A stretch of 64,000 bases of DNA. Origin: Sandaracinobacteroides saxicola. Lineage in GTDB: Bacteria > Pseudomonadota > Alphaproteobacteria > Sphingomonadales > Sphingomonadaceae. The stretch is from the NCBI RefSeq assembly GCF_014117445.1, contig NZ_CP059851.1, forward strand, positions 3,088,501-3,152,500, given 5' to 3'. The position numbers and the translations under genes are program-made. Shown in pieces: positions 1 through 64,000 of this stretch (within the stretch, counting starts at the first letter, position 1; each line of letters starts with the position of its first letter). The notes below the pieces were generated by a model. That model did not search any database. It was not told the DNA's origin and saw only the letters and a program-made list of their open reading frames with translations.

Positions 1-779
1 GCCGGATCGCTCGCCAGCGGCACCGCCGGCAAGGTCAGCACCACCGCCGCCACCACCCCCAGCGTCACCAGCGCGCTGATCGCCGTCCCCCCCACCGTCG
101 CCAGCGGGATCGTCCGCCGCGGGTTGGCGATCCGCCCCGCCGGCACCGTCGCGCACTCCATCCCCAGGAACGCCCACATCGTCAGCACCACGGCACCGCC
201 GATGGCAAAGGGGCTGGCCGGCACCGGCGCCGGGGTCGCCAGCACCGCGCTGCCGTCGCGCAGCAGCACGAACGCCCCCACCCCGATCACCGCGGCCAGC
301 GGCACCAGCTTCAACAGCGTTGTCGCCGTCTGCACCGCGCCCGCCGTGCGCGTCCCTGCCAGGTTGACCAGCGTGAACAGCCAGATGGTGCCGATCCCCA
401 CCGCCGCGGACAGCGCCGCGTCCGCCTTCAGCACGGGAAAGAAATGGCTGGCATAGGCGGTCGCCGCCACCGCCAGCCCGGCGTTGCCGAACCAGATCAC
501 CAGCCAGTATGTCCAGCCGGTCACGAACGCCGCCGCGTCCCCGAACGCCGCCCGCACATAGGCATGCGGGCCGCCGGGCAGCGGCAGGGTCACGCTCAGC
601 CGCGCGAACATGAAGGCCAGCAGCAGCGCCCCCACCGCCGACAGCAGCGTACCCACCACCGCGCCCCAGCCATAGGGCGCCAGGCTGGCGGGCAGCAGGA
701 ACACCCCCGAGCCGATCTGGCTGCCCACCACCAGCGCGGTCGCCGCCAGCAACCCCAACCGTCCCCGCTCAGCGCTCAC
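1..779 (-). CDS. APC-superfamily amino-acid permease (N-terminal part; runs off the left edge)
   Basis: Inner-membrane transporter of the amino acid-polyamine-organocation superfamily. The minus-strand reading begins VSAERGRLGLLAATALVVGS and continues with QIGSGVFLLPASL, the glycine-rich TM1 motif of AdiC/CadB/PotE-type carriers. Near the window edge it carries FLGMECATVPAGRI, the family's conserved TM6 block. Hydrophobic stretches recur throughout. I chose the GTG at 777-779 because GGAGGG lies 6 nt upstream. The C-terminal half is outside the window, so the substrate cannot be judged. It lies 54 bp downstream of a TonB receptor on the same strand, so the pair may be co-transcribed, with outer-membrane and inner-membrane steps of one uptake route; that link is inference. 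Confidence 0.85.
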   Translation of the reverse strand, partial: MSAERGRLGLLAATALVVGSQIGSGVFLLPASLAPYGWGAVVGTLLSAVGALLLAFMFARLSVTLPLPGGPHAYVRAAFGDAAAFVTGWTYWLVIWFGNAGLAVAATAYASHFFPVLKADAALSAAVGIGTIWLFTLVNLAGTRTAGAVQTATTLLKLVPLAAVIGVGAFVLLRDGSAVLATPAPVPASPFAIGGAVVLTMWAFLGMECATVPAGRIANPRRTIPLATVGGTAISALVTLGVVAAVVLTLPAVPLASDP

Positions 780-833
780 CCGTCCCTCCGCTTTGACGCA
801 GAGACTGGCAGCGCCACGCCGGAAGTCAAACGC

Positions 834-3224
834 CTAGAAGCGCTGGCCCACGCGAATCCCCACCGTCAACGGCTGGATCGGCACCACATAGACCCGGCTG
901 CACGTCGTCGGCGCGCAGGCGGTATAGCGTGTCGCATCGCCCCGGCTGTCGAACAGGTTGCGCGCGAACAGCTCCGCGCTCCAGCCCTCATTCTTCCAGC
1001 CCAGCGCGACATCCACCGTGGTATAGGCACCGCGGTTGCCAATGATCCCGTTCTGCAACACCCTGAGGTCGCTGGTCGCATCGGACTGATAGGCAACGCC
1101 CGCCATGGCATGGCCGGTGCCGCCCATCAGGTCGAACTCATAGCGCCCGTTCACGTTGAACTTATATTCGGACGTCACCGGCAGCCGCGTACCCTTGGGG
1201 GCCTGCGGCGTCGCGCAGTTGGTCTGCGGCGAGCCATCGGCGTTCAGCGTGCCGCAGTAATTGTCCGCCAGCTTGGCATCGATATAAGCCGCCGCGCCCG
1301 ACAGCGTGAAGCCATTGCCCACCGCCCAGCTCAGGTCGGTCTCCACGCCGTTGACGCGCGCCTTCGCCGCATTGGCGATCACGGTCAGGCCGTTCTGCCC
1401 CAGGAAGCTGAACTGGAAATTATTCCATTTCTGGAAGAACACCGCGCCGTTCCAGCGCACCGCATTGTCGGCGAACTGCGTCTTCCAGCCGAACTCGAAA
1501 TTCTTCAGCGTATCGGCGCCATAGGGCGGCAGCGTGCCACGCCGGTTCACACCCCCCGGCCGGAACCCGGTCGAGTAGGTGCCATAGAGCATGACATCCT
1601 CCACCGGCTTCCACTGCAAATTGACCCTCTGCGTCGTGCCGCTGTCCTTGGACTGTTTCGGGCTCAGGTCGGTGGTGCTTGCCGACAGGTTGGTGCAGGG
1701 CGAGCCCTCCACCACCGCCGGACGCCCGGCGCACTGCCCCTGCCCGCTGCTGCCGAACGGACTGTTCGGGCCATAGCCGAAGAAGCCGACCAGCGTGTTG
1801 TTGAACTTGTAGCCGCGGATGCCGCCGCTCAGCGTCAGATTGTCGGTGATGTCGAAGGTCAGCTCGCCGAACAGCGCCTGGTCGCGATCCACCCGATATT
1901 GCTGCGTCAGCCACACACTGTTCGCCGTGCCGCTCACCTTCAGCGCATCGGCGATGTCGACCACATTATATTCCTGGCGGATATTGTGCGTCTGCCGCGC
2001 GATGTAGGCACCGATCTGACCGCGCAACCGCTGGTCGCTCGGGCTGGCGATGCGCAGCTCATGGCTCATCTTCGAATAACGGTCCCGCCCCTTGGTGATC
2101 TGGCTCGGATTGATCAGCTGGCCGGCATTGTTGCGGTAATAATCGCCGAAGTTGAACGACGGATCCTGGAAATAGATGGTGTCATAGAAGAAGCTGTAGT
2201 CGCTGTAGTCCACCAGCGTGTCGCGCTTCCGCTCCATGTACGCCCCGGCATAGGTCAGGTCGAAATTGCCGATCTTGCCCTTCACCGTCAGCGCCGCCTG
2301 ATACCAGCGGTCCTTGCTGTAATCCGGATAGAAACGCTTCACCTGAAGGTCGCCCACGGTCGGGTCATAGGCGAAATTGCCGGACTGCCGGCTTTCCTGC
2401 CCCATGATCGTCGGCGTGATCTCCCACTCGTCGTCCAGGTCGATCTTCAGCGCCGCGCGCCCGCCATAGGTGTCGTTGGTGTTGGCATTCTTCTTCACCA
2501 GCGCATTGTTGTTGATGGTGATGCCGCTCGTGGGAAAGCGCAGCGTCCCCGGCACATTGTCGATGAAGCCCGCGTCCCGCTTGTAAAACGCGGTGATCCG
2601 CGCCGCCGCATTGCTGCCCAGCGGGATGTTGACGAAGCCTTCGGCCTTGCCGCCGACGCTGCCCTTGGCAACGAAATTGCCCTCGATGTCCCAGCCACTC
2701 TTCAACACGCCGATCTGCGGCTTGTTGGTGATGATGCGCAGCGTGCCGGCCTGGCTGGAGGCGCCGTACAGCGTCCCCTGCGGCCCCGCCAGCGCCTCGA
2801 TCCGCTCGATGTCATAGATATGCACGTCCAGCGCGCCGCCGATCGTCGTCACCGGCTGCTCGTCCAGATAGACGCCCACCGACGGCAGCGGCCCCGAGTG
2901 GTTGCCGTCCCCGCCCGAGGCGATGCCACGCATGTAAACCGTGGTGTAACCCGGCGCCGCCGACTGGAAACTCACCGAGGGCAGCAGCTTGGCATAGTCC
3001 TGGAAGTTGGCGATCCCCAGCTGTTCGATCTTCTTCGTGCCGAACGCCTGCACACTGATCGGCACATCCTGCAAATTCTCGCTGCGCTTCTGCGCCGTCA
3101 CGATGATGTCATCCAGCCCGGCGCTGTCCGCCGCCGCGGTCTGCGCCAGCACCGGCGAGGACAGGCTCGCCAGCGCGGTTCCCGCCATGGCCCAGGCAAA
3201 AGCCGCTTTACGCTTCTCGAACAT
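834..3224 (-). CDS. TonB-dependent outer-membrane receptor
   Basis: 796-residue outer-membrane receptor that would import a ligand at the expense of TonB energy. Residues 1-27 form a signal peptide ending in SSPVLAQ. The plug domain starts near residue 38 with DDIIVTAQKRSENLQDVPIS, the TonB-box and plug signature usual in sphingomonad receptors, and includes LAGPQGTLYGASSQAGTLRI. The rest is a beta-barrel ending in a terminal phenylalanine (GIRVGQRF), the signal for outer-membrane insertion. Length and architecture fit the family. The ligand is unknown: no FecA-like signalling extension and no adjacent sigma/anti-sigma pair is visible. The following gene is an amino-acid permease, which weakly suggests an organic nutrient rather than a siderophore. 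Confidence 0.92.
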   Translation of the reverse strand: MFEKRKAAFAWAMAGTALASLSSPVLAQTAAADSAGLDDIIVTAQKRSENLQDVPISVQAFGTKKIEQLGIANFQDYAKLLPSVSFQSAAPGYTTVYMRGIASGGDGNHSGPLPSVGVYLDEQPVTTIGGALDVHIYDIERIEALAGPQGTLYGASSQAGTLRIITNKPQIGVLKSGWDIEGNFVAKGSVGGKAEGFVNIPLGSNAAARITAFYKRDAGFIDNVPGTLRFPTSGITINNNALVKKNANTNDTYGGRAALKIDLDDEWEITPTIMGQESRQSGNFAYDPTVGDLQVKRFYPDYSKDRWYQAALTVKGKIGNFDLTYAGAYMERKRDTLVDYSDYSFFYDTIYFQDPSFNFGDYYRNNAGQLINPSQITKGRDRYSKMSHELRIASPSDQRLRGQIGAYIARQTHNIRQEYNVVDIADALKVSGTANSVWLTQQYRVDRDQALFGELTFDITDNLTLSGGIRGYKFNNTLVGFFGYGPNSPFGSSGQGQCAGRPAVVEGSPCTNLSASTTDLSPKQSKDSGTTQRVNLQWKPVEDVMLYGTYSTGFRPGGVNRRGTLPPYGADTLKNFEFGWKTQFADNAVRWNGAVFFQKWNNFQFSFLGQNGLTVIANAAKARVNGVETDLSWAVGNGFTLSGAAAYIDAKLADNYCGTLNADGSPQTNCATPQAPKGTRLPVTSEYKFNVNGRYEFDLMGGTGHAMAGVAYQSDATSDLRVLQNGIIGNRGAYTTVDVALGWKNEGWSAELFARNLFDSRGDATRYTACAPTTCSRVYVVPIQPLTVGIRVGQRF

Positions 3225-3338
3225 CGCTGATCTTCCCTGATATGTTGTTCTTTGGCGCCAGTGTGCGCTGCAACATCAAAACCCGTCAAGCGCGACTGTC
3301 GGCACATTCACCGCAGATTCTGCGGTATGCAGCCGATT

Positions 3339-4940
3339 TCACCGCCAATCCTGCAACACATCCCCCAGCGCCGCCTCCAGCGGCCCCAGATGCGCGGCAT
3401 AGCGCCGCCACTGGTCGGTGCCCTCGCTGAAGATCGGCCGCCGCACCTGCTCGCTCGATGCCGTCCGCACCGCCCGCGCATTCTCGTGGAAGCGCAGGCA
3501 CTGCGCCTCGAACGGCAGCCCCAGCCAGTCCAGCAGCCGCCGCACCTCGCCCTCCAGGTCGGCAACCACATCCTCATAGATCACCCGCGTCAGCCGGTCG
3601 GCCGGCAGCACCGCGGTCAGATGTGCCATCAGCCGCACATAGTCGGCATAATATCGCCCCACCGTCTCCAGCCCATAGGTGAACCCCTGCCCGCGCGCGA
3701 AATGCTGCTTGAACGCCGAGAAGCAGCAGCCCAGCGGATGCCGCCGCGCGTCGATGATCCGGGCATTCGGCAGGATCAGGTGGATGAAGCCGGCGTGCAG
3801 GAAATTGTTCGGCATCTTGTCGATGAAAAAGGGCCGCCCCGCCCGCCGATGCACCCGCGTCCGCTCCAGAAACGCCGCGCCCAGCGCCCGCAGGTCCGCC
3901 GTCTCCAGCGCCGGCCCATAGTCTCCCCCCTCGCCCGCCGTGCGCCGCGCCAGCGCCAGGATGTCGGGCAGCTCCATCGTCCCCTCGACCATCGAATGGC
4001 TGGCCAGGATCTGCTCGATCAGCGTCGACCCCGCCCGCGGCAGCCCCACGATGAAGATCGGGTCCGGCGCCGCGCACCCCCGCCCCGCCATCCGCGCCAC
4101 GAAGTCCGCGCTGAACCGCGCCACCTGCCGGTCGACATGCAGGGTCGTCTCCGCCGGATCATAGCCCATCTGCCCGGCGCGCAGCGCATTGCCCCGCGCA
4201 TAATGGGCGAAGCTCGCGTCCACCTCGCCCCGGTCCTCCAGCGCCTTGCCCAGCGCGAACTCGAAATGCAGCCGGTCCTCCACCTCCAGCCCCGGGGTCG
4301 CCAGCGCCCCCCGCATCGCCGCCAGCGCCGCCTCGTCAAAGGCATGGGTCTTCAGGTTGGCCAGGCTCCACCACGCCTCCCCCAGCGTCGGCGCCAGCGC
4401 GATCGCCCGCTCATAGGCCGCCTCGCAGTCCGCCCGCCGCCCCATCGTCTTCAGCGCATGGCCATAGCTCAGCCAGCCCTTCGGCATGTCGGGATGCTTT
4501 GCCAGCAGCGGCTCGTACAGCGCCACCGCGCCCTCATAATCCCCCACCTGCCCCAGCGCCGCCGCCTTCAGGTTGCGCGCGTTCGGCTCCTGCGGATCGG
4601 CGCGCAAAATCCGCTCGCACTCCGCGATCGCCAGTTCGGGGCGGGACGCGCGATAATGCACCAGCGCCAGATTGTGCCGCGCCGCATGAAACCCCGGCAC
4701 CAGGTCCACCGCCCGCTCCAGCAGATGCTGCGCATCCTTCAGCCGCCCCAGACGGATCGCCAGCTCGGCGAGCATCCGCATCGCCGCCACATGCAGCGGA
4801 TCGGCCTTCAACAGCGCCCGCAGCAGCTTCTGCGCCACGTCCAGCCGCCCCTCCGCCAGCGCGGCTCCCGCCTCCAGCGTGGCGGGATCGCTGTCCGCAC
4901 CCTGCAACCGTCGCACGGCATAAGTCTGTTCAGGCGTCAT
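3339..4940 (-). CDS. TPR repeat plus sulfotransferase-family protein
   Basis: 533-residue two-part protein. Residues about 20-250 are tetratricopeptide-like helical repeats (for example AIAECERILRADPQEPNARN). Residues about 290-533 are a sulfotransferase domain whose PAPS 5'-phosphate-binding loop is FIVGLPRAGSTLIEQ (residues 296-310), followed by MVEGTMELPDI. This TPR-sulfotransferase fusion is common in alphaproteobacteria. The family transfers sulfate from PAPS to protein or glycan acceptors, but the acceptor is not known for these bacterial members. There is no signal peptide. It is transcribed away from the aminopeptidase gene on the other side, with 55 bp between the two start codons. 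I am confident of the domains but not of the substrate. Confidence 0.85.
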   Translation of the reverse strand: MTPEQTYAVRRLQGADSDPATLEAGAALAEGRLDVAQKLLRALLKADPLHVAAMRMLAELAIRLGRLKDAQHLLERAVDLVPGFHAARHNLALVHYRASRPELAIAECERILRADPQEPNARNLKAAALGQVGDYEGAVALYEPLLAKHPDMPKGWLSYGHALKTMGRRADCEAAYERAIALAPTLGEAWWSLANLKTHAFDEAALAAMRGALATPGLEVEDRLHFEFALGKALEDRGEVDASFAHYARGNALRAGQMGYDPAETTLHVDRQVARFSADFVARMAGRGCAAPDPIFIVGLPRAGSTLIEQILASHSMVEGTMELPDILALARRTAGEGGDYGPALETADLRALGAAFLERTRVHRRAGRPFFIDKMPNNFLHAGFIHLILPNARIIDARRHPLGCCFSAFKQHFARGQGFTYGLETVGRYYADYVRLMAHLTAVLPADRLTRVIYEDVVADLEGEVRRLLDWLGLPFEAQCLRFHENARAVRTASSEQVRRPIFSEGTDQWRRYAAHLGPLEAALGDVLQDWR

Positions 4941-4995
4941 CCGCTTGCCGATAGCGCCATTGGAACCCGCCGGGCAATCATGCTAACCGCACCGC

Positions 4996-6777
4996 ATGAC
5001 CCCGCTCGCCCGCCTCCGCGCCGAACTCGCCCGCCGCCACCTCGCCGGCTTCGTCATCCCGATCTCGGACGAGCATATGAGCGAATATGTCGGCGCCTAT
5101 GCGCAGCGCCTCGCCTTCCTCACCGGCTTCCTGGGCAGCGCCGGCAGCGCCGCCGTCACGCAGCGCGACGCCGCCATGTTCGTCGACGGCCGCTACACGC
5201 TCCAGGTCCGCACCCAGGTCGACGGCGGCCTCTACGAATATCGCTCTGTCCCCGCCGAACCGCTCATCCCCTGGCTCGCCGCCCACGCCCATCCCGGCGA
5301 CCGCATCGGCTTCGACCCCTGGCTGCACACCCGCCCCTGGGCCAGCGAAGCCCGCGCGGCCCTTGCCGCCGTCGGCGCCACACTGGTCGCGGTGGAGAGC
5401 AACCCCATCGACGCCATCTGGCCGGACCAGCCCGCCCCCTCCACCGCCCCCATCCTCGTCCACGACACGCTGTTCGCCGGCGAAACCAGCGCCGCCAAGC
5501 GCGCCGCGCTCGCGCAAACCCTGCGCAGCCTCGGCGCCGACGCCACCGTGATCGCGCCGCTGGACTCGGTCGCCTGGTTGTTCAACATCCGCGGCTCCGA
5601 CGTCGCGCGCACCCCCGTCCCGCGCGCCTTCGCCCTGCTGCGCGCCGATGCCACCGCCACCCTCTTCACCGACCCCGCCAAACTCACGCCGGAGGTCCTT
5701 GCCCACCTCGGCCCCGAGGTCGCCACCGCCCCCTACACCGCGCTGGCCGACGCGCTGCGCAGCCTCGCCGGCCAGACCGTCGCCGCCGACCCCGCCACCT
5801 GCGTCGCCGCCATCTTCGGGGCGCTCGAGGGCGCAACCATCCTCGAAACCCGCGACCTGTGCGCGCTGCCCAAGGCGCGGAAAAACCCCACCGAGATCGA
5901 GGGCACCCGCGCCGCGCACGTCCGCGACGGCCTCGCCCTCACCCGCTTCCTGCACTGGTTCGACCGCGAGGCGCCGAACGGCCAGCTCGACGAACTGATC
6001 GCGCAGGACAAACTCGAATCCGTCCGCCGCGAATCCAACCTGCTGAAGGACCTCAGCTTCGACAGCATCTCCGCCTTCGGCCCCAACGGCGCCGGCCCGC
6101 ATTACAAATCCAGCCCCGCCAGCAACCGGCGCATCGCGGGCGACAGCCTCTACCTGATCGACAGCGGCGGCCAGTATCCGGACGGCACCACCGACGTCAC
6201 CCGCACGCTGGCCGTCGGCTCCCCCAGCGCCGAGATGCGCGACCGCTTCACCCGCGTGCTCAAGGGCCACATCGCGCTCGCCACGGCACGGTTTCCGCGC
6301 GGCACCCGCGGCATCCAGCTCGATACTTTCGCCCGCCAGTTCCTCTGGGCCGCCGGCCTCGACTATGCCCATGGCACCGGCCACGGCGTCGGCAGCTTCC
6401 TCGCCGTCCACGAAGGCCCCGCCCGCATCGCCAGCGCCCCCGGCGCCAACGGCATCGACGAACCGCTCGCGCCGGGCATGATCCTCTCCAACGAACCCGG
6501 TTTCTACCAGGACGGCGACTACGGCATCCGCATCGAGAATCTCGTCCTTGTCACCGATCATGGCGACGGCACGCTGGGTTTCGAAACCCTCACCCTCGCC
6601 CCCATCGACACCCGCCTCATCGACCTGTCGTTGATGACCGACGCCGAACTCGCCTGGCTCAACGCCTACCACGCCCGCGTCGCCGACACCCACCTGCCAC
6701 ACCTTGATCCCGACGCCGCCCAGTGGCTGCGCGCCGCCACCGCGCCGCTCGCCCGCCCCCTCGCGCGCGCCGCCTGA
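4996..6777 (+). CDS. M24-family aminopeptidase P (Xaa-Pro aminopeptidase)
   Basis: 593-residue cytosolic metallopeptidase that removes the N-terminal residue from peptides with proline in position 2. It has two creatinase-type N-terminal domains (residues about 1-310) and a C-terminal pita-bread catalytic domain. Metal-ligand motifs are visible: YLIDSGGQYPDGTTDVTRT (two aspartates), AHGTGHGVGSFL (histidine), SNEPGFY (glutamate) and RIENLVLV (glutamate). The length matches the long, eukaryote-like three-domain form rather than the E. coli PepP of about 440 residues. The stop codon overlaps the start of the ChaA-like gene (TGATG), so translation is probably coupled. Confidence 0.92.
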   Translation: MTPLARLRAELARRHLAGFVIPISDEHMSEYVGAYAQRLAFLTGFLGSAGSAAVTQRDAAMFVDGRYTLQVRTQVDGGLYEYRSVPAEPLIPWLAAHAHPGDRIGFDPWLHTRPWASEARAALAAVGATLVAVESNPIDAIWPDQPAPSTAPILVHDTLFAGETSAAKRAALAQTLRSLGADATVIAPLDSVAWLFNIRGSDVARTPVPRAFALLRADATATLFTDPAKLTPEVLAHLGPEVATAPYTALADALRSLAGQTVAADPATCVAAIFGALEGATILETRDLCALPKARKNPTEIEGTRAAHVRDGLALTRFLHWFDREAPNGQLDELIAQDKLESVRRESNLLKDLSFDSISAFGPNGAGPHYKSSPASNRRIAGDSLYLIDSGGQYPDGTTDVTRTLAVGSPSAEMRDRFTRVLKGHIALATARFPRGTRGIQLDTFARQFLWAAGLDYAHGTGHGVGSFLAVHEGPARIASAPGANGIDEPLAPGMILSNEPGFYQDGDYGIRIENLVLVTDHGDGTLGFETLTLAPIDTRLIDLSLMTDAELAWLNAYHARVADTHLPHLDPDAAQWLRAATAPLARPLARAA

Positions 6778-7856
6778 TGTCCGCCAAGGCCCTGCCGCTC
6801 TGGAGCCTCGCCGCGCCCGCCGCCGCCTGGGCGCTGCTCGCCGCCTGGTTCGCCGGCGCCGGCTTCACCGGTCCGCTGGCGCTCGTCGCTGGCCTCGGCC
6901 TCCTCGGCGCCGTGCTCGCCGCCGTCCACCACGCCGAAATCCTCGCGCTGAAACTCGGCGAACCCTTCGGCACGCTGCTGCTCGCCCTCGCCGTCACCGT
7001 GATCGAGGCCGGACTGATCGTCACGCTGATGCTCGCCGATCCCGAAGACACCACCGCGCTCGCCCGCGACACCGTGTTCGCCGCGGTGATGATCATCTTG
7101 ACCGGCGTCGTCGGCCTCTGCCTGATGGCCGGCGCCGCCCGCCACCATGTCCAGCGCTTCACCGTGCACGGCGTCAACGCCGCGCTCACCACGCTCGCCG
7201 TGCTCGCCGTCAGCGTGCTGGTGCTCCCCAACTTCACCGTCACCACGCCCGGCAGCACCTACGCCCCCAGCCAGCTCGCCCTCATCGGCCTGGTGTCGCT
7301 GCTGCTCTACGGCACCTTCGTCCTGGTGCAGACGGTCCGCCACCGCGATTATTTCCTGTCCGACACCGCCGAGGATGACGTCCACAGCCTCATCCCCTCC
7401 AACCGGGATACCGCGCTCGCCGGCCTGCTGCTCGTCGTCGCGCTGGTCGCCGTCGTCCTGCTGGCCAAGGCGCTGTCCCCCGCGATCGAGGCCAACATCG
7501 ACGCCGCCGGCGCCCCCAAGGCCGCGCTCGGCGTCGTCATCGCCGCCCTCGTCCTGCTGCCCGAAAGTGTCGCCGCCTGGAGCGCGGCGCGCGCCAACCG
7601 CCTGCAAACCAGCCTCAACCTGGCGCTGGGCAGCGCGCTCGCCACCATCGGCCTCACCATCCCCGTCATCGCCGCCCTGTCGCTCTGGTTCGGCTGGACC
7701 CTCACCCTCGGTCTCGATCCCAAGGAGATGGTGCTGCTCGCCCTCACCCTGCTCGTCTCGGCGATCTCGCTCGCCACCGGCCGCACCACCGTGATGCAGG
7801 GCGCCGCGCACCTGGTGCTGTTCGCCCTGTTCCTGTTCCTGACCTTCGTGCCATAA
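6777..7856 (+). CDS. chaA: ChaA-type calcium (sodium/potassium):proton antiporter
   Basis: 359-residue inner-membrane cation exchanger of the CaCA superfamily, close in length to E. coli ChaA (366). The alpha-1 repeat is recognisable as LGEPFGTLLLALAVTVIEAG, whose glutamate is the cation-binding residue. The second repeat contains ALVLLPESVAAWSAARANRL. About eleven hydrophobic segments are spread across the protein. The ATG at 6777 overlaps the previous stop codon and gives the N-terminus MSAKALPLWSL; an upstream in-frame codon would lie inside the peptidase gene and is unlikely. Its role would be export of calcium or sodium in exchange for protons. Confidence 0.9.
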   Translation: MSAKALPLWSLAAPAAAWALLAAWFAGAGFTGPLALVAGLGLLGAVLAAVHHAEILALKLGEPFGTLLLALAVTVIEAGLIVTLMLADPEDTTALARDTVFAAVMIILTGVVGLCLMAGAARHHVQRFTVHGVNAALTTLAVLAVSVLVLPNFTVTTPGSTYAPSQLALIGLVSLLLYGTFVLVQTVRHRDYFLSDTAEDDVHSLIPSNRDTALAGLLLVVALVAVVLLAKALSPAIEANIDAAGAPKAALGVVIAALVLLPESVAAWSAARANRLQTSLNLALGSALATIGLTIPVIAALSLWFGWTLTLGLDPKEMVLLALTLLVSAISLATGRTTVMQGAAHLVLFALFLFLTFVP

Positions 7857-7864
7857 GGGCAGGC

Positions 7865-7954
7865 ATGAAGGGTCTCGCCGGCTGCCTCCTCGCCTTCCTC
7901 ACCGGCCTCGCCGCCGGCGCGCTGCTGATCACTGTCCTCAGCAGCTTCGGCTGA
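7865..7954 (+). CDS. possible 29-residue single-span membrane peptide
   Basis: ATG 8 bp after the antiporter stop codon opens a 29-codon frame, MKGLAGCLLAFLTGLAAGAL and so on, ending SSFG. It is almost entirely one hydrophobic helix, preceded by a lysine. Tiny membrane peptides next to transporters can modulate them, but nothing here identifies a family. Its stop codon directly abuts the stop of a second small membrane ORF on the opposite strand. It may be non-coding. Confidence 0.3.
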   Translation: MKGLAGCLLAFLTGLAAGALLITVLSSFG

Positions 7955-8095
7955 TCACTCCGGCTTGCGCCGCGCCCGCCAGGCCGCCCCCACCATCGTG
8001 CGCAGCAGCACCCCGAACGCCTGCGCCAGCGCGAACGGCAACAGCACCAGGCCCACCAGCGCCAGCAACATGCTTTCCGCGAACAACCCGGCCAT
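7955..8095 (-). CDS. possible 46-residue small membrane protein
   Basis: The minus-strand frame reads MAGLFAESMLLALVGLVLLP, then FALAQAFGVLLRTMVGAAWR and a basic tail ARRKPE. This is one or two hydrophobic helices with positive charge at the C-terminus, as expected for a genuine small inner-membrane protein. A much longer ORF in another frame covers it, but that frame is a compositional shadow. I recognise no family. The gene is divergent from the TonB receptor that follows. Confidence 0.4.
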   Translation of the reverse strand: MAGLFAESMLLALVGLVLLPFALAQAFGVLLRTMVGAAWRARRKPE

Positions 8096-8204
8096 CGCCC
8101 ATATCCTTCCACCCACCCCTACGGCGCAGCACCCGCGCGGTTCCCTCGCGGCATCGCCATCCGGCGCTCGACAGCGTCACATCGCCACGCCATAGGCCGC
8201 GCCC

Positions 8205-10112
8205 ATGCGCGCCGCCGTCATCCTTGCCCTGCTGCTCGCCGCGCCCGCCACCGCCCAGCGCGCGGAGGACAATATCGTCACCGCTGCCACCGACGCCTTC
8301 GGCGCCTCCATCGGCCGCGAATCGATCGGGCTTTACGACGAGGGCAATGTCCGCGGCTTCTCCCCCGAAACCGCCGGCAACATCCGCATCGAGGGCCTGT
8401 ATTTCGACCGCCGCGCCTTCATGACCGGCCGCGTGCGCCAGGGCAGCACCATCCACGTCGGCCTCACCGCGCTCGATTTCCTCTTCCCCGCCCCCACCGG
8501 CATCGCCGATGTCAGCCTGTATCGCGCCGGCGCGAAACCGCTCCTCACCCTCACCACCGGCGTCGAACCCGTCTATGCGCCCTACGCCGAGGCCGAGCTG
8601 CAACTGCCGCTCGCCGACACGCTGGGCGCCACGATCGGCACCGGCCTGTATCACGACCATTACCCCAACGGCGGCCGCGGCCTCTTCTTCTCCAACGCCG
8701 TCACGCTGCGCTGGAACCCCGCCCCCGGCGTCGAGATCACCCCCTTCTGGAGCCAGTCCGACGCCAGCAGCCAGACCTTCGGCCCGCTTTATGCCCCCGC
8801 CGGCGATTTCCTGCCGCAACCCGTCGACCGCGCGCGCTATTTCGGCCCGCGCTGGGCCGTCGCCAGCTTCCTCAACAGCAATTACGGCCTCCTCGCCAAG
8901 GCCGATCTCGGCAATGATTTCCGCCTCGAATCCGGCCTGTTCCGCTCCATCGTTAGCAACCGCCGCACCTTCGGCGACCTCATCACCGGCATCACGCCCG
9001 ACGGTCGCGGCCGCCAGCTCATCTTCGCCGACCCCCCCACCCGCAACGCCAGCCTCAGTGGAGAGGCCCGCCTGTCGAAATCCTTCCTGACCGGTGCCAT
9101 CGCCCACCGCCTGCACCTGTCGCTGCGCGGTCGCGGCGTCGAACAGAGCTTCGGCGGCAACGACACGCTCGACCTCGGCCCCGTCACCATCAACACGCCC
9201 TCCGGCGCCCCCGCTCCCGCCGGCTTCCGCTTCGGCACCCCCACACAGGACCGCGTCCGCCAGGGCACGGTGGGCCTCGCATGGGAAGCGCGCTGGGCCG
9301 GCGTCGGCCAGCTCGCCCTCGGCCTGCAACGCAGCGACTATCGCAAGACCGTGCGCCTGCCCGGCACAGCGCCCGTCATCACCCGCGCCTCCCCCTGGCT
9401 CTGGAACGCCAGCCTCGCCCTCACCCCCACGCCGCGCCTCACCCTCTACGCCGGCGCCACCCGCGGTCTGGAGGAGAACGGCATCGCGCCTGCCGACGCC
9501 GCCAACCGCAACGCGGCGCTCCCGGCGCTCGAAACCCGCCAGGTCGATGCCGGCCTCCGCCTCGCCCTCACCAAGGACCTCACCCTGCTTGCCGGCCTGT
9601 TCAGCATCACCAAACCCTATTTCGCCCGCGACCCCGCCAACCTCTTCACCCGCCAGGGGGACGTCCGCCACCGCGGCGCCGAACTCTCGCTCTCCGGCAG
9701 CCTTGCCCCCGGCCTCACCCTCGTCACCGGCGCGCTCTTCCTGGACTCCAGCGTCAGCGGCCCGGCGGTTGCCGGCGGCGCCATCGGCCGGCGCCCGGTG
9801 GGCCGCGCCCGCTTCCAGGGCCAGCTCAACCTCGATTGGCGCCCCGCGCCCGACCACCCCTGGTCGTTCGACGCCGGCCTGTTCCACAACTCCTCCACCA
9901 TGGCGACGCTCAACAACCGCGTCTCCGTCCCCGCCGTCACCACGCTGGACGCCGGCGTCCGCTACCGCGCGAAACTGGGCACCCGCCCCGTCACGCTCCG
10001 CGTCCAGGCCCTCAACCTCACCAACCGCTTCGCCTGGGAGGTGATCGACGACGGCCTCTACGACGTGAACACGCCCCGCACCGTGCAGTTCTCGATTACA
10101 GCCGACATCTAA
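8205..10112 (+). CDS. TonB-dependent receptor (short-plug type)
   Basis: 635-residue outer-membrane receptor. Residues 1-18 are a signal peptide (MRAAVILALLLAAPATAQ). A plug domain follows with TAATDAFGASIGRESIGLYD and NIRIEGLYFDRRAFMTGRVR, and then a beta-barrel. The C-terminus is RTVQFSITADI rather than a terminal aromatic residue. The plug sequence differs clearly from that of the receptor at 834-3224, so the two are not recent duplicates. Imported ligand unknown; no catabolic partner is adjacent. A tRNA gene follows after 75 bp. Confidence 0.88.
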   Translation: MRAAVILALLLAAPATAQRAEDNIVTAATDAFGASIGRESIGLYDEGNVRGFSPETAGNIRIEGLYFDRRAFMTGRVRQGSTIHVGLTALDFLFPAPTGIADVSLYRAGAKPLLTLTTGVEPVYAPYAEAELQLPLADTLGATIGTGLYHDHYPNGGRGLFFSNAVTLRWNPAPGVEITPFWSQSDASSQTFGPLYAPAGDFLPQPVDRARYFGPRWAVASFLNSNYGLLAKADLGNDFRLESGLFRSIVSNRRTFGDLITGITPDGRGRQLIFADPPTRNASLSGEARLSKSFLTGAIAHRLHLSLRGRGVEQSFGGNDTLDLGPVTINTPSGAPAPAGFRFGTPTQDRVRQGTVGLAWEARWAGVGQLALGLQRSDYRKTVRLPGTAPVITRASPWLWNASLALTPTPRLTLYAGATRGLEENGIAPADAANRNAALPALETRQVDAGLRLALTKDLTLLAGLFSITKPYFARDPANLFTRQGDVRHRGAELSLSGSLAPGLTLVTGALFLDSSVSGPAVAGGAIGRRPVGRARFQGQLNLDWRPAPDHPWSFDAGLFHNSSTMATLNNRVSVPAVTTLDAGVRYRAKLGTRPVTLRVQALNLTNRFAWEVIDDGLYDVNTPRTVQFSITADI

Positions 10113-10187
10113 ACCCGCCCTTGCACCCGCCGCCCGCGCTGGCTATAGCGCCGCTTCCCATGCCGAGAGTGGCATCAGGCCGGTCAC

Positions 10188-10263
10188 GGGGACGTAGCTC
10201 AGATGGGAGAGCGCAGCAATCGCACTGCTGAGGTCAGGGGTTCGATCCCCCTCGTCTCCACCA
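10188..10263 (+). tRNA. tRNA-Ala (anticodon CGC)
   Basis: A complete 76-nt cloverleaf can be drawn. The acceptor GGGGACG pairs with CGTCTCC, including the G3:U70 wobble that identifies alanine tRNAs. The D-stem is GCTC/GAGC and the anticodon stem CAGCA/TGCTG with loop ATCGCAC, giving anticodon CGC (codon GCG). The T-stem is AGGGG/CCCCT with TTCGATC in the loop. The discriminator is A at 10260 and CCA is encoded. It is the only tRNA I see here, and it sits at the left edge of the mosaic region with toxin-antitoxin and HEPN genes. Confidence 0.95.
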
Positions 10264-10382
10264 GCTTCTTTGCCGGCTGACGCCGGAGCAGGCGGCGGGC
10301 TCCCGCCGGCGCGCAGTCGCGCTTGCGGCCTGCGGCCGATAAACGGATCATCCAACAAATGGGCTTGATCGCAACGTCATCC

Positions 10383-10400
10383 TGTCGTATTTAGACGACA
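10383..10400. promoter_or_regulatory. palindrome at the toxin start (probable autoregulatory operator)
   Basis: TGTCGT-ATTTAG-ACGACA is a perfect 6-bp inverted repeat with a 6-bp spacer. It ends exactly one base before the toxin ATG, and no Shine-Dalgarno sequence lies between. Type II toxin-antitoxin operons are usually repressed by the antitoxin at such dyads. Position and symmetry are seen directly; function is inferred. Confidence 0.45.
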
Positions 10401-10742
10401 ATGTATATCATTGAGCGCACCGTCGTCTTTGATGGGTGGCTCGATGGCCTGAAAGACCGGACGGCGCAAAAGCGGGTTGCCATGCGCCTGACGCGCATTG
10501 AATCGGGGCTTCTGGGCGACTGGAAAACACTCGGAGACGGCATCAGCGAACTGCGAATCGACCATGGCCCCGGATACCGGATTTACTTCACCCGGCGGGA
10601 TCAACGGATCATCATCCTGTTGTGTGGCAGCGACAAGGGAGATCAGGATCGGGCGATCAGACAGGCAAGGCAAATGGCCAAAGACCTTGATATCCCTCTG
10701 ATGACATCTCCCCGTCCCCAACGACCTGGAACAACGGAGTGA
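10401..10742 (+). CDS. RelE/HigB-superfamily toxin of an addiction module
   Basis: 113-residue protein of the RelE/ParE superfamily (phage-derived Gp49-like/HigB type, the group annotated as addiction-module killer protein). Family blocks are visible: an N-terminal strand and WLDGLKD helix, AQKRVAMRLTRIESGLLGDW, then ISELRIDHGPGYRIYFTRRD and IIILLCGSDKGDQDRAIRQA. The known mechanism is ribosome-dependent mRNA cleavage, countered by the antitoxin. The toxin precedes the antitoxin, as in higBA. The stop overlaps the GTG codon just upstream of the antitoxin ATG, so the two are translationally coupled. A second, diverged copy of this system lies at 17129-17703. Confidence 0.88.
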   Translation: MYIIERTVVFDGWLDGLKDRTAQKRVAMRLTRIESGLLGDWKTLGDGISELRIDHGPGYRIYFTRRDQRIIILLCGSDKGDQDRAIRQARQMAKDLDIPLMTSPRPQRPGTTE

Positions 10743-10744
10743 CC

Positions 10745-11047
10745 ATGACCCAGCTTGCGACCACCCCATTCGACGCCGCCAAATATATCACCGAGCCCGC
10801 GGATGTGGTCGACTTCCTCAACGACGCGTTCGACAGCGGCCATGCCCCCTACATCGCCAAAGTGCTGGGCATCGTCGCGCGCAGCGAAGGCATGTCGAAA
10901 ATCGCCGACAAGACCGGCGTCAACCGTCAGGCCCTCTACACCGCGCTCAGCGAGCAGGGCAATCCGACGCTGGAAACGCTCCTCAAGGTCCTGTCCGCCC
11001 TCGGCATGAAACTGAAATGCGAACCCGACCTGGCGAAAGCAGCATAG
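10745..11047 (+). CDS. HTH antitoxin partner of the RelE/HigB-like toxin
   Basis: 100-residue putative addiction-module antitoxin of the family paired with these toxins. A helix-turn-helix occupies the C-terminal half: GMSKIADKTGVNRQALYTAL, then GNPTLETLLKVLSALGMKL. The N-terminal FDAAKYITEPADVVDFLNDA region is typical of this family. I use ATG 10745, with GGAG 5 nt upstream, rather than GTG 10739, which overlaps the toxin stop. It should bind and neutralise the toxin and repress the operon, probably at the dyad just before the toxin start. Confidence 0.88.
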   Translation: MTQLATTPFDAAKYITEPADVVDFLNDAFDSGHAPYIAKVLGIVARSEGMSKIADKTGVNRQALYTALSEQGNPTLETLLKVLSALGMKLKCEPDLAKAA

Positions 11048-11127
11048 CCTGATGGCCGTTCCCTAAGTTTTTTCGGTCGTTCGTTTTGTTGGTGGTGCTG
11101 CGAAAAAATAGACGTTAGTCTTGAGAC

Positions 11128-11796
11128 ATGACTAAGGATGGCCGCCCTTCCCGGATAAATGACATCAGGCTTTTTATTGGAGACCGCTCTGTCTCATCGT
11201 CTTACCTCAAAGGGCAGGAAGAGGCGGTTGCTTACGCTCGTCGAATTGCTTGGCTTCTGAATGGTGAGGAATTTAGTCTTGGAGCTTACCCAGCCTTATA
11301 CGTGTTATTCACACAGTCGCTCCAACCCGGTGTAATCCGCGTGACTGATGAAGGCGGTGACTGGTGGCAACGATACGTCCATGTTGGCGTGACCACAGAC
11401 TTCCCAAACATCACTGATGCCTTTGATGTCGCAACGCGCGGGATCGTTGATTCGCTACTCGCAGTAAGACCCGATCAGGTCGACATTATCCGGCATGCTG
11501 ACGCGATAGTGCGCCAACATGGTAACGATCTACGCTTCCTATTGAAACGTCGCGAGTTGTCAAAGCTGATTGTTGAAATTTCGGTCAACATCGCTGCCTG
11601 GCCGACGAGATCCCATTTGTTCATGGCTCACATCGACAAGGCTACCAACGTCTATTTCGAGGCCGACCCAATCCCCATGATGTTTTATTCGGAAGGTTTT
11701 GACTTAGTTGGAGGTCTCAGGCTTCAAGATGCAAAAAACTTGAAAGAAGTTCCATCTTTGCCACCCATGTCGAAAAAAGTGAACATTAGAAGGTAA
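11128..11796 (+). CDS. hypothetical protein, AT-richer than its surroundings
   Basis: 222 residues, no family recognised. It starts MTKDGRPSRINDIRLFIGDR and has no signal peptide or membrane segment. The sequence looks like an ordinary mixed alpha/beta cytosolic protein, with a basic C-terminus (PMSKKVNIRR). Base composition is much less GC-rich than the flanks: one 60-base line inside it (11281-11340) is about half G+C, where neighbouring genes run far higher. This points to recent horizontal acquisition. Position beside a toxin-antitoxin pair in a mosaic region makes a defence or immunity role possible, but nothing in the sequence shows it. Confidence 0.7.
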   Translation: MTKDGRPSRINDIRLFIGDRSVSSSYLKGQEEAVAYARRIAWLLNGEEFSLGAYPALYVLFTQSLQPGVIRVTDEGGDWWQRYVHVGVTTDFPNITDAFDVATRGIVDSLLAVRPDQVDIIRHADAIVRQHGNDLRFLLKRRELSKLIVEISVNIAAWPTRSHLFMAHIDKATNVYFEADPIPMMFYSEGFDLVGGLRLQDAKNLKEVPSLPPMSKKVNIRR

Positions 11797-11895
11797 GGCG
11801 GCTTTTGCGCGCCTGAGTTGAAAACCCGCCTGTCCGGTCTCCCCTACGATCCCTACTCCCCCCGGAAATCTCAGGACAATCCCCGCCGCTCCCCC

Positions 11896-12095
11896 AAATC
11901 CGAAACCGCCCCGCCTGCGTCTCGATCGTAACCCACCGCGTTTCGGTAAAACCGTTGATCCCCAGCCGCCCGCCAAAGCGGCCATGCCCCTACGCCGCCG
12001 AACGGCATCTGCGGCTTGTGATGCACCGTCGGGCCGTTGATAGGGTACATGCCCGACCAAATGCGCCCCGCCAGCCGGCCAAATTGAAAGCCAAC
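11896..12095 (-). pseudogene. C-terminal remnant of an aldehyde dehydrogenase, frameshifted
   Basis: Read on the minus strand, one frame gives SGMYPINGPTVHHKPQMPFG. A second frame, a few bases further on, gives GRFGGRLGINGFTETRWVTI and then ETQAGRFRI. Together these are the conserved last 60 or so residues of salicylaldehyde/vanillin-type aldehyde dehydrogenases. The two halves are out of frame, with a small deletion between the GGV and GRFGG blocks, and the normal stop codon is absent. No N-terminal or catalytic-cysteine region is present nearby. The rest of the 328-bp interval 11797-12124 holds nothing else I recognise. Confidence 0.75.
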
Positions 12096-12124
12096 ACGCC
12101 TCACAAATTGAGATAAAGGAAACC

Positions 12125-12481
12125 ATGATGATCGAGCACCAAGGCAGTTGCCATTGCGGGCGGGTCCGCCTCACCCTGCGCAGCGATCCGACCGAAGCCA
12201 GCGAATGCAATTGCTCGATCTGCCGCCGCACCGCCGGACTGTGGCACTATTGCCCGCCGGAATCGGCCTCGGTCAACGGAGACGGCATCGCCTACCAGCA
12301 GGGCGACCGCGCCCTCGACCTGTGGCACTGCCCGACCTGCGGCTGCACCACCCACTGGACCCCAACCGACCCCACCTACCCCCGCATGGGCATCAACCTC
12401 AGAATGTTCGATCCCAACCTGTGGCGCGACCTGCCCCGCCGCCTCGTCGATGGCGCCGCCTATCAAAGCTCAGGCAGTTAA
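12125..12481 (+). CDS. GFA/CENP-V-family zinc protein
   Basis: 118-residue member of the glutathione-dependent formaldehyde-activating (GFA) fold family. The zinc-binding cysteines are in GSCHCGRVRL, ECNCSICRRTAGLWHY and WHCPTCGCTTHW. Despite the family name, most members have no proven enzymatic role, so I would not assign formaldehyde metabolism. The start is the first of two adjacent ATGs, with AAAGGAAA 6 nt upstream. It is convergent with phhA, leaving 15 bp between stops. The degraded aldehyde dehydrogenase lies immediately upstream on the other strand. Confidence 0.85.
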   Translation: MMIEHQGSCHCGRVRLTLRSDPTEASECNCSICRRTAGLWHYCPPESASVNGDGIAYQQGDRALDLWHCPTCGCTTHWTPTDPTYPRMGINLRMFDPNLWRDLPRRLVDGAAYQSSGS

Positions 12482-12496
12482 GACCCACCCACCCCC

Positions 12497-13279
12497 TCAA
12501 TAATCCCCCAACCCCCGCAGCGCCCCATAGACCGGCGCGAAATCCGTATCCCTTGTCGCCCGCAACAGCGTCCCGAAATCCGGAATCACGAAATAGCGTT
12601 CCTGAAAATCATCGATCCGGTACGGCGTCCGCATCACCCGCATCAGCTCGAACGGCAGCCGCTCCGGCACGTCACTTTCCAGCGCATACCTTGTCTCCCC
12701 AAAACTGCTCACGATCCCCGCGCCATAGATCCGCAAGCCCTCTTCCGTCGCGATCAGCCCGAACTCCACCGTGTACCAATACAGCCGCGCCAGCCGGTCC
12801 AGCATCCCGAACTTGATCGATCGCAACCCGCCCTCGCCATAGGCCTGCATGTAATCGGCGAACACCGGGTCCGCCAGCAGCGGCACATGCCCGAACACGT
12901 CATGGAACACATCCGGTTCCTGCAGGTAATCTAGCTGGTCCCGCCGCCGGATGAACCGCCCCGCCACGAACCGCCGGTTCGCCAGATGCTCGAAAAACAC
13001 ATCCTCCGGCACCAGCCCCGGCACCGCCACCACCTGCCACCCCGTCCGCGCCATCAGCCGCTCGGAAAGCTCGGCGAAATCCGGGATCCCGGGCCTGGAC
13101 AGCCGCAGCACGTCCAGCCCCGCCAGGAACTGCGGCGCCACCCGCCCGGGCAGCAGCGCGCACTGCCGCGCGAACAGCGTGTCCCACACCGCATGGTCCT
13201 CCGGGCGGTAGGCCTCCCAATCCTGCGGCACCGTCCAGTCGTCGGACGCGGGTTTCACCACGGGCGCGTTTGGTAACAT
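12497..13279 (-). CDS. phhA: phenylalanine 4-monooxygenase
   Basis: 260-residue single-domain bacterial phenylalanine hydroxylase, converting phenylalanine to tyrosine with tetrahydropterin and non-heme iron. The iron-ligand triad is visible: H126 and H131 in EPDVFHDVFGHVPLL and E172 in LYWYTVEFGL. The length matches the short bacterial enzyme, without the regulatory ACT domain. No pterin carbinolamine dehydratase (phhB) is adjacent. A perfect 7-bp inverted repeat spans the start codon, and a TATATG hexamer sits about 8 nt upstream of the ATG. The transcript may therefore be leaderless and controlled at the start codon; that is inference. Confidence 0.94.
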   Translation of the reverse strand: MLPNAPVVKPASDDWTVPQDWEAYRPEDHAVWDTLFARQCALLPGRVAPQFLAGLDVLRLSRPGIPDFAELSERLMARTGWQVVAVPGLVPEDVFFEHLANRRFVAGRFIRRRDQLDYLQEPDVFHDVFGHVPLLADPVFADYMQAYGEGGLRSIKFGMLDRLARLYWYTVEFGLIATEEGLRIYGAGIVSSFGETRYALESDVPERLPFELMRVMRTPYRIDDFQERYFVIPDFGTLLRATRDTDFAPVYGALRGLGDY

Positions 13280-13288
13280 GCGTTACCA
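13271..13288. promoter_or_regulatory. perfect dyad over the phhA start codon (candidate operator)
   Basis: TGGTAAC-ATGC-GTTACCA has 7-bp arms and a 4-bp spacer and covers the phhA ATG. A TATATG hexamer that could be a -10 box lies beside it on the minus strand. Dyads of this TGGTAAC type are typical of dimeric helix-turn-helix repressors. No regulator gene is adjacent, so the protein that binds is unknown. Confidence 0.5.
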
Positions 13289-13351
13289 TATAGCGCGCAT
13301 GCCGGAAAAGTGTGAGCGGTTTTCCGATCAGCATGCGCGCCAACAAAAAAA

Positions 13352-13394
13352 GGCAGACCCCATTTTGGCCCCGTCAAATGCCATGGGGTCTGCC
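13352..13394. repeat. long stem-loop in the phhA-ppx divergent region
   Basis: GGCAGACCCCA (13352-13362) and TGGGGTCTGCC (13384-13394) form a perfect 11-bp stem. An inner CATTT/AAATG pair can form as an alternative. An A-run precedes it at 13345-13351. On the minus strand the stem is followed by a run of T, so it has terminator form in that direction, although no leftward gene ends there. It could be a dispersed repeat or an mRNA leader structure for the rightward gene. Confidence 0.5.
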
Positions 13395-13440
13395 ACTCTT
13401 GCGCCGCCCGCCAACCGCGCTACCTTGTCCCCAAGTGCGG

Positions 13441-14508
13441 ATGGCAACCATCCGTGAAGACCAAGACGGAACAACGGTGGACATTCTCAACAGCGCGATC
13501 CCCGCGCCCTCTCCCGGCCCCCCCCAGGGCCTCCATGCCCCCCGCCGCGCCGCTCGCGGCCTTTATGGCGCGCTCGACCTCGGCACCAACAACTGCCGCC
13601 TCCTCATCGCCCGCCCGGCGCAGGACAGTGGCGGCCACGAAAGCTTCCAGGTGATCGACGCCTTCAGCCGCATCGTCCGCCTGGGAGAGGGGCTGATGGC
13701 CAACGGCGCCCTGTCCGATGCCGCGATGGACCGCGCCGTCGCCGCGCTCGCCGTCTGCGCCGAAAAACTCGCCCGCCGCGGCGTCGGCCATGTCCGCTCC
13801 GTCGCGACGGAGGCCTGCCGCCGCGCCACCAACGCCGCCCACTTCGTCGCCCGCGTCTATGCCGAAACCGGCCTCGCGCTCGATGTCATCTCCCCGCGGG
13901 AGGAAGCCCGCCTCGCCGTCCTCGGCTGCCAGACCCTGATCGACCCCACCGCCCGCCGCGCGCTGGTGTTCGACATCGGCGGCGGCTCCACCGAGGTCGT
14001 GCTGGTGAAACGGCGGGACGATGGCTTCACCACCCAGGGCTGGGTCAGCGTCCCCTGGGGCGTCGTCTCGCTCGCCGAAACCGAGCTGCACGACGCCGGA
14101 GACGCCCCCGCCCGCACCGCCGCCTATGCCCGCATGAAGGCCCGCGTCGCCTCGCACCTCGGCGGCCTCTCCCGCCAGATGCGCCGCGACGTGCAGCTGC
14201 TCGGCGCGTCCGGCACCGTCACCACGCTGGCCAGCCTCAACATGGGCCTGCCGCATTACGATCGCCGCCAGGTCGATGGCGCCTGGGCCGATCCCGCCGC
14301 CATGCGCGCGCTCGCCGCCCGCCTCGCCGCCCTCTCACCCGCCGAACGCGCCGCCGTCCCCGGCATCGGCGCCGACCGCGCTGACCTCGTCGTCGCCGGC
14401 GCCGCCATCCTGGAGGCCGTGATGGACAGCAGCCCGCACTCCCCCCTGCGCGTCGCCGACCGCGGCCTTCGCGAAGGCATCCTGCGCGCCATGATGGCCC
14501 GGCCATGA
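13441..14508 (+). CDS. Ppx/GppA-family exopolyphosphatase/pppGpp phosphohydrolase
   Basis: 355-residue protein of the ASKHA-fold Ppx/GppA family, which hydrolyses polyphosphate ends or pppGpp. Phosphate-1 motif ALDLGTNNCRLLIARP lies near residues 48-63. The second loop is VFDIGGGSTEVVLVKRRDD, and GASGTVTTLASL is the third conserved block. It is shorter than E. coli Ppx (513) and matches the one-module alphaproteobacterial form. Start ATG 13441 is preferred over 13312 because the extra 43 residues would run through the stem-loop and match nothing. Its stop overlaps the rlmE start (ATGA). Which substrate it prefers cannot be told. Confidence 0.88.
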   Translation: MATIREDQDGTTVDILNSAIPAPSPGPPQGLHAPRRAARGLYGALDLGTNNCRLLIARPAQDSGGHESFQVIDAFSRIVRLGEGLMANGALSDAAMDRAVAALAVCAEKLARRGVGHVRSVATEACRRATNAAHFVARVYAETGLALDVISPREEARLAVLGCQTLIDPTARRALVFDIGGGSTEVVLVKRRDDGFTTQGWVSVPWGVVSLAETELHDAGDAPARTAAYARMKARVASHLGGLSRQMRRDVQLLGASGTVTTLASLNMGLPHYDRRQVDGAWADPAAMRALAARLAALSPAERAAVPGIGADRADLVVAGAAILEAVMDSSPHSPLRVADRGLREGILRAMMARP

Positions 14509-15227
14509 GCGCCGGCGGCAAAGGCGGCGGCAAAAGCGGCGGCAGCGGCGGCAGTGGCGGCGGTGGCTTGGGCGGCCGCAGCCAGGGCGGCCGCGAGCGC
14601 GTCCGCACCGCCCGCGGCCGCAGCGCCTCCTCGGTCCGCTGGCTCGACCGGCAGCTGAACGACCCCTATGTCAAACGCGCCCAGGCCGATGGCTACCGCG
14701 CCCGCGCCGCCTACAAGCTCCTCGAGCTCGACCAGCGCTTCGGGCTTTTGCGCGGCGTCAACCGTGTCGTCGATCTCGGCGCCGCCCCCGGCGGCTGGAG
14801 CCAGGTGGTCCTCCGCGCCCGTCCCCAGTGCAGCGTCGTCGGCATCGACCTGCTGCCCGTCGAACCGCTCGCCGGCCTCACCTTCCTGCAACTGGATTTC
14901 CTCAGGGAGGACGCCGCCGAACAGCTCGAGCTGGCCTTGGGCGGCGCCGCCGACCTGGTCCTGTCGGACATGGCCGCCAACACCGTCGGCCACCACGCCA
15001 CCGACCACCTGCGCACCATGGCGCTGGTGGAGGCCGCCGCCGGCTTCGCCGCCACGATATTGGCCCCCGGCGGCGCCTTCGTCGCCAAGGTCCTCGCCGG
15101 CGGCGCCGAATCCCACCTCGTCGCCGAACTCAAACGCCAGTTCGCCTCCGTAAAACACGCCAAACCCCCCGCCAGCCGCAAGGAATCCAGCGAAACCTAC
15201 GTCATCGCCCAGGGGTTCAAGGGCTGA
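14505..15227 (+). CDS. rlmE: 23S rRNA (uridine-2'-O)-methyltransferase RlmE (FtsJ/RrmJ)
   Basis: 240 residues. Catalyses SAM-dependent 2'-O-methylation of U2552 in the A-loop of 23S rRNA late in 50S assembly. After a glycine/serine-rich N-terminal tail (residues 1-30, likely disordered) come SVRWLDRQLNDPYVKRAQ and RARAAYKLLELDQRF, whose lysine is the first of the K-D-K-E tetrad. The SAM loop is VVDLGAAPGGWSQVVL, the catalytic aspartate is in LVLSDMAANTVGHHA, and the last tetrad residues are in KVLAGGAE and SRKESSETYVIAQGFKG. The ATG overlaps the stop of the Ppx-like gene. The 256 bp that follow hold no gene I can recognise and are less GC-rich. Confidence 0.95.
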   Translation: MSAGGKGGGKSGGSGGSGGGGLGGRSQGGRERVRTARGRSASSVRWLDRQLNDPYVKRAQADGYRARAAYKLLELDQRFGLLRGVNRVVDLGAAPGGWSQVVLRARPQCSVVGIDLLPVEPLAGLTFLQLDFLREDAAEQLELALGGAADLVLSDMAANTVGHHATDHLRTMALVEAAAGFAATILAPGGAFVAKVLAGGAESHLVAELKRQFASVKHAKPPASRKESSETYVIAQGFKG

Positions 15228-15483
15228 GCAAAGACAACATCACCTTTGGACCATGCGCCGACCCCGCGCACATGCATACCGGCACGCAGGCGTTCCGGAC
15301 GTTTCTGGCGAAGACCCGGTCACCGGCCCTTGCGTGCCACTCAATTGCAGCAAATAGGCGGCGGCGCAAAAGCACCGACCTCTGATTTGTTATGGATTCA
15401 GCATACGCAGTTTTCGGTGACGCTATGCAGACATAGGAGATGTTCGCTACTGGAGCATTGCAGAAGCAACGCACCATTCCTGA

Positions 15484-16869
15484 TTAGTAGTTGAGGCGGT
15501 GGTTGCTCACGATTTCTGTGCCGGGCGCTCGCCTCGCGCCCGCTGGTTTCATCGGCAAGTCACGGATCGTGAGCAGGTAACACAGCGCTTCCATCGCAAA
15601 CGTGCATTTCGCAAAGTGCTTGAATTGCTTTTCGTTGGCCGCGCTAAAATGCCCATGCGCCACTTTCGACCGAAATTTGGTCGCTTGCACCAGGTCGTCG
15701 ATGATCGTTTCCCCGAACGCATTCTCGCCGAAGCGCTTCCGCACACTGGCGACAAGTCGGTTGAAGCGCTGCGCGTTGGTTTCAGTCTTCAGCTGGCCAC
15801 GTATTACTCCCTTCACACGATCTTTGAATTCACCATGGCCAAGGCGGTCCGCTTCAGCGGCGGCAACACTAGCGATCTTATCGATGTCATGCGCGCTGAC
15901 GACTACAGCAGAGTCTGCGCCGGGAATTTCCTCGAGCCATTTGCAGGAGGTCAGCAGTCTTTCCGACGAGATTACATCGCGCATTTTGAATGCCATCATC
16001 ATCAGGCTGGCCGAATTTTCCCAAGCCTCGTAGCGCTCAATCCAAACCCTGAGACAATCGATAAAGTGTGCTAACTCTTTTTTATCGCGGACATGCGTGA
16101 ATGCACGCCCAACGCATAGGCTGCCTGACGGCGGTGGCGTTTCCGACCAGATATAGTTGATGACGTGATCGCCGATGTAGGTCTGCGCCTCAATTGCCTT
16201 CATGTAGTTTTCGAAGGACACACGCGACACCTCTATTTTTGACGGTACAAAATTATGCCCGAGCGCTGCCGACATAAAGCGCACGATGCAATCGACCCAG
16301 GGCAAGTAGCTGCGGATCGTGACCGGTTCATCAAACTCTAGCGAATAGCGAACGCCGATCGTGGTGGCGCGCTTGAAATCACTATTGCCCGAAGCTGCGT
16401 ACCAAGCGCTGACCTGCATCAGGCCGACCTTGAGCTTAAAGATTGTCGAGTCTGGGTGCTTGCCGACTTTAGCCTCAGCCATCGCATTGAACGTCTTGCT
16501 GTGGCGTAGCAGATCGTTCGTATGGGCGATATCAAAGCTCACACGGCGGATCGGATCGTCCTCTTTCCACTCATCCCGACCCACGATCGCAATACTCGCT
16601 CCAATCGAGCAGTTGTAGGAGGAAAGTTTGGGCTCCGTGAGATCATAATTCATGCCTATGCTCTTATAGATATCATGCATAGTTACGAAACAGTTGTTCT
16701 CCAACCGAAGAAGGATACTTTCTTCCTTTAGGAAAAATGGATCGTCCAACTGATGCAGACGAGCATTGATATTTGACTTTTCGATGCGAAAAATACCGTT
16801 CAGATTTTTGCCGCTGGTCAATTCGCGACAAAAATACTCGCGGCCAATTTCTAGGTCGTTGCGTGCCAT
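15484..16869 (-). CDS. HEPN-domain protein resembling the anti-phage protein ApeA
   Basis: 461 residues in a clearly AT-richer block. The N-terminal part (about 1-130) reads ELTSGKNLNGIFRIEKSNIN, SILLRLENNCFVTMHDIY and PIRRVSFDIAHTNDLLRHSK, a beta-rich pattern like the ApeA N-terminal domain. The C-terminal 120 residues are helical and end with a HEPN signature, TKFRSKVAHGHF: R400-x4-H405, the catalytic RNase motif of HEPN toxins. Known ApeA proteins are stand-alone HEPN nucleases that block phage growth, probably by RNA cleavage after sensing infection through the N-terminal domain. No partner gene is visible. Alternatives are another HEPN abortive-infection or RNase toxin family. The HEPN call is firmer than the ApeA call. 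Confidence 0.65.
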   Translation of the reverse strand: MARNDLEIGREYFCRELTSGKNLNGIFRIEKSNINARLHQLDDPFFLKEESILLRLENNCFVTMHDIYKSIGMNYDLTEPKLSSYNCSIGASIAIVGRDEWKEDDPIRRVSFDIAHTNDLLRHSKTFNAMAEAKVGKHPDSTIFKLKVGLMQVSAWYAASGNSDFKRATTIGVRYSLEFDEPVTIRSYLPWVDCIVRFMSAALGHNFVPSKIEVSRVSFENYMKAIEAQTYIGDHVINYIWSETPPPSGSLCVGRAFTHVRDKKELAHFIDCLRVWIERYEAWENSASLMMMAFKMRDVISSERLLTSCKWLEEIPGADSAVVVSAHDIDKIASVAAAEADRLGHGEFKDRVKGVIRGQLKTETNAQRFNRLVASVRKRFGENAFGETIIDDLVQATKFRSKVAHGHFSAANEKQFKHFAKCTFAMEALCYLLTIRDLPMKPAGARRAPGTEIVSNHRLNY

Positions 16870-17020
16870 CGGCCGGTCTTAAACATCCCAGCCGCATACA
16901 CCAAGGTGCTCGGGGAGTGGCAACCTTGCATGACGCGAAGTCGTAGGTCGCCGCAAGCGATGTGAAGCTTTCCGGAGCAGACGCTGGTTGAGCGAATGAC
17001 GCACTTCTTCAACCAACGTC

Positions 17021-17047
17021 AAAAAACCATCCGTCGGCAAACCGACG
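17021..17047 (-). terminator. hairpin with T-run downstream of the second toxin-antitoxin operon
   Basis: CGTCGG (17032-17037) and CCGACG (17042-17047) form a 6-bp stem with loop CAAA. In the leftward direction it is followed after 5 nt by six T residues (A-run 17021-17026 on the plus strand). It lies about 80 bp past the antitoxin stop. The spacer between stem and T-run makes it a weak candidate. Confidence 0.35.
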
Positions 17048-17128
17048 CCGAGGCGAGGTCAAATTGGGGATAGGCTTGAATCGGCGCGCAGACCCTACTC
17101 AAAAAAACAGCGTCCTCGTCAAACCCCC

Positions 17129-17416
17129 TCACGCCGCAATGGCCAGCCTAACCCCCAGCGCCTTCATAACCCGCAGCAGCGTATCCAACGTGGGATTCCC
17201 CTTGTCGCCAAACGCGCGATACAGCGCCTCCCGGCTGATGCCGCTCTGCCGCGCCAGCTCGGACATGCCACGCGACCGGGCAATCGCCTTCACCGCCCGC
17301 AGCAGCTCCTCGGGCGTGCCATCTTCCAGATAGGCATCCAGATAGGCGGCAATGTCCGCCGGCGTGTTCAGCACCTCGGCGGCATCCCACGGCTTGGTTT
17401 CGATCGCCATCGTCAA
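17129..17416 (-). CDS. HTH antitoxin of the second RelE/HigB-like module
   Basis: 95 residues, same family as the antitoxin at 10745-11047. KPWDAAEVLNTPADIAAYLD is the N-terminal toxin-binding part. GMSELARQSGISREALYRAF is the helix-turn-helix, followed by GNPTLDTLLRVMKALGVRL. The two antitoxins share the block GNPTL(D/E)TLL but differ widely elsewhere, so these are separate acquisitions or an old duplication. The start overlaps the toxin stop by 4 bp (ATGA). Confidence 0.88.
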   Translation of the reverse strand: MTMAIETKPWDAAEVLNTPADIAAYLDAYLEDGTPEELLRAVKAIARSRGMSELARQSGISREALYRAFGDKGNPTLDTLLRVMKALGVRLAIAA

Positions 17417-17703
17417 ACCTCCTTCGCCATCAAGATCGCCCGGTCGATGTCACGCACCTGGCTCTGCTTGTCGCCACCACACAGCAGGATGACAACAACC
17501 TGACCGCGCACCGTGAAATAAACCCGATACCCCGGGCCGAACGTAAACCGCAGTTCGCTCACGCCGCCGCCAACGGACTTGGCATCCCCGAAATTGCCGT
17601 CCACCAGCCGGTCAAGGCGTTTTGCAATCCGCGCCCGCCCCTGCACATCCTTCAACCCAGTCAGCCAGTCGATGAATGCGCCCGTCCGCCTGACCTCAAA
17701 CAT
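17413..17703 (-). CDS. RelE/HigB-like toxin of the second module
   Basis: 96 residues from MFEVRRTGAFIDWLTGLKDV. Conserved blocks ARIAKRLDRLVDGNFGDAKS, SELRFTFGPGYRVYFTVRGQ and VVILLCGGDKQSQVRDIDRA match the toxin at 10401-10742 and the RelE-type fold. I take the ATG at 17701-17703 rather than an upstream codon, because the palindromic promoter element ends at that codon. Expected activity is mRNA cleavage at the ribosome when the antitoxin is degraded. Confidence 0.87.
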   Translation of the reverse strand: MFEVRRTGAFIDWLTGLKDVQGRARIAKRLDRLVDGNFGDAKSVGGGVSELRFTFGPGYRVYFTVRGQVVVILLCGGDKQSQVRDIDRAILMAKEV

Positions 17704-17720
17704 GTGACTTATAATACACA
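17703..17720. promoter_or_regulatory. dyad with -10-like box at the second toxin start
   Basis: TGTGACTTATAATACACA has TGTG/CACA arms around an AT core. On the minus strand the core reads TATTAT, a -10-like hexamer about 9 nt from the toxin ATG. There is no room for a Shine-Dalgarno sequence, as at the first module. This suggests a leaderless toxin mRNA with repression at the same site. Confidence 0.4.
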
Positions 17721-17829
17721 TTCGCGCGCATCAATCAAGCCATCTGAGAACCGATGACTAAGTATAAGGTTTTGACAATCATCACCGTCGTCGCCCTCAG
17801 CAATCGGGCAAACCCCTACCCCGCCCCAA

Positions 17830-17975
17830 AGAGACTGTTTGAGAAATCGTTCAGGCCGTCGGCGAAAATGGTGATTTGCGAGCACCGAAGCGCAGCGACC
17901 TTGATGGTCGTGAGCATCGGAGCACAGCAAATCGCCATTTGCAGCCCGGCATGGGCGATTTATCAAACAGTCTCT
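17830..17975. repeat. 146-bp palindromic MITE-like element
   Basis: The outer ends GAGACTGTTTGAGAAATCG and CGATTTATCAAACAGTCTC are inverted repeats with one mismatch in 19, extended by one further A/T pair. Inside, ATGGTGATTTGCGAGCACCG is matched imperfectly by the complement of CGGAGCACAGCAAATCGCCA, so the whole element folds as one long hairpin. It encodes nothing. Its right end overlaps the DUF2252 stop codon by 2 bases. No clear target-site duplication is visible. Form and size fit a non-autonomous mobile repeat; it may also end transcription of the DUF2252 gene. Confidence 0.75.
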
Positions 17976-19368
17976 AAACCAGCGTCTCCGCCTCCACCCG
18001 CCCTTCCCGGATCGCATCCACCAGCGCCTCATGATCCCGCGCATTCTGCTCGGCATACCCCATTGCGAACCGCGCCATCGCATCGGCGAACCCGTCCCCC
18101 TTCCCCAGGTATCCGCTGATCACCGCCGCGTCCGCGCTCCGCTTGTGCGCCCGCGCCAGCGCCCAGCCGCACGCCCGGCCATAGCGCGCCAGGTTCGCCG
18201 GCTTCATCACATTCACGTCCGCGGACACCTTCGAATCCCGCAGCTGCCGCACATAATAATGAAAATCCTCGCTTTTCGTGATGCCCAGGAACACGTCGCT
18301 CGCCGCCTGCATCAGCCGCTGGCCGAACACCACCCGCTCGCCATGATGCCTGAAATGCCCCCGCCCCTGATAGGCCTCCAGCACCGAGGCCCGCGCTTCC
18401 TTGAACTGAAGGAACAGCGGATCGCCATTGCCGGACGTCAGCAGCACGATGCCGCAGCGCGTCCCCACGCTGCCCACCCCCACCACCTTCATCGCCACAT
18501 CCACCACCCGGAACCGGTCGAACAGCAACCGCCGCTCCGGCGCCAGATTGTCACGATACCGCGTCAGCATCACCTCCGCCTTCGCCCGGAAATCCGCGTC
18601 CCGCTCGAAATCGGCATCGTGGAAGATCAGCGGCGGCGCCTCCTTGATGCGCAGCGCACCGTCCTTCACCTCGGTCAGCTTGCTGAACTGGTGCAGGTTC
18701 GGGTCGCGCCCCGCCTCTTTCCGCAACCGCGCCTGGTGCAGCCGCCGAAGGTCATCATCGCTGGTGTCGGCGATCAGCTCCTCCAGGTCGATCCACTCAT
18801 AGAAAGCCTTCAGGATCGGCATCGCGCCATACCGCCCCATATGGTCGCGGTAACTGTCCGCCGCGCTCCACGCCGCCGCCGCCTGCGCCACCGCATCGAA
18901 GCCCCGGTCGGCCGCCGCGATCGCCAGGCTGGCGCACAGCCGCTTCACGTCCCACTCGAACGGGCCGATGCTCGCCTCGTCGAAGTCGTTGATGTCGAAC
19001 ACCAGGTTGCGCTCCGGCGTGGCAAACCCGCCAAAGTTCATCAGATGCGCGTCCCCACAGATCACCGGCTTGATGCCGGCATCGGCGCTGCCGTGCAGGT
19101 CATGCGCCATGATCGCCGCCGCGCCCCGGTAAAAGGCGAACGGGCTGGCCACCATCCGGCCATAGCGGATCGGCAGCAGCGCCTCCACCCGCCCGGCGCT
19201 GTTCGCCTGCAACAGGTCGATGGGATCGGCGCGGTCGGCCCGCACCCGATAATCGCCCAGCCCCTTGCGCGGCGCCCGGGCCCGCAGCGCCCGCCCCATC
19301 GCCGCCCGCTCAGCGAGCGGCTTCAGGAAACTGGCGGACGAAAGCGCCTCGGCCTTCTTCATGCTCAT
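17974..19368 (-). CDS. DUF2252-family protein
   Basis: 464 residues of the DUF2252 family, which has a kinase-like (aminoglycoside phosphotransferase-like) fold. Typical blocks are MVASPFAFYRGAAAIMAHDL, VICGDAHLMNFGGFATPERN, VFDINDFDEASIGPFEWDVK and FLQFKEARASVLE. The GDAH and DINDFDE motifs correspond to catalytic-loop and metal-binding positions of that fold, but the substrate is unknown. The start is the ATG overlapping the stop of the GST gene (ATGA); the reading frame continues 110 codons further upstream, but only as an antisense-like shadow of that GST. The stop codon touches the palindromic repeat. Confidence 0.85.
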   Translation of the reverse strand: MSMKKAEALSSASFLKPLAERAAMGRALRARAPRKGLGDYRVRADRADPIDLLQANSAGRVEALLPIRYGRMVASPFAFYRGAAAIMAHDLHGSADAGIKPVICGDAHLMNFGGFATPERNLVFDINDFDEASIGPFEWDVKRLCASLAIAAADRGFDAVAQAAAAWSAADSYRDHMGRYGAMPILKAFYEWIDLEELIADTSDDDLRRLHQARLRKEAGRDPNLHQFSKLTEVKDGALRIKEAPPLIFHDADFERDADFRAKAEVMLTRYRDNLAPERRLLFDRFRVVDVAMKVVGVGSVGTRCGIVLLTSGNGDPLFLQFKEARASVLEAYQGRGHFRHHGERVVFGQRLMQAASDVFLGITKSEDFHYYVRQLRDSKVSADVNVMKPANLARYGRACGWALARAHKRSADAAVISGYLGKGDGFADAMARFAMGYAEQNARDHEALVDAIREGRVEAETLV

Positions 19369-19979
19369 GCTCCTGCCGACGGCCGCGCCGCCACCCGCTC
19401 CCGCCACCCCGGCAGCCAGCTGGCGCCCGTCGGGATCGGCTGCCGCACGGTCGCCCCGAACTGCACGAACGCGAACAACAGGATATCCGCCAGCGTGAAG
19501 CGCTCGCCACACACCCAGGTCCGCCCCGCCATCAGCCCGTCCAGCCACAGCAGCTTCTCCGCCGCGATGGCCTTCAGCTCCGCGCCGGCCTCCGGCGTCA
19601 CCAGCGTCATGCGCGGCGCGAACAGCGGCCGGCCCTCGGTCGCGCGAAAGCCGTTCGCCATCGGCTCCAATATGTAGAGGTCGATGCGCCGCATCCACAT
19701 CCGCGCCTCCGCCCGTTCCGCCGCCGTCCGCCCGATCAGCGGCGGCTCGGGGTGCAGCTCCTCCAGATATTCGGCAATCGCCGTGATTTCGCAGATCACC
19801 GCGCCATCGTCGGTCTCCAGCGCCGGCGTCCCGCCCGCCGGGTTGCGCGCCACATGCGCCGCCTGCCGGTTCTCGCCCTTCAGGATGTCCAGCGTCACCG
19901 TCTCGATGGCCAGGCCTTTTTCCGCCATCACCATCCGCACCACATGCGGGTTCGGCCCCACGCTGTCATAGAATCTCAT
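19365..19979 (-). CDS. glutathione S-transferase family protein
   Basis: 204-residue cytosolic GST-fold protein. The thioredoxin-like N-domain begins MRFYDSVGPNPHVVRMVMAE, with the glutathione-contact loop NPAGGTPALETDDGAVICE followed by ITAIAEYLEEL (the cis-proline and ES/ET region). The helical C-domain has the N-capping box FTLADILLFAFVQFG. The start at 19979 has GGGAGAAA just upstream. Likely detoxification or a glutathione-dependent lyase-type reaction; the substrate is not inferable. Confidence 0.88.
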   Translation of the reverse strand: MRFYDSVGPNPHVVRMVMAEKGLAIETVTLDILKGENRQAAHVARNPAGGTPALETDDGAVICEITAIAEYLEELHPEPPLIGRTAAERAEARMWMRRIDLYILEPMANGFRATEGRPLFAPRMTLVTPEAGAELKAIAAEKLLWLDGLMAGRTWVCGERFTLADILLFAFVQFGATVRQPIPTGASWLPGWRERVAARPSAGA

Positions 19980-20056
19980 CGCTTTCTCCCTTCCCCACAG
20001 GATGCGGCGCGCGCCGGGGGTTGGCAAGACCGGCGCCGGCTCGCATGAAGGCGGCG

Positions 20057-21400
20057 ATGACCGACCGCCTGCCCCGCCAGCATTTCGCGCTGCTCTTCGT
20101 CGCGCTGCTGGTCACCGCGGCGGGCAACACCGCGCTGCAAACCGTGCTGCCGGCCATCGGCCGCCAGATCGGCATCCCCGATCTCCTCGTCGCCCTCGTC
20201 TTCAGCCTGTCGGCCCTGCTCTGGACTTTCAGCGCCCCCTTCTGGGCAGAGGCGTCGGACAAGCGCGGCCGCCGCCGCCTGATGCAGGTCGGCGTCGCCG
20301 GCTTCGGCGTCTCGATGCTGCTCTGCGCCAGCATCATCGTCGCCGGCCTCAACGGCATCTTCGCCGCCGTCACCACCATGATCCTGTTCACGCTCGCCCG
20401 CGCCATCTTCGGCATCTTCGGCTCGGCGGCGTCGCCCGCCAGCCAGGCCTATGTCGCCAGCCGCACTTCGGAAGGTGAGCGCACCACCGCGCTCGCCACC
20501 CTCTCCAGCGCCTTCGGCCTCGGCACCATCCTCGGCCCGGCGATCGCGCCGCTGTTCATCATCGCGCCGCTCGGCCTCTCCGGTCCGATGTTCGGCTTCG
20601 CCCTCATCGCGTTCGCCGTCCTCGTCGCGCTGCAACTCGGCCTGCCCGATGACGACCCCACCCATGCCATCCACCTGACGCGCGGCTATGCCAGCGGCGC
20701 GTCCGTCGCCATGCCGTCGGTCGGCGGCGCGGCCCCCGGCGCCAGCATCACCGCCGCCGGAGAGGCCACCCGCCGCGGCAAGCGTGAGCGCCTCAGCGTC
20801 CGCGACCCGCGCGTCAAACCCTTCATGATTTTCGGTTTCACCAGTGGATCGCTGCAGGCCGTCGCCGGCCAGACGCTGGGCTTCCTGGTGATCGACCGCA
20901 TCCAGGTGCCGCCCGCGCAGGCACCGCAATTCCTCGCCATCATCTTCATGGCCGGCGCCGGCGCCACGCTGCTGGCGCAATGGGGCCTGATCCGCATGCT
21001 GCGCCTCAACCCCTCGCAACTGATGCGCTACGGCACGCTGCTCGCGGCGCTCGGCACGCTCTGGATCGCCTTCGCCGCCGATTTCCACGCCCTCGTCATC
21101 GCCTATGCGCTCGCTTCGCTCGGCTATGGCTTCGCCCGGCCCGGCTTCACCGCCGGCTCCTCGCTCGCCGTCGGACCGGAGGAGCAGGGCGGCGTCGCCG
21201 GCGCCGTCACTGCGGTCAACGGCGCCTGCTTCATCGCCGCGCCCTTCGTCGGCATCGGACTCTACGAACTCATCCCCACCCTGCCCTACGAGCTCGGCGC
21301 CGCCGGCCTCGCGGCGCTGCTGATCTACGCCTGGCGCAACCCCGTCCTGCGCGCCAGCGCCGCCCACCGCGAACCCTTGGCCGACGTCGAACAACCATGA
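20057..21400 (+). CDS. MFS transporter (drug:proton antiporter-like)
   Basis: About 447 residues with twelve hydrophobic segments. The major-facilitator signature between TM2 and TM3 is FWAEASDKRGRRRLMQVGVA (D-x-R-G-R-R-type loop), and RAIFGIFGSAASPASQAYVA fits motif C-like TM regions of drug exporters. A long central cytoplasmic loop (residues about 195-250) separates the two halves. ATG 20057 has GAAGG at good spacing; ATG 20045 is the alternative. Substrate unknown. A near-perfect parS sequence starts 5 bp after the stop. Confidence 0.87.
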   Translation: MTDRLPRQHFALLFVALLVTAAGNTALQTVLPAIGRQIGIPDLLVALVFSLSALLWTFSAPFWAEASDKRGRRRLMQVGVAGFGVSMLLCASIIVAGLNGIFAAVTTMILFTLARAIFGIFGSAASPASQAYVASRTSEGERTTALATLSSAFGLGTILGPAIAPLFIIAPLGLSGPMFGFALIAFAVLVALQLGLPDDDPTHAIHLTRGYASGASVAMPSVGGAAPGASITAAGEATRRGKRERLSVRDPRVKPFMIFGFTSGSLQAVAGQTLGFLVIDRIQVPPAQAPQFLAIIFMAGAGATLLAQWGLIRMLRLNPSQLMRYGTLLAALGTLWIAFAADFHALVIAYALASLGYGFARPGFTAGSSLAVGPEEQGGVAGAVTAVNGACFIAAPFVGIGLYELIPTLPYELGAAGLAALLIYAWRNPVLRASAAHREPLADVEQP

Positions 21401-21405
21401 TGGCA

Positions 21406-21421
21406 TGTTCCACGTCGAACA
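21406..21421. promoter_or_regulatory. parS-like site, one mismatch
   Basis: TGTTCCACGTCGAACA differs at one base from the perfect palindrome TGTTCCACGTGGAACA found at 39629, 41585 and 41611. It lies between convergent genes, about 18 kb from the core parS cluster. ParB binding here is plausible but may be weak. Confidence 0.5.
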
Positions 21422-21430
21422 TGGAACCGA

Positions 21431-22495
21431 TCAAGCCCTGATCAGCCAGCCCTTTCGCTGCATCGTCCGCAACGGCACCGTGCACAGCGCCGTCGCCACC
21501 ACCGCGAACAGCAAAGACGCCCAGGGCAGCGGCAGCCCCGTCGCCGCAAACGGCGCGAACGCCAGCTCCCAAAGTTTCACCACCCCGTCCGGCTTGCGCA
21601 CCAACACGGCCAGCAGCAGCATGTGCAGCACATAGAGCGTCAGCGCCGTCTGCCCCAGCAACAGCAGCCAGCGCGCCACCGCCATCCCGCCAACCCGGCC
21701 CCAAACCCGTCGCAACCCCCACCAGAACAAAAGCCCCAGCCCCGCCGTCACCAGCACGAAACTTCCCGTCCACAGCGCCTTGTTCACCGGCAGCACCAGC
21801 GCCAGCGCCAGCCCCGCCAGCAGCAACGCCGCACCCGCCGCCAGCAACCCGCCATCGCCCATCCCGCCGCGCAGCGCCCGCATCACCGCCACGCCCAGCA
21901 AGCCCGACGCCAGCGCCGGCAGCGTGGACAGCACCCCTTCCGGATCCCAGGTCCCGCGGAACACCCGGCCGGGCAGGAAGTGCCGGTCGAACCAGCCGCT
22001 CCACCCCATGCCCGGTGCCAGGCTCGGCAGGACTTCCCCCGGCGCCGGCACGAACAGCAGCAGCAGGCTGTGCGCCAGCAGGATCAGCGCCGCCACCCCC
22101 GCCGCCGGCCGCCATCCCGGCGCCGCCCGCATCAGCAGCGCGCAGCCCAGGTAAACCAGCGCGATCCGCTGCAACACGCCCGACGTCCGGATGTCGTGAA
22201 ACTCGAACCGCGGCCGGATCAGCCACGACAGCAACACCCCCAGCGCGAACAGCACCAGCACGCGCCGCAGGATGGCCGGCCATCGCGGCGACGTTTGTCC
22301 GTCCAGCGCCAGCGGCACCGACAGCCCCACGATCAGCAGGAACCAGGGAAACACCAGGTCCGCCAGCGTCAGCCCGTCCCATTCGGCATGCGCCAGCCAG
22401 GGCAGCACATGCGCGGGGGAGCCCTGCACATTCACCAGCACCATCAGCACCACGGTCAGCCCGCGAAACGCATCCAGGCTTCCGTCCCTCGTCAT
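21431..22495 (-). CDS. DUF5009/heparan-alpha-glucosaminide N-acetyltransferase-like membrane protein
   Basis: 354-residue polytopic membrane protein. It begins MTRDGSLDAFRGLTVVLMVL and continues AEWDGLTLADLVFPWFLLIV, the conserved entrance of the YeiB/DUF5009/HGSNAT acyltransferase group. DIRTSGVLQRIALVYLGCAL is the next family block. About ten hydrophobic helices follow. Members move acyl groups across a membrane onto sugars or amines; the acceptor here is unknown. Its ATG overlaps the stop of the DsrE-like gene. It is the last gene of the leftward series that starts at ubiE. Confidence 0.85.
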   Translation of the reverse strand: MTRDGSLDAFRGLTVVLMVLVNVQGSPAHVLPWLAHAEWDGLTLADLVFPWFLLIVGLSVPLALDGQTSPRWPAILRRVLVLFALGVLLSWLIRPRFEFHDIRTSGVLQRIALVYLGCALLMRAAPGWRPAAGVAALILLAHSLLLLFVPAPGEVLPSLAPGMGWSGWFDRHFLPGRVFRGTWDPEGVLSTLPALASGLLGVAVMRALRGGMGDGGLLAAGAALLLAGLALALVLPVNKALWTGSFVLVTAGLGLLFWWGLRRVWGRVGGMAVARWLLLLGQTALTLYVLHMLLLAVLVRKPDGVVKLWELAFAPFAATGLPLPWASLLFAVVATALCTVPLRTMQRKGWLIRA

Positions 22496-22809
22496 GCCAG
22501 CAGGATCTGCCACCCCGGCCGCTCCGCCAGGAACGCCACCAGCCCCAGCGCCTCCACCCCCGGCGGCAGGTCGGCGGCGCGCAGGCCGTGCGCGTCCATC
22601 GCGCTCTGGCACAGCCCGATCCACACCCCGTCGCGCCACAGCATGTCCAGCGCCGTCGCCACCTTCGCATTGCCCAGCGCCCCCGCCGCGCCCTCCTTCA
22701 ACAGCATCGCCACGCCGCGATCCATCGCGTTCAGCGTCGCCGCCAGCTCGACCGCGGCGGCAAAGCGCGGCCCCGGTGCCTCGGTCACGATCATCGCCAC
22801 CCCGCTCAT
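22492..22809 (-). CDS. DsrE-family sulfur-relay-like protein
   Basis: 105 residues from MSGVAMIVTEAPGPRFAAAV. The pattern of a Rossmann-like small domain (LAATLNAMDRGVAMLLKEGA, VWIGLCQSAMDAHGLRAADL, ALGLVAFL) matches the DsrE/DsrF/YchN family. The single cysteine in IGLCQSAMDAHG is where the family's active cysteine sits. Family members pass sulfur in tRNA thiolation or sulfur oxidation, though many have no known role. It starts 10 bp after the MoeB-like gene, which suggests a shared sulfur-transfer function; that is inference. Confidence 0.75.
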   Translation of the reverse strand: MSGVAMIVTEAPGPRFAAAVELAATLNAMDRGVAMLLKEGAAGALGNAKVATALDMLWRDGVWIGLCQSAMDAHGLRAADLPPGVEALGLVAFLAERPGWQILLA

Positions 22810-22819
22810 GCCGCCCCGC

Positions 22820-23572
22820 TCATGCCACCCCCCCATGCGCCGGGCAGGCGGGATCGCGCGGCACCCGCAGCGTCCGCTGCCGCTGCCCCAGCGCATCGTA
22901 GAGCAGAAGCTTCCCAAGCTGCGGCTCGCCGAACCCCAGGATCAGCCGCATCACCTCCAGCGCCGCCATCGCGCCGACCACCCCCGCCAGCGCCCCCAGC
23001 ACGCCCTCGTCGGCGCAGGTGCCGCCCTCGCGCTCGGCGGCATCACCGGCAAAACAGCGCCAGCAGGCAGCATCGCCCAGATGCCCGGCGAACACCCCCA
23101 GCTGCCCCTCGAACGGGCCGATGGCCGCCGCCACCAGCGGGATGCCCAGCGCCACCGCGGCATCGCTCACCGCGCGCCGCGTCGCAAAATTGTCGCAGCC
23201 ATCGGCGATCACATCATGCCCCGCCAGCATCGCCCGCGCGTTCGCCTGCCCCAGCCGCGTCGCCCGGGTCGCGATCCGCACATCGGGGTTCAGCGCCGCC
23301 AGCCGTTCCCGCGCCACATCCACCTTGTGCCGCCCCACGTCCGCCGTCCCGAACAGCGTCTGCCGCTGCAAATTGCTCAGGCTGACGGCATCATCGTCGA
23401 TGATGCTGATGTTGCCCACCCCCGCCGCCGCCAGATAGGTCAGCATCGGCGAGCCCAGCCCGCCCGCGCCCACCACCGCCACCTTCGCCGACAGCAGCCT
23501 GCGTTGCCCCTCGCCGCCCACCTCCCGCAGCACGATATGCCGGGCATAGCGGTCGAGCTGCGCGTCGTTCAT
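22820..23572 (-). CDS. MoeB/ThiF-family adenylyltransferase
   Basis: 250-residue E1-like enzyme that adenylates the C-terminal glycine of a sulfur-carrier protein (MoaD or ThiS). It opens with the hallmark [20 protein letters not shown]. The nucleotide loop is [20 protein letters not shown], the acidic strand [18 protein letters not shown], and the aspartate contact is in [18 protein letters not shown]. Of the two C-x2-C zinc pairs normally present, only the partial patterns CWRCFAG and PACPAH are seen. No rhodanese domain is attached. No moaD or thiS is adjacent, so molybdopterin and thiamine roles cannot be separated. The start overlaps the dut stop (ATGA). Confidence 0.88.
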
Positions 23573-24018
23573 GTCCGTCCGGTCGAGCCGAACCCGCCCG
23601 CGCCGCGCGCCGTGTCATCCAGAGGCGCCACCCGCCACGCTGCACGCGTCACCGGCGCCAGCAGCAGCTGCGCGATCCGCATGCCGCGCGTGATGGTGAA
23701 GGGCGTGTCGGAAATATTGGCCAGGATCACCTTCACCTCGCCGCGATAGTCGCTGTCGATCGTCCCCGGCCCGTTCGGCACGATCAGCCCGGCATTCAGC
23801 GCCAGGCCCGAGCGCGCCCGCACCTGCACTTCATAGCCCGCCGGCACCGCCATCCGCAGGCCGGTCGGCACCGCCGCCCGCGCGCCGGGCATCAGCACGA
23901 AATCCCCCTCCACCGCCGCCACCGCATCCATTCCCGCGGCCCCTTCGGTGGCATAGGCCGGCAGCGGCAGGCCCAGCCCATGCGGCAGCACCTCCACCGC
24001 GATCTCAACCGAGCTCAT
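23569..24018 (-). CDS. dut: deoxyuridine 5'-triphosphate nucleotidohydrolase (dUTPase)
   Basis: 149 residues, the normal length of trimeric dUTPase. Hydrolyses dUTP to dUMP, keeping uracil out of DNA and feeding dTMP synthesis. All five motifs are visible: [55 protein letters not shown] and the C-terminal [11 protein letters not shown] arm. The ATG at 24018 lies 14 bp inside the 3' end of coaBC, giving [10 protein letters not shown]. Pairing with coaBC is a conserved alphaproteobacterial arrangement. Confidence 0.95.
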
Positions 24019-25255
24019 CAGCGATCCCCGCCGCCAGCCGCGCCGCCACATCGGCCTTCGGCATCTCGTCCCAGCTCTCCACGCCGCCGGCGCGCACTAC
24101 ATGCACCCGGTTGTTCGCCCCGCCCATCACGTCGCCCGACACGTCATTGGCAACGATCCAGTCCGCGCCCTTCCGCTCGAGCTTCGCCCGGGCATGCGCG
24201 ATGACATCGTCGGTCTCCGCCGCGAACCCCACCACCAGGCGGGGTCGCGCCGGCCCCGCCGCCGCAACGCTCGCCAGGATATCGGGATTCTCCACCAGCC
24301 GCAGCTGCGGCGGGCCATCCCTCCCCTTCTTCAGCTTGCCGGCGGCCGCCTCCACATGCCAGTCCGCCACCGCCGCCACCATCACCGCCACATCGGCGGG
24401 CAGCGCTCCCATCGTCGCCGCCAGCATCTCCCGCGCGCTCTCCACATCCACCCGCGTCACGCCCGCCGGCGTCGGCAGCGCCACCGGCCCCGCCACCAGC
24501 GTCACCCGCGCCCCCAGCGCCGCGCACGCCGCCGCGATCGCAAACCCCTGCCGCCCGGAGGAACGATTGGCCAGATAGCGCACCGGATCGATCGCCTCAT
24601 GCGTCGGCCCCGCCGTCACCACCACATGCCGCCCCGCCAGCGCAGGCGCGTTGAGCGCTTCTCTCCCCTCCCCTTCAGGGGAGGGGCCGGGGGTGGGGCC
24701 GGGGGTGGGGACGAGCGCAGCAAGGGCCGCCTCGATCGCCTCCGCAATCACCCCCACCTCCGGCAACCGCCCCGGCCCGAACTCGCCGCACGCCATCGCG
24801 CCGACATCCGGCTCCATCACCGTCACGCCCCGCGCCCGCAGCGTCGCCACATTCGCCACCGTCGCCGCATGCTGCCACATGCGCACATTCATCGCCGGCA
24901 CCGCGAACACCGGCTTGTCGGTCGCCAGCAGCAGCGTGGTCGCCAGGTCATCGGCGATGCCCGCCGCCATCCGCGCCAGCAGGTTCGCCGTCGCCGGGCA
25001 CACCACCACCAGATCGGCCTGCCGGCTGAGCTGGATATGCCCCATCTCCGCCTCGTCCTTCAGGCTGAACAAATCCTCATACACCGGCGATTCGCTGAGC
25101 GCCGCCAGGCTCATCGGCGTCACGAACTGCTTCGCCGCCGCCGTTACCACCGGCGTCACATGGCCCCCCCGCGTCCGCACCAGCCGGATCAGCTCCAGTG
25201 CCTTGTAGGCGGCGATCCCGCCGCCCACGATCAGAAGAATGCGCCTGCCCTGCAT
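24005..25255 (-). CDS. coaBC: bifunctional phosphopantothenoylcysteine decarboxylase/ligase
   Basis: 416 residues. CoaB condenses 4'-phosphopantothenate with cysteine (CTP-dependent) and CoaC decarboxylates the product, two steps of coenzyme A synthesis. The CoaC domain (1-180) shows the flavin-binding [20 protein letters not shown], the PAMNVRMW substrate clamp and [10 protein letters not shown] with the active cysteine. The CoaB domain (about 205-416) begins [20 protein letters not shown] and has NRSSGRQG and ENPDILASV. The linker (about 182-198) is [18 protein letters not shown], which is translated from a GC-rich palindromic repeat (24664-24709) inserted in frame. Confidence 0.95.
24664..24709. 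repeat. GC-rich palindrome with tandem tail inside coaBC
   Basis: CCCCTCCCCT (24664-24673) and AGGGGAGGGG (24676-24685) form a perfect 10-bp stem with a 2-base loop. Two tandem copies of CCGGGGGTGGGG follow (24686-24709). The same stem plus one tail copy occurs in uvrA (32473-32530), and in inverted orientation in the dipeptidase gene (44464-44500). Confidence 0.85.
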
Positions 25256-25265
25256 GGCCCACGCC

Positions 25266-26801
25266 TTACGCGCCGAACGCCGCCGCGCCAAGCAGCCCCA
25301 GCAACACCCCCAGCGCGACGCCCATCATGGTCGCCCCCCAGGCGAACGGCCGCCGCACCGGCAGCGGCGGCAGCGGGATCGTCGGCGGCGCCGCGCCATC
25401 GGGCGGCAGCAGCCGCTCCGCCCGCCGCAGCAGCGTCGGCAGCCGCCTGAGCGTGCCCAGCCGTTTCAGCAGCCCGTCCGCCAGCGCCGCCTCCGGCCCC
25501 AGCTCGGCGCGGATCCAGTCGCGGATATAGGGTTCGGCCGCCGCCCACATGTTCACCTCGCGGTCCAGCGCCAGCGCCACGCCCTCCACCATCACCATCG
25601 TCTTCTGCAACAGCAGCAGGTGCGGCTGCACCCCCATGTCGAAACTGCGCGTGATCGCGAACAGCCCGTCCAGCAGGTTGGCGATGCTGATATCCTTGGC
25701 ATTCTTGCCGCGAATGGGTTCCCCCACCGCCCGCAGCGCCGTCGCGAACTCCCCCACATCATGATGCGGCGGCACATAGCCCGCCTCGAAATGAATCTCC
25801 GCCACCCGCGCGTAATTGCCAACAAGAAGCCCGTAGAGGATCTCCGCCAGATAAACCCGCGCCCGCCGATCCAGCCGCCCCATGATGCCGAAATCAATGA
25901 GCACCAAAATGCCATCGGGGCGGACGAACAGATTGCCCTGGTGCAGGTCGGCATGGAAAAAACCGCTGCCGATCGCCTGCCGCAGGAACCCGCGCACCAG
26001 GCTCGTCGCCAGCGCCTTGCGGTCGATCCCCGCCGCCTCGATGGCGGCAACATCCGTCAGCTTGATGCCCTCCACCCATTCCAGCGCCAGCGTCCGGCGT
26101 GTCGTCCATTCCCAACGCACCGCCGGCACCATCACCCCGGGTTCGCCGCGCACCGCATCCGCCAGTTCGCTGGCGTTCCCCGCCTCGCGCCGCAAATCCA
26201 GCTCCGCCAGCGTCCATTGCCGGAAGGTCGCGATCACCAGCCGCGGCTTCAGCCGCGCGAACTCGCCGCCCAGCCGCTCCAGCTGGGTCGCCGCCCAAGC
26301 ATAGTCCGCCAGCGCCGCCTCGAACTGCGCCTCCACGCCGGGCCGCAGCAGCTTCAGCGCCACCACGCTGCCATCATGGGCCACCGCCCGATGCACCTGC
26401 GCGATGGAGGCGGCGCCGACCGGCGTTTCATCGATGGAGGCGAAATGCACCCGCCAATCACCCCCCAGCGCCCGGTCGAACGCCGCCGACACCTCGTCCC
26501 ACGGCGCCGGCGGCAGCGAATCCTGCAACCGCAGCAGATCGCGCGCCACATCCGCGCCGATCAGGTCGGGCCGTGTCGCCAGCGCCTGCCCCAGCTTGAT
26601 CGCCGCCGGCCCGCACGCCTGCAATCCACCGGCGAAATCGGGTTTCGCCGGCGCACCGGCGCCGAACCGCAGCAACCGCGCCGCCACCCGGCCGGCCAGC
26701 GGTACATCAGCATGCCCCTCGAACGGGCGCAGGGCCCCGCGCGCCGCCAGCCGCCGCAGGTCGCCCAGCAGGCGCAGCCCATGACGCAGGTCAGCCAGCA
26801 A
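25266..26801 (-). CDS. ubiB: UbiB-family atypical kinase for ubiquinone biosynthesis
   Basis: 511-residue ABC1/ADCK/UbiB protein, an atypical ATPase/kinase-like membrane protein required for aerobic coenzyme Q synthesis. The hallmark KxGQ motif is in AAIKLGQALATRPDL (residues about 67-81). The alanine-rich nucleotide loop is GAASIAQVHRAVAHDG. The catalytic-loop region is FHADLHQGNLFVRPDG, followed by IDFGIMGRL. Two C-terminal hydrophobic segments (AWGATMMGVALGVLLGLLGA region) anchor it in the membrane. It starts one base from the ubiE stop and ends 10 bp from coaBC, so it belongs to the ubiE-ubiB-coaBC-dut series. Confidence 0.95.
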   Translation of the reverse strand: MLADLRHGLRLLGDLRRLAARGALRPFEGHADVPLAGRVAARLLRFGAGAPAKPDFAGGLQACGPAAIKLGQALATRPDLIGADVARDLLRLQDSLPPAPWDEVSAAFDRALGGDWRVHFASIDETPVGAASIAQVHRAVAHDGSVVALKLLRPGVEAQFEAALADYAWAATQLERLGGEFARLKPRLVIATFRQWTLAELDLRREAGNASELADAVRGEPGVMVPAVRWEWTTRRTLALEWVEGIKLTDVAAIEAAGIDRKALATSLVRGFLRQAIGSGFFHADLHQGNLFVRPDGILVLIDFGIMGRLDRRARVYLAEILYGLLVGNYARVAEIHFEAGYVPPHHDVGEFATALRAVGEPIRGKNAKDISIANLLDGLFAITRSFDMGVQPHLLLLQKTMVMVEGVALALDREVNMWAAAEPYIRDWIRAELGPEAALADGLLKRLGTLRRLPTLLRRAERLLPPDGAAPPTIPLPPLPVRRPFAWGATMMGVALGVLLGLLGAAAFGA

Positions 26802-27539
26802 CTACAGCTTCCACCCCGAGTGGATCGCCACCGCGCCGCCCAGGATCGGCGTCACCGCGACGCGAGAGAAGCCCGCGGCGCGGATCATGCCGGCAAACGC
26901 CTGCATGTCGGGAAAACGCCGGATGGACTCGATCAGGTAACGGTAACTTTCCGCATCGCCCGCCACCGCCTGCCCGATGCGCGGCACGACATGGTGCGAA
27001 TAGGCATCGTACAGCTTCGCGAACCCCGGCCATTCGCAGGTCGAGAATTCCAGGCAGAAGAAGCGGCCGCCATATTTCAGCACGCGGTGGATGTCGCGTA
27101 GCGCCGCCGGGATGTCGGTGACGTTGCGGATGCCGAACGCGATCGCCGCCGCATCGAAGAAGGCATCGTCGAACGGCATCGCCTCGGCATTGGCGGCGCG
27201 CCAGGTCAGGCCCGCGATGCCGCGCTTGGCCGCCCGTTCCTCCCCCACCGCCAGCATGTCGGCATTGATGTCCGCCACCGTCACCGAAGCGCCGGATGTC
27301 GCCAGCCGGAAGGCGATGTCCCCCGTGCCGCCCGCCAGGTCCAGGATCGCCTCCCCGGCGCGCGGCCGCACCCGGCCCACGAAATCATCCTTCCACAACC
27401 GGTGCGCCCCCGCGCTCATCAGGTCGTTCATGATGTCATAGCGCCGCGCCACCGACGAGAACACCGCCCCCACCTTCGCGGTCTTCTCGGCGGGGGTCAC
27501 ATCGGCATAGCCGAAGCTCACGGTTTCGGGCGTGCTCAT
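26802..27539 (-). CDS. ubiE: bifunctional demethylmenaquinone/ubiquinone C-methyltransferase UbiE
   Basis: 245 residues. SAM-dependent C-methylation in ubiquinone (and menaquinone) synthesis. The N-terminal KVGAVFSSVARRYDIMNDLM and HRLWKDDFV blocks are diagnostic of UbiE. The SAM loop is ILDLAGGTGDIAFRLA, and further motifs are NAEAMPFDDAFFDAAAIAFG, IRNVTDIPAALRD and FCLEFSTC. It heads the leftward quinone/CoA series. The gap to acnA is only 55 bp and holds no obvious terminator, so read-through from acnA is possible. Confidence 0.95.
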   Translation of the reverse strand: MSTPETVSFGYADVTPAEKTAKVGAVFSSVARRYDIMNDLMSAGAHRLWKDDFVGRVRPRAGEAILDLAGGTGDIAFRLATSGASVTVADINADMLAVGEERAAKRGIAGLTWRAANAEAMPFDDAFFDAAAIAFGIRNVTDIPAALRDIHRVLKYGGRFFCLEFSTCEWPGFAKLYDAYSHHVVPRIGQAVAGDAESYRYLIESIRRFPDMQAFAGMIRAAGFSRVAVTPILGGAVAIHSGWKL

Positions 27540-27594
27540 CTCCTTGCCTTAGCCGAGGCCACGAAGGCGGGGAAGGGCGCCCGCGTCGCAGGGC

Positions 27595-30279
<2,685 letters not shown>

Positions 30280-30366
30280 CGGAGGTCCTTACATCGATAA
30301 AAGGCAAGGCGCGGTCATAAGACGAGCGCGCCACAGGGGCAAGCAGAAGGCTGGCTCCGAATAGAC

Positions 30367-33264
<2,898 letters not shown>

Positions 33265-33284
33265 AAACGTTCTTTAATTGTTCC

Positions 33285-33803
33285 CTATCGGACGGACAAC
33301 CCCGCCACCGCCAGCGATTTGGCAATATCGGCAATCGACCGATAGAGCAGCATCGGATCGTCTCGTGTCGGCGTGAATCCGCGCGATGCCCAGAACGCCT
33401 GTGCCTCTTCGTCAATGGCATTCACCATCAAGGCGCGGCCACCGATCAATCCTGCGGCCATGATGCTGCGCTGCAGGGCATGCTTCAACAAACCATTGCC
33501 GACACCGCAGCCGGCATAGGTTTGATCGACCGCCAGCTGCCCGAGCAAAATGCAAGGCACAGGATCCGGCGGTTGTCCCGTCCTGATGGCGCGCGGGAAG
33601 AAGCCGGGCACAACCGCGGTCGGCGCCAAGCCATAAAAGCCGACCACGCGCTCCTGCGCTTGTACAACCATGACCGCCGTGAAGCCCTTCTGTTGGTTGG
33701 ATACGGCCCGTTCCCGCAGCCAACGGTTCAGCGCCGGCTTGCCGCAGGAAAAAGCGGATACGTCATGGTCGGGCCGGATGGGTTCGGGTAAAGAAACGAT
33801 CAT
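33285..33803 (-). CDS. GNAT acetyltransferase toxin (TacT/AtaT-like)
   Basis: 172-residue GCN5-related acetyltransferase of the small toxin group that acetylates aminoacyl-tRNA. It begins MIVSLPEPIRPDHDVSAFSC with GKPALNRWLRERAVSNQQKG, the signature opening of DUF1778-paired GNAT toxins. The acetyl-CoA loop region is LGQLAVDQTYAGCGVGNGLL, and FWASRGFTPTRDDPMLLYRS ends the domain. The usual R/Q-x-x-G-x-G/A loop is degenerate (QTYAGCGVG). The DUF1778 antitoxin lies upstream, separated by an unusually long 112-bp gap. The start at 33803 has good agreement with family N-termini. Confidence 0.87.
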   Translation of the reverse strand: MIVSLPEPIRPDHDVSAFSCGKPALNRWLRERAVSNQQKGFTAVMVVQAQERVVGFYGLAPTAVVPGFFPRAIRTGQPPDPVPCILLGQLAVDQTYAGCGVGNGLLKHALQRSIMAAGLIGGRALMVNAIDEEAQAFWASRGFTPTRDDPMLLYRSIADIAKSLAVAGLSVR

Positions 33804-33915
33804 GCTCAGGGCTCCAACTTTAAAGGAACCGCGCACATGCTCACCCCTATTTTCATTGACAGCGCAAGATCACTGCACCGCAGCTAACCGGAACGACAAG
33901 TAACTTACGAAATGG

Positions 33916-34200
33916 TCATTCATCCTCCCAAGGTGCCTTCCGCGCCAAACGGGATACCAGTTCGGGAACCACAACCGCCTCGCTCTCCAGCTTGGCAACA
34001 AAATCGGCAAAAGCTTCAGAACTCATGCGAAGCAAGGTCGATTCCATGATCAACGCCTCCGCACTGCGGACCGCAGCCTCGCGCATGAAATCCGTCCGGC
34101 TGCTGCCGCGCAGCCGCGCCGCCCGGTCGATGATCGCAATATCCCGCTGCGGCAGCCGCAACGAAAGCGGATGATCTCGATGGGTGTCAACCTGTGCCAT
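33916..34200 (-). CDS. DUF1778 (ribbon-helix-helix) antitoxin
   Basis: 94 residues. LSLRLPQRDIAIIDRAARLR is the ribbon-helix-helix DNA-binding part, followed by GSSRTDFMREAAVRSAEALI, the DUF1778 signature. The C-terminal half (LSRLARKAPWEDE end) would wrap and block the acetyltransferase. It should autoregulate the pair by binding upstream of its own start. ATG 34200 (MAQVDTHRDH) is preferred to an in-frame codon five residues upstream. Confidence 0.88.
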   Translation of the reverse strand: MAQVDTHRDHPLSLRLPQRDIAIIDRAARLRGSSRTDFMREAAVRSAEALIMESTLLRMSSEAFADFVAKLESEAVVVPELVSRLARKAPWEDE

Positions 34201-34245
34201 CGCGCTGAAATACACCGCCGTATCGCAAATTACAATACGCCTTGC

Positions 34246-35415
34246 CTAGCGGCGGATCAGCAGCAGGTCACGCCCGCCCCGCCCTGCCACGAACAGGTCC
34301 ATCTTCCCATCACGATTGGCATCCACCGCCGCCACATCGAACCCGCGCGCCACCGCCGTCGGCGGCAGCCAAACCTCGCTCACATCCTCGAACCGCGCGC
34401 CCCGGTTCAGCAGGATGCGCACCGGCCCGGTCGGGTCCGCGCCGCGCAGGTCGGCCGCCACCCCCACCGTCACCAGGTCGAGCCGCCCATCACCGTCCAG
34501 ATCGATCGCCAGCGCGGCGATGCTGTTCTCCCGCCGCTGCGGCAGCCGGTCGGTCGCATCCACGAACCGGCCCTTGCCATCGTTCAGCAGCAGCCGGTTC
34601 TGCGCCACCGCATTCGGGTTCCACAGCTTCGTATTGGCGAAAAACAGGTCCGCGTCGCCATCGCCGTCGGCATCGAACAGCAGCGCATCGCGCGTCTCCT
34701 CCGGCCCCGCCGCCGGCCGCGGCAGCACCTCCGCCGGCGCCAACGCGAACAGGCCCCTGCCGTCGTTCAGATAGATCTGGTTCCGGTCCTCATTCCCCAG
34801 CACCAGGTCCGGGTCGCCATCGCCATCCAGATCGCCCGCGCTCACATCCTGCGTGCCGCCATAGGTCGCCGGCAGCCGCGCCACGCTTTCATCCCGGAAG
34901 CGTCCCTTGCCCATCCCCATCCACAGGCTGGACACCTTGTCACCGCCAAAGAACAGGTCGGGCCGCTTGTCGCCATCGGCATCGAACGCCGTCACCGCAT
35001 TCGCCTTCACCCGGTGCCGGATGCGCTCGCTGGCGTCGGTGAAACGGCCCCTGCCATCGTTCAGATACAGCTCCGGCAGCAGGTCATCCTCGTTCGCCAC
35101 CGCGATATCCAGGTCGCCGTCGCCATCCAGGTCGGCAACCGCGCTCTCCTCGCTGTCGCGCGCCGCCCGGGGCAGCCGGTCGCTGGCATCGCGAAACCCG
35201 CCCTTGCCATCGCCCAGCAACAGCCGGTTCGGGTCGCGCTCCATCGCGATCACCAGATCGTCGATGCGGTCGCCATCGACATCGGCCACCACCACGTTCA
35301 TCGAATGGCCCTGCCCCGGTTTCACCGGCAACCCCGCCGAGGCATCGATGAAATTCGGCACCGGCATCGCCGCGCCGGTCAGCAGCATCGCCATCGCACA
35401 CGCCCATCGCCGCAT
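34246..35415 (-). CDS. secreted FG-GAP/VCBS repeat protein
   Basis: 389 residues with a signal peptide (MRRWACAMAMLLTGAAMPVP). Seven calcium-binding-type repeats of the form D-x-D-G-D-x-x-x-D-L are visible, such as DVDGDRIDDLV, DLDGDGDLDIA, DADGDKRPDLF and DLDGDGDPDLV. They alternate with LNDGRGRFTDAS-type segments. This is an integrin-alpha-like beta-propeller found in many secreted or surface proteins; the partner or ligand is unknown. No catalytic domain or sorting signal is attached. It ends 45 bp from the DUF1778 gene and starts 10 bp after the YbaN-like gene, so it may be co-transcribed with the latter. Confidence 0.85.
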   Translation of the reverse strand: MRRWACAMAMLLTGAAMPVPNFIDASAGLPVKPGQGHSMNVVVADVDGDRIDDLVIAMERDPNRLLLGDGKGGFRDASDRLPRAARDSEESAVADLDGDGDLDIAVANEDDLLPELYLNDGRGRFTDASERIRHRVKANAVTAFDADGDKRPDLFFGGDKVSSLWMGMGKGRFRDESVARLPATYGGTQDVSAGDLDGDGDPDLVLGNEDRNQIYLNDGRGLFALAPAEVLPRPAAGPEETRDALLFDADGDGDADLFFANTKLWNPNAVAQNRLLLNDGKGRFVDATDRLPQRRENSIAALAIDLDGDGRLDLVTVGVAADLRGADPTGPVRILLNRGARFEDVSEVWLPPTAVARGFDVAAVDANRDGKMDLFVAGRGGRDLLLIRR

Positions 35416-35425
35416 CTTCACCTCC

Positions 35426-35809
35426 CTATCCCGCATCCCGATCCGACACCGCCGGCCCCTCCGGCCGCGTCAGTACGAACAGCGCGCTCGCCCCCAGCGC
35501 CAGCGCCTGCACCGCCAGCACCCAGCCCGACACCCCCAGCGCCAGCGACACGCCGAACACCGCTGCCATCGACAGCGCCGACACGATCTTCACCCGCCGA
35601 GAGATCGCCCCATGCCGGTGCCAATTCTCGATGAACGGCCCGAACAGCCGGTGCCCCAGCAGCCAGCTATGCAAGCGCGGAGATGAACGCGCGAAGGCGA
35701 ACGCAGCCAGCAGCAGGAAAGGCGTGGTCGGCAGCAAGGGCAGCACCACGCCGATCGCCCCCAACGACAGCGCGGTCAGACCAAAGGCAATCCACAAGGG
35801 GCGTGTCAC
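35426..35809 (-). CDS. DUF454/YbaN-family inner-membrane protein
   Basis: 127 residues, close to the E. coli YbaN length (125). The family motif LGAIGVVLPLLPTTPFLLLAAFAFARSS region is present in the first third, then RLHSWLLGHRLFGPFIENWH and HGAISRRVKIVS. Three to four hydrophobic helices. I use GTG 35807-35809 (VTRPLWIAFG), since further upstream the frame is only composition-driven. Function of the family is not established. Divergent from the acyl-CoA carboxylase gene, with 60 bp between starts. Confidence 0.82.
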   Translation of the reverse strand: MTRPLWIAFGLTALSLGAIGVVLPLLPTTPFLLLAAFAFARSSPRLHSWLLGHRLFGPFIENWHRHGAISRRVKIVSALSMAAVFGVSLALGVSGWVLAVQALALGASALFVLTRPEGPAVSDRDAG

Positions 35810-35869
35810 GCGGTTCTGCTCATGCGCTCCGCCTCTAGCACATCGCCGCAATCGCGCTAACCTCATGCC

Positions 35870-37417
35870 ATGAGCTGGCAACCCGAAATCGACGAACTCA
35901 ACCGCCGCCGCCAACTCGCCCATGCCATGGGCGGGCCCGACAAGCTGAAACGGCAGGCCGACGCCGGCCGCCTGGATGCCCGCGCCCGCATCGCCGCGCT
36001 CGCCGATCCCGGCAGCTTCCATGAACTGGGCGAACTCGCCGGCTTCGGCAGCTATGCCCCGGACGGCAGCCTGACCGCCTTCCAGCCGGCCAACTTCCTC
36101 TATGGCCGCGCCACGCTGGACCAGCGCCCGGTCGTGCTGACCGCCGACGATTTCACCGTCCGCGGCGCCGCCGCCGACGCCGCGCTCCACCGCAAGCTGA
36201 CCGAGGCCGAACGGCTGGCGAACGAATATCGCCTGCCGCTGATCCGCATGATCGAGGGCACCGGCGGCGGCGGTTCGGTCAAGACGCTGGCCTCCTCCGG
36301 TTACACCTACATTCCCGAACTGCCGGGCTGGGAGGTGATGATCGACAATCTGGCGACCGTGCCCGTCGTCGCGCTGGGCCTCGGCCCGGTCGCCGGGCTG
36401 GGCGCCGGCCGGCAGGTGATGGCGCATTTCAGCGTGCTGGTCGATGGCCTGTCACAGATGTTCGTCGCCGGCCCACCGGTGGTTCTTGCTGCGGGCGAAA
36501 AGCGCAGCAAGGAGGAGCTGGGGGGTGCAGCAATCCATGCAGCAAATGGCGCCATCGACCTGCGGGTGGCCACCGAAGGGGACGCCTTCGCCGCGCTGCG
36601 CCGTTTTCTTTCCTATTTGCCCTCAAGCGTTTACGAAATTGCTGCGCGCAGCAATCCCGCCGACGATCCGCGTCGCCGCGCCGAATCCCTGCTGTCCGCC
36701 ATCCCCCGCGATGGCCGCAAGCTCTACGCCATCCGCCCCATCCTGGACGCCATCGTCGATCACGGCAGCCTGTTCGAGATCGGCCGCGAATGGGGCACCG
36801 CCATCGTCACGGCCTTCGCCCGGCTGGACGGCTGGCCGGTCGCCATCCTCGCCTCCGATCCGATGGCGCTCGGCGGGCTCTGGACGGCGGCGACCGCGCG
36901 CAAAGTGGAACGCTTCGTCGACCTCGCCGACACCTTCCACCTGCCGGTGGTGCACCTGGTCGACAATCCCGGCTTCATGATCGGGCGAAAGGCGGAGGAG
37001 GAGGCGACCATCCGCTGGGGCAGCCGCGCGCTGATGGCGATCTATCAGGCCACCACCCCCTGGTGCAGCGTCATCCTGCGCAAGGCCTATGGCATGGCCG
37101 GCAGCGGCCATGGCCCGGCCGACCGCTTCCGCTGGCGCATGGCCTGGCCCAGCGGCGACTGGGGCAGCCTGCCCATCGCCGGCGGACTGGAAGCCGCCTA
37201 TCGCGCCGAGCTGGAGGCCGCCGAAGATCCCGCCGCCACCCTCGCCGCCATCAAGGCGCAGCTCGACGCCGTGCGCTCGCCGTTCCGCACCGCCGAGCAT
37301 TTCGGCGTCGAAAGCATCATCGACCCGCGTGACACCCGCGCCGAACTCTGCCGTTTCGCCACGCTCGCACAGCGCCGCCTGACGCCGGGCAAACGCCCCG
37401 GCGGCTGGCGACCCTGA
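35870..37417 (+). CDS. acyl-CoA carboxylase, carboxyltransferase subunit
   Basis: 515-residue crotonase-fold carboxyltransferase of the PccB/MccB/AccD5 group, which transfers CO2 from biotin to an acyl-CoA. Conserved blocks are MIEGTGGGGSVKTLASSGYT, GLGPVAGLGAGRQVMAHFSV, PMALGGLWTAATARKVERFV, HLVDNPGFMIGRKAEEEATI and KAYGMAGSGHGPADRF. The biotin carboxylase/BCCP alpha subunit is not in the neighbourhood. The second oxyanion-hole region reads AGSGHG rather than the usual AMG/GG type, so substrate (propionyl-, methylcrotonyl- or another acyl-CoA) cannot be assigned. Convergent with parB, with 3 bp between. Confidence 0.85.
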   Translation: MSWQPEIDELNRRRQLAHAMGGPDKLKRQADAGRLDARARIAALADPGSFHELGELAGFGSYAPDGSLTAFQPANFLYGRATLDQRPVVLTADDFTVRGAAADAALHRKLTEAERLANEYRLPLIRMIEGTGGGGSVKTLASSGYTYIPELPGWEVMIDNLATVPVVALGLGPVAGLGAGRQVMAHFSVLVDGLSQMFVAGPPVVLAAGEKRSKEELGGAAIHAANGAIDLRVATEGDAFAALRRFLSYLPSSVYEIAARSNPADDPRRRAESLLSAIPRDGRKLYAIRPILDAIVDHGSLFEIGREWGTAIVTAFARLDGWPVAILASDPMALGGLWTAATARKVERFVDLADTFHLPVVHLVDNPGFMIGRKAEEEATIRWGSRALMAIYQATTPWCSVILRKAYGMAGSGHGPADRFRWRMAWPSGDWGSLPIAGGLEAAYRAELEAAEDPAATLAAIKAQLDAVRSPFRTAEHFGVESIIDPRDTRAELCRFATLAQRRLTPGKRPGGWRP

Positions 37418-37420
37418 CCA

Positions 37421-38281
37421 TCAAAAACTGCCCGACCCCAGCCGCGCGACGATCAGGTCGAGCTGGTCGAGACTGCTGAAACTCAGCGTCACCTGCCCGG
37501 CGCCATCCTTCGCCTCGATCCGCGTCTTCAGGCCGGTCGAATCGGCGATGTTCCGCTCCAGCGCCTCGATATCCGCGTCGCGCGCCGGCTTCGCCTTGCG
37601 GGGCTTCGCCATGCCCTTCGCCCGCACCAGCGCCTCCAGCTGGCGTACCGTCAGCGCCTGTTCCACCACCCGCCGCGCCAGCGCCAGCGGCTCTTCCACC
37701 CCGGCGAGCACCTTGGCATGGCCCAGGCTCAGCCGGCCGTCGGCCACCATCGCCTGCACCTCCTCCGGCAGATAGACCAGCCGAACCATGTTGCTGATAT
37801 GACTGCGGGATTTGCCGACCCGCTTCGCCATCAGCTCATGGTCCACCTGGTGCCGGTACATCAGCTGGCGATAGGCCTGCGCTTCCTCCATCGGGTTCAA
37901 CTCGGCGCGCTGGATATTCTCCACCAGCGCCGCTTCCAGGATCGATTCCCCGTCCACATCGTGGATGATGACCGGAATGTCATGCCGTCCCGCCATCCGG
38001 GCCGCGCGCCAGCGCCGCTCCCCGGCGACGATGATATGGCGCCCCTCGCGCTCCGCCGTCACCACGATCGGCTGCAACAACCCCATGTTGCGGATCGAAC
38101 TCGCCAGCTCTTCCAGCGCCGCGGGATCGAAATGCCGCCTCGGCTGGTCCGGATTGGGCGCGATCATCGCGATCGGCAGCATCAACGTATCGCCGCTCTT
38201 CGGCTTCGCCGGCGCGCCCATCTCGTCCAGCAGGGCCGAAAGCCCGCGCCCCAGACCCCGTTTCGCCGCAGCTTCCGTCAT
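37421..38281 (-). CDS. parB: chromosome-partitioning protein ParB
   Basis: 286 residues. CTP-dependent DNA clamp that loads at parS and spreads on the origin region. It starts MTEAAAKRGLGRGLSALLDE, the standard ParB N-terminus. The CTP-binding domain has IVVTAEREGRHIIVAGERRW and NIQRAELNPMEEAQAYRQLM. The parS-reading helix-turn-helix is MAKRVGKSRSHISNMVRLVY. The C-terminal part (MAKPRKAKPARDADIEALER) is the dimerisation domain. It follows parA by 10 bp, and perfect parS sites lie 1-4 kb away. Confidence 0.96.
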   Translation of the reverse strand: MTEAAAKRGLGRGLSALLDEMGAPAKPKSGDTLMLPIAMIAPNPDQPRRHFDPAALEELASSIRNMGLLQPIVVTAEREGRHIIVAGERRWRAARMAGRHDIPVIIHDVDGESILEAALVENIQRAELNPMEEAQAYRQLMYRHQVDHELMAKRVGKSRSHISNMVRLVYLPEEVQAMVADGRLSLGHAKVLAGVEEPLALARRVVEQALTVRQLEALVRAKGMAKPRKAKPARDADIEALERNIADSTGLKTRIEAKDGAGQVTLSFSSLDQLDLIVARLGSGSF

Positions 38282-38291
38282 CGTCACCCTT

Positions 38292-39065
38292 TCATGCCGC
38301 CCGCGCCGCCGGCGCACCGATGATTTCACGCGCCAGGGCCAGATAGGCCTCCGACCCCGGACAGCGCAGGTCATAGAGCAACGCCGGCAGCCCGTGGCTC
38401 GGCGCCTCCGACAGGCGCACATTGCGCGGGATCACCGTGCGCAACACCTGGCTCCCCAACGCCGCGCGCACGTCCGCCTCGACCTGGCCCGACAGGCTGT
38501 TGCGCCGGTCCACCATGGTCATCAACACGCCCAGCAGGGCCAGCCGCGGATTCCCGCGTGACCGAACTTGTTCAATGGTTTGAAGGAGTTGCGTCAACCC
38601 TTCCAGCGCATAATATTCCGCCTGCAATGGGATCAGCACCGAATCGACCGCCATCAGCGCATTCAGCGTCAACAGGCCCAGCGACGGCGGACAATCGATC
38701 AGTACCCAATCGGGCAGGACCGCATCGGCCAGCACCGCCTTCAGCCGTTCGGTGCGGCGCGGCACCTCCACCAGCTCGACCTCGGCGCCTGAAAGCTGCT
38801 CATGGGCCGGCACCACCGACAGTCCTGGAACCAGGGCGGGCCGCGAGGCGTCCGCGAGCGTGGCGGTGCCTGTCAGAAGCTCGTAGCTGGAGGGTGAACG
38901 CTGATCGCGCGCGATGCCCACGCCGGTTGACGCATTGCCCTGCGGGTCAAGGTCGATCAGCAAAGTCGAAGCCCCGCTGGCAGCCAGGGCGGTGGCCAGG
39001 TTGACCGCGGTGGTCGTCTTTCCGACCCCCCCCTTCTGGTTGGCGATGGCAACGCGCCGCATCAA
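38292..39065 (-). CDS. parA: chromosome-partitioning ATPase ParA
   Basis: 257 residues. Walker-type ATPase that drives segregation of ParB-parS complexes along the nucleoid. The deviant Walker A is ANQKGGVGKTTTAVNLATAL near the N-terminus, the switch I region LLIDLDPQGNASTGVG, and Walker B PDWVLIDCPPSLGLLTLNAL. There is no N-terminal helix-turn-helix, so it is the small chromosomal type. The start codon overlaps the rsmG stop. Confidence 0.96.
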   Translation of the reverse strand: MMRRVAIANQKGGVGKTTTAVNLATALAASGASTLLIDLDPQGNASTGVGIARDQRSPSSYELLTGTATLADASRPALVPGLSVVPAHEQLSGAEVELVEVPRRTERLKAVLADAVLPDWVLIDCPPSLGLLTLNALMAVDSVLIPLQAEYYALEGLTQLLQTIEQVRSRGNPRLALLGVLMTMVDRRNSLSGQVEADVRAALGSQVLRTVIPRNVRLSEAPSHGLPALLYDLRCPGSEAYLALAREIIGAPAARAA

Positions 39066-39676
39066 CCCGTCTTTCGTCTGACATCGGTGGCGAGAAGGAT
39101 TCGCGCCTCCGGCTCCGTCATACTCGGCGCAAGGGTCACGTCAAAGCGATAGCGGCGCTGCGCATCGGATATTTCGGCCGCATGGCGGACGCCCTTGGGC
39201 AGCACCCAGCGCGTATCGGGCCGGGCGTGCGACAAACCCCAATCGAACAGGCGTTCCACCGGCGCGCATGCGCGGGCGGTCAGGATGTCCGGCCGCATCG
39301 GCGCCAGGGCTTCGACACGGGCGCAATGGACCTGCACATGGGTCAATCCCATCTCGGCAACGGCTGCGGCCAGAAAATCGCATTTCTTGCCAACCGATTC
39401 GATCAGATCGAAGCGGCTGCCATGATCCATCGCGGCCAGCACCAGCGAAGGAAAACCGCCGCCAGCCCCCATGTCCACCCAATGCTGGCCCGCCGGCGTC
39501 AGCGCTGCCAACTGCGCTGAATCGGCGAAATGGCGATGCCAAATGGCCGGCAAGGTCGATGGTGCGACCAGGTTCATGCGCCCTTGCCACTCGACGAGCA
39601 GGGCGGCGTAGCGGTGCAGCCGATCCAATGTTCCACGTGGAACATTGAACCGGTCCGCAAACGCCTCCGGTGTCAC
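39062..39676 (-). CDS. rsmG: 16S rRNA (guanine-527-N7)-methyltransferase RsmG (GidB)
   Basis: 204 residues, standard RsmG length. SAM-dependent m7G527 methylation of 16S rRNA; loss in other bacteria gives low-level streptomycin resistance. Motifs: [40 protein letters not shown] (SAM loop) and [20 protein letters not shown]. The start overlaps the mnmG stop (ATGA). A perfect parS palindrome is embedded in the coding region, where it encodes FNVPRG near the N-terminus. Confidence 0.96.
39629..39644. promoter_or_regulatory. parS site (perfect palindrome) inside rsmG
   Basis: TGTTCCACGTGGAACA is a perfect 16-bp palindrome of the bacterial parS class bound by ParB. It lies in the first 50 bp of the rsmG coding sequence, 0.6 kb from parA. 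Location near parAB and two more identical copies make the call strong. Confidence 0.92.
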
Positions 39677-41529
39677 GCCGCCTCGGCCAGCGCATTGCGG
39701 CGCAGCCAGGCGATGAGGGCGGTGATGGCGGCAGGCGTGACGCCGTTCACTCGGGATGCCTGCCCGATCGTGGCCGGTGCCGCCCGGCCCAGACGCTCGA
39801 TCATCTCGGTGGACAGGCCCGCGACGCGCGCAAAGTCCATGTCCCGTGGCAGTCGCAGCGTCTCATCCCGATGCAGGGCGGCAACGTCCGATTCCTGTCG
39901 GCTGAGATAGACGACATAGCGCGCATCGGTTGCGATGCGGTCCGCGATGGCAGCGGGAATGGCCGCGAAACGCGGATCGGCCCGGCCAAGCAGTGCCCAA
40001 TCGACGGTGGGAAAGCGCAGCCAGTCCCAAGCGCTTCGTTGCTGACCATCGTTGCGGATTTCGGCGCCGTTGTCGATGAGCGCGGCGGGATTAAGAATCG
40101 TCTCGCGTGACAGCGTTTCCGCGCCCTTCAGCGCCGCCTGGGTATCCGCCCATTGCGCTGCCCGACGGGCACCGACCAGGCCCATTGACAGGCCCAACGG
40201 TGTGAGTCGGGCGTCGGCATTGTCCGCGCGAAGTCGCAGGCGATATTCGGCGCGGGAGGTGAACATGCGATAGGGCTCGCTGACGCCCTGTGTGGTCAGA
40301 TCGTCGATCATCACCGCGAGATAGCTGCTGGCGCGATCGAGCGGCAGCGGCCCCAAGCCGGACGCGGCGCGCGCGGCGTTCGTTCCGGCGACCAGACCTT
40401 GCGCGGCGGCTTCCTCATAACCGGTCGTGCCGTTGATCTGCCCCGCCAGCCACAGCCCCGGCATCGCCCGCAGTTGCAGGCTGCTGTCGAGCGCACGCGG
40501 GTCGATATGGTCATATTCGACCGCATAGCCCGGTTCGACAATCTCCACCCGTTCGAGGCCGGCGATGGTCCGGAGCATCGCCAACTGAACATCCACGGGC
40601 AGGCTGGTTGAAATGCCGTTGGGATAGACCAGCGGATCATCGACGCCTTCGGGCTCCAGGAAGATCTGGTGGCCGTCGCGGTCGCCGAAGCGCATGACCT
40701 TGTCTTCGACGGATGGGCAGTAACGCGGCCCGACGCCATCGATTCGGCCGGCATACATCGGCGCGCGATGGATGTTCTGCCGGATGATGGCATGCGTGGC
40801 GGCGTTGGTGCGCGTGATGAAACAGGACAGCTGCGGCAGCGCGGCAGCGGTGGTGAAGCTGGAGAAGAAGCTCGGCTGGCTGTCGCCCGGCTGTTCCTCC
40901 AGGCCGCTCCAGTCGATGGTGCGGCCATCGAGACGCGGCGGTGTGCCGGTTTTCAGACGGCCCATCGGAAGGTTCAGCGCGCGCAGCTGTTGGGCAAGTC
41001 GATGCGCGCCGCCCTCACCAACACGACCGCCGATCTTCTGCGATTCGCCACGGTGCATGATGCCGCCAAGAAAGGTTCCCGTGGTAAGGACAACAGCGGC
41101 GGCCGACATCGCGCCGACACTGGTCTCTATGCCCACAACGCGCTGCCCGGCATGGCTCAGCGCCAGCACTTCGGCTTCGACGATGTCGATCCGTCCCTGC
41201 TCGCGAAGCAGGGCGCGTGTCGCGGCGGCGAAATGCTTGCGGTCGGCCTGACTGCGCGGGCCCTGCACCGCCGGGCCTCGGCTGCGGTTCAGCAGTCGGA
41301 ACTGGATCGCGGAAGCATCAGCCGCGCGCCCCATGATGCCATCGAGCGCGTCGATCTCCCGAACCAAATGCCCCTTGCCCAGCCCGCCGATGGCGGGATT
41401 GCAGCTCATCTGACCGATATTGTCGGCGCGAAGCGTCACCAGGATCACATGCGCGCCCAGCCGGGCCGCGGCGGCCGCCGCCTCCGTCCCCGCATGGCCG
41501 CCGCCGATGATGATGACATCGCATTTCAT
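39673..41529 (-). CDS. mnmG: tRNA uridine 5-carboxymethylaminomethyl modification enzyme MnmG (GidA)
   Basis: 618-residue FAD enzyme that with MnmE installs the cmnm5 group on wobble U34 of tRNAs. The dinucleotide-binding start is [20 protein letters not shown]. Also visible are [51 protein letters not shown] and [20 protein letters not shown]. The C-terminal helical domain that contacts tRNA is complete. Transcribed leftward between mnmE and rsmG, overlapping rsmG by 4 bp. Confidence 0.97.
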
Positions 41530-41584
41530 CGGCCCGCCCTAATTCACCCAGGCGATTCGGTCAAAGCTGTCTGTCCGCCATCCA

Positions 41585-41600
41585 TGTTCCACGTGGAACA
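41585..41600. promoter_or_regulatory. parS site 2 (perfect)
   Basis: TGTTCCACGTGGAACA, identical to the rsmG copy, in the 98-bp gap between mnmE and mnmG. Confidence 0.92.
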
Positions 41601-41610
41601 TCGGTCTCAT

Positions 41611-41626
41611 TGTTCCACGTGGAACA
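41611..41626. promoter_or_regulatory. parS site 3 (perfect)
   Basis: A third identical TGTTCCACGTGGAACA, only 10 bp after site 2, so the two centres are 26 bp apart. It ends 1 bp before the mnmE stop codon region. Closely spaced tandem parS sites would load ParB at high density. Confidence 0.92.
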
Positions 41627-41627
41627 G

Positions 41628-42920
41628 TCATTTGCCGATGCAGAAGCGGCTGAAAATCTGGTCGAGCACCGCCTCGGCATCGACTGCTCCGGTCAGGCGC
41701 CCCAAGGCGCGCACGGCCAAGCGCAGGGACTCGGCGCGCAGGACGGGATCCGGCTGTCGCTGAGCGGCACGCAAATCCTCCCGCGCCGTGGACAGCCAGT
41801 GGACATGTCGCGCATGGGTAACAAGCGCCGGCTCGCCCGGCGGCATCTGCGCGCGTGCCCAGGCAATCAGCCTGTCGAGCAGCGAATCCAGCCCGGCACC
41901 GGTCGTCGCCGAGAGCGCCACATGGCTGCCGTGGTCGCCCGGCCTCTCTTCGCTCAGATCGATCTTGTTGCGAATCTTCAGCACGGAACCGGGGACATCG
42001 ATCGACTCTTCGCCCAGCAACAGGATCAAATCAGCGGAGGCGGCGCGGGCGCGGGCGCGGGCGATGCCTTCGGCCTCGACCGGGTCCGTGCTGTCGCGCA
42101 ACCCGGCGGTGTCGAGCACGATGGCCGGGACGCCACCGAGGTTGAGGGGGACTTCGATGATGTCCCGCGTCGTTCCGGCGTGGGGCGTGACAATGGCGAC
42201 ATCGCGCGCCGCGAGCGCGTTGACGAGGCTGGACTTGCCGGCATTGGGGGGACCGATGACGGCGATGGTCAGGCCGTCGCGGACACGAGCGCCGCTGTCG
42301 GCGCTGGCAAGGGCCGAGTCGAGTTCAGCCAGCAGCGGCGCGACGCGATGCCGGACCGTGGCAAGCCCCGCAGCGACATCGGCTTCCTCCTCAGCGAAGT
42401 CGAGATCGGCTTCCGCGTCGGCGAGGAGGGTGAGGAGGTGATGGCGCCAGCTCTCGGCCTTGGCACGCAGGCGGCCGCTGGCGTTGGTCAATGCCTGGTC
42501 GCGCTGCGCGGCGGTCTCGGCGACGATCAAGTCCGAGAGGGCTTCGGCCTGGGTGAGGTCGATGCGGCCGTTGAGGAAGGCACGACGGGTGAATTCGCCG
42601 GCTTCGGCGGGATGGAGGCCCGGCATCGCCGACAGGGCATCGAGGACACCGGCGACAACGGCCGGGCTGCCATGAAGATGAAGTTCGACGCAGTCTTCGC
42701 CGGTGAAGCTGGCCGGGGCCGGGAACCAGAGCGTGAGCGCGGTGTCGAGCAGGGTCCCGGTGCGGGGGTCGTGCAGGCGGCGGAGGCTGGTGTGACGGGG
42801 AGCGGGCAAGGGACGGTTGGTCAGCGCTTTGAGGGTCGGGCCGGCTGCCGGGCCGCTGAGCCGGATGAGGGCGACGCCGGCGGGCGGGGTGCCGCTGCCC
42901 AGCGCGAAGATGGTGGACAT
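41628..42920 (-). CDS. mnmE: tRNA modification GTPase MnmE (TrmE)
   Basis: 430 residues; potassium-activated GTPase partner of MnmG. N-terminal folate-binding domain: IFALGSGTPPAGVALIRLSG and DCVELHLHGSPAVVAGVLDA. G domain: G1 GPPNAGKSSLVNALAAR, G2 GTTRDIIEVPL, G3 DTAGLRDSTDPVE and G4 IRNKIDL. The invariant C-terminal cysteine is in the ending FCIGK. The stop codon of the preceding DUF6489 gene abuts its start. Slightly shorter than E. coli MnmE (454), as usual in this order. Confidence 0.97.
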   Translation of the reverse strand: MSTIFALGSGTPPAGVALIRLSGPAAGPTLKALTNRPLPAPRHTSLRRLHDPRTGTLLDTALTLWFPAPASFTGEDCVELHLHGSPAVVAGVLDALSAMPGLHPAEAGEFTRRAFLNGRIDLTQAEALSDLIVAETAAQRDQALTNASGRLRAKAESWRHHLLTLLADAEADLDFAEEEADVAAGLATVRHRVAPLLAELDSALASADSGARVRDGLTIAVIGPPNAGKSSLVNALAARDVAIVTPHAGTTRDIIEVPLNLGGVPAIVLDTAGLRDSTDPVEAEGIARARARAASADLILLLGEESIDVPGSVLKIRNKIDLSEERPGDHGSHVALSATTGAGLDSLLDRLIAWARAQMPPGEPALVTHARHVHWLSTAREDLRAAQRQPDPVLRAESLRLAVRALGRLTGAVDAEAVLDQIFSRFCIGK

Positions 42921-43184
42921 TCAGTCCTTCTTGCCCCCGTCTTTCTTGCCCATGCCTGCCGCTGACCAGAAGAGTTGCTGCATCTTTTCAAGGCCTTCGG
43001 ACATGCCGGGGAGGCCGCCGGTCCAAGCGCGGGTCATGCGGTCGATGTCGGCCGGCGTGATGCCCTCGGTCATCAGCGCCTGGGCACGGGCCAGCCAGGC
43101 GTCATGCAGTGGCGTGACGTCTGGCAGGCCCAGGAAGGCGCGGGCTTCGGCCGGGGTGCAATCGATGTCGAAGGTGATCTTCAT
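42921..43184 (-). CDS. DUF6489-family protein
   Basis: 87 residues: MKITFDIDCTPAEARAFLGL, PDVTPLHDAWLARAQALMTE, then a helical stretch ending with lysine-rich KKDGGKKD. This small protein family is found beside mnmE and rho in alphaproteobacteria; some members are annotated as polyhydroxyalkanoate granule-associated, but function is unproven. ATG 43184 matches the conserved MKI-DIDCTP start. The stop codon directly abuts the mnmE ATG, indicating co-translation. Confidence 0.82.
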   Translation of the reverse strand: MKITFDIDCTPAEARAFLGLPDVTPLHDAWLARAQALMTEGITPADIDRMTRAWTGGLPGMSEGLEKMQQLFWSAAGMGKKDGGKKD

Positions 43185-43271
43185 GGCGCGCCAATCCCCA
43201 AGTTCATGCAACGAGTATATCCTGTTCCATCATCCGAAACAAAATGTGTTTGTTTTCAATGTTTTGACTGC

Positions 43272-44552
43272 TCATTTGGCGGTCGGGACGAGGGTTGCCG
43301 TGGTGAGGGGCGCGTCCTTCTGGCCGCGGGCATGGGCTTCGTTGGCGCGCATCACGCGCAGCAGATTCTCACCGGCGAGCTTGCGCAGGTTCGCGTCGCT
43401 CCAGCCGCGGCGGGCGAGCTCGGCGAGAAGCGCGGGGTAGCGGTCGACGCCCTCGAGGCCGACGGGGGTGATGTCGATGCCGTCATAGTCGCCACCGAGG
43501 CCGACATGATCGTGGCCGGCGACCTTCGCGGCATGCTCGATGTGGTTGGCGACCTCGGCGAGCGTGGTGACGGGGCGCGGGTTGGCGGCGTCCCAGGCGT
43601 CGGTCGCGGCCTTGATGCGGTCGGGCTGGCCGAGGAAGCGGGATTTCGCCCGGGCGGCTTCGGCCTCGCGCGCGGCGCCCCAGTCCATGCGCGCCTGGCT
43701 GAGGAACTGCGGCACGAAGGTGATCATGATGACGCCGCCGTTGGCCGGCAGGCGGGCGAGGATGTCGTCGGGCACGTTGCGGGGATGGTCGCAGAGCGCG
43801 CGGACGCTGCTGTGGCTGAAGATCACCGGCGTCTTGCTGATGTCCAGCACGTCGGCCATCACCTTCGGGCTGACATGGCTGATGTCGATCAGCATGCCGA
43901 GCCGGTTCATCTCGGCGACGACGCTTTTGCCGAAGGGGGCGAGGCCGTTGTGGCGCGGGGTGTCGTTCGAACTGTCCGCCCAGTCGATGGTGGCGGTGTG
44001 GGTGAGCGTCATGTAACGCGCGCCGGCGTCGAAGAATTGCCGCAGGACGCCGAGGCTGTTGTCGATCTGGTGGCCGCCTTCGATGCCGATCAGGCTGGCG
44101 ACCCGGCCGGCGCGGTGGATGCGCACGATGTCGTCGGCGGTGCGGGCGAGTTCGAGGTCCTTCGGATAACGTCGCACCATGGCGTGAACGAGGTCGATCT
44201 GTTCGGCGGTGAGCTTGACCGCCGCCGGCCCGGTGATGTCGGCGGGGATCCAGACGCTCCAGAACTGCGCGCCGACGCCGCCGGCGCGCAGCCGCGGGAT
44301 GTCGGTGTGGCGCGGTTGTGGCAGCGCGCGGCTGTCGGCCGTCAGGTCCTGGGTGTAGCGGGCATCGCCATGGGCCTTGCGCAGCGCCCAGGGCCAGTCG
44401 TTGTGGCCGTCGATGAGGGGGGTGGTGCGGAGCAGGCGGGCGATGCGGGTGGCTGTCTGGGGTGACTCCCCCACCCCCGGCCCCTCCCCTGAAGGGGCGG
44501 GGAGTGCGGGCGATGCGGCCGCAAGGAGGAGGGCGAGGAGGAGGGGTTTCAT
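43272..44552 (-). CDS. M19-family membrane dipeptidase
   Basis: 426 residues with a signal peptide (MKPLLLALLLAAASPALP). Zinc dipeptidase of the renal dipeptidase family, acting on dipeptides in the periplasm. Metal motifs: LIDGHNDWPWALR (H-x-D), LIGIEGGHQIDN, RYMTLTHTATIDWADSSNDT, LIDISHVSPKVM, IFSHSSVRAL and GLGGDYDGID. Residues about 17-30 ([14 protein letters not shown]), just after the signal peptide, are translated from an inserted palindromic repeat. The gene overlaps the stop of the M20 peptidase gene (ATGA), so the two peptidases form an operon. Confidence 0.93.
   Translation of the reverse strand: MKPLLLALLLAAASPALPAPSGEGPGVGESPQTATRIARLLRTTPLIDGHNDWPWALRKAHGDARYTQDLTADSRALPQPRHTDIPRLRAGGVGAQFWSVWIPADITGPAAVKLTAEQIDLVHAMVRRYPKDLELARTADDIVRIHRAGRVASLIGIEGGHQIDNSLGVLRQFFDAGARYMTLTHTATIDWADSSNDTPRHNGLAPFGKSVVAEMNRLGMLIDISHVSPKVMADVLDISKTPVIFSHSSVRALCDHPRNVPDDILARLPANGGVIMITFVPQFLSQARMDWGAAREAEAARAKSRFLGQPDRIKAATDAWDAANPRPVTTLAEVANHIEHAAKVAGHDHVGLGGDYDGIDITPVGLEGVDRYPALLAELARRGWSDANLRKLAGENLLRVMRANEAHARGQKDAPLTTATLVPTAK
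44464..44500. repeat. GC-rich palindromic repeat inside the dipeptidase gene
   Basis: CCCCTCCCCT and AGGGGCGGGG form a stem with one mismatch. The tail reads as the reverse complement of CCGGGGGTGGGG. It is the coaBC/uvrA element in the opposite orientation to the gene, and so is translated as a different peptide (SGEGPGVG). Confidence 0.8.
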
Positions 44553-45949
44553 TGGCTGTCGGCCAGGGTGGCGACGAGGGTGTGGAGATAGTCGCGGCCG
44601 TCGAGGACGGACTTGACACGGATGCGCTCATTGAGGCCGTGGACGCCGCCGCCGTCCTGGTCGAACAGGATGCCGGGAACACCGTAGGTGGGGATGCCGG
44701 CGGCGGCAAGGAAGATGGCGTCGGTGGCGCCCGTAGAGACGATGGGGACGAAGGCGACGCCGGGGAACATTTTTTGGGCGAGCGCCTCCATCGGGCCGAC
44801 GATTCGGGGGTCGAGCGCCGGGGGCTGGGCGATGGGGCCGCGGGCGCCGCGCGGCGTGATGGTGACCAGCGGGTCGTCGATCAGCTTCGCCAGCGTCGCC
44901 TGCGTCTGTTCGATGGTCTGGCCGGGGAAGATGCGGCAGTTGATGTTGGCGCGAGCCCTTTGTGGCAGGGCGTTTTCGGCGTGGCCGGCGTTCAGCAGGG
45001 TGGCGACGCAGGTGGTGCGCAGCGTCGAGTTGATGAGCGGGTCGCGGCGCAGCAGGGCGTTGGCGGCGGGATCGTCGGGCGTGGCGAGGATGGTGCGCAT
45101 GGCATCGCCGGCGGGGCCGCCGATCACGGGCGCGAGGCGCGCCATCTGGGCGCGGGTGGTGTCGTTGAGGCTGGTGGGGAAGTGGAAGGCCTCGACCTTT
45201 TCGACGGCGCGGGCGAGCGTGTAGATGGCATTGTCGGCGCGCGGCATCGAGCTGTGGCCGCCGGGGTTGGTGACTTCGAGCGTGTAGTTGGTGCTGGCCT
45301 TTTCGCCGACCTGGAGGGCGAGGAGGAGGGGCGTGCCGTCGGCCTTGAGGCGGCCGCCGCCACCCTCGTTCAGGGCATATTGCGCGTCGATCAGCTGGCG
45401 GCGGTTCGTGCTCAGCCATTCGGCGCCGTTGAAGGCGTTGTTGGTTTCCTCGCCGCAGGTGAGCGCCAGTTTGAGGGTGCGTTTGAAGCGGGATTTCGCG
45501 CTTTTCCAGCGAATGAGGCTGTCGGCGAAGATGGCGGCCATCGCCTTGTCGTCCGCCACGCCGCGGGCGTAGAAATAGCCGCCTTCCTCGATCAGGGTGA
45601 AGGGGTCGCGGGTCCAGTCCTCGCGCTTCGCCTCCACGACGTCGATATGGGCGAGGAGAAGGATGGGCTTGAGGGTCTTGCTGGTGCCGGGGAAAATGGC
45701 GACGAGGCCGCCTTCCTTGGGTTTTTCCGGCACGCTGAAGATCGTCAGGTCGCTGTCGGCGAAGCCGGCGGCCTTTAGCCGGGCGGCGACCTGGGTGGCG
45801 GCTTTGGTGCAGTCACCGGCGGACAGCGTGGTGTTGGTTTCAACGAGTTCCTTGTAGAGCGCGCGGAAGGCGGGTTCGCCGGCACGATCCTGCGCCAGGG
45901 CCGGGATGGCGAGGATGGCGGCAATGCCGGCGGCGAGGATGGCGCGCAT
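44549..45949 (-). CDS. M20-family zinc metallopeptidase, exported
   Basis: 466 residues with a signal peptide (MRAILAAGIAAILAIPALAQ). M20/M28-clan peptidase similar to carboxypeptidase Ss1/PM20D1-type enzymes. Metal sites: LLLAHIDVVEAKREDWTRDP (H-x-D), FYARGVADDKAMAAIFADS (bridging aspartate), LALTCGEETNNAFNGAEWL (catalytic glutamate pair), and TGATDAIFLAAAGIPTYGV near the end. The dimerisation domain is intact (YTLEVTNPGGHSSMPRADNA). With the downstream dipeptidase it would take periplasmic peptides to amino acids. Confidence 0.93.
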   Translation of the reverse strand: MRAILAAGIAAILAIPALAQDRAGEPAFRALYKELVETNTTLSAGDCTKAATQVAARLKAAGFADSDLTIFSVPEKPKEGGLVAIFPGTSKTLKPILLLAHIDVVEAKREDWTRDPFTLIEEGGYFYARGVADDKAMAAIFADSLIRWKSAKSRFKRTLKLALTCGEETNNAFNGAEWLSTNRRQLIDAQYALNEGGGGRLKADGTPLLLALQVGEKASTNYTLEVTNPGGHSSMPRADNAIYTLARAVEKVEAFHFPTSLNDTTRAQMARLAPVIGGPAGDAMRTILATPDDPAANALLRRDPLINSTLRTTCVATLLNAGHAENALPQRARANINCRIFPGQTIEQTQATLAKLIDDPLVTITPRGARGPIAQPPALDPRIVGPMEALAQKMFPGVAFVPIVSTGATDAIFLAAAGIPTYGVPGILFDQDGGGVHGLNERIRVKSVLDGRDYLHTLVATLADSQ

Positions 45950-46069
45950 GGTTTTCTCCCTGAATGGGGGGCAGGTTAACGCATCGCGCCGAAAAGTGGA
46001 TACCGGTTTTTGGCAAAAAGCGATGCGACGAAAAAAGCGGCGCGATGGGTGCGGGGGAGCAAGCCCTGT

Positions 46070-46510
46070 TCAGGGGAGGGTGAGGGTGAAGCTGCCGGTG
46101 CGGCGGATGTGGAGGTCGCAGCGGCTGATGATGTCCATGCCGATGAGGACGCCGAATTCGGGGTGGTCGGCCCAGTCCATGCCCTGGACGATATCGTCCA
46201 GAAACCAGGGAAGACGGGCATCGTCGGCGCTGTCCAACCGGAAGCCGAGGCGAAAATTGAACAGGCGATGGGGCGCCGAACCGGACGCGTTGTTGACGAC
46301 GATCTTGCCGCGGCTGGGCAGCTTCAGCGCTGCTGCGAGGCTGCGTGACAGGCCGGAACGCAGGGCCCCGGTGTCGAGCAAGCCCGTGCTGGTCTGAAAC
46401 TGAAGCATGGCGGGGGATTCGCCATCGGCCGGCAGGCTTGCGACCGCGATGGGGAGCAGGATGCGGAAGGAGCCGCGTGCCGGTTGCAGGGCACCTTCAA
46501 TGCGCGGCAA
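46070..46510 (-). CDS. retropepsin-like aspartic protease-fold protein
   Basis: 146 residues. The retropepsin hallmark is STGLLDTGALRSGLSRSLAA, with the D-T-G catalytic triad. The second conserved block is PEFGVLIGMDIISRCDLHI, the hydrophobic-hydrophobic-G motif at the end of the fold. Single-domain bacterial retropepsins act as dimers; substrates are mostly unknown. No signal peptide. It overlaps the preceding small gene by 14 bp, so these two are a translational pair. Confidence 0.78.
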   Translation of the reverse strand: MPRIEGALQPARGSFRILLPIAVASLPADGESPAMLQFQTSTGLLDTGALRSGLSRSLAAALKLPSRGKIVVNNASGSAPHRLFNFRLGFRLDSADDARLPWFLDDIVQGMDWADHPEFGVLIGMDIISRCDLHIRRTGSFTLTLP

Positions 46511-46754
46511 GTGACCAATAGCCCATGTCGACGGGATCGATCACCACCGGCTGGATGGAGTAGGGCTGGCCGGGAAAGCGACGAGCGCCCTCCTGCTCGG
46601 CAGTGCCGGGGCTGTCGTGAATGGCGATGAGCTGGCCGTCGTGCAGCAGGGCATAGCGGCCTTCATGGTCCGGAAGCAGGTTTGCAATCTGGCGCATGAA
46701 CGCGTCATAATTGCGATCGATCGCATCGAGCCATTGCTGTTCCACATGGAACAT
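46497..46754 (-). CDS. hypothetical partner of the retropepsin-like protein
   Basis: 85 residues from MFHVEQQWLDAIDRNYDAFM. It contains RQIANLLPDHEGRYALLHDG and QLIAIHDSPGTAEQEGARRF, then SIQPVVIDPVDMGYW. The pattern resembles small DUF5678-type proteins that often precede retropepsin genes, but I do not identify it firmly. The ATG lies in a parS-like palindrome; 19 more residues are possible upstream. It overlaps the next gene by 14 bp and lies divergent from dacB with 12 bp between starts. Confidence 0.6.
   Translation of the reverse strand: MFHVEQQWLDAIDRNYDAFMRQIANLLPDHEGRYALLHDGQLIAIHDSPGTAEQEGARRFPGQPYSIQPVVIDPVDMGYWSLAAH
46738..46753. promoter_or_regulatory. parS-like site, one mismatch, at a start codon
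   Basis: TGTTCCACATGGAACA, one base from the perfect parS. It lies across the start of the retropepsin-partner gene and 14 bp upstream of the dacB ATG, 5 kb from the parS cluster. ParB bound here could affect both promoters. Confidence 0.5.
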
Positions 46755-46766
46755 ATAGCATGCTTC

Positions 46767-48284
46767 ATGAGGGGAATCAAAGCGTTGCAAGTGATTCGAA
46801 CTATTCGACAATGGTTGTGGGGTGTGGCCGGGATCGGCATCTGCCTGGCCTTGACCGCCCCTTCGGCCAGCGCGGACGAGGCATTGGCGGCGCGGGTGGG
46901 GGCGGTGTTGGCGGAGGCGGGGGTTGGGGTTCGGTTCGGGATGCTGGTGGTGGATGACGATGGCCGGGAGGTGGTGGCGATCGCGCCCGACATGCGGTTC
47001 ATCCCCGCATCAAACACCAAGCTGCTGACCACGGCGGCGACGTTCGACCATGCCGCGGGGCTGGCGGGCACTGGCGAGCGCGCGCTGGAAGGGCGCGCGA
47101 CCGGCGGCGCGGCGGTGCGGCTGGAGGGCGGCGACGTGATTCTGGAAGGGCGCGGGGAAGCGCGATTGTCCAGCGCGCCGGATTGCGTGGCGACGTGTCT
47201 GTCGACGCTGGCGGATGCGGTGGCGGCGAAAACCCGCCGGGTGCGCGATGTGGTGGGGGATGACAGCCGTTTTCCCGACGAGCGCTGGCCGGCGGGGATG
47301 AGCTGGAACAACCTGCCCGAGCGATCGGGGACGGGGATTTCGGCGCTGACGCTCGACAACAATGAGCAGCTGTTGCGGGTGGTGCCGGGGGCGGTGGGAC
47401 GGGCGCCGGTGATCGAGACGGGGACCTATCTGGCCATCGACAATCGCGCGGTGACGGTGGCGGCGCCGGGCGCCGGGCGCCGGCCGGGCGCGATGGACGT
47501 GGGCCGGCTGGCGGGCGAGCGGGTGGTGCGGCTGGACGGGGCGATCTCCGCCGGTGCGCCAGAGACGATCGGGCTGGGGATCGACGATCCGGCGCACTAT
47601 GCCGCCTGGCGGCTGGCGGCGATGCTGCGCGAGCGCGGCGTGGTGGTGACGGGGGACGTGCGCGTGCGGCACCGGGCACCGCGGCCGTTCGATGACCCGC
47701 GGGTGCGTGCCGGGGCACCGGCAATGCGGCCGCCGCGGCCGGCGGTGCTGGCGGAACTGCCGGCGAGCGAACTCGAGGCGACGGCGACAGTGGTGAACAA
47801 GGTGAGCCAGAATCTTTATGCCGAGCTGCTGCTGCGCCGGCTGGGGGCGATCGACGGCACGGGGAGCGTGGCGGACGGGCTGGCGAAGGTGGCGGAGACG
47901 ATGGCGCGCGCCGGCGTGGCGCGGACGGCATGGGACCTGTCCGACGGGTCGGGGATGTCGACCTACAACCGCCTGTCGCCGCGGGCGACGGTGACGCTGT
48001 TGCGCTGGGTGGCGACGCAGCCGTGGGCGGCGGCGTATCGCGCGACGCTGCCGGTGGCGGGGATGGACGGGACGCTGCGGCGGCGGTTCCGGGGGACGCC
48101 GTTGCAGGGCGTGCTGGTGGCGAAGACCGGGGCGGTGAACGCGACCAATGCGCTGGCGGGCACCATGGTGGCGGCATCGGGGCGGACGCTGACCTTTGCC
48201 ATCTATGCCAATGATGTGCCGGGTGGCGGCGGGGTGACGGGGGTGATGGACCGCGCGCTGGGGGTGGTGGCGGCGGGGAGTTGA
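46767..48284 (+). CDS. dacB: D-alanyl-D-alanine carboxypeptidase/endopeptidase (PBP4, S13 family)
   Basis: 505 residues. Periplasmic penicillin-binding protein of low molecular mass that trims and cleaves peptidoglycan cross-links. A signal peptide precedes residue 37 (LALTAPSASADEA). Active-site motifs: S82-x-x-K85 in FIPASNTKLLT, SQN in VVNKVSQNLYAELLLRRL, and KTG in GVLVAKTGAVNATNALAGTM. The long insertion domain between SxxK and SxN is present, and SDGSGMSTYNRLSP fits the family. ATG 46767 gives the export signal; the frame upstream runs into the divergent gene. Confidence 0.93.
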   Translation: MRGIKALQVIRTIRQWLWGVAGIGICLALTAPSASADEALAARVGAVLAEAGVGVRFGMLVVDDDGREVVAIAPDMRFIPASNTKLLTTAATFDHAAGLAGTGERALEGRATGGAAVRLEGGDVILEGRGEARLSSAPDCVATCLSTLADAVAAKTRRVRDVVGDDSRFPDERWPAGMSWNNLPERSGTGISALTLDNNEQLLRVVPGAVGRAPVIETGTYLAIDNRAVTVAAPGAGRRPGAMDVGRLAGERVVRLDGAISAGAPETIGLGIDDPAHYAAWRLAAMLRERGVVVTGDVRVRHRAPRPFDDPRVRAGAPAMRPPRPAVLAELPASELEATATVVNKVSQNLYAELLLRRLGAIDGTGSVADGLAKVAETMARAGVARTAWDLSDGSGMSTYNRLSPRATVTLLRWVATQPWAAAYRATLPVAGMDGTLRRRFRGTPLQGVLVAKTGAVNATNALAGTMVAASGRTLTFAIYANDVPGGGGVTGVMDRALGVVAAGS

Positions 48285-48308
48285 GGGAGGATTTCGGCTA
48301 GTTGGAGG

Positions 48309-48377
48309 GCACCCACCCCCGCCGCGCTGTCGCGCGAGTCGCCCCTCCCGCTCTCCGCTGCGCGGGGCAGGAGGGGT
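48309..48377. repeat. GC-rich dispersed repeat (CACCC-type) between dacB and a TonB receptor
   Basis: It begins GCACCCACCCCCGC and ends with the hairpin GCTCTCCGCTGCGCGGGGCA plus GGAGGGG. The same end block occurs at 58371-58400 and a variant at 54654-54704. The 304-bp interval 48285-48588 holds nothing else I recognise, apart from presumed promoter sequence for the receptor. Confidence 0.75.
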
Positions 48378-48588
48378 GTGGTGCGCGAGGCTGCTCAATT
48401 GAAGCGGCGGTGGCGGGGTATGGGGCGATAATGGGTGTTGCCGTTGGGCAACGGTGGCGGGGTTCCTGAACTGTGGTTAATGTTGCGGCTGGCGGGGCGC
48501 GGGCGGGCGGTTAGACTTGGTTGCGGATGCGGCCGGTGCGGTTGCGCCGGGATGAACGAAGGCGCCGAATGGCGCGCGAAGGGGACAG

Positions 48589-51500
48589 ATGATGCGGCAG
48601 GGATCGATGCGGGCGGCGCTGGTTTCGGGGACGGCGCCTGGGGCAATGCTGGGCACGATGCTGGGGGCGATGCTGCTGGCGGGCGCGGTGCGGGCGCAGA
48701 CGGCGGCGCCGGCGCCGGGCGCCGATGAGGGCGAGATGATCGTGGTGACGGGGTCGCGCATCAAGCGCAACCCGAACGACAGCCCGCTGCCGCTGCAGGT
48801 GTTCACGCCCGATGACCTGTCGCGCGAGAGCATCGTGAGCCCCGAGCAGTTCATCAGCCTGCTGTCGACCAACGGCAATGGCGCGGACAATCTGGCATCG
48901 AACACCGATGTGACGAGCGGCGCGCAGCGCGGCACCAACGGGCTTTCCGCGGCGAACCTGCGCGGGCAGGGGAGCGCGGCGACGCTGGTGCTGCTGAACG
49001 GGCGGCGGGTGGCGGCGCACGGGCTGTCGGGCCAGGCGGTGGACGTGAACCAGATCCCGTTCGCGGCGATCGAGCGGATCGAGGTGCTGAAGGATGGCGC
49101 CTCCGCCATCTATGGCACGGACGCGGTGGGGGGTGTGATCAACTTCATCACCAAGACCAATTATCAGGGGGTGACGCTGAACGGCTTCACCGATGTGACG
49201 GGGAAGGGGGACAGCCCGATCTACCGGATTTCCGGGACGGTCGGCTATGGCGACCTGAAATCCCAGGGTTTCAACATCATGGGGGCGGTGAGCTATAGCT
49301 GGAACAGCATCCTGCGCGGGTCCGACCGCAGCTTCGTGAACGGCAACCAGCCGAACCGGGGGCTTTCGGTGGACACGCGGGGGACGCCGATCGCGACGCT
49401 GTTCCCGGTCAACCCGACGGCGCCGGGCGTGGGCATTTCGCAGGGTGGCACGCTGCTGGGCGGCACCAGCGGATCGACGGTGCTGGATGATCTGATCTTT
49501 CCTGGATCCATATCGGCTGCCAATCCGAAAGGTGTCCGCGCGTCGGGCGGGATCAACGTGCTCGACCTGCCGGGCGGGGCGGGCTGCCAGTCCATGGACG
49601 GGGGGATGGCCTATGACGACAAATTGTGGGCCAATCCGGCGGCCGCCTTTGCCTGCGCCTGGGACACCGGGCGGGCGGCGATCCTGCAGCAGCCGCTGGA
49701 GACGCTGACCTATTATGGCCGGGCGACGGTGGAGCTGGGTGAGCATCAGCTGTTCGCGGAGATCACCGGATCAAAGGCGGATTCGTCGAAGCAGTTTTCC
49801 AACAACCAGCTGACGGCGAACAACACGACGCTGCCGCTGGCCTATCCGCTGAACGACCTGACGCGGGCGACCTACAATGACATCTACAACAAGGTGGTGG
49901 CGCAGTTTCCCGCGATCTCGGTGAATTATGGCAAGCCGATCGCCTTCCGCTGGCGCTGCATCGCCTGCGACGTGCGCGAATATGCGACCGAGACCAAGAC
50001 GCTGCGGGCGACGGTGGGGGCCGAAGGGCCGCTGTTCGGCGACTGGGATTATCGCGCCGGCGCCTCCTATGCGCGGAGCGAAAGCTCCTCGGTGCTGGGG
50101 ACGGGCTATCATTTCCGCGGCACCTTCGTCTCGGCGGCGCAGGCGGCGGCGTCGGGGATCCCCGGCGCCATCGCCGGCTCGCCCGATCCGCGCGCGCCGA
50201 CGGCGCCGGGCGCCAGCGCGCCGGGGCTGGTGGGGCTGATCAACAGCGGCATCCTGAACCCCTTCTCGCTGGTGCAGTCGCAGCAGGCGATCGACGGGCT
50301 GAAGGCGATCTCGGCGACGGGGACGACGCTGTATGGCGGCAAATATGAGGTGAAGCAGGCCGATGCCTCGGTGTCGGGCAGCCTGTTCGAATTGCCGGCG
50401 GGCAGCGTGAAGGCGGCGATCGGGGTGGATTTCCGGCAGGAGAAATATGGCTTCAACGGTTCGCCGGCGGATGCCATCGACAAGCCGAACATCTTCAACG
50501 CGGCGTTCGACAACGTCAATGCGCTGACCGGGGTAAAGCGCGACATCAAGGCCGCTTATGCGGAGGTGCTGTTTCCGATCTTCACCGGGTTCGAGATCAC
50601 CGGCGCGATTCGGGTGGACGATTACACCGGCTTCGGCACGACCTGGAACCCGAAGGTAGCGTTCAAGTGGCGGCCGATCGATTCGCTGCTGTTCCGCGGC
50701 AGTTACAACAGCAGCTTCCGGGTGCCGAGTTTCAACCAGATTTTCAATGGCGTGACGCTGTCGCCCTATTCGGGCCGCGACCTGGTGGACCCGGTGAAAT
50801 GCCCGAGCAACAAGGTGAGCGTGACCGATCCAAACTGCTTTCAGATCAACCCGGACATCGCCAATGGCGGTTTCCCGGAGCTGGGGCCGGAGAAGGCGAA
50901 GCAGGTGAACCTGGGCGTGGTGTTCCAGCCGAACCGGTTGTGGAGCGCCAGCGTCGACTGGTGGATGATCAATGTGGACGGCACGATCACCATTTTGACG
51001 CTGCAGGACCTGGTGAAGAATGCGACGCTGTTTCCCGAGCGGTTCGTGCGCAATTCGGCGGGGACGATCATCGTGATCGACCAGCGCTGGGTGAATGCCG
51101 GCGCGCGGCGGACGCAGGGGCTGGAGATATCCCTGCGCGGCGGGCATGAGTTCGACGACGGCAGCGCCATCACCGCGGGGCTGGACGGCACCTATCTGTT
51201 GAAGAAGCGGGAGCAGTTGATCCCCAACACGCCGTTCGGGCCGAGCCTGATCGGGGTGTTCACCTTTGCCGGCGACCTGGGGCTGCGGTGGAAGCACAAT
51301 GCCTGGGTGACGTGGAGCAACGAGCAGTTTTCGGTCTCGCTCTCCCAGATTTTCCGGAAAGGCTATACCAACCAGGAGCTGCCGGGCGTGACCGCGGGGC
51401 TGGTGAGCCCGCCGGACCTGCAGAAGCAGGTGAAGGACTATGTCATCTACAACCTCTCTGCCTCCGCGACGATCCAGAAGAATCTGAAGGTGATCTTTGG

Positions 51501-51639
51501 CGTGCGGAACCTGTTCGACAAAGATCCGCCGTTCGCGATCACCTATGACAGCAACACCGGGGCCGGCAGCAGCTGGGAGCCGCGGGTGGCCGATCCGCGC
51601 GGGCGGAGCTTCACGCTGTCGGCGGAGGTGAAGTTCTGA
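48589..51639 (+). CDS. large TonB-dependent receptor
   Basis: 1016 residues. Long signal sequence (through LLAGAVRAQ at about residue 36), TonB box and plug with EMIVVTGSRIKRNPNDSPLP, LLNGRRVAAHGLSGQAVDVN, IERIEVLKDGASAIYGTDAV and GGVINFITKTNYQGV. The beta-barrel ends GRSFTLSAEVKF with a terminal phenylalanine. Size and plug type match the SusC-like/oligomer-import receptors frequent in sphingomonads and caulobacters. Ligand unknown; no catabolic enzyme is adjacent. The initiating ATG is one of several nearby (MMRQGSM), and the first is used. Confidence 0.92.
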   Translation: MMRQGSMRAALVSGTAPGAMLGTMLGAMLLAGAVRAQTAAPAPGADEGEMIVVTGSRIKRNPNDSPLPLQVFTPDDLSRESIVSPEQFISLLSTNGNGADNLASNTDVTSGAQRGTNGLSAANLRGQGSAATLVLLNGRRVAAHGLSGQAVDVNQIPFAAIERIEVLKDGASAIYGTDAVGGVINFITKTNYQGVTLNGFTDVTGKGDSPIYRISGTVGYGDLKSQGFNIMGAVSYSWNSILRGSDRSFVNGNQPNRGLSVDTRGTPIATLFPVNPTAPGVGISQGGTLLGGTSGSTVLDDLIFPGSISAANPKGVRASGGINVLDLPGGAGCQSMDGGMAYDDKLWANPAAAFACAWDTGRAAILQQPLETLTYYGRATVELGEHQLFAEITGSKADSSKQFSNNQLTANNTTLPLAYPLNDLTRATYNDIYNKVVAQFPAISVNYGKPIAFRWRCIACDVREYATETKTLRATVGAEGPLFGDWDYRAGASYARSESSSVLGTGYHFRGTFVSAAQAAASGIPGAIAGSPDPRAPTAPGASAPGLVGLINSGILNPFSLVQSQQAIDGLKAISATGTTLYGGKYEVKQADASVSGSLFELPAGSVKAAIGVDFRQEKYGFNGSPADAIDKPNIFNAAFDNVNALTGVKRDIKAAYAEVLFPIFTGFEITGAIRVDDYTGFGTTWNPKVAFKWRPIDSLLFRGSYNSSFRVPSFNQIFNGVTLSPYSGRDLVDPVKCPSNKVSVTDPNCFQINPDIANGGFPELGPEKAKQVNLGVVFQPNRLWSASVDWWMINVDGTITILTLQDLVKNATLFPERFVRNSAGTIIVIDQRWVNAGARRTQGLEISLRGGHEFDDGSAITAGLDGTYLLKKREQLIPNTPFGPSLIGVFTFAGDLGLRWKHNAWVTWSNEQFSVSLSQIFRKGYTNQELPGVTAGLVSPPDLQKQVKDYVIYNLSASATIQKNLKVIFGVRNLFDKDPPFAITYDSNTGAGSSWEPRVADPRGRSFTLSAEVKF

Positions 51640-51712
51640 GGGCCTGCCTTAGAGCATGGTCCGTGTCTGTGGAATCACCAGCATCGGAAAGCCATGCGGC
51701 AAAACAAGGAGA

Positions 51713-51754
51713 TAGAGCGGCCGATCTGATGCAGTCAGATCGAGACTCGCTCTA
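51713..51754. repeat. two-stem REP-like hairpin after the TonB receptor
   Basis: Outer arms TAGAGCG (51713-51719) and CGCTCTA (51748-51754) enclose inner arms GATCTGA (51723-51729) and TCAGATC (51735-51741) with loop TGCAG. There is no T-run. Hairpins opening with TAGAGCG are recurrent intergenic elements in alphaproteobacteria. It may stabilise the 3' end of the receptor mRNA. Confidence 0.65.
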
Positions 51755-51772
51755 GGGGCTGGCTGAGGGCAT

Positions 51773-51809
51773 GAAAAAGGCGGGCTTCGGGGATGCCGAA
51801 GCCCGCCTT
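51773..51809 (-). terminator. strong hairpin terminator of the PEP-CTERM gene
   Basis: AAGGCGGGCTTCGG (51777-51790) and CCGAAGCCCGCCTT (51796-51809) form a 14-bp perfect stem with loop GGATG. Read leftward it is followed by T residues. It starts 15 bp after the stop codon of the minus-strand gene and may also stop rightward transcription from the TonB receptor. Confidence 0.85.
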
Positions 51810-51824
51810 CATCTTGTCCGGGGA

Positions 51825-52460
51825 TCAGGCGGCGACGTGGCGGCGGCGGCGCAGGGTGCCACCGACGAGGCCGAAGCCGAGGATCATCATGGCCCAGGTG
51901 GCCGGTTCGGGGACCACGGCGAGGCTGATATTGTCCAGCAGGAAGAAGCTGGGTTCATTGTAGAAGATGAAGCCGAGCTCGGTGCTGCTGGTGGACGCGG
52001 TCAGCGTTGTGGTGAAGGTCTGATAGTCGAACGAATCGAGATCGAAATCGATGGAGACGAAGCCGCCGTCCCAGAAGACCCCGTAGGCGTTGGGCGGGCC
52101 GCCGAGATTGGCGAGGTCGAACGACAGGGTATAGACGCCGCCGGCGGTGGTGTTGATCAACTGGACGATGCCGCCGCCGCCGGGATCGAGCGGGCCGAAG
52201 GCGGCGTGGAAATCACCGTCCGTCGGGCCGCCGCCCGCCAGTTCATCGGTGACGAAGGTGAAGCTGGTGTCACCCACCTGCTCCCACCCGCTGAAGTCGC
52301 CGGTTTCGAAGCTGCCGTTGGAGACGAGGTTGCCGCCGGAGAAGGAGATGACGCCGGGCTGGTTGGCGAAGACCGGCACCAGCGTGTTCTTGGAGAAGAC
52401 GGTGGCGCTGGCGGGAAGCGCGAGCACGAGCGCGGCGGTGGTGAGGATGGTTTTCAACAT
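51825..52460 (-). CDS. PEPxxWA-CTERM-anchored exported protein
   Basis: 211 residues. Signal peptide MLKTILTTAALVLALPASAT. The middle part is a jelly-roll-like domain with SNGSFETGDFSGWEQVGDTS and VYTLSFDLANLGGPPNAYGV, resembling carbohydrate-binding or DUF642-like modules. The C-terminus VPEPATWAMMILGFGLVGGT followed by RRRRH is a PEPxxWA-type sorting signal: PEP motif, membrane span and basic tail, cleaved by an exosortase in the inner membrane. No exosortase gene is in the window. Probably surface or matrix associated. Confidence 0.9.
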   Translation of the reverse strand: MLKTILTTAALVLALPASATVFSKNTLVPVFANQPGVISFSGGNLVSNGSFETGDFSGWEQVGDTSFTFVTDELAGGGPTDGDFHAAFGPLDPGGGGIVQLINTTAGGVYTLSFDLANLGGPPNAYGVFWDGGFVSIDFDLDSFDYQTFTTTLTASTSSTELGFIFYNEPSFFLLDNISLAVVPEPATWAMMILGFGLVGGTLRRRRHVAA

Positions 52461-52647
52461 GGTAAGCCCCCATGAAATGACCCAGTGGGTGGATGAAACA
52501 TGGTTAATGATGATTCGTCAAGGCGCTGCGATGCAACAAGGGGGCATTGCGTCACAGGTGAGATGTCAGCGGGCGTCGTATGAAATCATCCCCTACCCTC
52601 CAGAGGGCAGGGAACAGTCTGTGGGATAGCCCTGTCTGCCGCCTTGG

Positions 52648-53904
52648 CTACTGGTTCATCGAATCGAAGAAGTCGGCGTTGGATTTGCTGTCCTTCAGCT
52701 TGTCGAGCAGGAACTCCATGCTGTCGATGGTGCCCATCTGCATGAGGATGCGGCGCAGCACCCGCATCTTCGACAGGATGGCGTCGTCGACCAGCAGCTC
52801 TTCCTTGCGCGTGCCGGACTTGCCGATGTCGAGCGCGGGGAAGACGCGCTTGTCGGCGATCTTGCGGTCGAGCACGATTTCGCTGTTGCCGGTGCCCTTG
52901 AACTCCTCGAAGATCACCTCGTCCATGCGGCTGCCGGTGTCGATCAGCGCGGTGGAGATGATGGTGAGCGAGCCGCCTTCCTCGATATTGCGCGCCGCGC
53001 CAAAGAAGCGTTTCGGGCGCTGGAGCGCGTTGGCATCGACGCCGCCGGTCAGCACCTTGCCGGAGGACGGCATGGCGGTGTTGTAGGCGCGGCCCAGGCG
53101 GGTGATGTTGTCCAAGAGGATGATGACGTCACGCTTGTGCTCGACCAGGCGCTTGGCTTTCTCGATCACCATTTCGGCGACCTGGATGTGGCGCTGCGCG
53201 GGTTCGTCGAAAGTGGAGCTGATGACCTCCCCCTTCACCGTGCGCTGCATGTCGGTGACTTCCTCCGGCCGCTCGTCGATGAGGAGCACGATGAGGTAGC
53301 ATTCGGGGTGGTTCTGGCTGATGGCGCGGGCGACATTCTGCATCATCACCGTCTTGCCGACGCGCGGCGGGGCGACGATCAGGCAGCGCTGGCCCTTCCC
53401 CAAGGGCGTGACGATGTCGAGGACGCGGCCGGTGCGGTCCTTCACCGTGGGGTCGTCGAGGGAGAGGGTGAGGCGCTCGTCCGGGTAGAGCGGGGTGAGG
53501 TTGTCGAAATTGACGCGGCGGCGGACGACCTCTGGATCGTCGAAGTTGATGGTCAGGAGCTTGACCAGGCTGAAATAGCGTTCGCCTTCCTTGGGCGCGC
53601 GGATTTCGCCCTCCACCGTGTCACCGGTGCGCAGGCCGTGGCGGCGCACCTGCGCCGGCGAGATGTAGATGTCGTCCGGGCCGGCGAGGTAATTGGCCTC
53701 GGCAGCGCGGAGAAAGCCGAAGCCGTCCTGCAGCACCTCGATGGTGCCGGCGCCGATGATGTCCTCGCCGCGGTCGGCGATGACCTTGAGGATGCCGAAC
53801 AGCAGGTCCTGCTTGCGCAGCGTGGAGGCCTGTTCGACGCCGAGCTCCTCGGCCATGGCGACGAGTTGCGCGGGGGTTTTTTTCTTGAGTTCCTGGAGAT
53901 GCAT
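52648..53904 (-). CDS. rho: transcription termination factor Rho
   Basis: 418 residues, standard length. Hexameric RNA-dependent ATPase/helicase. N-terminal domain [20 protein letters not shown] and the RNA-binding fold with [20 protein letters not shown]. Walker A is [18 protein letters not shown], Walker [16 protein letters not shown], and the Q/R loops lie in [20 protein letters not shown]. No acidic insertion domain is present. Part of the conserved rho-hemJ-hemE block near the origin candidate. Confidence 0.97.
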
Positions 53905-54028
53905 TCAATCTGTCCTGGGGGCCGCCGGCGCGCGAAGGGCATCAATCGGCGGGAAAGGGGCGCGACCGAGGACCGGTGCGCCTGTTGGGAGCTAAGCCGA
54001 CCTCAGGCGGGTGTCAAGCGGCGAGCGG

Positions 54029-54481
54029 TCAGAAGGGTTTGAGGATGGCGAGACCGACCAGCAGGATGGTGAAGAAGGCGGGGACTTCATTGAGGTAGCG
54101 CAGGCTTTTTTCCGCCATGGGGCGCTGGCCGGCCGCCATTTTCTTCGACATGCCGACCGCCCAGCCATGGTAGCCGCTGAGCAGCAGGACGAGGAAGATC
54201 TTGGCGTGGATCCAGCCGGAGCCGGCGAGGCCGTAGGAGGTGGCGACCATCAGGCCGAGGATCCAGACCGCGATGAGGGCGGGGTTGAGGATGATGCGGC
54301 GCAGGCGGGCGGTGCGCTCCGTCCATTTGAGGTCTTCGGGCGAGCCGGGGGTCTCGCCGGCCTGGTAGACGAGGTAGCGCGGCAGCATGAACAGGCCCGC
54401 GATCCAGAAGAAGGTGACGATGACGTGCAGCGCCTTCACCTGGACGTAGAAACCGCCGAGCCAGCCCATCATGTTTTCCAT
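54029..54481 (-). CDS. hemJ: protoporphyrinogen oxidase HemJ
   Basis: 150 residues with four hydrophobic segments. HemJ oxidises protoporphyrinogen IX to protoporphyrin IX in the inner membrane and is the form used by most alphaproteobacteria lacking HemG or HemY. FYVQVKALHVIVTFFWIAGL carries the conserved histidine, FMLPRYLVYQAGETPGSP follows, and GWIHAKIFLVLLLSGYHGW is the second motif. Start MENMMGWLGG at 54481; the frame upstream runs into intergenic repeats. Between hemE and rho, as in related genomes. Confidence 0.92.
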   Translation of the reverse strand: MENMMGWLGGFYVQVKALHVIVTFFWIAGLFMLPRYLVYQAGETPGSPEDLKWTERTARLRRIILNPALIAVWILGLMVATSYGLAGSGWIHAKIFLVLLLSGYHGWAVGMSKKMAAGQRPMAEKSLRYLNEVPAFFTILLVGLAILKPF

Positions 54482-54540
54482 GGCCGGGTTATGCGGGGGT
54501 TTGGCGGGAGGGGCAAGGGGGCTTGGGGCTGCGGCTTGCT

Positions 54541-54704
54541 GGCCCCCTCCGCCGCCGCTGCGCGGCGAGTCGCTCCCCCGTGCCGGGGGAGAGGCATGAG
54601 CAGCTACGGCTCGATGTGCTTGCACCCACCGTGTGCATCGGGCTCGCCTTCGCTCGCACCCACCCCCTGCCCCTCCCTTCTCCGCTGCGCGGGAGGGAGG
54701 GGAG
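54541..54704. repeat. two GC-rich hairpin repeats between hemE and hemJ
   Basis: The first unit (54541-54593) holds GCCGCTGCGCGGC and CTCCCCCGTGCCGGGGGAG hairpins. The second (54654-54704) holds GCACCCACCCCCTGCCCCTC and CCGCTGCGCGGGAGGGAGG, related to the repeats at 48309 and 58312. The interval 54482-54704 has no gene. The elements extend the gap between two genes that are otherwise neighbours. Confidence 0.7.
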
Positions 54705-55739
54705 TTAAGCACGGAGGTGGGTAAGCAGGGCTTCGACGTGGGGGATGGGGGTTTGTTGCAGGATGCCGTGGCCGAGGTTGAAGATGTGGGGGCGGCCGGC
54801 GAGGGCTTCGCAGATGCGGGTGATGGCGGCGGTCAGGGGCTCGCCGCCGGCCAGCAGGGCGAGGGGGTCGAGGTTGCCCTGCACGGGGAGGTCGGCGGGC
54901 AGGTTGGCGTGGGCCCAGGCGGGATCGAGGGCTTCGTCGAGGCCGACGGCGTCGACGTGCGTTTCGCGGGCGTAGCGGGGGAGTTTCTCGCCGGCGCCCT
55001 TGGGGAAGCCGATGACGGGGATGTGGGGGTGGCGGGCTTTCAGCTGGGCGACGAGTGCGGCGGTGGGGGCGATGACCCAGCGGTCGAACTCGGACGGGGC
55101 AAGGCTGCCCGACCAGCTGTCGAACAGTTGCAGGGCTTCGGCGCCGGCCATGACCTGGCCGGAGAGATAATCGAGGGTTGTCGCGCTGATGCGGTCGATG
55201 AGGGCCTGGAAGGCGGCGGGGTCGCGGTAGGCAAGGGTGCGGGCGGGGGCCTGCTCCTTGGTGCCATGGCCGGCGACCATGTAGGTGGCGACGGTCCAGG
55301 GCGAGCCGGCGAAGCCGATGAGGGTGACGTGGGGCGGGAGCGCGGCGGCGACCTTGGCGACGGTCTGGTAGATGGGATCGAAATGGTGGAGGGCGGGGGT
55401 GAGGCCGTCGATCCAGGCGCCGGGATCATGGGGGGTGAGCGGGGGCGTGAGGCGGGGGCCTTCGCCTTCGGTGAAGGTGAGCTGCTGGCCGAGCGCGTGG
55501 GGGACGATGAGGATGTCGGAAAACAGGATGGCGGCATCCATGCCGAAGCGGCGGATGGGTTGCAGGGTGATCTCGGCCGCGGCGTCGCTGTCATAGACCA
55601 GGTTGAGGAAGCTGCCTTTCTCGGCGCGCAGCGCGCGATATTCGGGGAGGTAGCGGCCGGCCTGGCGCATCAGCCAGAGCGGGGGGGTGGGCAGGATCTG
55701 GCCGGCCAGCGTCGCGAGGATGGGTTTCATGCCCGCCAT
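54705..55739 (-). CDS. hemE: uroporphyrinogen decarboxylase
   Basis: 344 residues. Removes four acetate carboxyls from uroporphyrinogen III to give coproporphyrinogen III in haem synthesis. Signatures: PPLWLMRQAGRYLPEYRALR, the invariant active-site block AAILFSDILIVPHALG, GFAGSPWTVATYMVAG and FNLGHGILQQTPIPHVEALL. An internal ATG at 55730 is an alternative start. In Caulobacter the chromosome origin lies next to hemE, and the same upstream neighbour (the ppsR-type gene) is present here. Confidence 0.96.
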   Translation of the reverse strand: MAGMKPILATLAGQILPTPPLWLMRQAGRYLPEYRALRAEKGSFLNLVYDSDAAAEITLQPIRRFGMDAAILFSDILIVPHALGQQLTFTEGEGPRLTPPLTPHDPGAWIDGLTPALHHFDPIYQTVAKVAAALPPHVTLIGFAGSPWTVATYMVAGHGTKEQAPARTLAYRDPAAFQALIDRISATTLDYLSGQVMAGAEALQLFDSWSGSLAPSEFDRWVIAPTAALVAQLKARHPHIPVIGFPKGAGEKLPRYARETHVDAVGLDEALDPAWAHANLPADLPVQGNLDPLALLAGGEPLTAAITRICEALAGRPHIFNLGHGILQQTPIPHVEALLTHLRA

Positions 55740-56060
55740 GGTGGGAGAGCGGAGGGCCGGGGGTCAAGCGCCACAAGCCAGGGACTCCTTTATATTTAAG
55801 GAATCCTTGTTGTTGGTTGTTGTGCTGTGGATGCTGGGGATGCTTCGCTGTCCACCTTGTTGTCCACAGGGATGACGGGGTGCAAGCCCTTCCGCACGCT
55901 TGGGGATCCGGGTTTGTCAGGCTTTTGCCACGGCAGCGTCATGGACTTGTCCCGAGGCGGACAAGCGGGTTTTGGCGGGGGCTGGCGGCGGGGGAGCGAT
56001 GGCGCGGCCGTGATGAACAGAGCCTTCCCCCGGCTTTTCCGCTCGGCTATCCACAGACTT
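55740..56060. other. candidate chromosomal origin (hemE-ppsR intergenic region)
   Basis: 321 bp between divergent hemE and ppsR, the location of oriC in Caulobacter. It contains TTGTCCACA (55860-55868) and CTATCCACA (56047-56055), each one mismatch from the DnaA box TTATCCACA, and a weaker inverted copy near 55826. An AT-rich stretch (TTTATATTTAAGGAA, 55790-55804, with TCCTT/AAGGA arms) could be the unwinding element. Gene context and boxes are seen; origin activity is inferred. The GC-skew change at 38-43 kb argues against it being the only origin signal. Confidence 0.5.
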
Positions 56061-56888
56061 GTGAGCATCCTGCACCTGCATCTGGTTTCGGATTCGACCG
56101 GCGAGACGCTGGAATCGATGGCGAAGGCGGGCTTGAGCCAGTTCGAGGGGGTGGAGGCGGTCAAGCATTTCTGGCCGATGGTGCGGAGCGAAGGGCATCT
56201 GGACCGGGTGCTGGACGAGATCGCCGCGCGGCCCGGGCTGATCCTCTATACGCTGGTGGGGGGTGCGGTGCGGGCGCGGCTGGAGACGCGGGCGGCGGCC
56301 ATGGGCCTGCCGGTGGTGGCGGTGCTGGATCCGGTGGTGGAGGGGCTGAGCCGGGTGCTGGGGCGCGAGGCCAAGGCGCGGCCGGGGCGGCAGCATGTGA
56401 TGGACGCGGCCTATTTCAGACGGGTGGAGGCGATCACCTTCACCATGGCGCATGACGACGGCCTGCTGGCGGACGACTGGGAGCAGGCGGACATCGTGCT
56501 GGCGGGGGTGAGCCGCAGCAGCAAGACGCCGACCAGCATCTATCTGGCGAACCGCGGCTATAAATGCGCGAACATGCCGCTGGTGCCGGGCGATCCGACG
56601 ATGCAGGGGCTGCTGACCCTGAAGAAGCCGCTGGTGGTGGGGTTGACGGTGAGTGCCGAGCGGCTGATCGCGGTGCGGCGCAACCGGCTGACGGCGCTGG
56701 GGCGCGGGCCGGACGACAGCTATGTCGACCCCGACGGGGTGGCGCGCGAGCTGATGATGGCGCGGCGGCTGTTCGCGGACCGGGGCTGGCCGGTGATCGA
56801 TGTGACGCGGCGCAGCATCGAGGAGACGGCGGCGGCGGTGATCAACCTCTATAACCAGCGGGAAGAGCCGGCGGGGGTGGTGGGTTGA
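56061..56888 (+). CDS. ppsR: pyruvate, phosphate dikinase/PEP synthase regulatory protein (DUF299)
   Basis: 275 residues. Bifunctional ADP-dependent kinase/phosphorylase that switches PPDK or PEP synthase off and on. Family motifs: LHLHLVSDSTGETLESMAKA at the start and the P-loop-like IVLAGVSRSSKTPTSIYLAN followed by CANMPLVPGDP. I take GTG 56061, which gives the conserved N-terminus and normal length; an in-frame ATG at 56013 would add 16 residues overlapping a DnaA-like box. The gene is the first rightward gene after the origin candidate. Confidence 0.9.
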   Translation: MSILHLHLVSDSTGETLESMAKAGLSQFEGVEAVKHFWPMVRSEGHLDRVLDEIAARPGLILYTLVGGAVRARLETRAAAMGLPVVAVLDPVVEGLSRVLGREAKARPGRQHVMDAAYFRRVEAITFTMAHDDGLLADDWEQADIVLAGVSRSSKTPTSIYLANRGYKCANMPLVPGDPTMQGLLTLKKPLVVGLTVSAERLIAVRRNRLTALGRGPDDSYVDPDGVARELMMARRLFADRGWPVIDVTRRSIEETAAAVINLYNQREEPAGVVG

Positions 56889-57481
56889 TGGAATTGATCC
56901 TGGCGTCGGAGAGTGCGTCGCGGCGGGCGATGCTGCTGGCGGCGGGGGTGCCGGTGACGTGCGTGGGGGCGCAGGTGGATGAGGGGGCGATCCGGGATTC
57001 GCTGCGGGCGGAAGGCCGGCGGGTGCGGGATGTGGCGGATGCGCTGGCGGAGGCGAAGGCGGTGAAGGTGAGCCGCAGGCATCCGGGGGCACTGGTGCTG
57101 GGGGCGGATTCGATGCTGGCGTTCGGGGACCGGCATATTGACAAGGCGGAGAGCATCGCGGCGGCGCGGGACCAGCTGCGGGCGCTGCGGGGGCAGCCCC
57201 ACAGCCTGGTGAGCGCCGCGGTGGTGGCGCTGGACGGGGTGCCGGTGTGGCGGCATGTGGGCGTGGCGCGGCTGGTGATGCGGGACTTTTCCGACGCCTT
57301 TCTGGAGGAGTATGTGGCGGCGGAGGGGGAGGCGCTGTTGACGACAGTGGGCGGCTATCGGCTGGAGGGGTTGGGAGCGCAGCTGTTCAGCGCGGTTGAG
57401 GGGGATTATTTCACGGTGCTGGGCCTGCCGCTGCTGGCGGTGCTGGGCTATCTGCGGGAGCGGGGGGTGATGGCGGCATGA
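56888..57481 (+). CDS. maf: Maf-family nucleotide pyrophosphatase
   Basis: 197 residues. Maf/YceF/YhdE-type house-cleaning enzyme that hydrolyses non-canonical or pyrimidine nucleoside triphosphates. Start MELILASESASRRAMLLAAG is the P-loop-like family signature (S-x-S-x-R-R). GALVLGADSMLAFGD is the aspartate motif and TTVGGYRLEGLGAQLFSAVE, with GDYFTVLGLPL, the C-terminal block. The ATG overlaps the ppsR stop (TGATG). Followed by aroE with a 4-bp overlap. Confidence 0.93.
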   Translation: MELILASESASRRAMLLAAGVPVTCVGAQVDEGAIRDSLRAEGRRVRDVADALAEAKAVKVSRRHPGALVLGADSMLAFGDRHIDKAESIAAARDQLRALRGQPHSLVSAAVVALDGVPVWRHVGVARLVMRDFSDAFLEEYVAAEGEALLTTVGGYRLEGLGAQLFSAVEGDYFTVLGLPLLAVLGYLRERGVMAA

Positions 57482-58290
57482 GCTTGCCCGTCGCAGGCGT
57501 TGTCGGCTGGCCCGTCGCCCATTCCAAATCCCCGCTGATCCACCGCTTCTGGCTGCGGTGTTTGAGCCTGGACGGGGAGTATGTGCGGTTGCCGGTGAAG
57601 CCCGAGGCCTTGCCGGCGGCGCTGGCGGGATTGCCGGTTCTGGGGTTCCGGGGCGTGAATGTGACGGTGCCGCACAAGGAGGCGGCGCTGCGGGCGTGCG
57701 GGCATGTCGATGCCAGCGCGGCGGCGGTGGGGGCGGCCAATATCGTCTGCGTGCGGGAGGATGGCACGCTGTCCGCGCACAACAGCGACGTGCAGGGGGT
57801 GCTGGCGGCGGGGCTGCCGAAGGATGGGCTGGTGGTGATCGGTGCCGGCGGCGCGGCGCGGGCGGCGCTGACCGCGGCCAGCCTGGTGGGGGCGAAATCG
57901 GTGACATTGGTGGTGCGCGATGCGGCGAAGGGGCGGGCGTTGCTGGCGGCGTTCCGGCTGGTGGGCGATGTCATCGGGTTTGAGGAGGGGCTGCCGGCGG
58001 CGACGGCGATGCTGGTGAACGCCGGTCCGCTGGGGATGGTGGGGCAGCCGGCGATGCCGCTGCCGCTGCTGGTGGCGGTGGAGGGGCTGCGCGCGGACGC
58101 CAGCGTGTTCGACATGGTCTATGCGCCGCTGGAGACGGACTTGCTGGGGGCGGCGCGGCGGCGGGGGCTGCGGGTGGTGGACGGCTTGACCATGCTGATC
58201 GCGCAGGCGGCGGCGGCGTTCCGGCTGTTCTATGGGGTGGAGGCGCCGCGCGAGCGGGATGCGGAGTTGCGGGGGTTGCTGGGGGGATGA
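57478..58290 (+). CDS. aroE: shikimate dehydrogenase
   Basis: 270 residues. NADPH-dependent reduction of 3-dehydroshikimate in aromatic amino-acid synthesis. GWPVAHSKSPLIHRFWLRCL binds shikimate, and FRGVNVTVPHKEAALRACGH carries the catalytic lysine. Also AHNSDVQGVL with the catalytic aspartate and the Rossmann loop VVIGAGGAARAALTAASLVG. The C-terminus (GLTMLIAQAAAAFRLFYGVE) is intact. Coupled to maf by ATGA overlap. Confidence 0.95.
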   Translation: MSLPVAGVVGWPVAHSKSPLIHRFWLRCLSLDGEYVRLPVKPEALPAALAGLPVLGFRGVNVTVPHKEAALRACGHVDASAAAVGAANIVCVREDGTLSAHNSDVQGVLAAGLPKDGLVVIGAGGAARAALTAASLVGAKSVTLVVRDAAKGRALLAAFRLVGDVIGFEEGLPAATAMLVNAGPLGMVGQPAMPLPLLVAVEGLRADASVFDMVYAPLETDLLGAARRRGLRVVDGLTMLIAQAAAAFRLFYGVEAPRERDAELRGLLGG

Positions 58291-58311
58291 GGGGTGCTAA
58301 CTGCAGACAAA

Positions 58312-58400
58312 CACCCACCCCCGCTCGCCTTTGGCGAGTCGCCGCTGGCGCTTTGCGCCGTCTTCGACTTCCCGCTCTCCGCTTCGCGGGGCAGGAGGGG
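58312..58400. repeat. GC-rich dispersed repeat between aroE and coaE
   Basis: It starts CACCCACCCCCGCTCG and contains GCCTTTGGCGAGTCGC and CGCTTTGCGCCG mini-hairpins. It ends CCCGCTCTCCGCTTCGCGGGG with GGAGGGG, the same end block as the copy at 48309. It separates aroE and coaE by 160 bp, although these genes are usually close. Confidence 0.75.
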
Positions 58401-58450
58401 TATTGCGCGTCCATGCCCTTGTTGTTGATCGATACGATGAGAATTGGTCG

Positions 58451-59038
58451 ATGAGACGACCCGTGGTGATTGGATTGACCGGGAGCATCGGGATGGGGAA
58501 ATCCACGGTGGCGGCGATGTTCCGGCGGTTGGGGGTGCCCGTCTATGATGCCGATGCGGCGGTGCGGGCGTTGCAGGGGCCCGGGGGGGCGGCGCTGGGG
58601 CGAATCGAGGCGGCGTTTCCGGGGGTGACGGGGGTGGCGGGGCTGGATCGGGCGAAGCTGGGGGCGGCGGTGTTCGGCGCGCCGGAGAAACTGCGGGTGC
58701 TGGAGGGGATACTATACCCGCTGATCGCGGAGACGCAGGCGCGGTTTCGGCGGCGCTGGCGGCACAAGCGCTTGGTTGTGCTGGATGTGCCGCTGCTGTT
58801 CGAGAAGGGCGGCTGGCGAACGGTTGACATGACGGTGGTGGCGAGCGCGCCGGCGCGGGTGCAGCGCGGGCGGGTGCTGGCGCGGCCGGGGATGACGCGG
58901 GACAAGTTCGCGGGCATCCTGGCGCAGCAGATGGGCGATGCCGAAAAGCGCGCGCGCGCCGATCTGGTGGTGGAGACCGGCCGCGGGCGGTTGCTGACTT
59001 GGCGGACGGTTCGCGCGCTGGTGCGCGAACTGGGATAG
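58451..59038 (+). CDS. coaE: dephospho-CoA kinase
   Basis: 195 residues. Last step of coenzyme A synthesis, phosphorylating dephospho-CoA. P-loop VIGLTGSIGMGKSTVAAMFR, then GVPVYDADAAVRAL. LVVLDVPLLFEKGGWRTVDM is the family's DVPLLFE motif. ATG 58451 (MRRPVVIGLTG) is chosen because the upstream frame reads through the repeat. In Caulobacter-like genomes dnaQ follows; here acs follows instead. Confidence 0.94.
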   Translation: MRRPVVIGLTGSIGMGKSTVAAMFRRLGVPVYDADAAVRALQGPGGAALGRIEAAFPGVTGVAGLDRAKLGAAVFGAPEKLRVLEGILYPLIAETQARFRRRWRHKRLVVLDVPLLFEKGGWRTVDMTVVASAPARVQRGRVLARPGMTRDKFAGILAQQMGDAEKRARADLVVETGRGRLLTWRTVRALVRELG

Positions 59039-59047
59039 GAGTGGGTG

Positions 59048-60982
<1,935 letters not shown>

Positions 60983-60991
60983 AGTGTTCGT

Positions 60992-61006
60992 GTATATTGG
61001 ATATAC
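60992..61006. promoter_or_regulatory. GTATAT-TGG-ATATAC dyad upstream of vapB
   Basis: A perfect 6-bp inverted repeat with a 3-bp spacer, 5 bp before the vapB GTG. VapB antitoxins of the AbrB fold repress their own operons at such AT-rich dyads. It still looks intact although the toxin gene is broken. Confidence 0.5.
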
Positions 61007-61011
61007 GAGGT

Positions 61012-61275
61012 GTGACAAAGGCGGTTGCGAAAAGCAGGACATTCCAGTCTGGCAACAGCGAGGCGGTTCGCTTGCCGCGCGGGCTGGGGTTTGGCGTGGG
61101 AACCGATGTGCGGATCGAAAGGCGCGGCGATGAGGTGGTGATCGCGCCGCTGTCGCCGGAACGGCTGAACTTCGCCGAGATGGTCGCGAGAATGCGCAAG
61201 CTGGGGGTGCCGGCGGATGGCGTTCAGGCGCGTGAGCCGTTCGAATATCCGGAACGGCCGGGGCTGTTCGATTGA
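61012..61275 (+). CDS. vapB: VapB-type AbrB/SpoVT antitoxin
   Basis: 87 residues from GTG 61012 (VTKAVAKSRTFQSGNSEAVR). The swapped-hairpin AbrB domain is SRTFQSGNSEAVRLPRGLGF and TDVRIERRGDEVVIAPLS. The C-terminal tail (QAREPFEYPERPGLFD) would normally bind the VapC toxin. A TTG at 60997 would add five residues. It overlaps a truncated vapC by 4 bp (TTGA). If still expressed it would be an antitoxin without a functional toxin. Confidence 0.83.
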   Translation: MTKAVAKSRTFQSGNSEAVRLPRGLGFGVGTDVRIERRGDEVVIAPLSPERLNFAEMVARMRKLGVPADGVQAREPFEYPERPGLFD

Positions 61276-61445
61276 TTTTGCTGGACACCAGCGTGGCCAT
61301 TCCTTTGCGGGATGGTGAACCGCGATTGCTGGCCCGGATGATTGCGGCGACGGCGCTGGTGCGGGGGTTGCCACTGGCGACGTTGAACCCGGACGATTTT
61401 GCCGATGTGGCGGGCTTGCGGGTGGAGGATTGGTCGCAGGCGTAA
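61272..61445 (+). pseudogene. vapC toxin with an internal in-frame deletion
   Basis: The frame from TTG 61272 reads LILLDTSVAIPLRDGEPRLL, then ARMIAATALVRGLPLATLNP and DDFADVAGLRVEDWSQA. The first 14 or so residues are the PIN-domain start with its first catalytic aspartate. The rest is the C-terminal end (IAATALxxGLPLxTxNxxDF). About half of a normal PIN domain of about 130 residues is missing, including the central acidic residues, while the reading frame is kept. The product should be inactive. It ends just before the ftsH terminator. Confidence 0.8.
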
Positions 61446-61460
61446 GCGGGCCATGAAAAA

Positions 61461-61487
61461 GGCCGGCTGTCGGGGGGACAGCCGGCC
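61461..61487 (-). terminator. strong hairpin terminator of ftsH
   Basis: GGCCGGCTGTC (61461-61471) and GACAGCCGGCC (61477-61487) form an 11-bp stem with a 5-base loop. Read leftward it is followed by five T residues (A-run 61456-61460). It lies 21 bp after the ftsH stop and would also separate ftsH from the convergent vap genes. Confidence 0.85.
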
Positions 61488-61508
61488 GGTTTCAGGAGGT
61501 TCGGGCGA

Positions 61509-63488
<1,980 letters not shown>

Positions 63489-63594
63489 GGCAGACTCACT
63501 TTCGGCACTCCAAATAGGGACGGCGGGGCGTCGTTGCAATTGAACAAAAGTGGGAAGACTGTTCGCCGCAATCGATGAGAGGGATGCAGGCGGG

Positions 63595-63723
63595 ATGCTG
63601 AAACAATGGCGGAGCCGGTCACTGTGGCATGCGCTGGCCTGGCTGCTGCTGGTGGTGACGGCGATGGCTGCGGCCGGGACGCTGCTGTTCGTGGCGCTGC
63701 TGGCGATTGTCGGCTCGCTTTGA
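63595..63723 (+). CDS. possible 42-residue membrane protein upstream of argS
   Basis: [20 protein letters not shown] continues into [20 protein letters not shown] and ends SL. Basic N-terminus then one or two hydrophobic helices, a plausible small inner-membrane protein, with GGCGGG before the ATG. No family recognised. Divergent from ftsH, 66 bp before argS. Confidence 0.4.
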
Positions 63724-63789
63724 CGCAGGCAATCGTTGCGGTTCCGGGCGCGGACGGGGTAAGGACGCGCGCTTGCAGCGGATGAGAGT

Positions 63790-64000
63790 GTGACGGTGAC
63801 CCTTTTTGATCGGTTCGGCGAGGCGGTGGACGCGGCGGTGGCGGGGCTGGTGGCGGAGGGTACGCTGCCGTCGGACACTGCCTTGCCGGTGCTGACGCTG
63901 GAGCCGCCGCGCGATCCGGAGCATGGCGACCTGGCGTCCAACGCGGCGATGGCTTTGGCGAAGGCGGCGCGCGCGAACCCGCGGGTTCTGGCGGTGCGGC
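63790..64000 (+). CDS. argS: arginyl-tRNA synthetase, N-terminal part (runs off right edge)
   Basis: 70 residues visible from GTG 63790 (or GTG 63796): [20 protein letters not shown] and [20 protein letters not shown], then [32 protein letters not shown] is the hallmark of the Add-1 domain that contacts the tRNA D-loop in class I ArgRS. Catalytic motifs lie beyond the edge. Confidence 0.88.

Follow-up and report, generated by a model that had tools for sequence, protein, structure and literature searches.

Palindromic repeats that lie in frame within many unrelated protein genes, where they are read as added peptides, have been described as Rickettsia palindromic elements (RPEs; PMC10969869). 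These units are about 150 bp long, and the part of that paper used here describes no strand rule for them. The CGTC REPs, as far as the account of Di Nocera et al. (2013, PMC3733652) is followed here, have a stem of 8–9 bp, a loop of 4–5 nt and no dedicated transposase. In its treatment of CGTC REPs, the same source regards the movement of REPs without such an enzyme as an open question, and it mentions that, in other species, REPs also lie within uvrA and within genes for tRNA synthetases and repair. In-frame intragenic palindromic repeats are already known from both RPEs and GTAG/CGTC REPs, and the surprise of the repeat presented below is its strand polarity. Elements of the IS200/IS605 family insert without target duplication. 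With this family (IS608, ISDra2) and with the REP/RAYT systems, as described in the parts of PMC5371812 and PMC6006769 drawn on here, the present repeat shares a hairpin and perhaps also a short preferred flank and a strand-following orientation. A search of one open-access library found no strand rule for REPs and, among the papers listed, no description of this repeat.

The repeat was encountered in a stretch of 64,000 nucleotides (the window, C1:3088501–3152500) of a genome made of a single contig of 3,364,212 bases (G000). The earlier note had proposed three in-frame insertions within 20 kb, and these copies could indeed be located in the genes of CoaBC, UvrA and a dipeptidase. The features concerned, numbered from the first base of the window, are the following:

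24005–25291, minus strand: coaBC (phosphopantothenoylcysteine decarboxylase/ligase), with Pfam and PDB matches, true start uncertain
24663–24710, plus strand: 48-nt element (36 nt and a tandem 12-nt tail) in the two-domain linker of coaBC, antisense to the gene
30367–33264, minus strand: uvrA, 965 aa
32474–32530, plus strand: 57-nt long-loop element in uvrA, read as 19 residues, antisense to the gene
39000–43000, no strand: change of GC-skew sign, negative on the left and positive on the right, the flanking copies being opposite in orientation
43272–44552, minus strand: M19 membrane dipeptidase gene, 426 aa (Pfam PF01244, E 1.8e-114)
44464–44468, minus strand: 3′ flank GAGTC on the element strand, which fits nnGTC
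44469–44504, minus strand: 36-nt element in the M19 dipeptidase gene, sense to the gene
54658–54704, minus strand: 47-nt subtype copy with the tail CAGGGGGTGGGT, directly downstream of the gene at 54705–55739 and outside it

The dipeptidase copy reads CTCCCCGCCCCTTCAGGGGAGGGGCCGGGGGTGGGG on the minus strand, i.e. CTCCCCGCCCC-TTCA-GGGGAGGGG-CCGGGGGTGGGG, with one mismatch in the 5′ arm; its predicted DNA fold also pairs part of the tail (z −1.9 and −2.3). It is translated in frame into 12 residues that include PSGEGPGVG, in agreement with the SGEGPGVG peptide previously placed after a signal peptide, and the insert looks to be located just after such a peptide, as judged by eye. The homologues of this dipeptidase, the best of which come from a mixture of gammaproteobacterial and sphingomonad genomes, are shorter at the insert site, but the signal-peptide region varies too much there for a length to be fixed. 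The copy had been thought to be inverted relative to its gene. It is in fact sense to it, whereas the copies in coaBC and uvrA run antisense to their genes; its inversion relative to these two copies, on the chromosome, is real. The exact tail CCGGGGGTGGGG is found four times in the window, at 24687 and 24699 (plus strand, in tandem), at 32519 (plus) and at 44469 (minus), and the coaBC insert is read as 15 residues. The three sites share one repeat at the level of the family, but not of the form, the UvrA copy being a 57-nt long-loop variant and the CoaBC copy a 48-nt variant with a tandem tail.

The main form of the element, 36 nt long, combines a 9-bp hairpin, whose loop has 4 nt, with a G-rich tail of 12 nt, CCGGGGGTGGGG. 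All 26 copies of this form could be aligned without gaps, 24 of them being 36 nt long and two 48 nt long with a tandem tail; the resulting consensus is CTCCCCTCCCCTTCAGGGGAGGGGCCGGGGGTGGGG, followed by a looser (A/C)CGTC. The stem-loop consensus, CCCCTCCCC-TTCA-GGGGAGGGG, corrects the 10-bp stem initially described to a common hairpin of 9 bp with a TTCA loop. Standard pairs fill 98.3% of the pair cells in the 26 copies and covariation is little, with one pair altered on both sides; at the sequence level, such figures reflect conservation more than they would prove pairing. Predicted folding of single copies shows a modest gain over shuffled sequences (z −0.9 to −2.3). The bases preceding the stem are nn(T/A/C)CT. 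Besides the 36-nt main form, there is a 57-nt form whose loop is longer, there are forms of 51–54 nt in which a second hairpin precedes the G-rich tail, and there is a 47-nt form that ends in GGGTGGGT and mostly continues with GCGAGC; the first hairpin is common to all these subtypes. Inside genes, the variants other than the main form measure 47 to 60 nt. The two-hairpin subtype, with GACTCGGC...GCCGAG between hairpin and tail, is seen among other places at G000:C1:259063, 2841467 and 718429; its coding copies are 51, 51 and 54 nt long (n=3) and its intergenic copies 53 nt (n=5). A search of the window against Rfam gave a tRNA at 10188–10260 as its sole match, and no match to the element above the gathering score.

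When up to 3 mismatches are allowed, the 22-mer AGGGGAGGGGCCGGGGGTGGGG is matched 36 times in the genome, against once for a reversed-pattern control; two of the 36 are tandem-tail repeats of another match. A covariance model built on the 26-copy alignment detected at least 48 sites at E<0.01, a number that is possibly low, 150 of the 3714 first-look candidates having been scored. In the length analysis of these 48 copies, the tail was parsed in all but one and three 36-nt rows were corrected by eye. Single units dominate in this genome, with one close inverted pair (2670900/2670959) among the 48 sites. Beyond it, the 22-mer, with 2 mismatches allowed at most, is present in 53 of the 149 sampled family genomes, the control giving 1 match in all of them. 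The dispersed character supposed from the window is thus borne out by this genome-wide search, relatives have shorter sites as detailed below, and the family is a REP-like, non-autonomous palindromic repeat common to part of the Sphingomonadaceae.

Eighteen of the 48 copies lie inside predicted genes, where about 41 would be expected (p 2.8e-14 for so few) from a coding fraction of 85.6% measured on 610,504 sampled bases with a simple codon-usage gene finder, in a sample that counts overlapping stretches twice and whose stretches were chosen partly around copies. Four further copies overlap a gene end. According to Pfam and PDB matches, the hosts include ValRS, LeuRS, UvrA, CoaBC, MurD, ArgJ and the dipeptidase, together with a nitrogenase-type oxidoreductase with a PCP_red domain, a molybdopterin oxidoreductase, an FAD-binding protein, an enoyl-CoA hydratase and a chorismate-binding/aminotransferase IV protein. 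Several of them are conserved enzymes that PDB or Pfam matches cover on either side of the insert; Pfam gave no match for one host of 369 aa. Five copies are found near protein ends (in a TatA/B/E-like protein, MoaE, a metallophosphoesterase, an isochorismatase and a second nitrogenase-type oxidoreductase) and could be extensions or start-site errors. The genome sequence also bears chlorophyll-synthesis-type genes.

In 17 of the 18 coding copies, the core length is a multiple of 3. When the 36-mers are set aside, the proportion is 8/9 in coding against 2/12 in noncoding copies (Fisher p 0.0019), divisibility being measured for these other forms on the core and not on the inserted unit. The reading phases of the coding copies are distributed as 9/6/2/1/0, so that two phases hold 15 of the 18, and the phase used once belongs to a divergent subtype copy. 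This divisibility and these uneven phases suggest that selection has left those coding copies whose peptides can be tolerated, rather than that the element is built to avoid stops. The stop avoidance suggested earlier is correct for the consensus, which is stop-free in 5 of the 6 frames, but coding copies are not favoured (18/48 against about 41 expected). The tally of coding against intergenic copies, which the earlier note had set as its own refuting test, shows coding copies to be rarer than chance, and the strong form of that idea fails.

Homologous sites were compared by protein length with 13 family genomes of other genera. In ValRS, the interval from a conserved W to the (L)xKHYP block is 18 residues long in this genome and, at 6 residues, 12 shorter in 11 of these 13, a difference equal to one inserted 36-nt unit; it has 7 residues (11 fewer than here) in G008, and G001 carries another insert. 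LeuRS is exactly 12 residues shorter in 3 of the 13 (G003, G011 and G010) and 11–16 residues shorter in the rest, because the length of the loop varies. The UvrA loop is also of variable length among relatives, and the net gain is inexact for this reason.

The G-rich tail lies on the G-poorer strand in 47 of the 48 copies, according to local GC skew (p 3.5e-13). The lone exception is the 35-nt copy at 2670900, which belongs to the close inverted pair with 2670959. This rule is independent of gene strand, all 16 tabulated intragenic copies conforming on both gene strands. The occurrence of the repeat in both orientations, as first read from the window, therefore holds with respect to the genes but not on the chromosome, where 47 of the 48 copies follow the local strand asymmetry. 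Below 1.75 Mb, all 23 copies are on the minus strand, and above it 17 are on the plus and 8 on the minus strand. Seven of these 8 minus copies sit where the local skew is also reversed, and orientation thus tracks local skew and not the present replichore. Skew-reversed segments with locally oriented copies are found at 2.70–2.73, 2.97 and 3.13–3.28 Mb; such segments require inversions or another cause. More generally, the skew is a mosaic of positive and negative stretches throughout the second half of the contig, a pattern suggestive of inversions.

The skew itself is unusually strong, about 0.2 in many sampled stretches of the genome. At third codon positions it amounts to +0.28 and +0.36 (plus and minus genes) in positive regions and to −0.40 and −0.26 in negative ones, these regions having been sorted by the same skew that was tested. 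Since its sign is the same on both gene strands, it follows the chromosome strand and not transcription; at codon positions 1 and 2 the skew follows the gene strand. We infer that it represents replication asymmetry, fork direction being deduced from the skew and the position of dnaA. Composition or decay would put the G-rich strand of the element on the G-richer strand, and this is where control motifs are found: the counts on the G>C strand against the other are 138:4 for G-quadruplex motifs, 1355:208 for GGGGG, 2373:262 for near-miss tails and 26:1 for GGGGAGGGG outside the element (sampled stretches, sites with an absolute skew <0.05 being dropped). The elements lie the opposite way.

No target duplication of 3–6 nt was found in any of the 26 aligned copies, and a 2-nt flank match occurs in 2 of them, compared with 1.7 by shuffling. 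The 3′ flank on the element strand tends towards nnGTC, with G in 21, T in 19 and C in 21 of the 26 copies, and the full GTC at +3 to +5 in 15. This flank is less conserved than the core (core mean majority 0.97) and could be the degenerate end of a longer unit. A Y1 transposase domain (Y1_Tnp, PF01797) has no match in this genome at E≤0.001 and is present in 24 of the 149 family genomes. Among 12 Y1 loci of relatives, none is clearly flanked by the element, with one weak hairpin match in L408. The Y1 match of G106 (L407, C1:2623036–2623391) consists of two neighbouring pieces that lie in different frames, and the gene is perhaps decayed.

The comparison with the described systems can now be made more precise. 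Like RPEs, the element is inserted in frame in conserved protein genes (18 of the 48 copies), but it is 36 nt long against the about 150 bp given for RPEs (PMC10969869, a comparison by description and not by sequence). It resembles the GTAG/CGTC REPs by a stem and loop within the limits given for CGTC REPs in the part of PMC3733652 considered here, by its dispersion, by inverted pairs in relatives and by intragenic copies in uvrA and tRNA synthetase genes. It differs from them in that no GTAG or CGTC tag is present at the foot of the stem, that only some copies have a (A/C)CGTC-like flank, and then past the 12-nt tail, and that single units, not inverted dimers, predominate here. It has not been filed in the GTAG/CGTC superfamilies because these stem-foot tags are absent, the consensuses being compared by description in what that source gives of them. 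A MITE is also different, the main form being one hairpin with a one-sided tail, devoid of terminal inverted repeats and of duplication. In contrast to a RAYT-mobilised REP, no Y1/RAYT gene clearly flanked by the repeat was found, either in its own genome (0) or at the 12 loci of relatives. The likeness to IS200/IS605 and REP/RAYT finds its limit in the same enzyme, with no Y1 transposase in the genome and an element far too short to encode one; cleavage, target and strand choice are presumed for the element.

We lean slightly towards a 36-nt REP-like unit that inserts next to nnGTC without target duplication, in a strand-specific manner relative to replication, and is tolerated in frame. The element would enter as a fixed unit of 36 nt, or 12 codons, leaving no target-site duplication, with nnGTC as the favoured neighbour of the element strand (as seen from the C-rich strand, GACnn on its 5′ side). 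It would do so on one specific strand relative to replication, the C-rich strand probably being in the lagging-strand template. As 36 nt keep the frame and 5 of the 6 frames are stop-free, insertions in loops and linkers could survive as peptides rich in Pro, Gly, Ser and Glu. The agent may be an HUH/Y1-type enzyme acting in trans, either lost or unrecognised, or another replication-coupled process. Replication-coupled single-strand insertion is favoured since the hairpin, the lack of duplication, the flank preference and an orientation that seems to go with replication are reminiscent of IS200/IS605; we infer from this likeness that the strand bias is made at insertion, on the lagging template and by such an agent. 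The weak point of this single-strand insertion model is the enzyme, given that there is no Y1_Tnp in the genome.

An ordinary intragenic REP is a possible alternative, to which we give distinctly less credit: a selfish repeat comparable to RPEs and GTAG/CGTC REPs, which a RAYT-like enzyme would have spread in the past and which loops would tolerate, its orientation reflecting the history of this genome rather than the chemistry of insertion. The REPs reported elsewhere within uvrA, tRNA synthetase genes and repair genes (PMC3733652, in the part cited above) are in line with it, as are the presence of the family in 53 of 149 genomes, mostly as inverted pairs in seven relatives, and the higher frequency of Y1 in genomes with at least 10 copies (4/8 against 20/141 of the others, p 0.024, with a threshold chosen afterwards). 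However, singletons and not inverted pairs dominate here, and this explanation alone leaves the orientation of 47 of the 48 copies, against the compositional trend, unexplained.

In the seven relatives, the orientation rule is absent overall, 74 of 149 pooled copies conforming once poly-G junk is removed. By genome, the skew test gives 13/26 in G149, 22/40 in G106, 18/43 in G044, 3/6 in G003, 3/7 in G123, 3/6 in G059 and 3/10 in G042, the G044 count being inflated by poly-G stretches that were left out of the pooled value. In G044 (L362, L368 and L376), these long poly-G/poly-C stretches look like assembly artefacts. As many as 102 of the 149 copies of the seven relatives occur in inverted pairs within 150 bases, an arrangement in which no net orientation is possible. 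When the absolute skew is at least 0.05, 7 of 7 unpaired copies conform (5 loci, threshold chosen afterwards), against 11 of 20 paired ones; the unpaired copies are a hint, and only that, of support for the rule beyond this genome. The orientation rule is a one-genome result, unproven in relatives. The skew of the sampled loci of relatives is mostly <0.06, with the exceptions of L292 of G003 (0.12) and L342 of G106 (0.18). This last, strongly skewed locus contains three unpaired copies, all oriented as in G000, and one inverted pair. In G149 (L270–L289), the conserved flanks of the repeat (ttctg... and ...agtcgccncgagc) are longer than in G000.

Selection could also set the orientation, if the tail were harmful as a G-quadruplex in the lagging-strand template, or if the element were a polar chromosome signal, for which KOPS and Chi provide analogies. 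The consistent presence of the G-rich tail on one strand would suit this improbable explanation, but the other G-quadruplex motifs lie on the opposite strand (138:4), where G-quadruplexes are evidently not avoided. Moreover, the copies of the skew-reversed segments keep the local orientation and not that of the replichore, which a signal that present-day forks read should not tolerate if these segments are inversions. A preference of the integration machinery for a target motif commoner on one strand is more improbable still. The skew is strong (about 0.2), and the complement of the flank is more frequent in the direction of the rule for GAC (10601:7225), GACGT (490:269) and GACGG (1900:573). 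These ratios, 1.5 to 3.3, are nevertheless far below 47:1, and GACTC is evenly distributed (80:81). Chance GC-rich low-complexity sequence with spurious frames, which a window of 67% GC with many overlapping open frames might bring to mind, was ruled out to near certainty by the 36 genome matches against 1 for the reversed-pattern control and by conserved-enzyme hosts matched on both sides of the insert.

The 47:1 strand rule, which runs against composition and is independent of gene strand, points to replication-coupled single-strand insertion as a process testable in one genome, and the fixed length of 36 nt explains how essential enzymes can take up a selfish hairpin in frame. Oriented copies would, if this is confirmed, mark inverted chromosome segments. 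A bolder version, which we regard as doubtful, is that of a frame-neutral 12-codon unit devoid of transposase and with near-absolute strand specificity at the fork, the copies of which would form a fossil record of past fork direction and later inversions, and which would repeatedly have supplied essential enzymes with disordered peptides of the same two kinds.

Other inserts were noticed at two of the host sites. The ValRS of G001 (L318) has, at the site of the 36-nt element, a different near-perfect palindrome of about 80 nt, in frame, and the UvrA linker contains palindromic in-frame inserts in G012, G005 and G002 (L291, L298 and L301), which belong to three other genera. Judging from these sequences, some protein loops, such as the ValRS and UvrA sites, appear to have received insertions repeatedly. 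For recB of two Xanthomonas species, the part of PMC3733652 cited here mentions inserts that coincide in a similar way.
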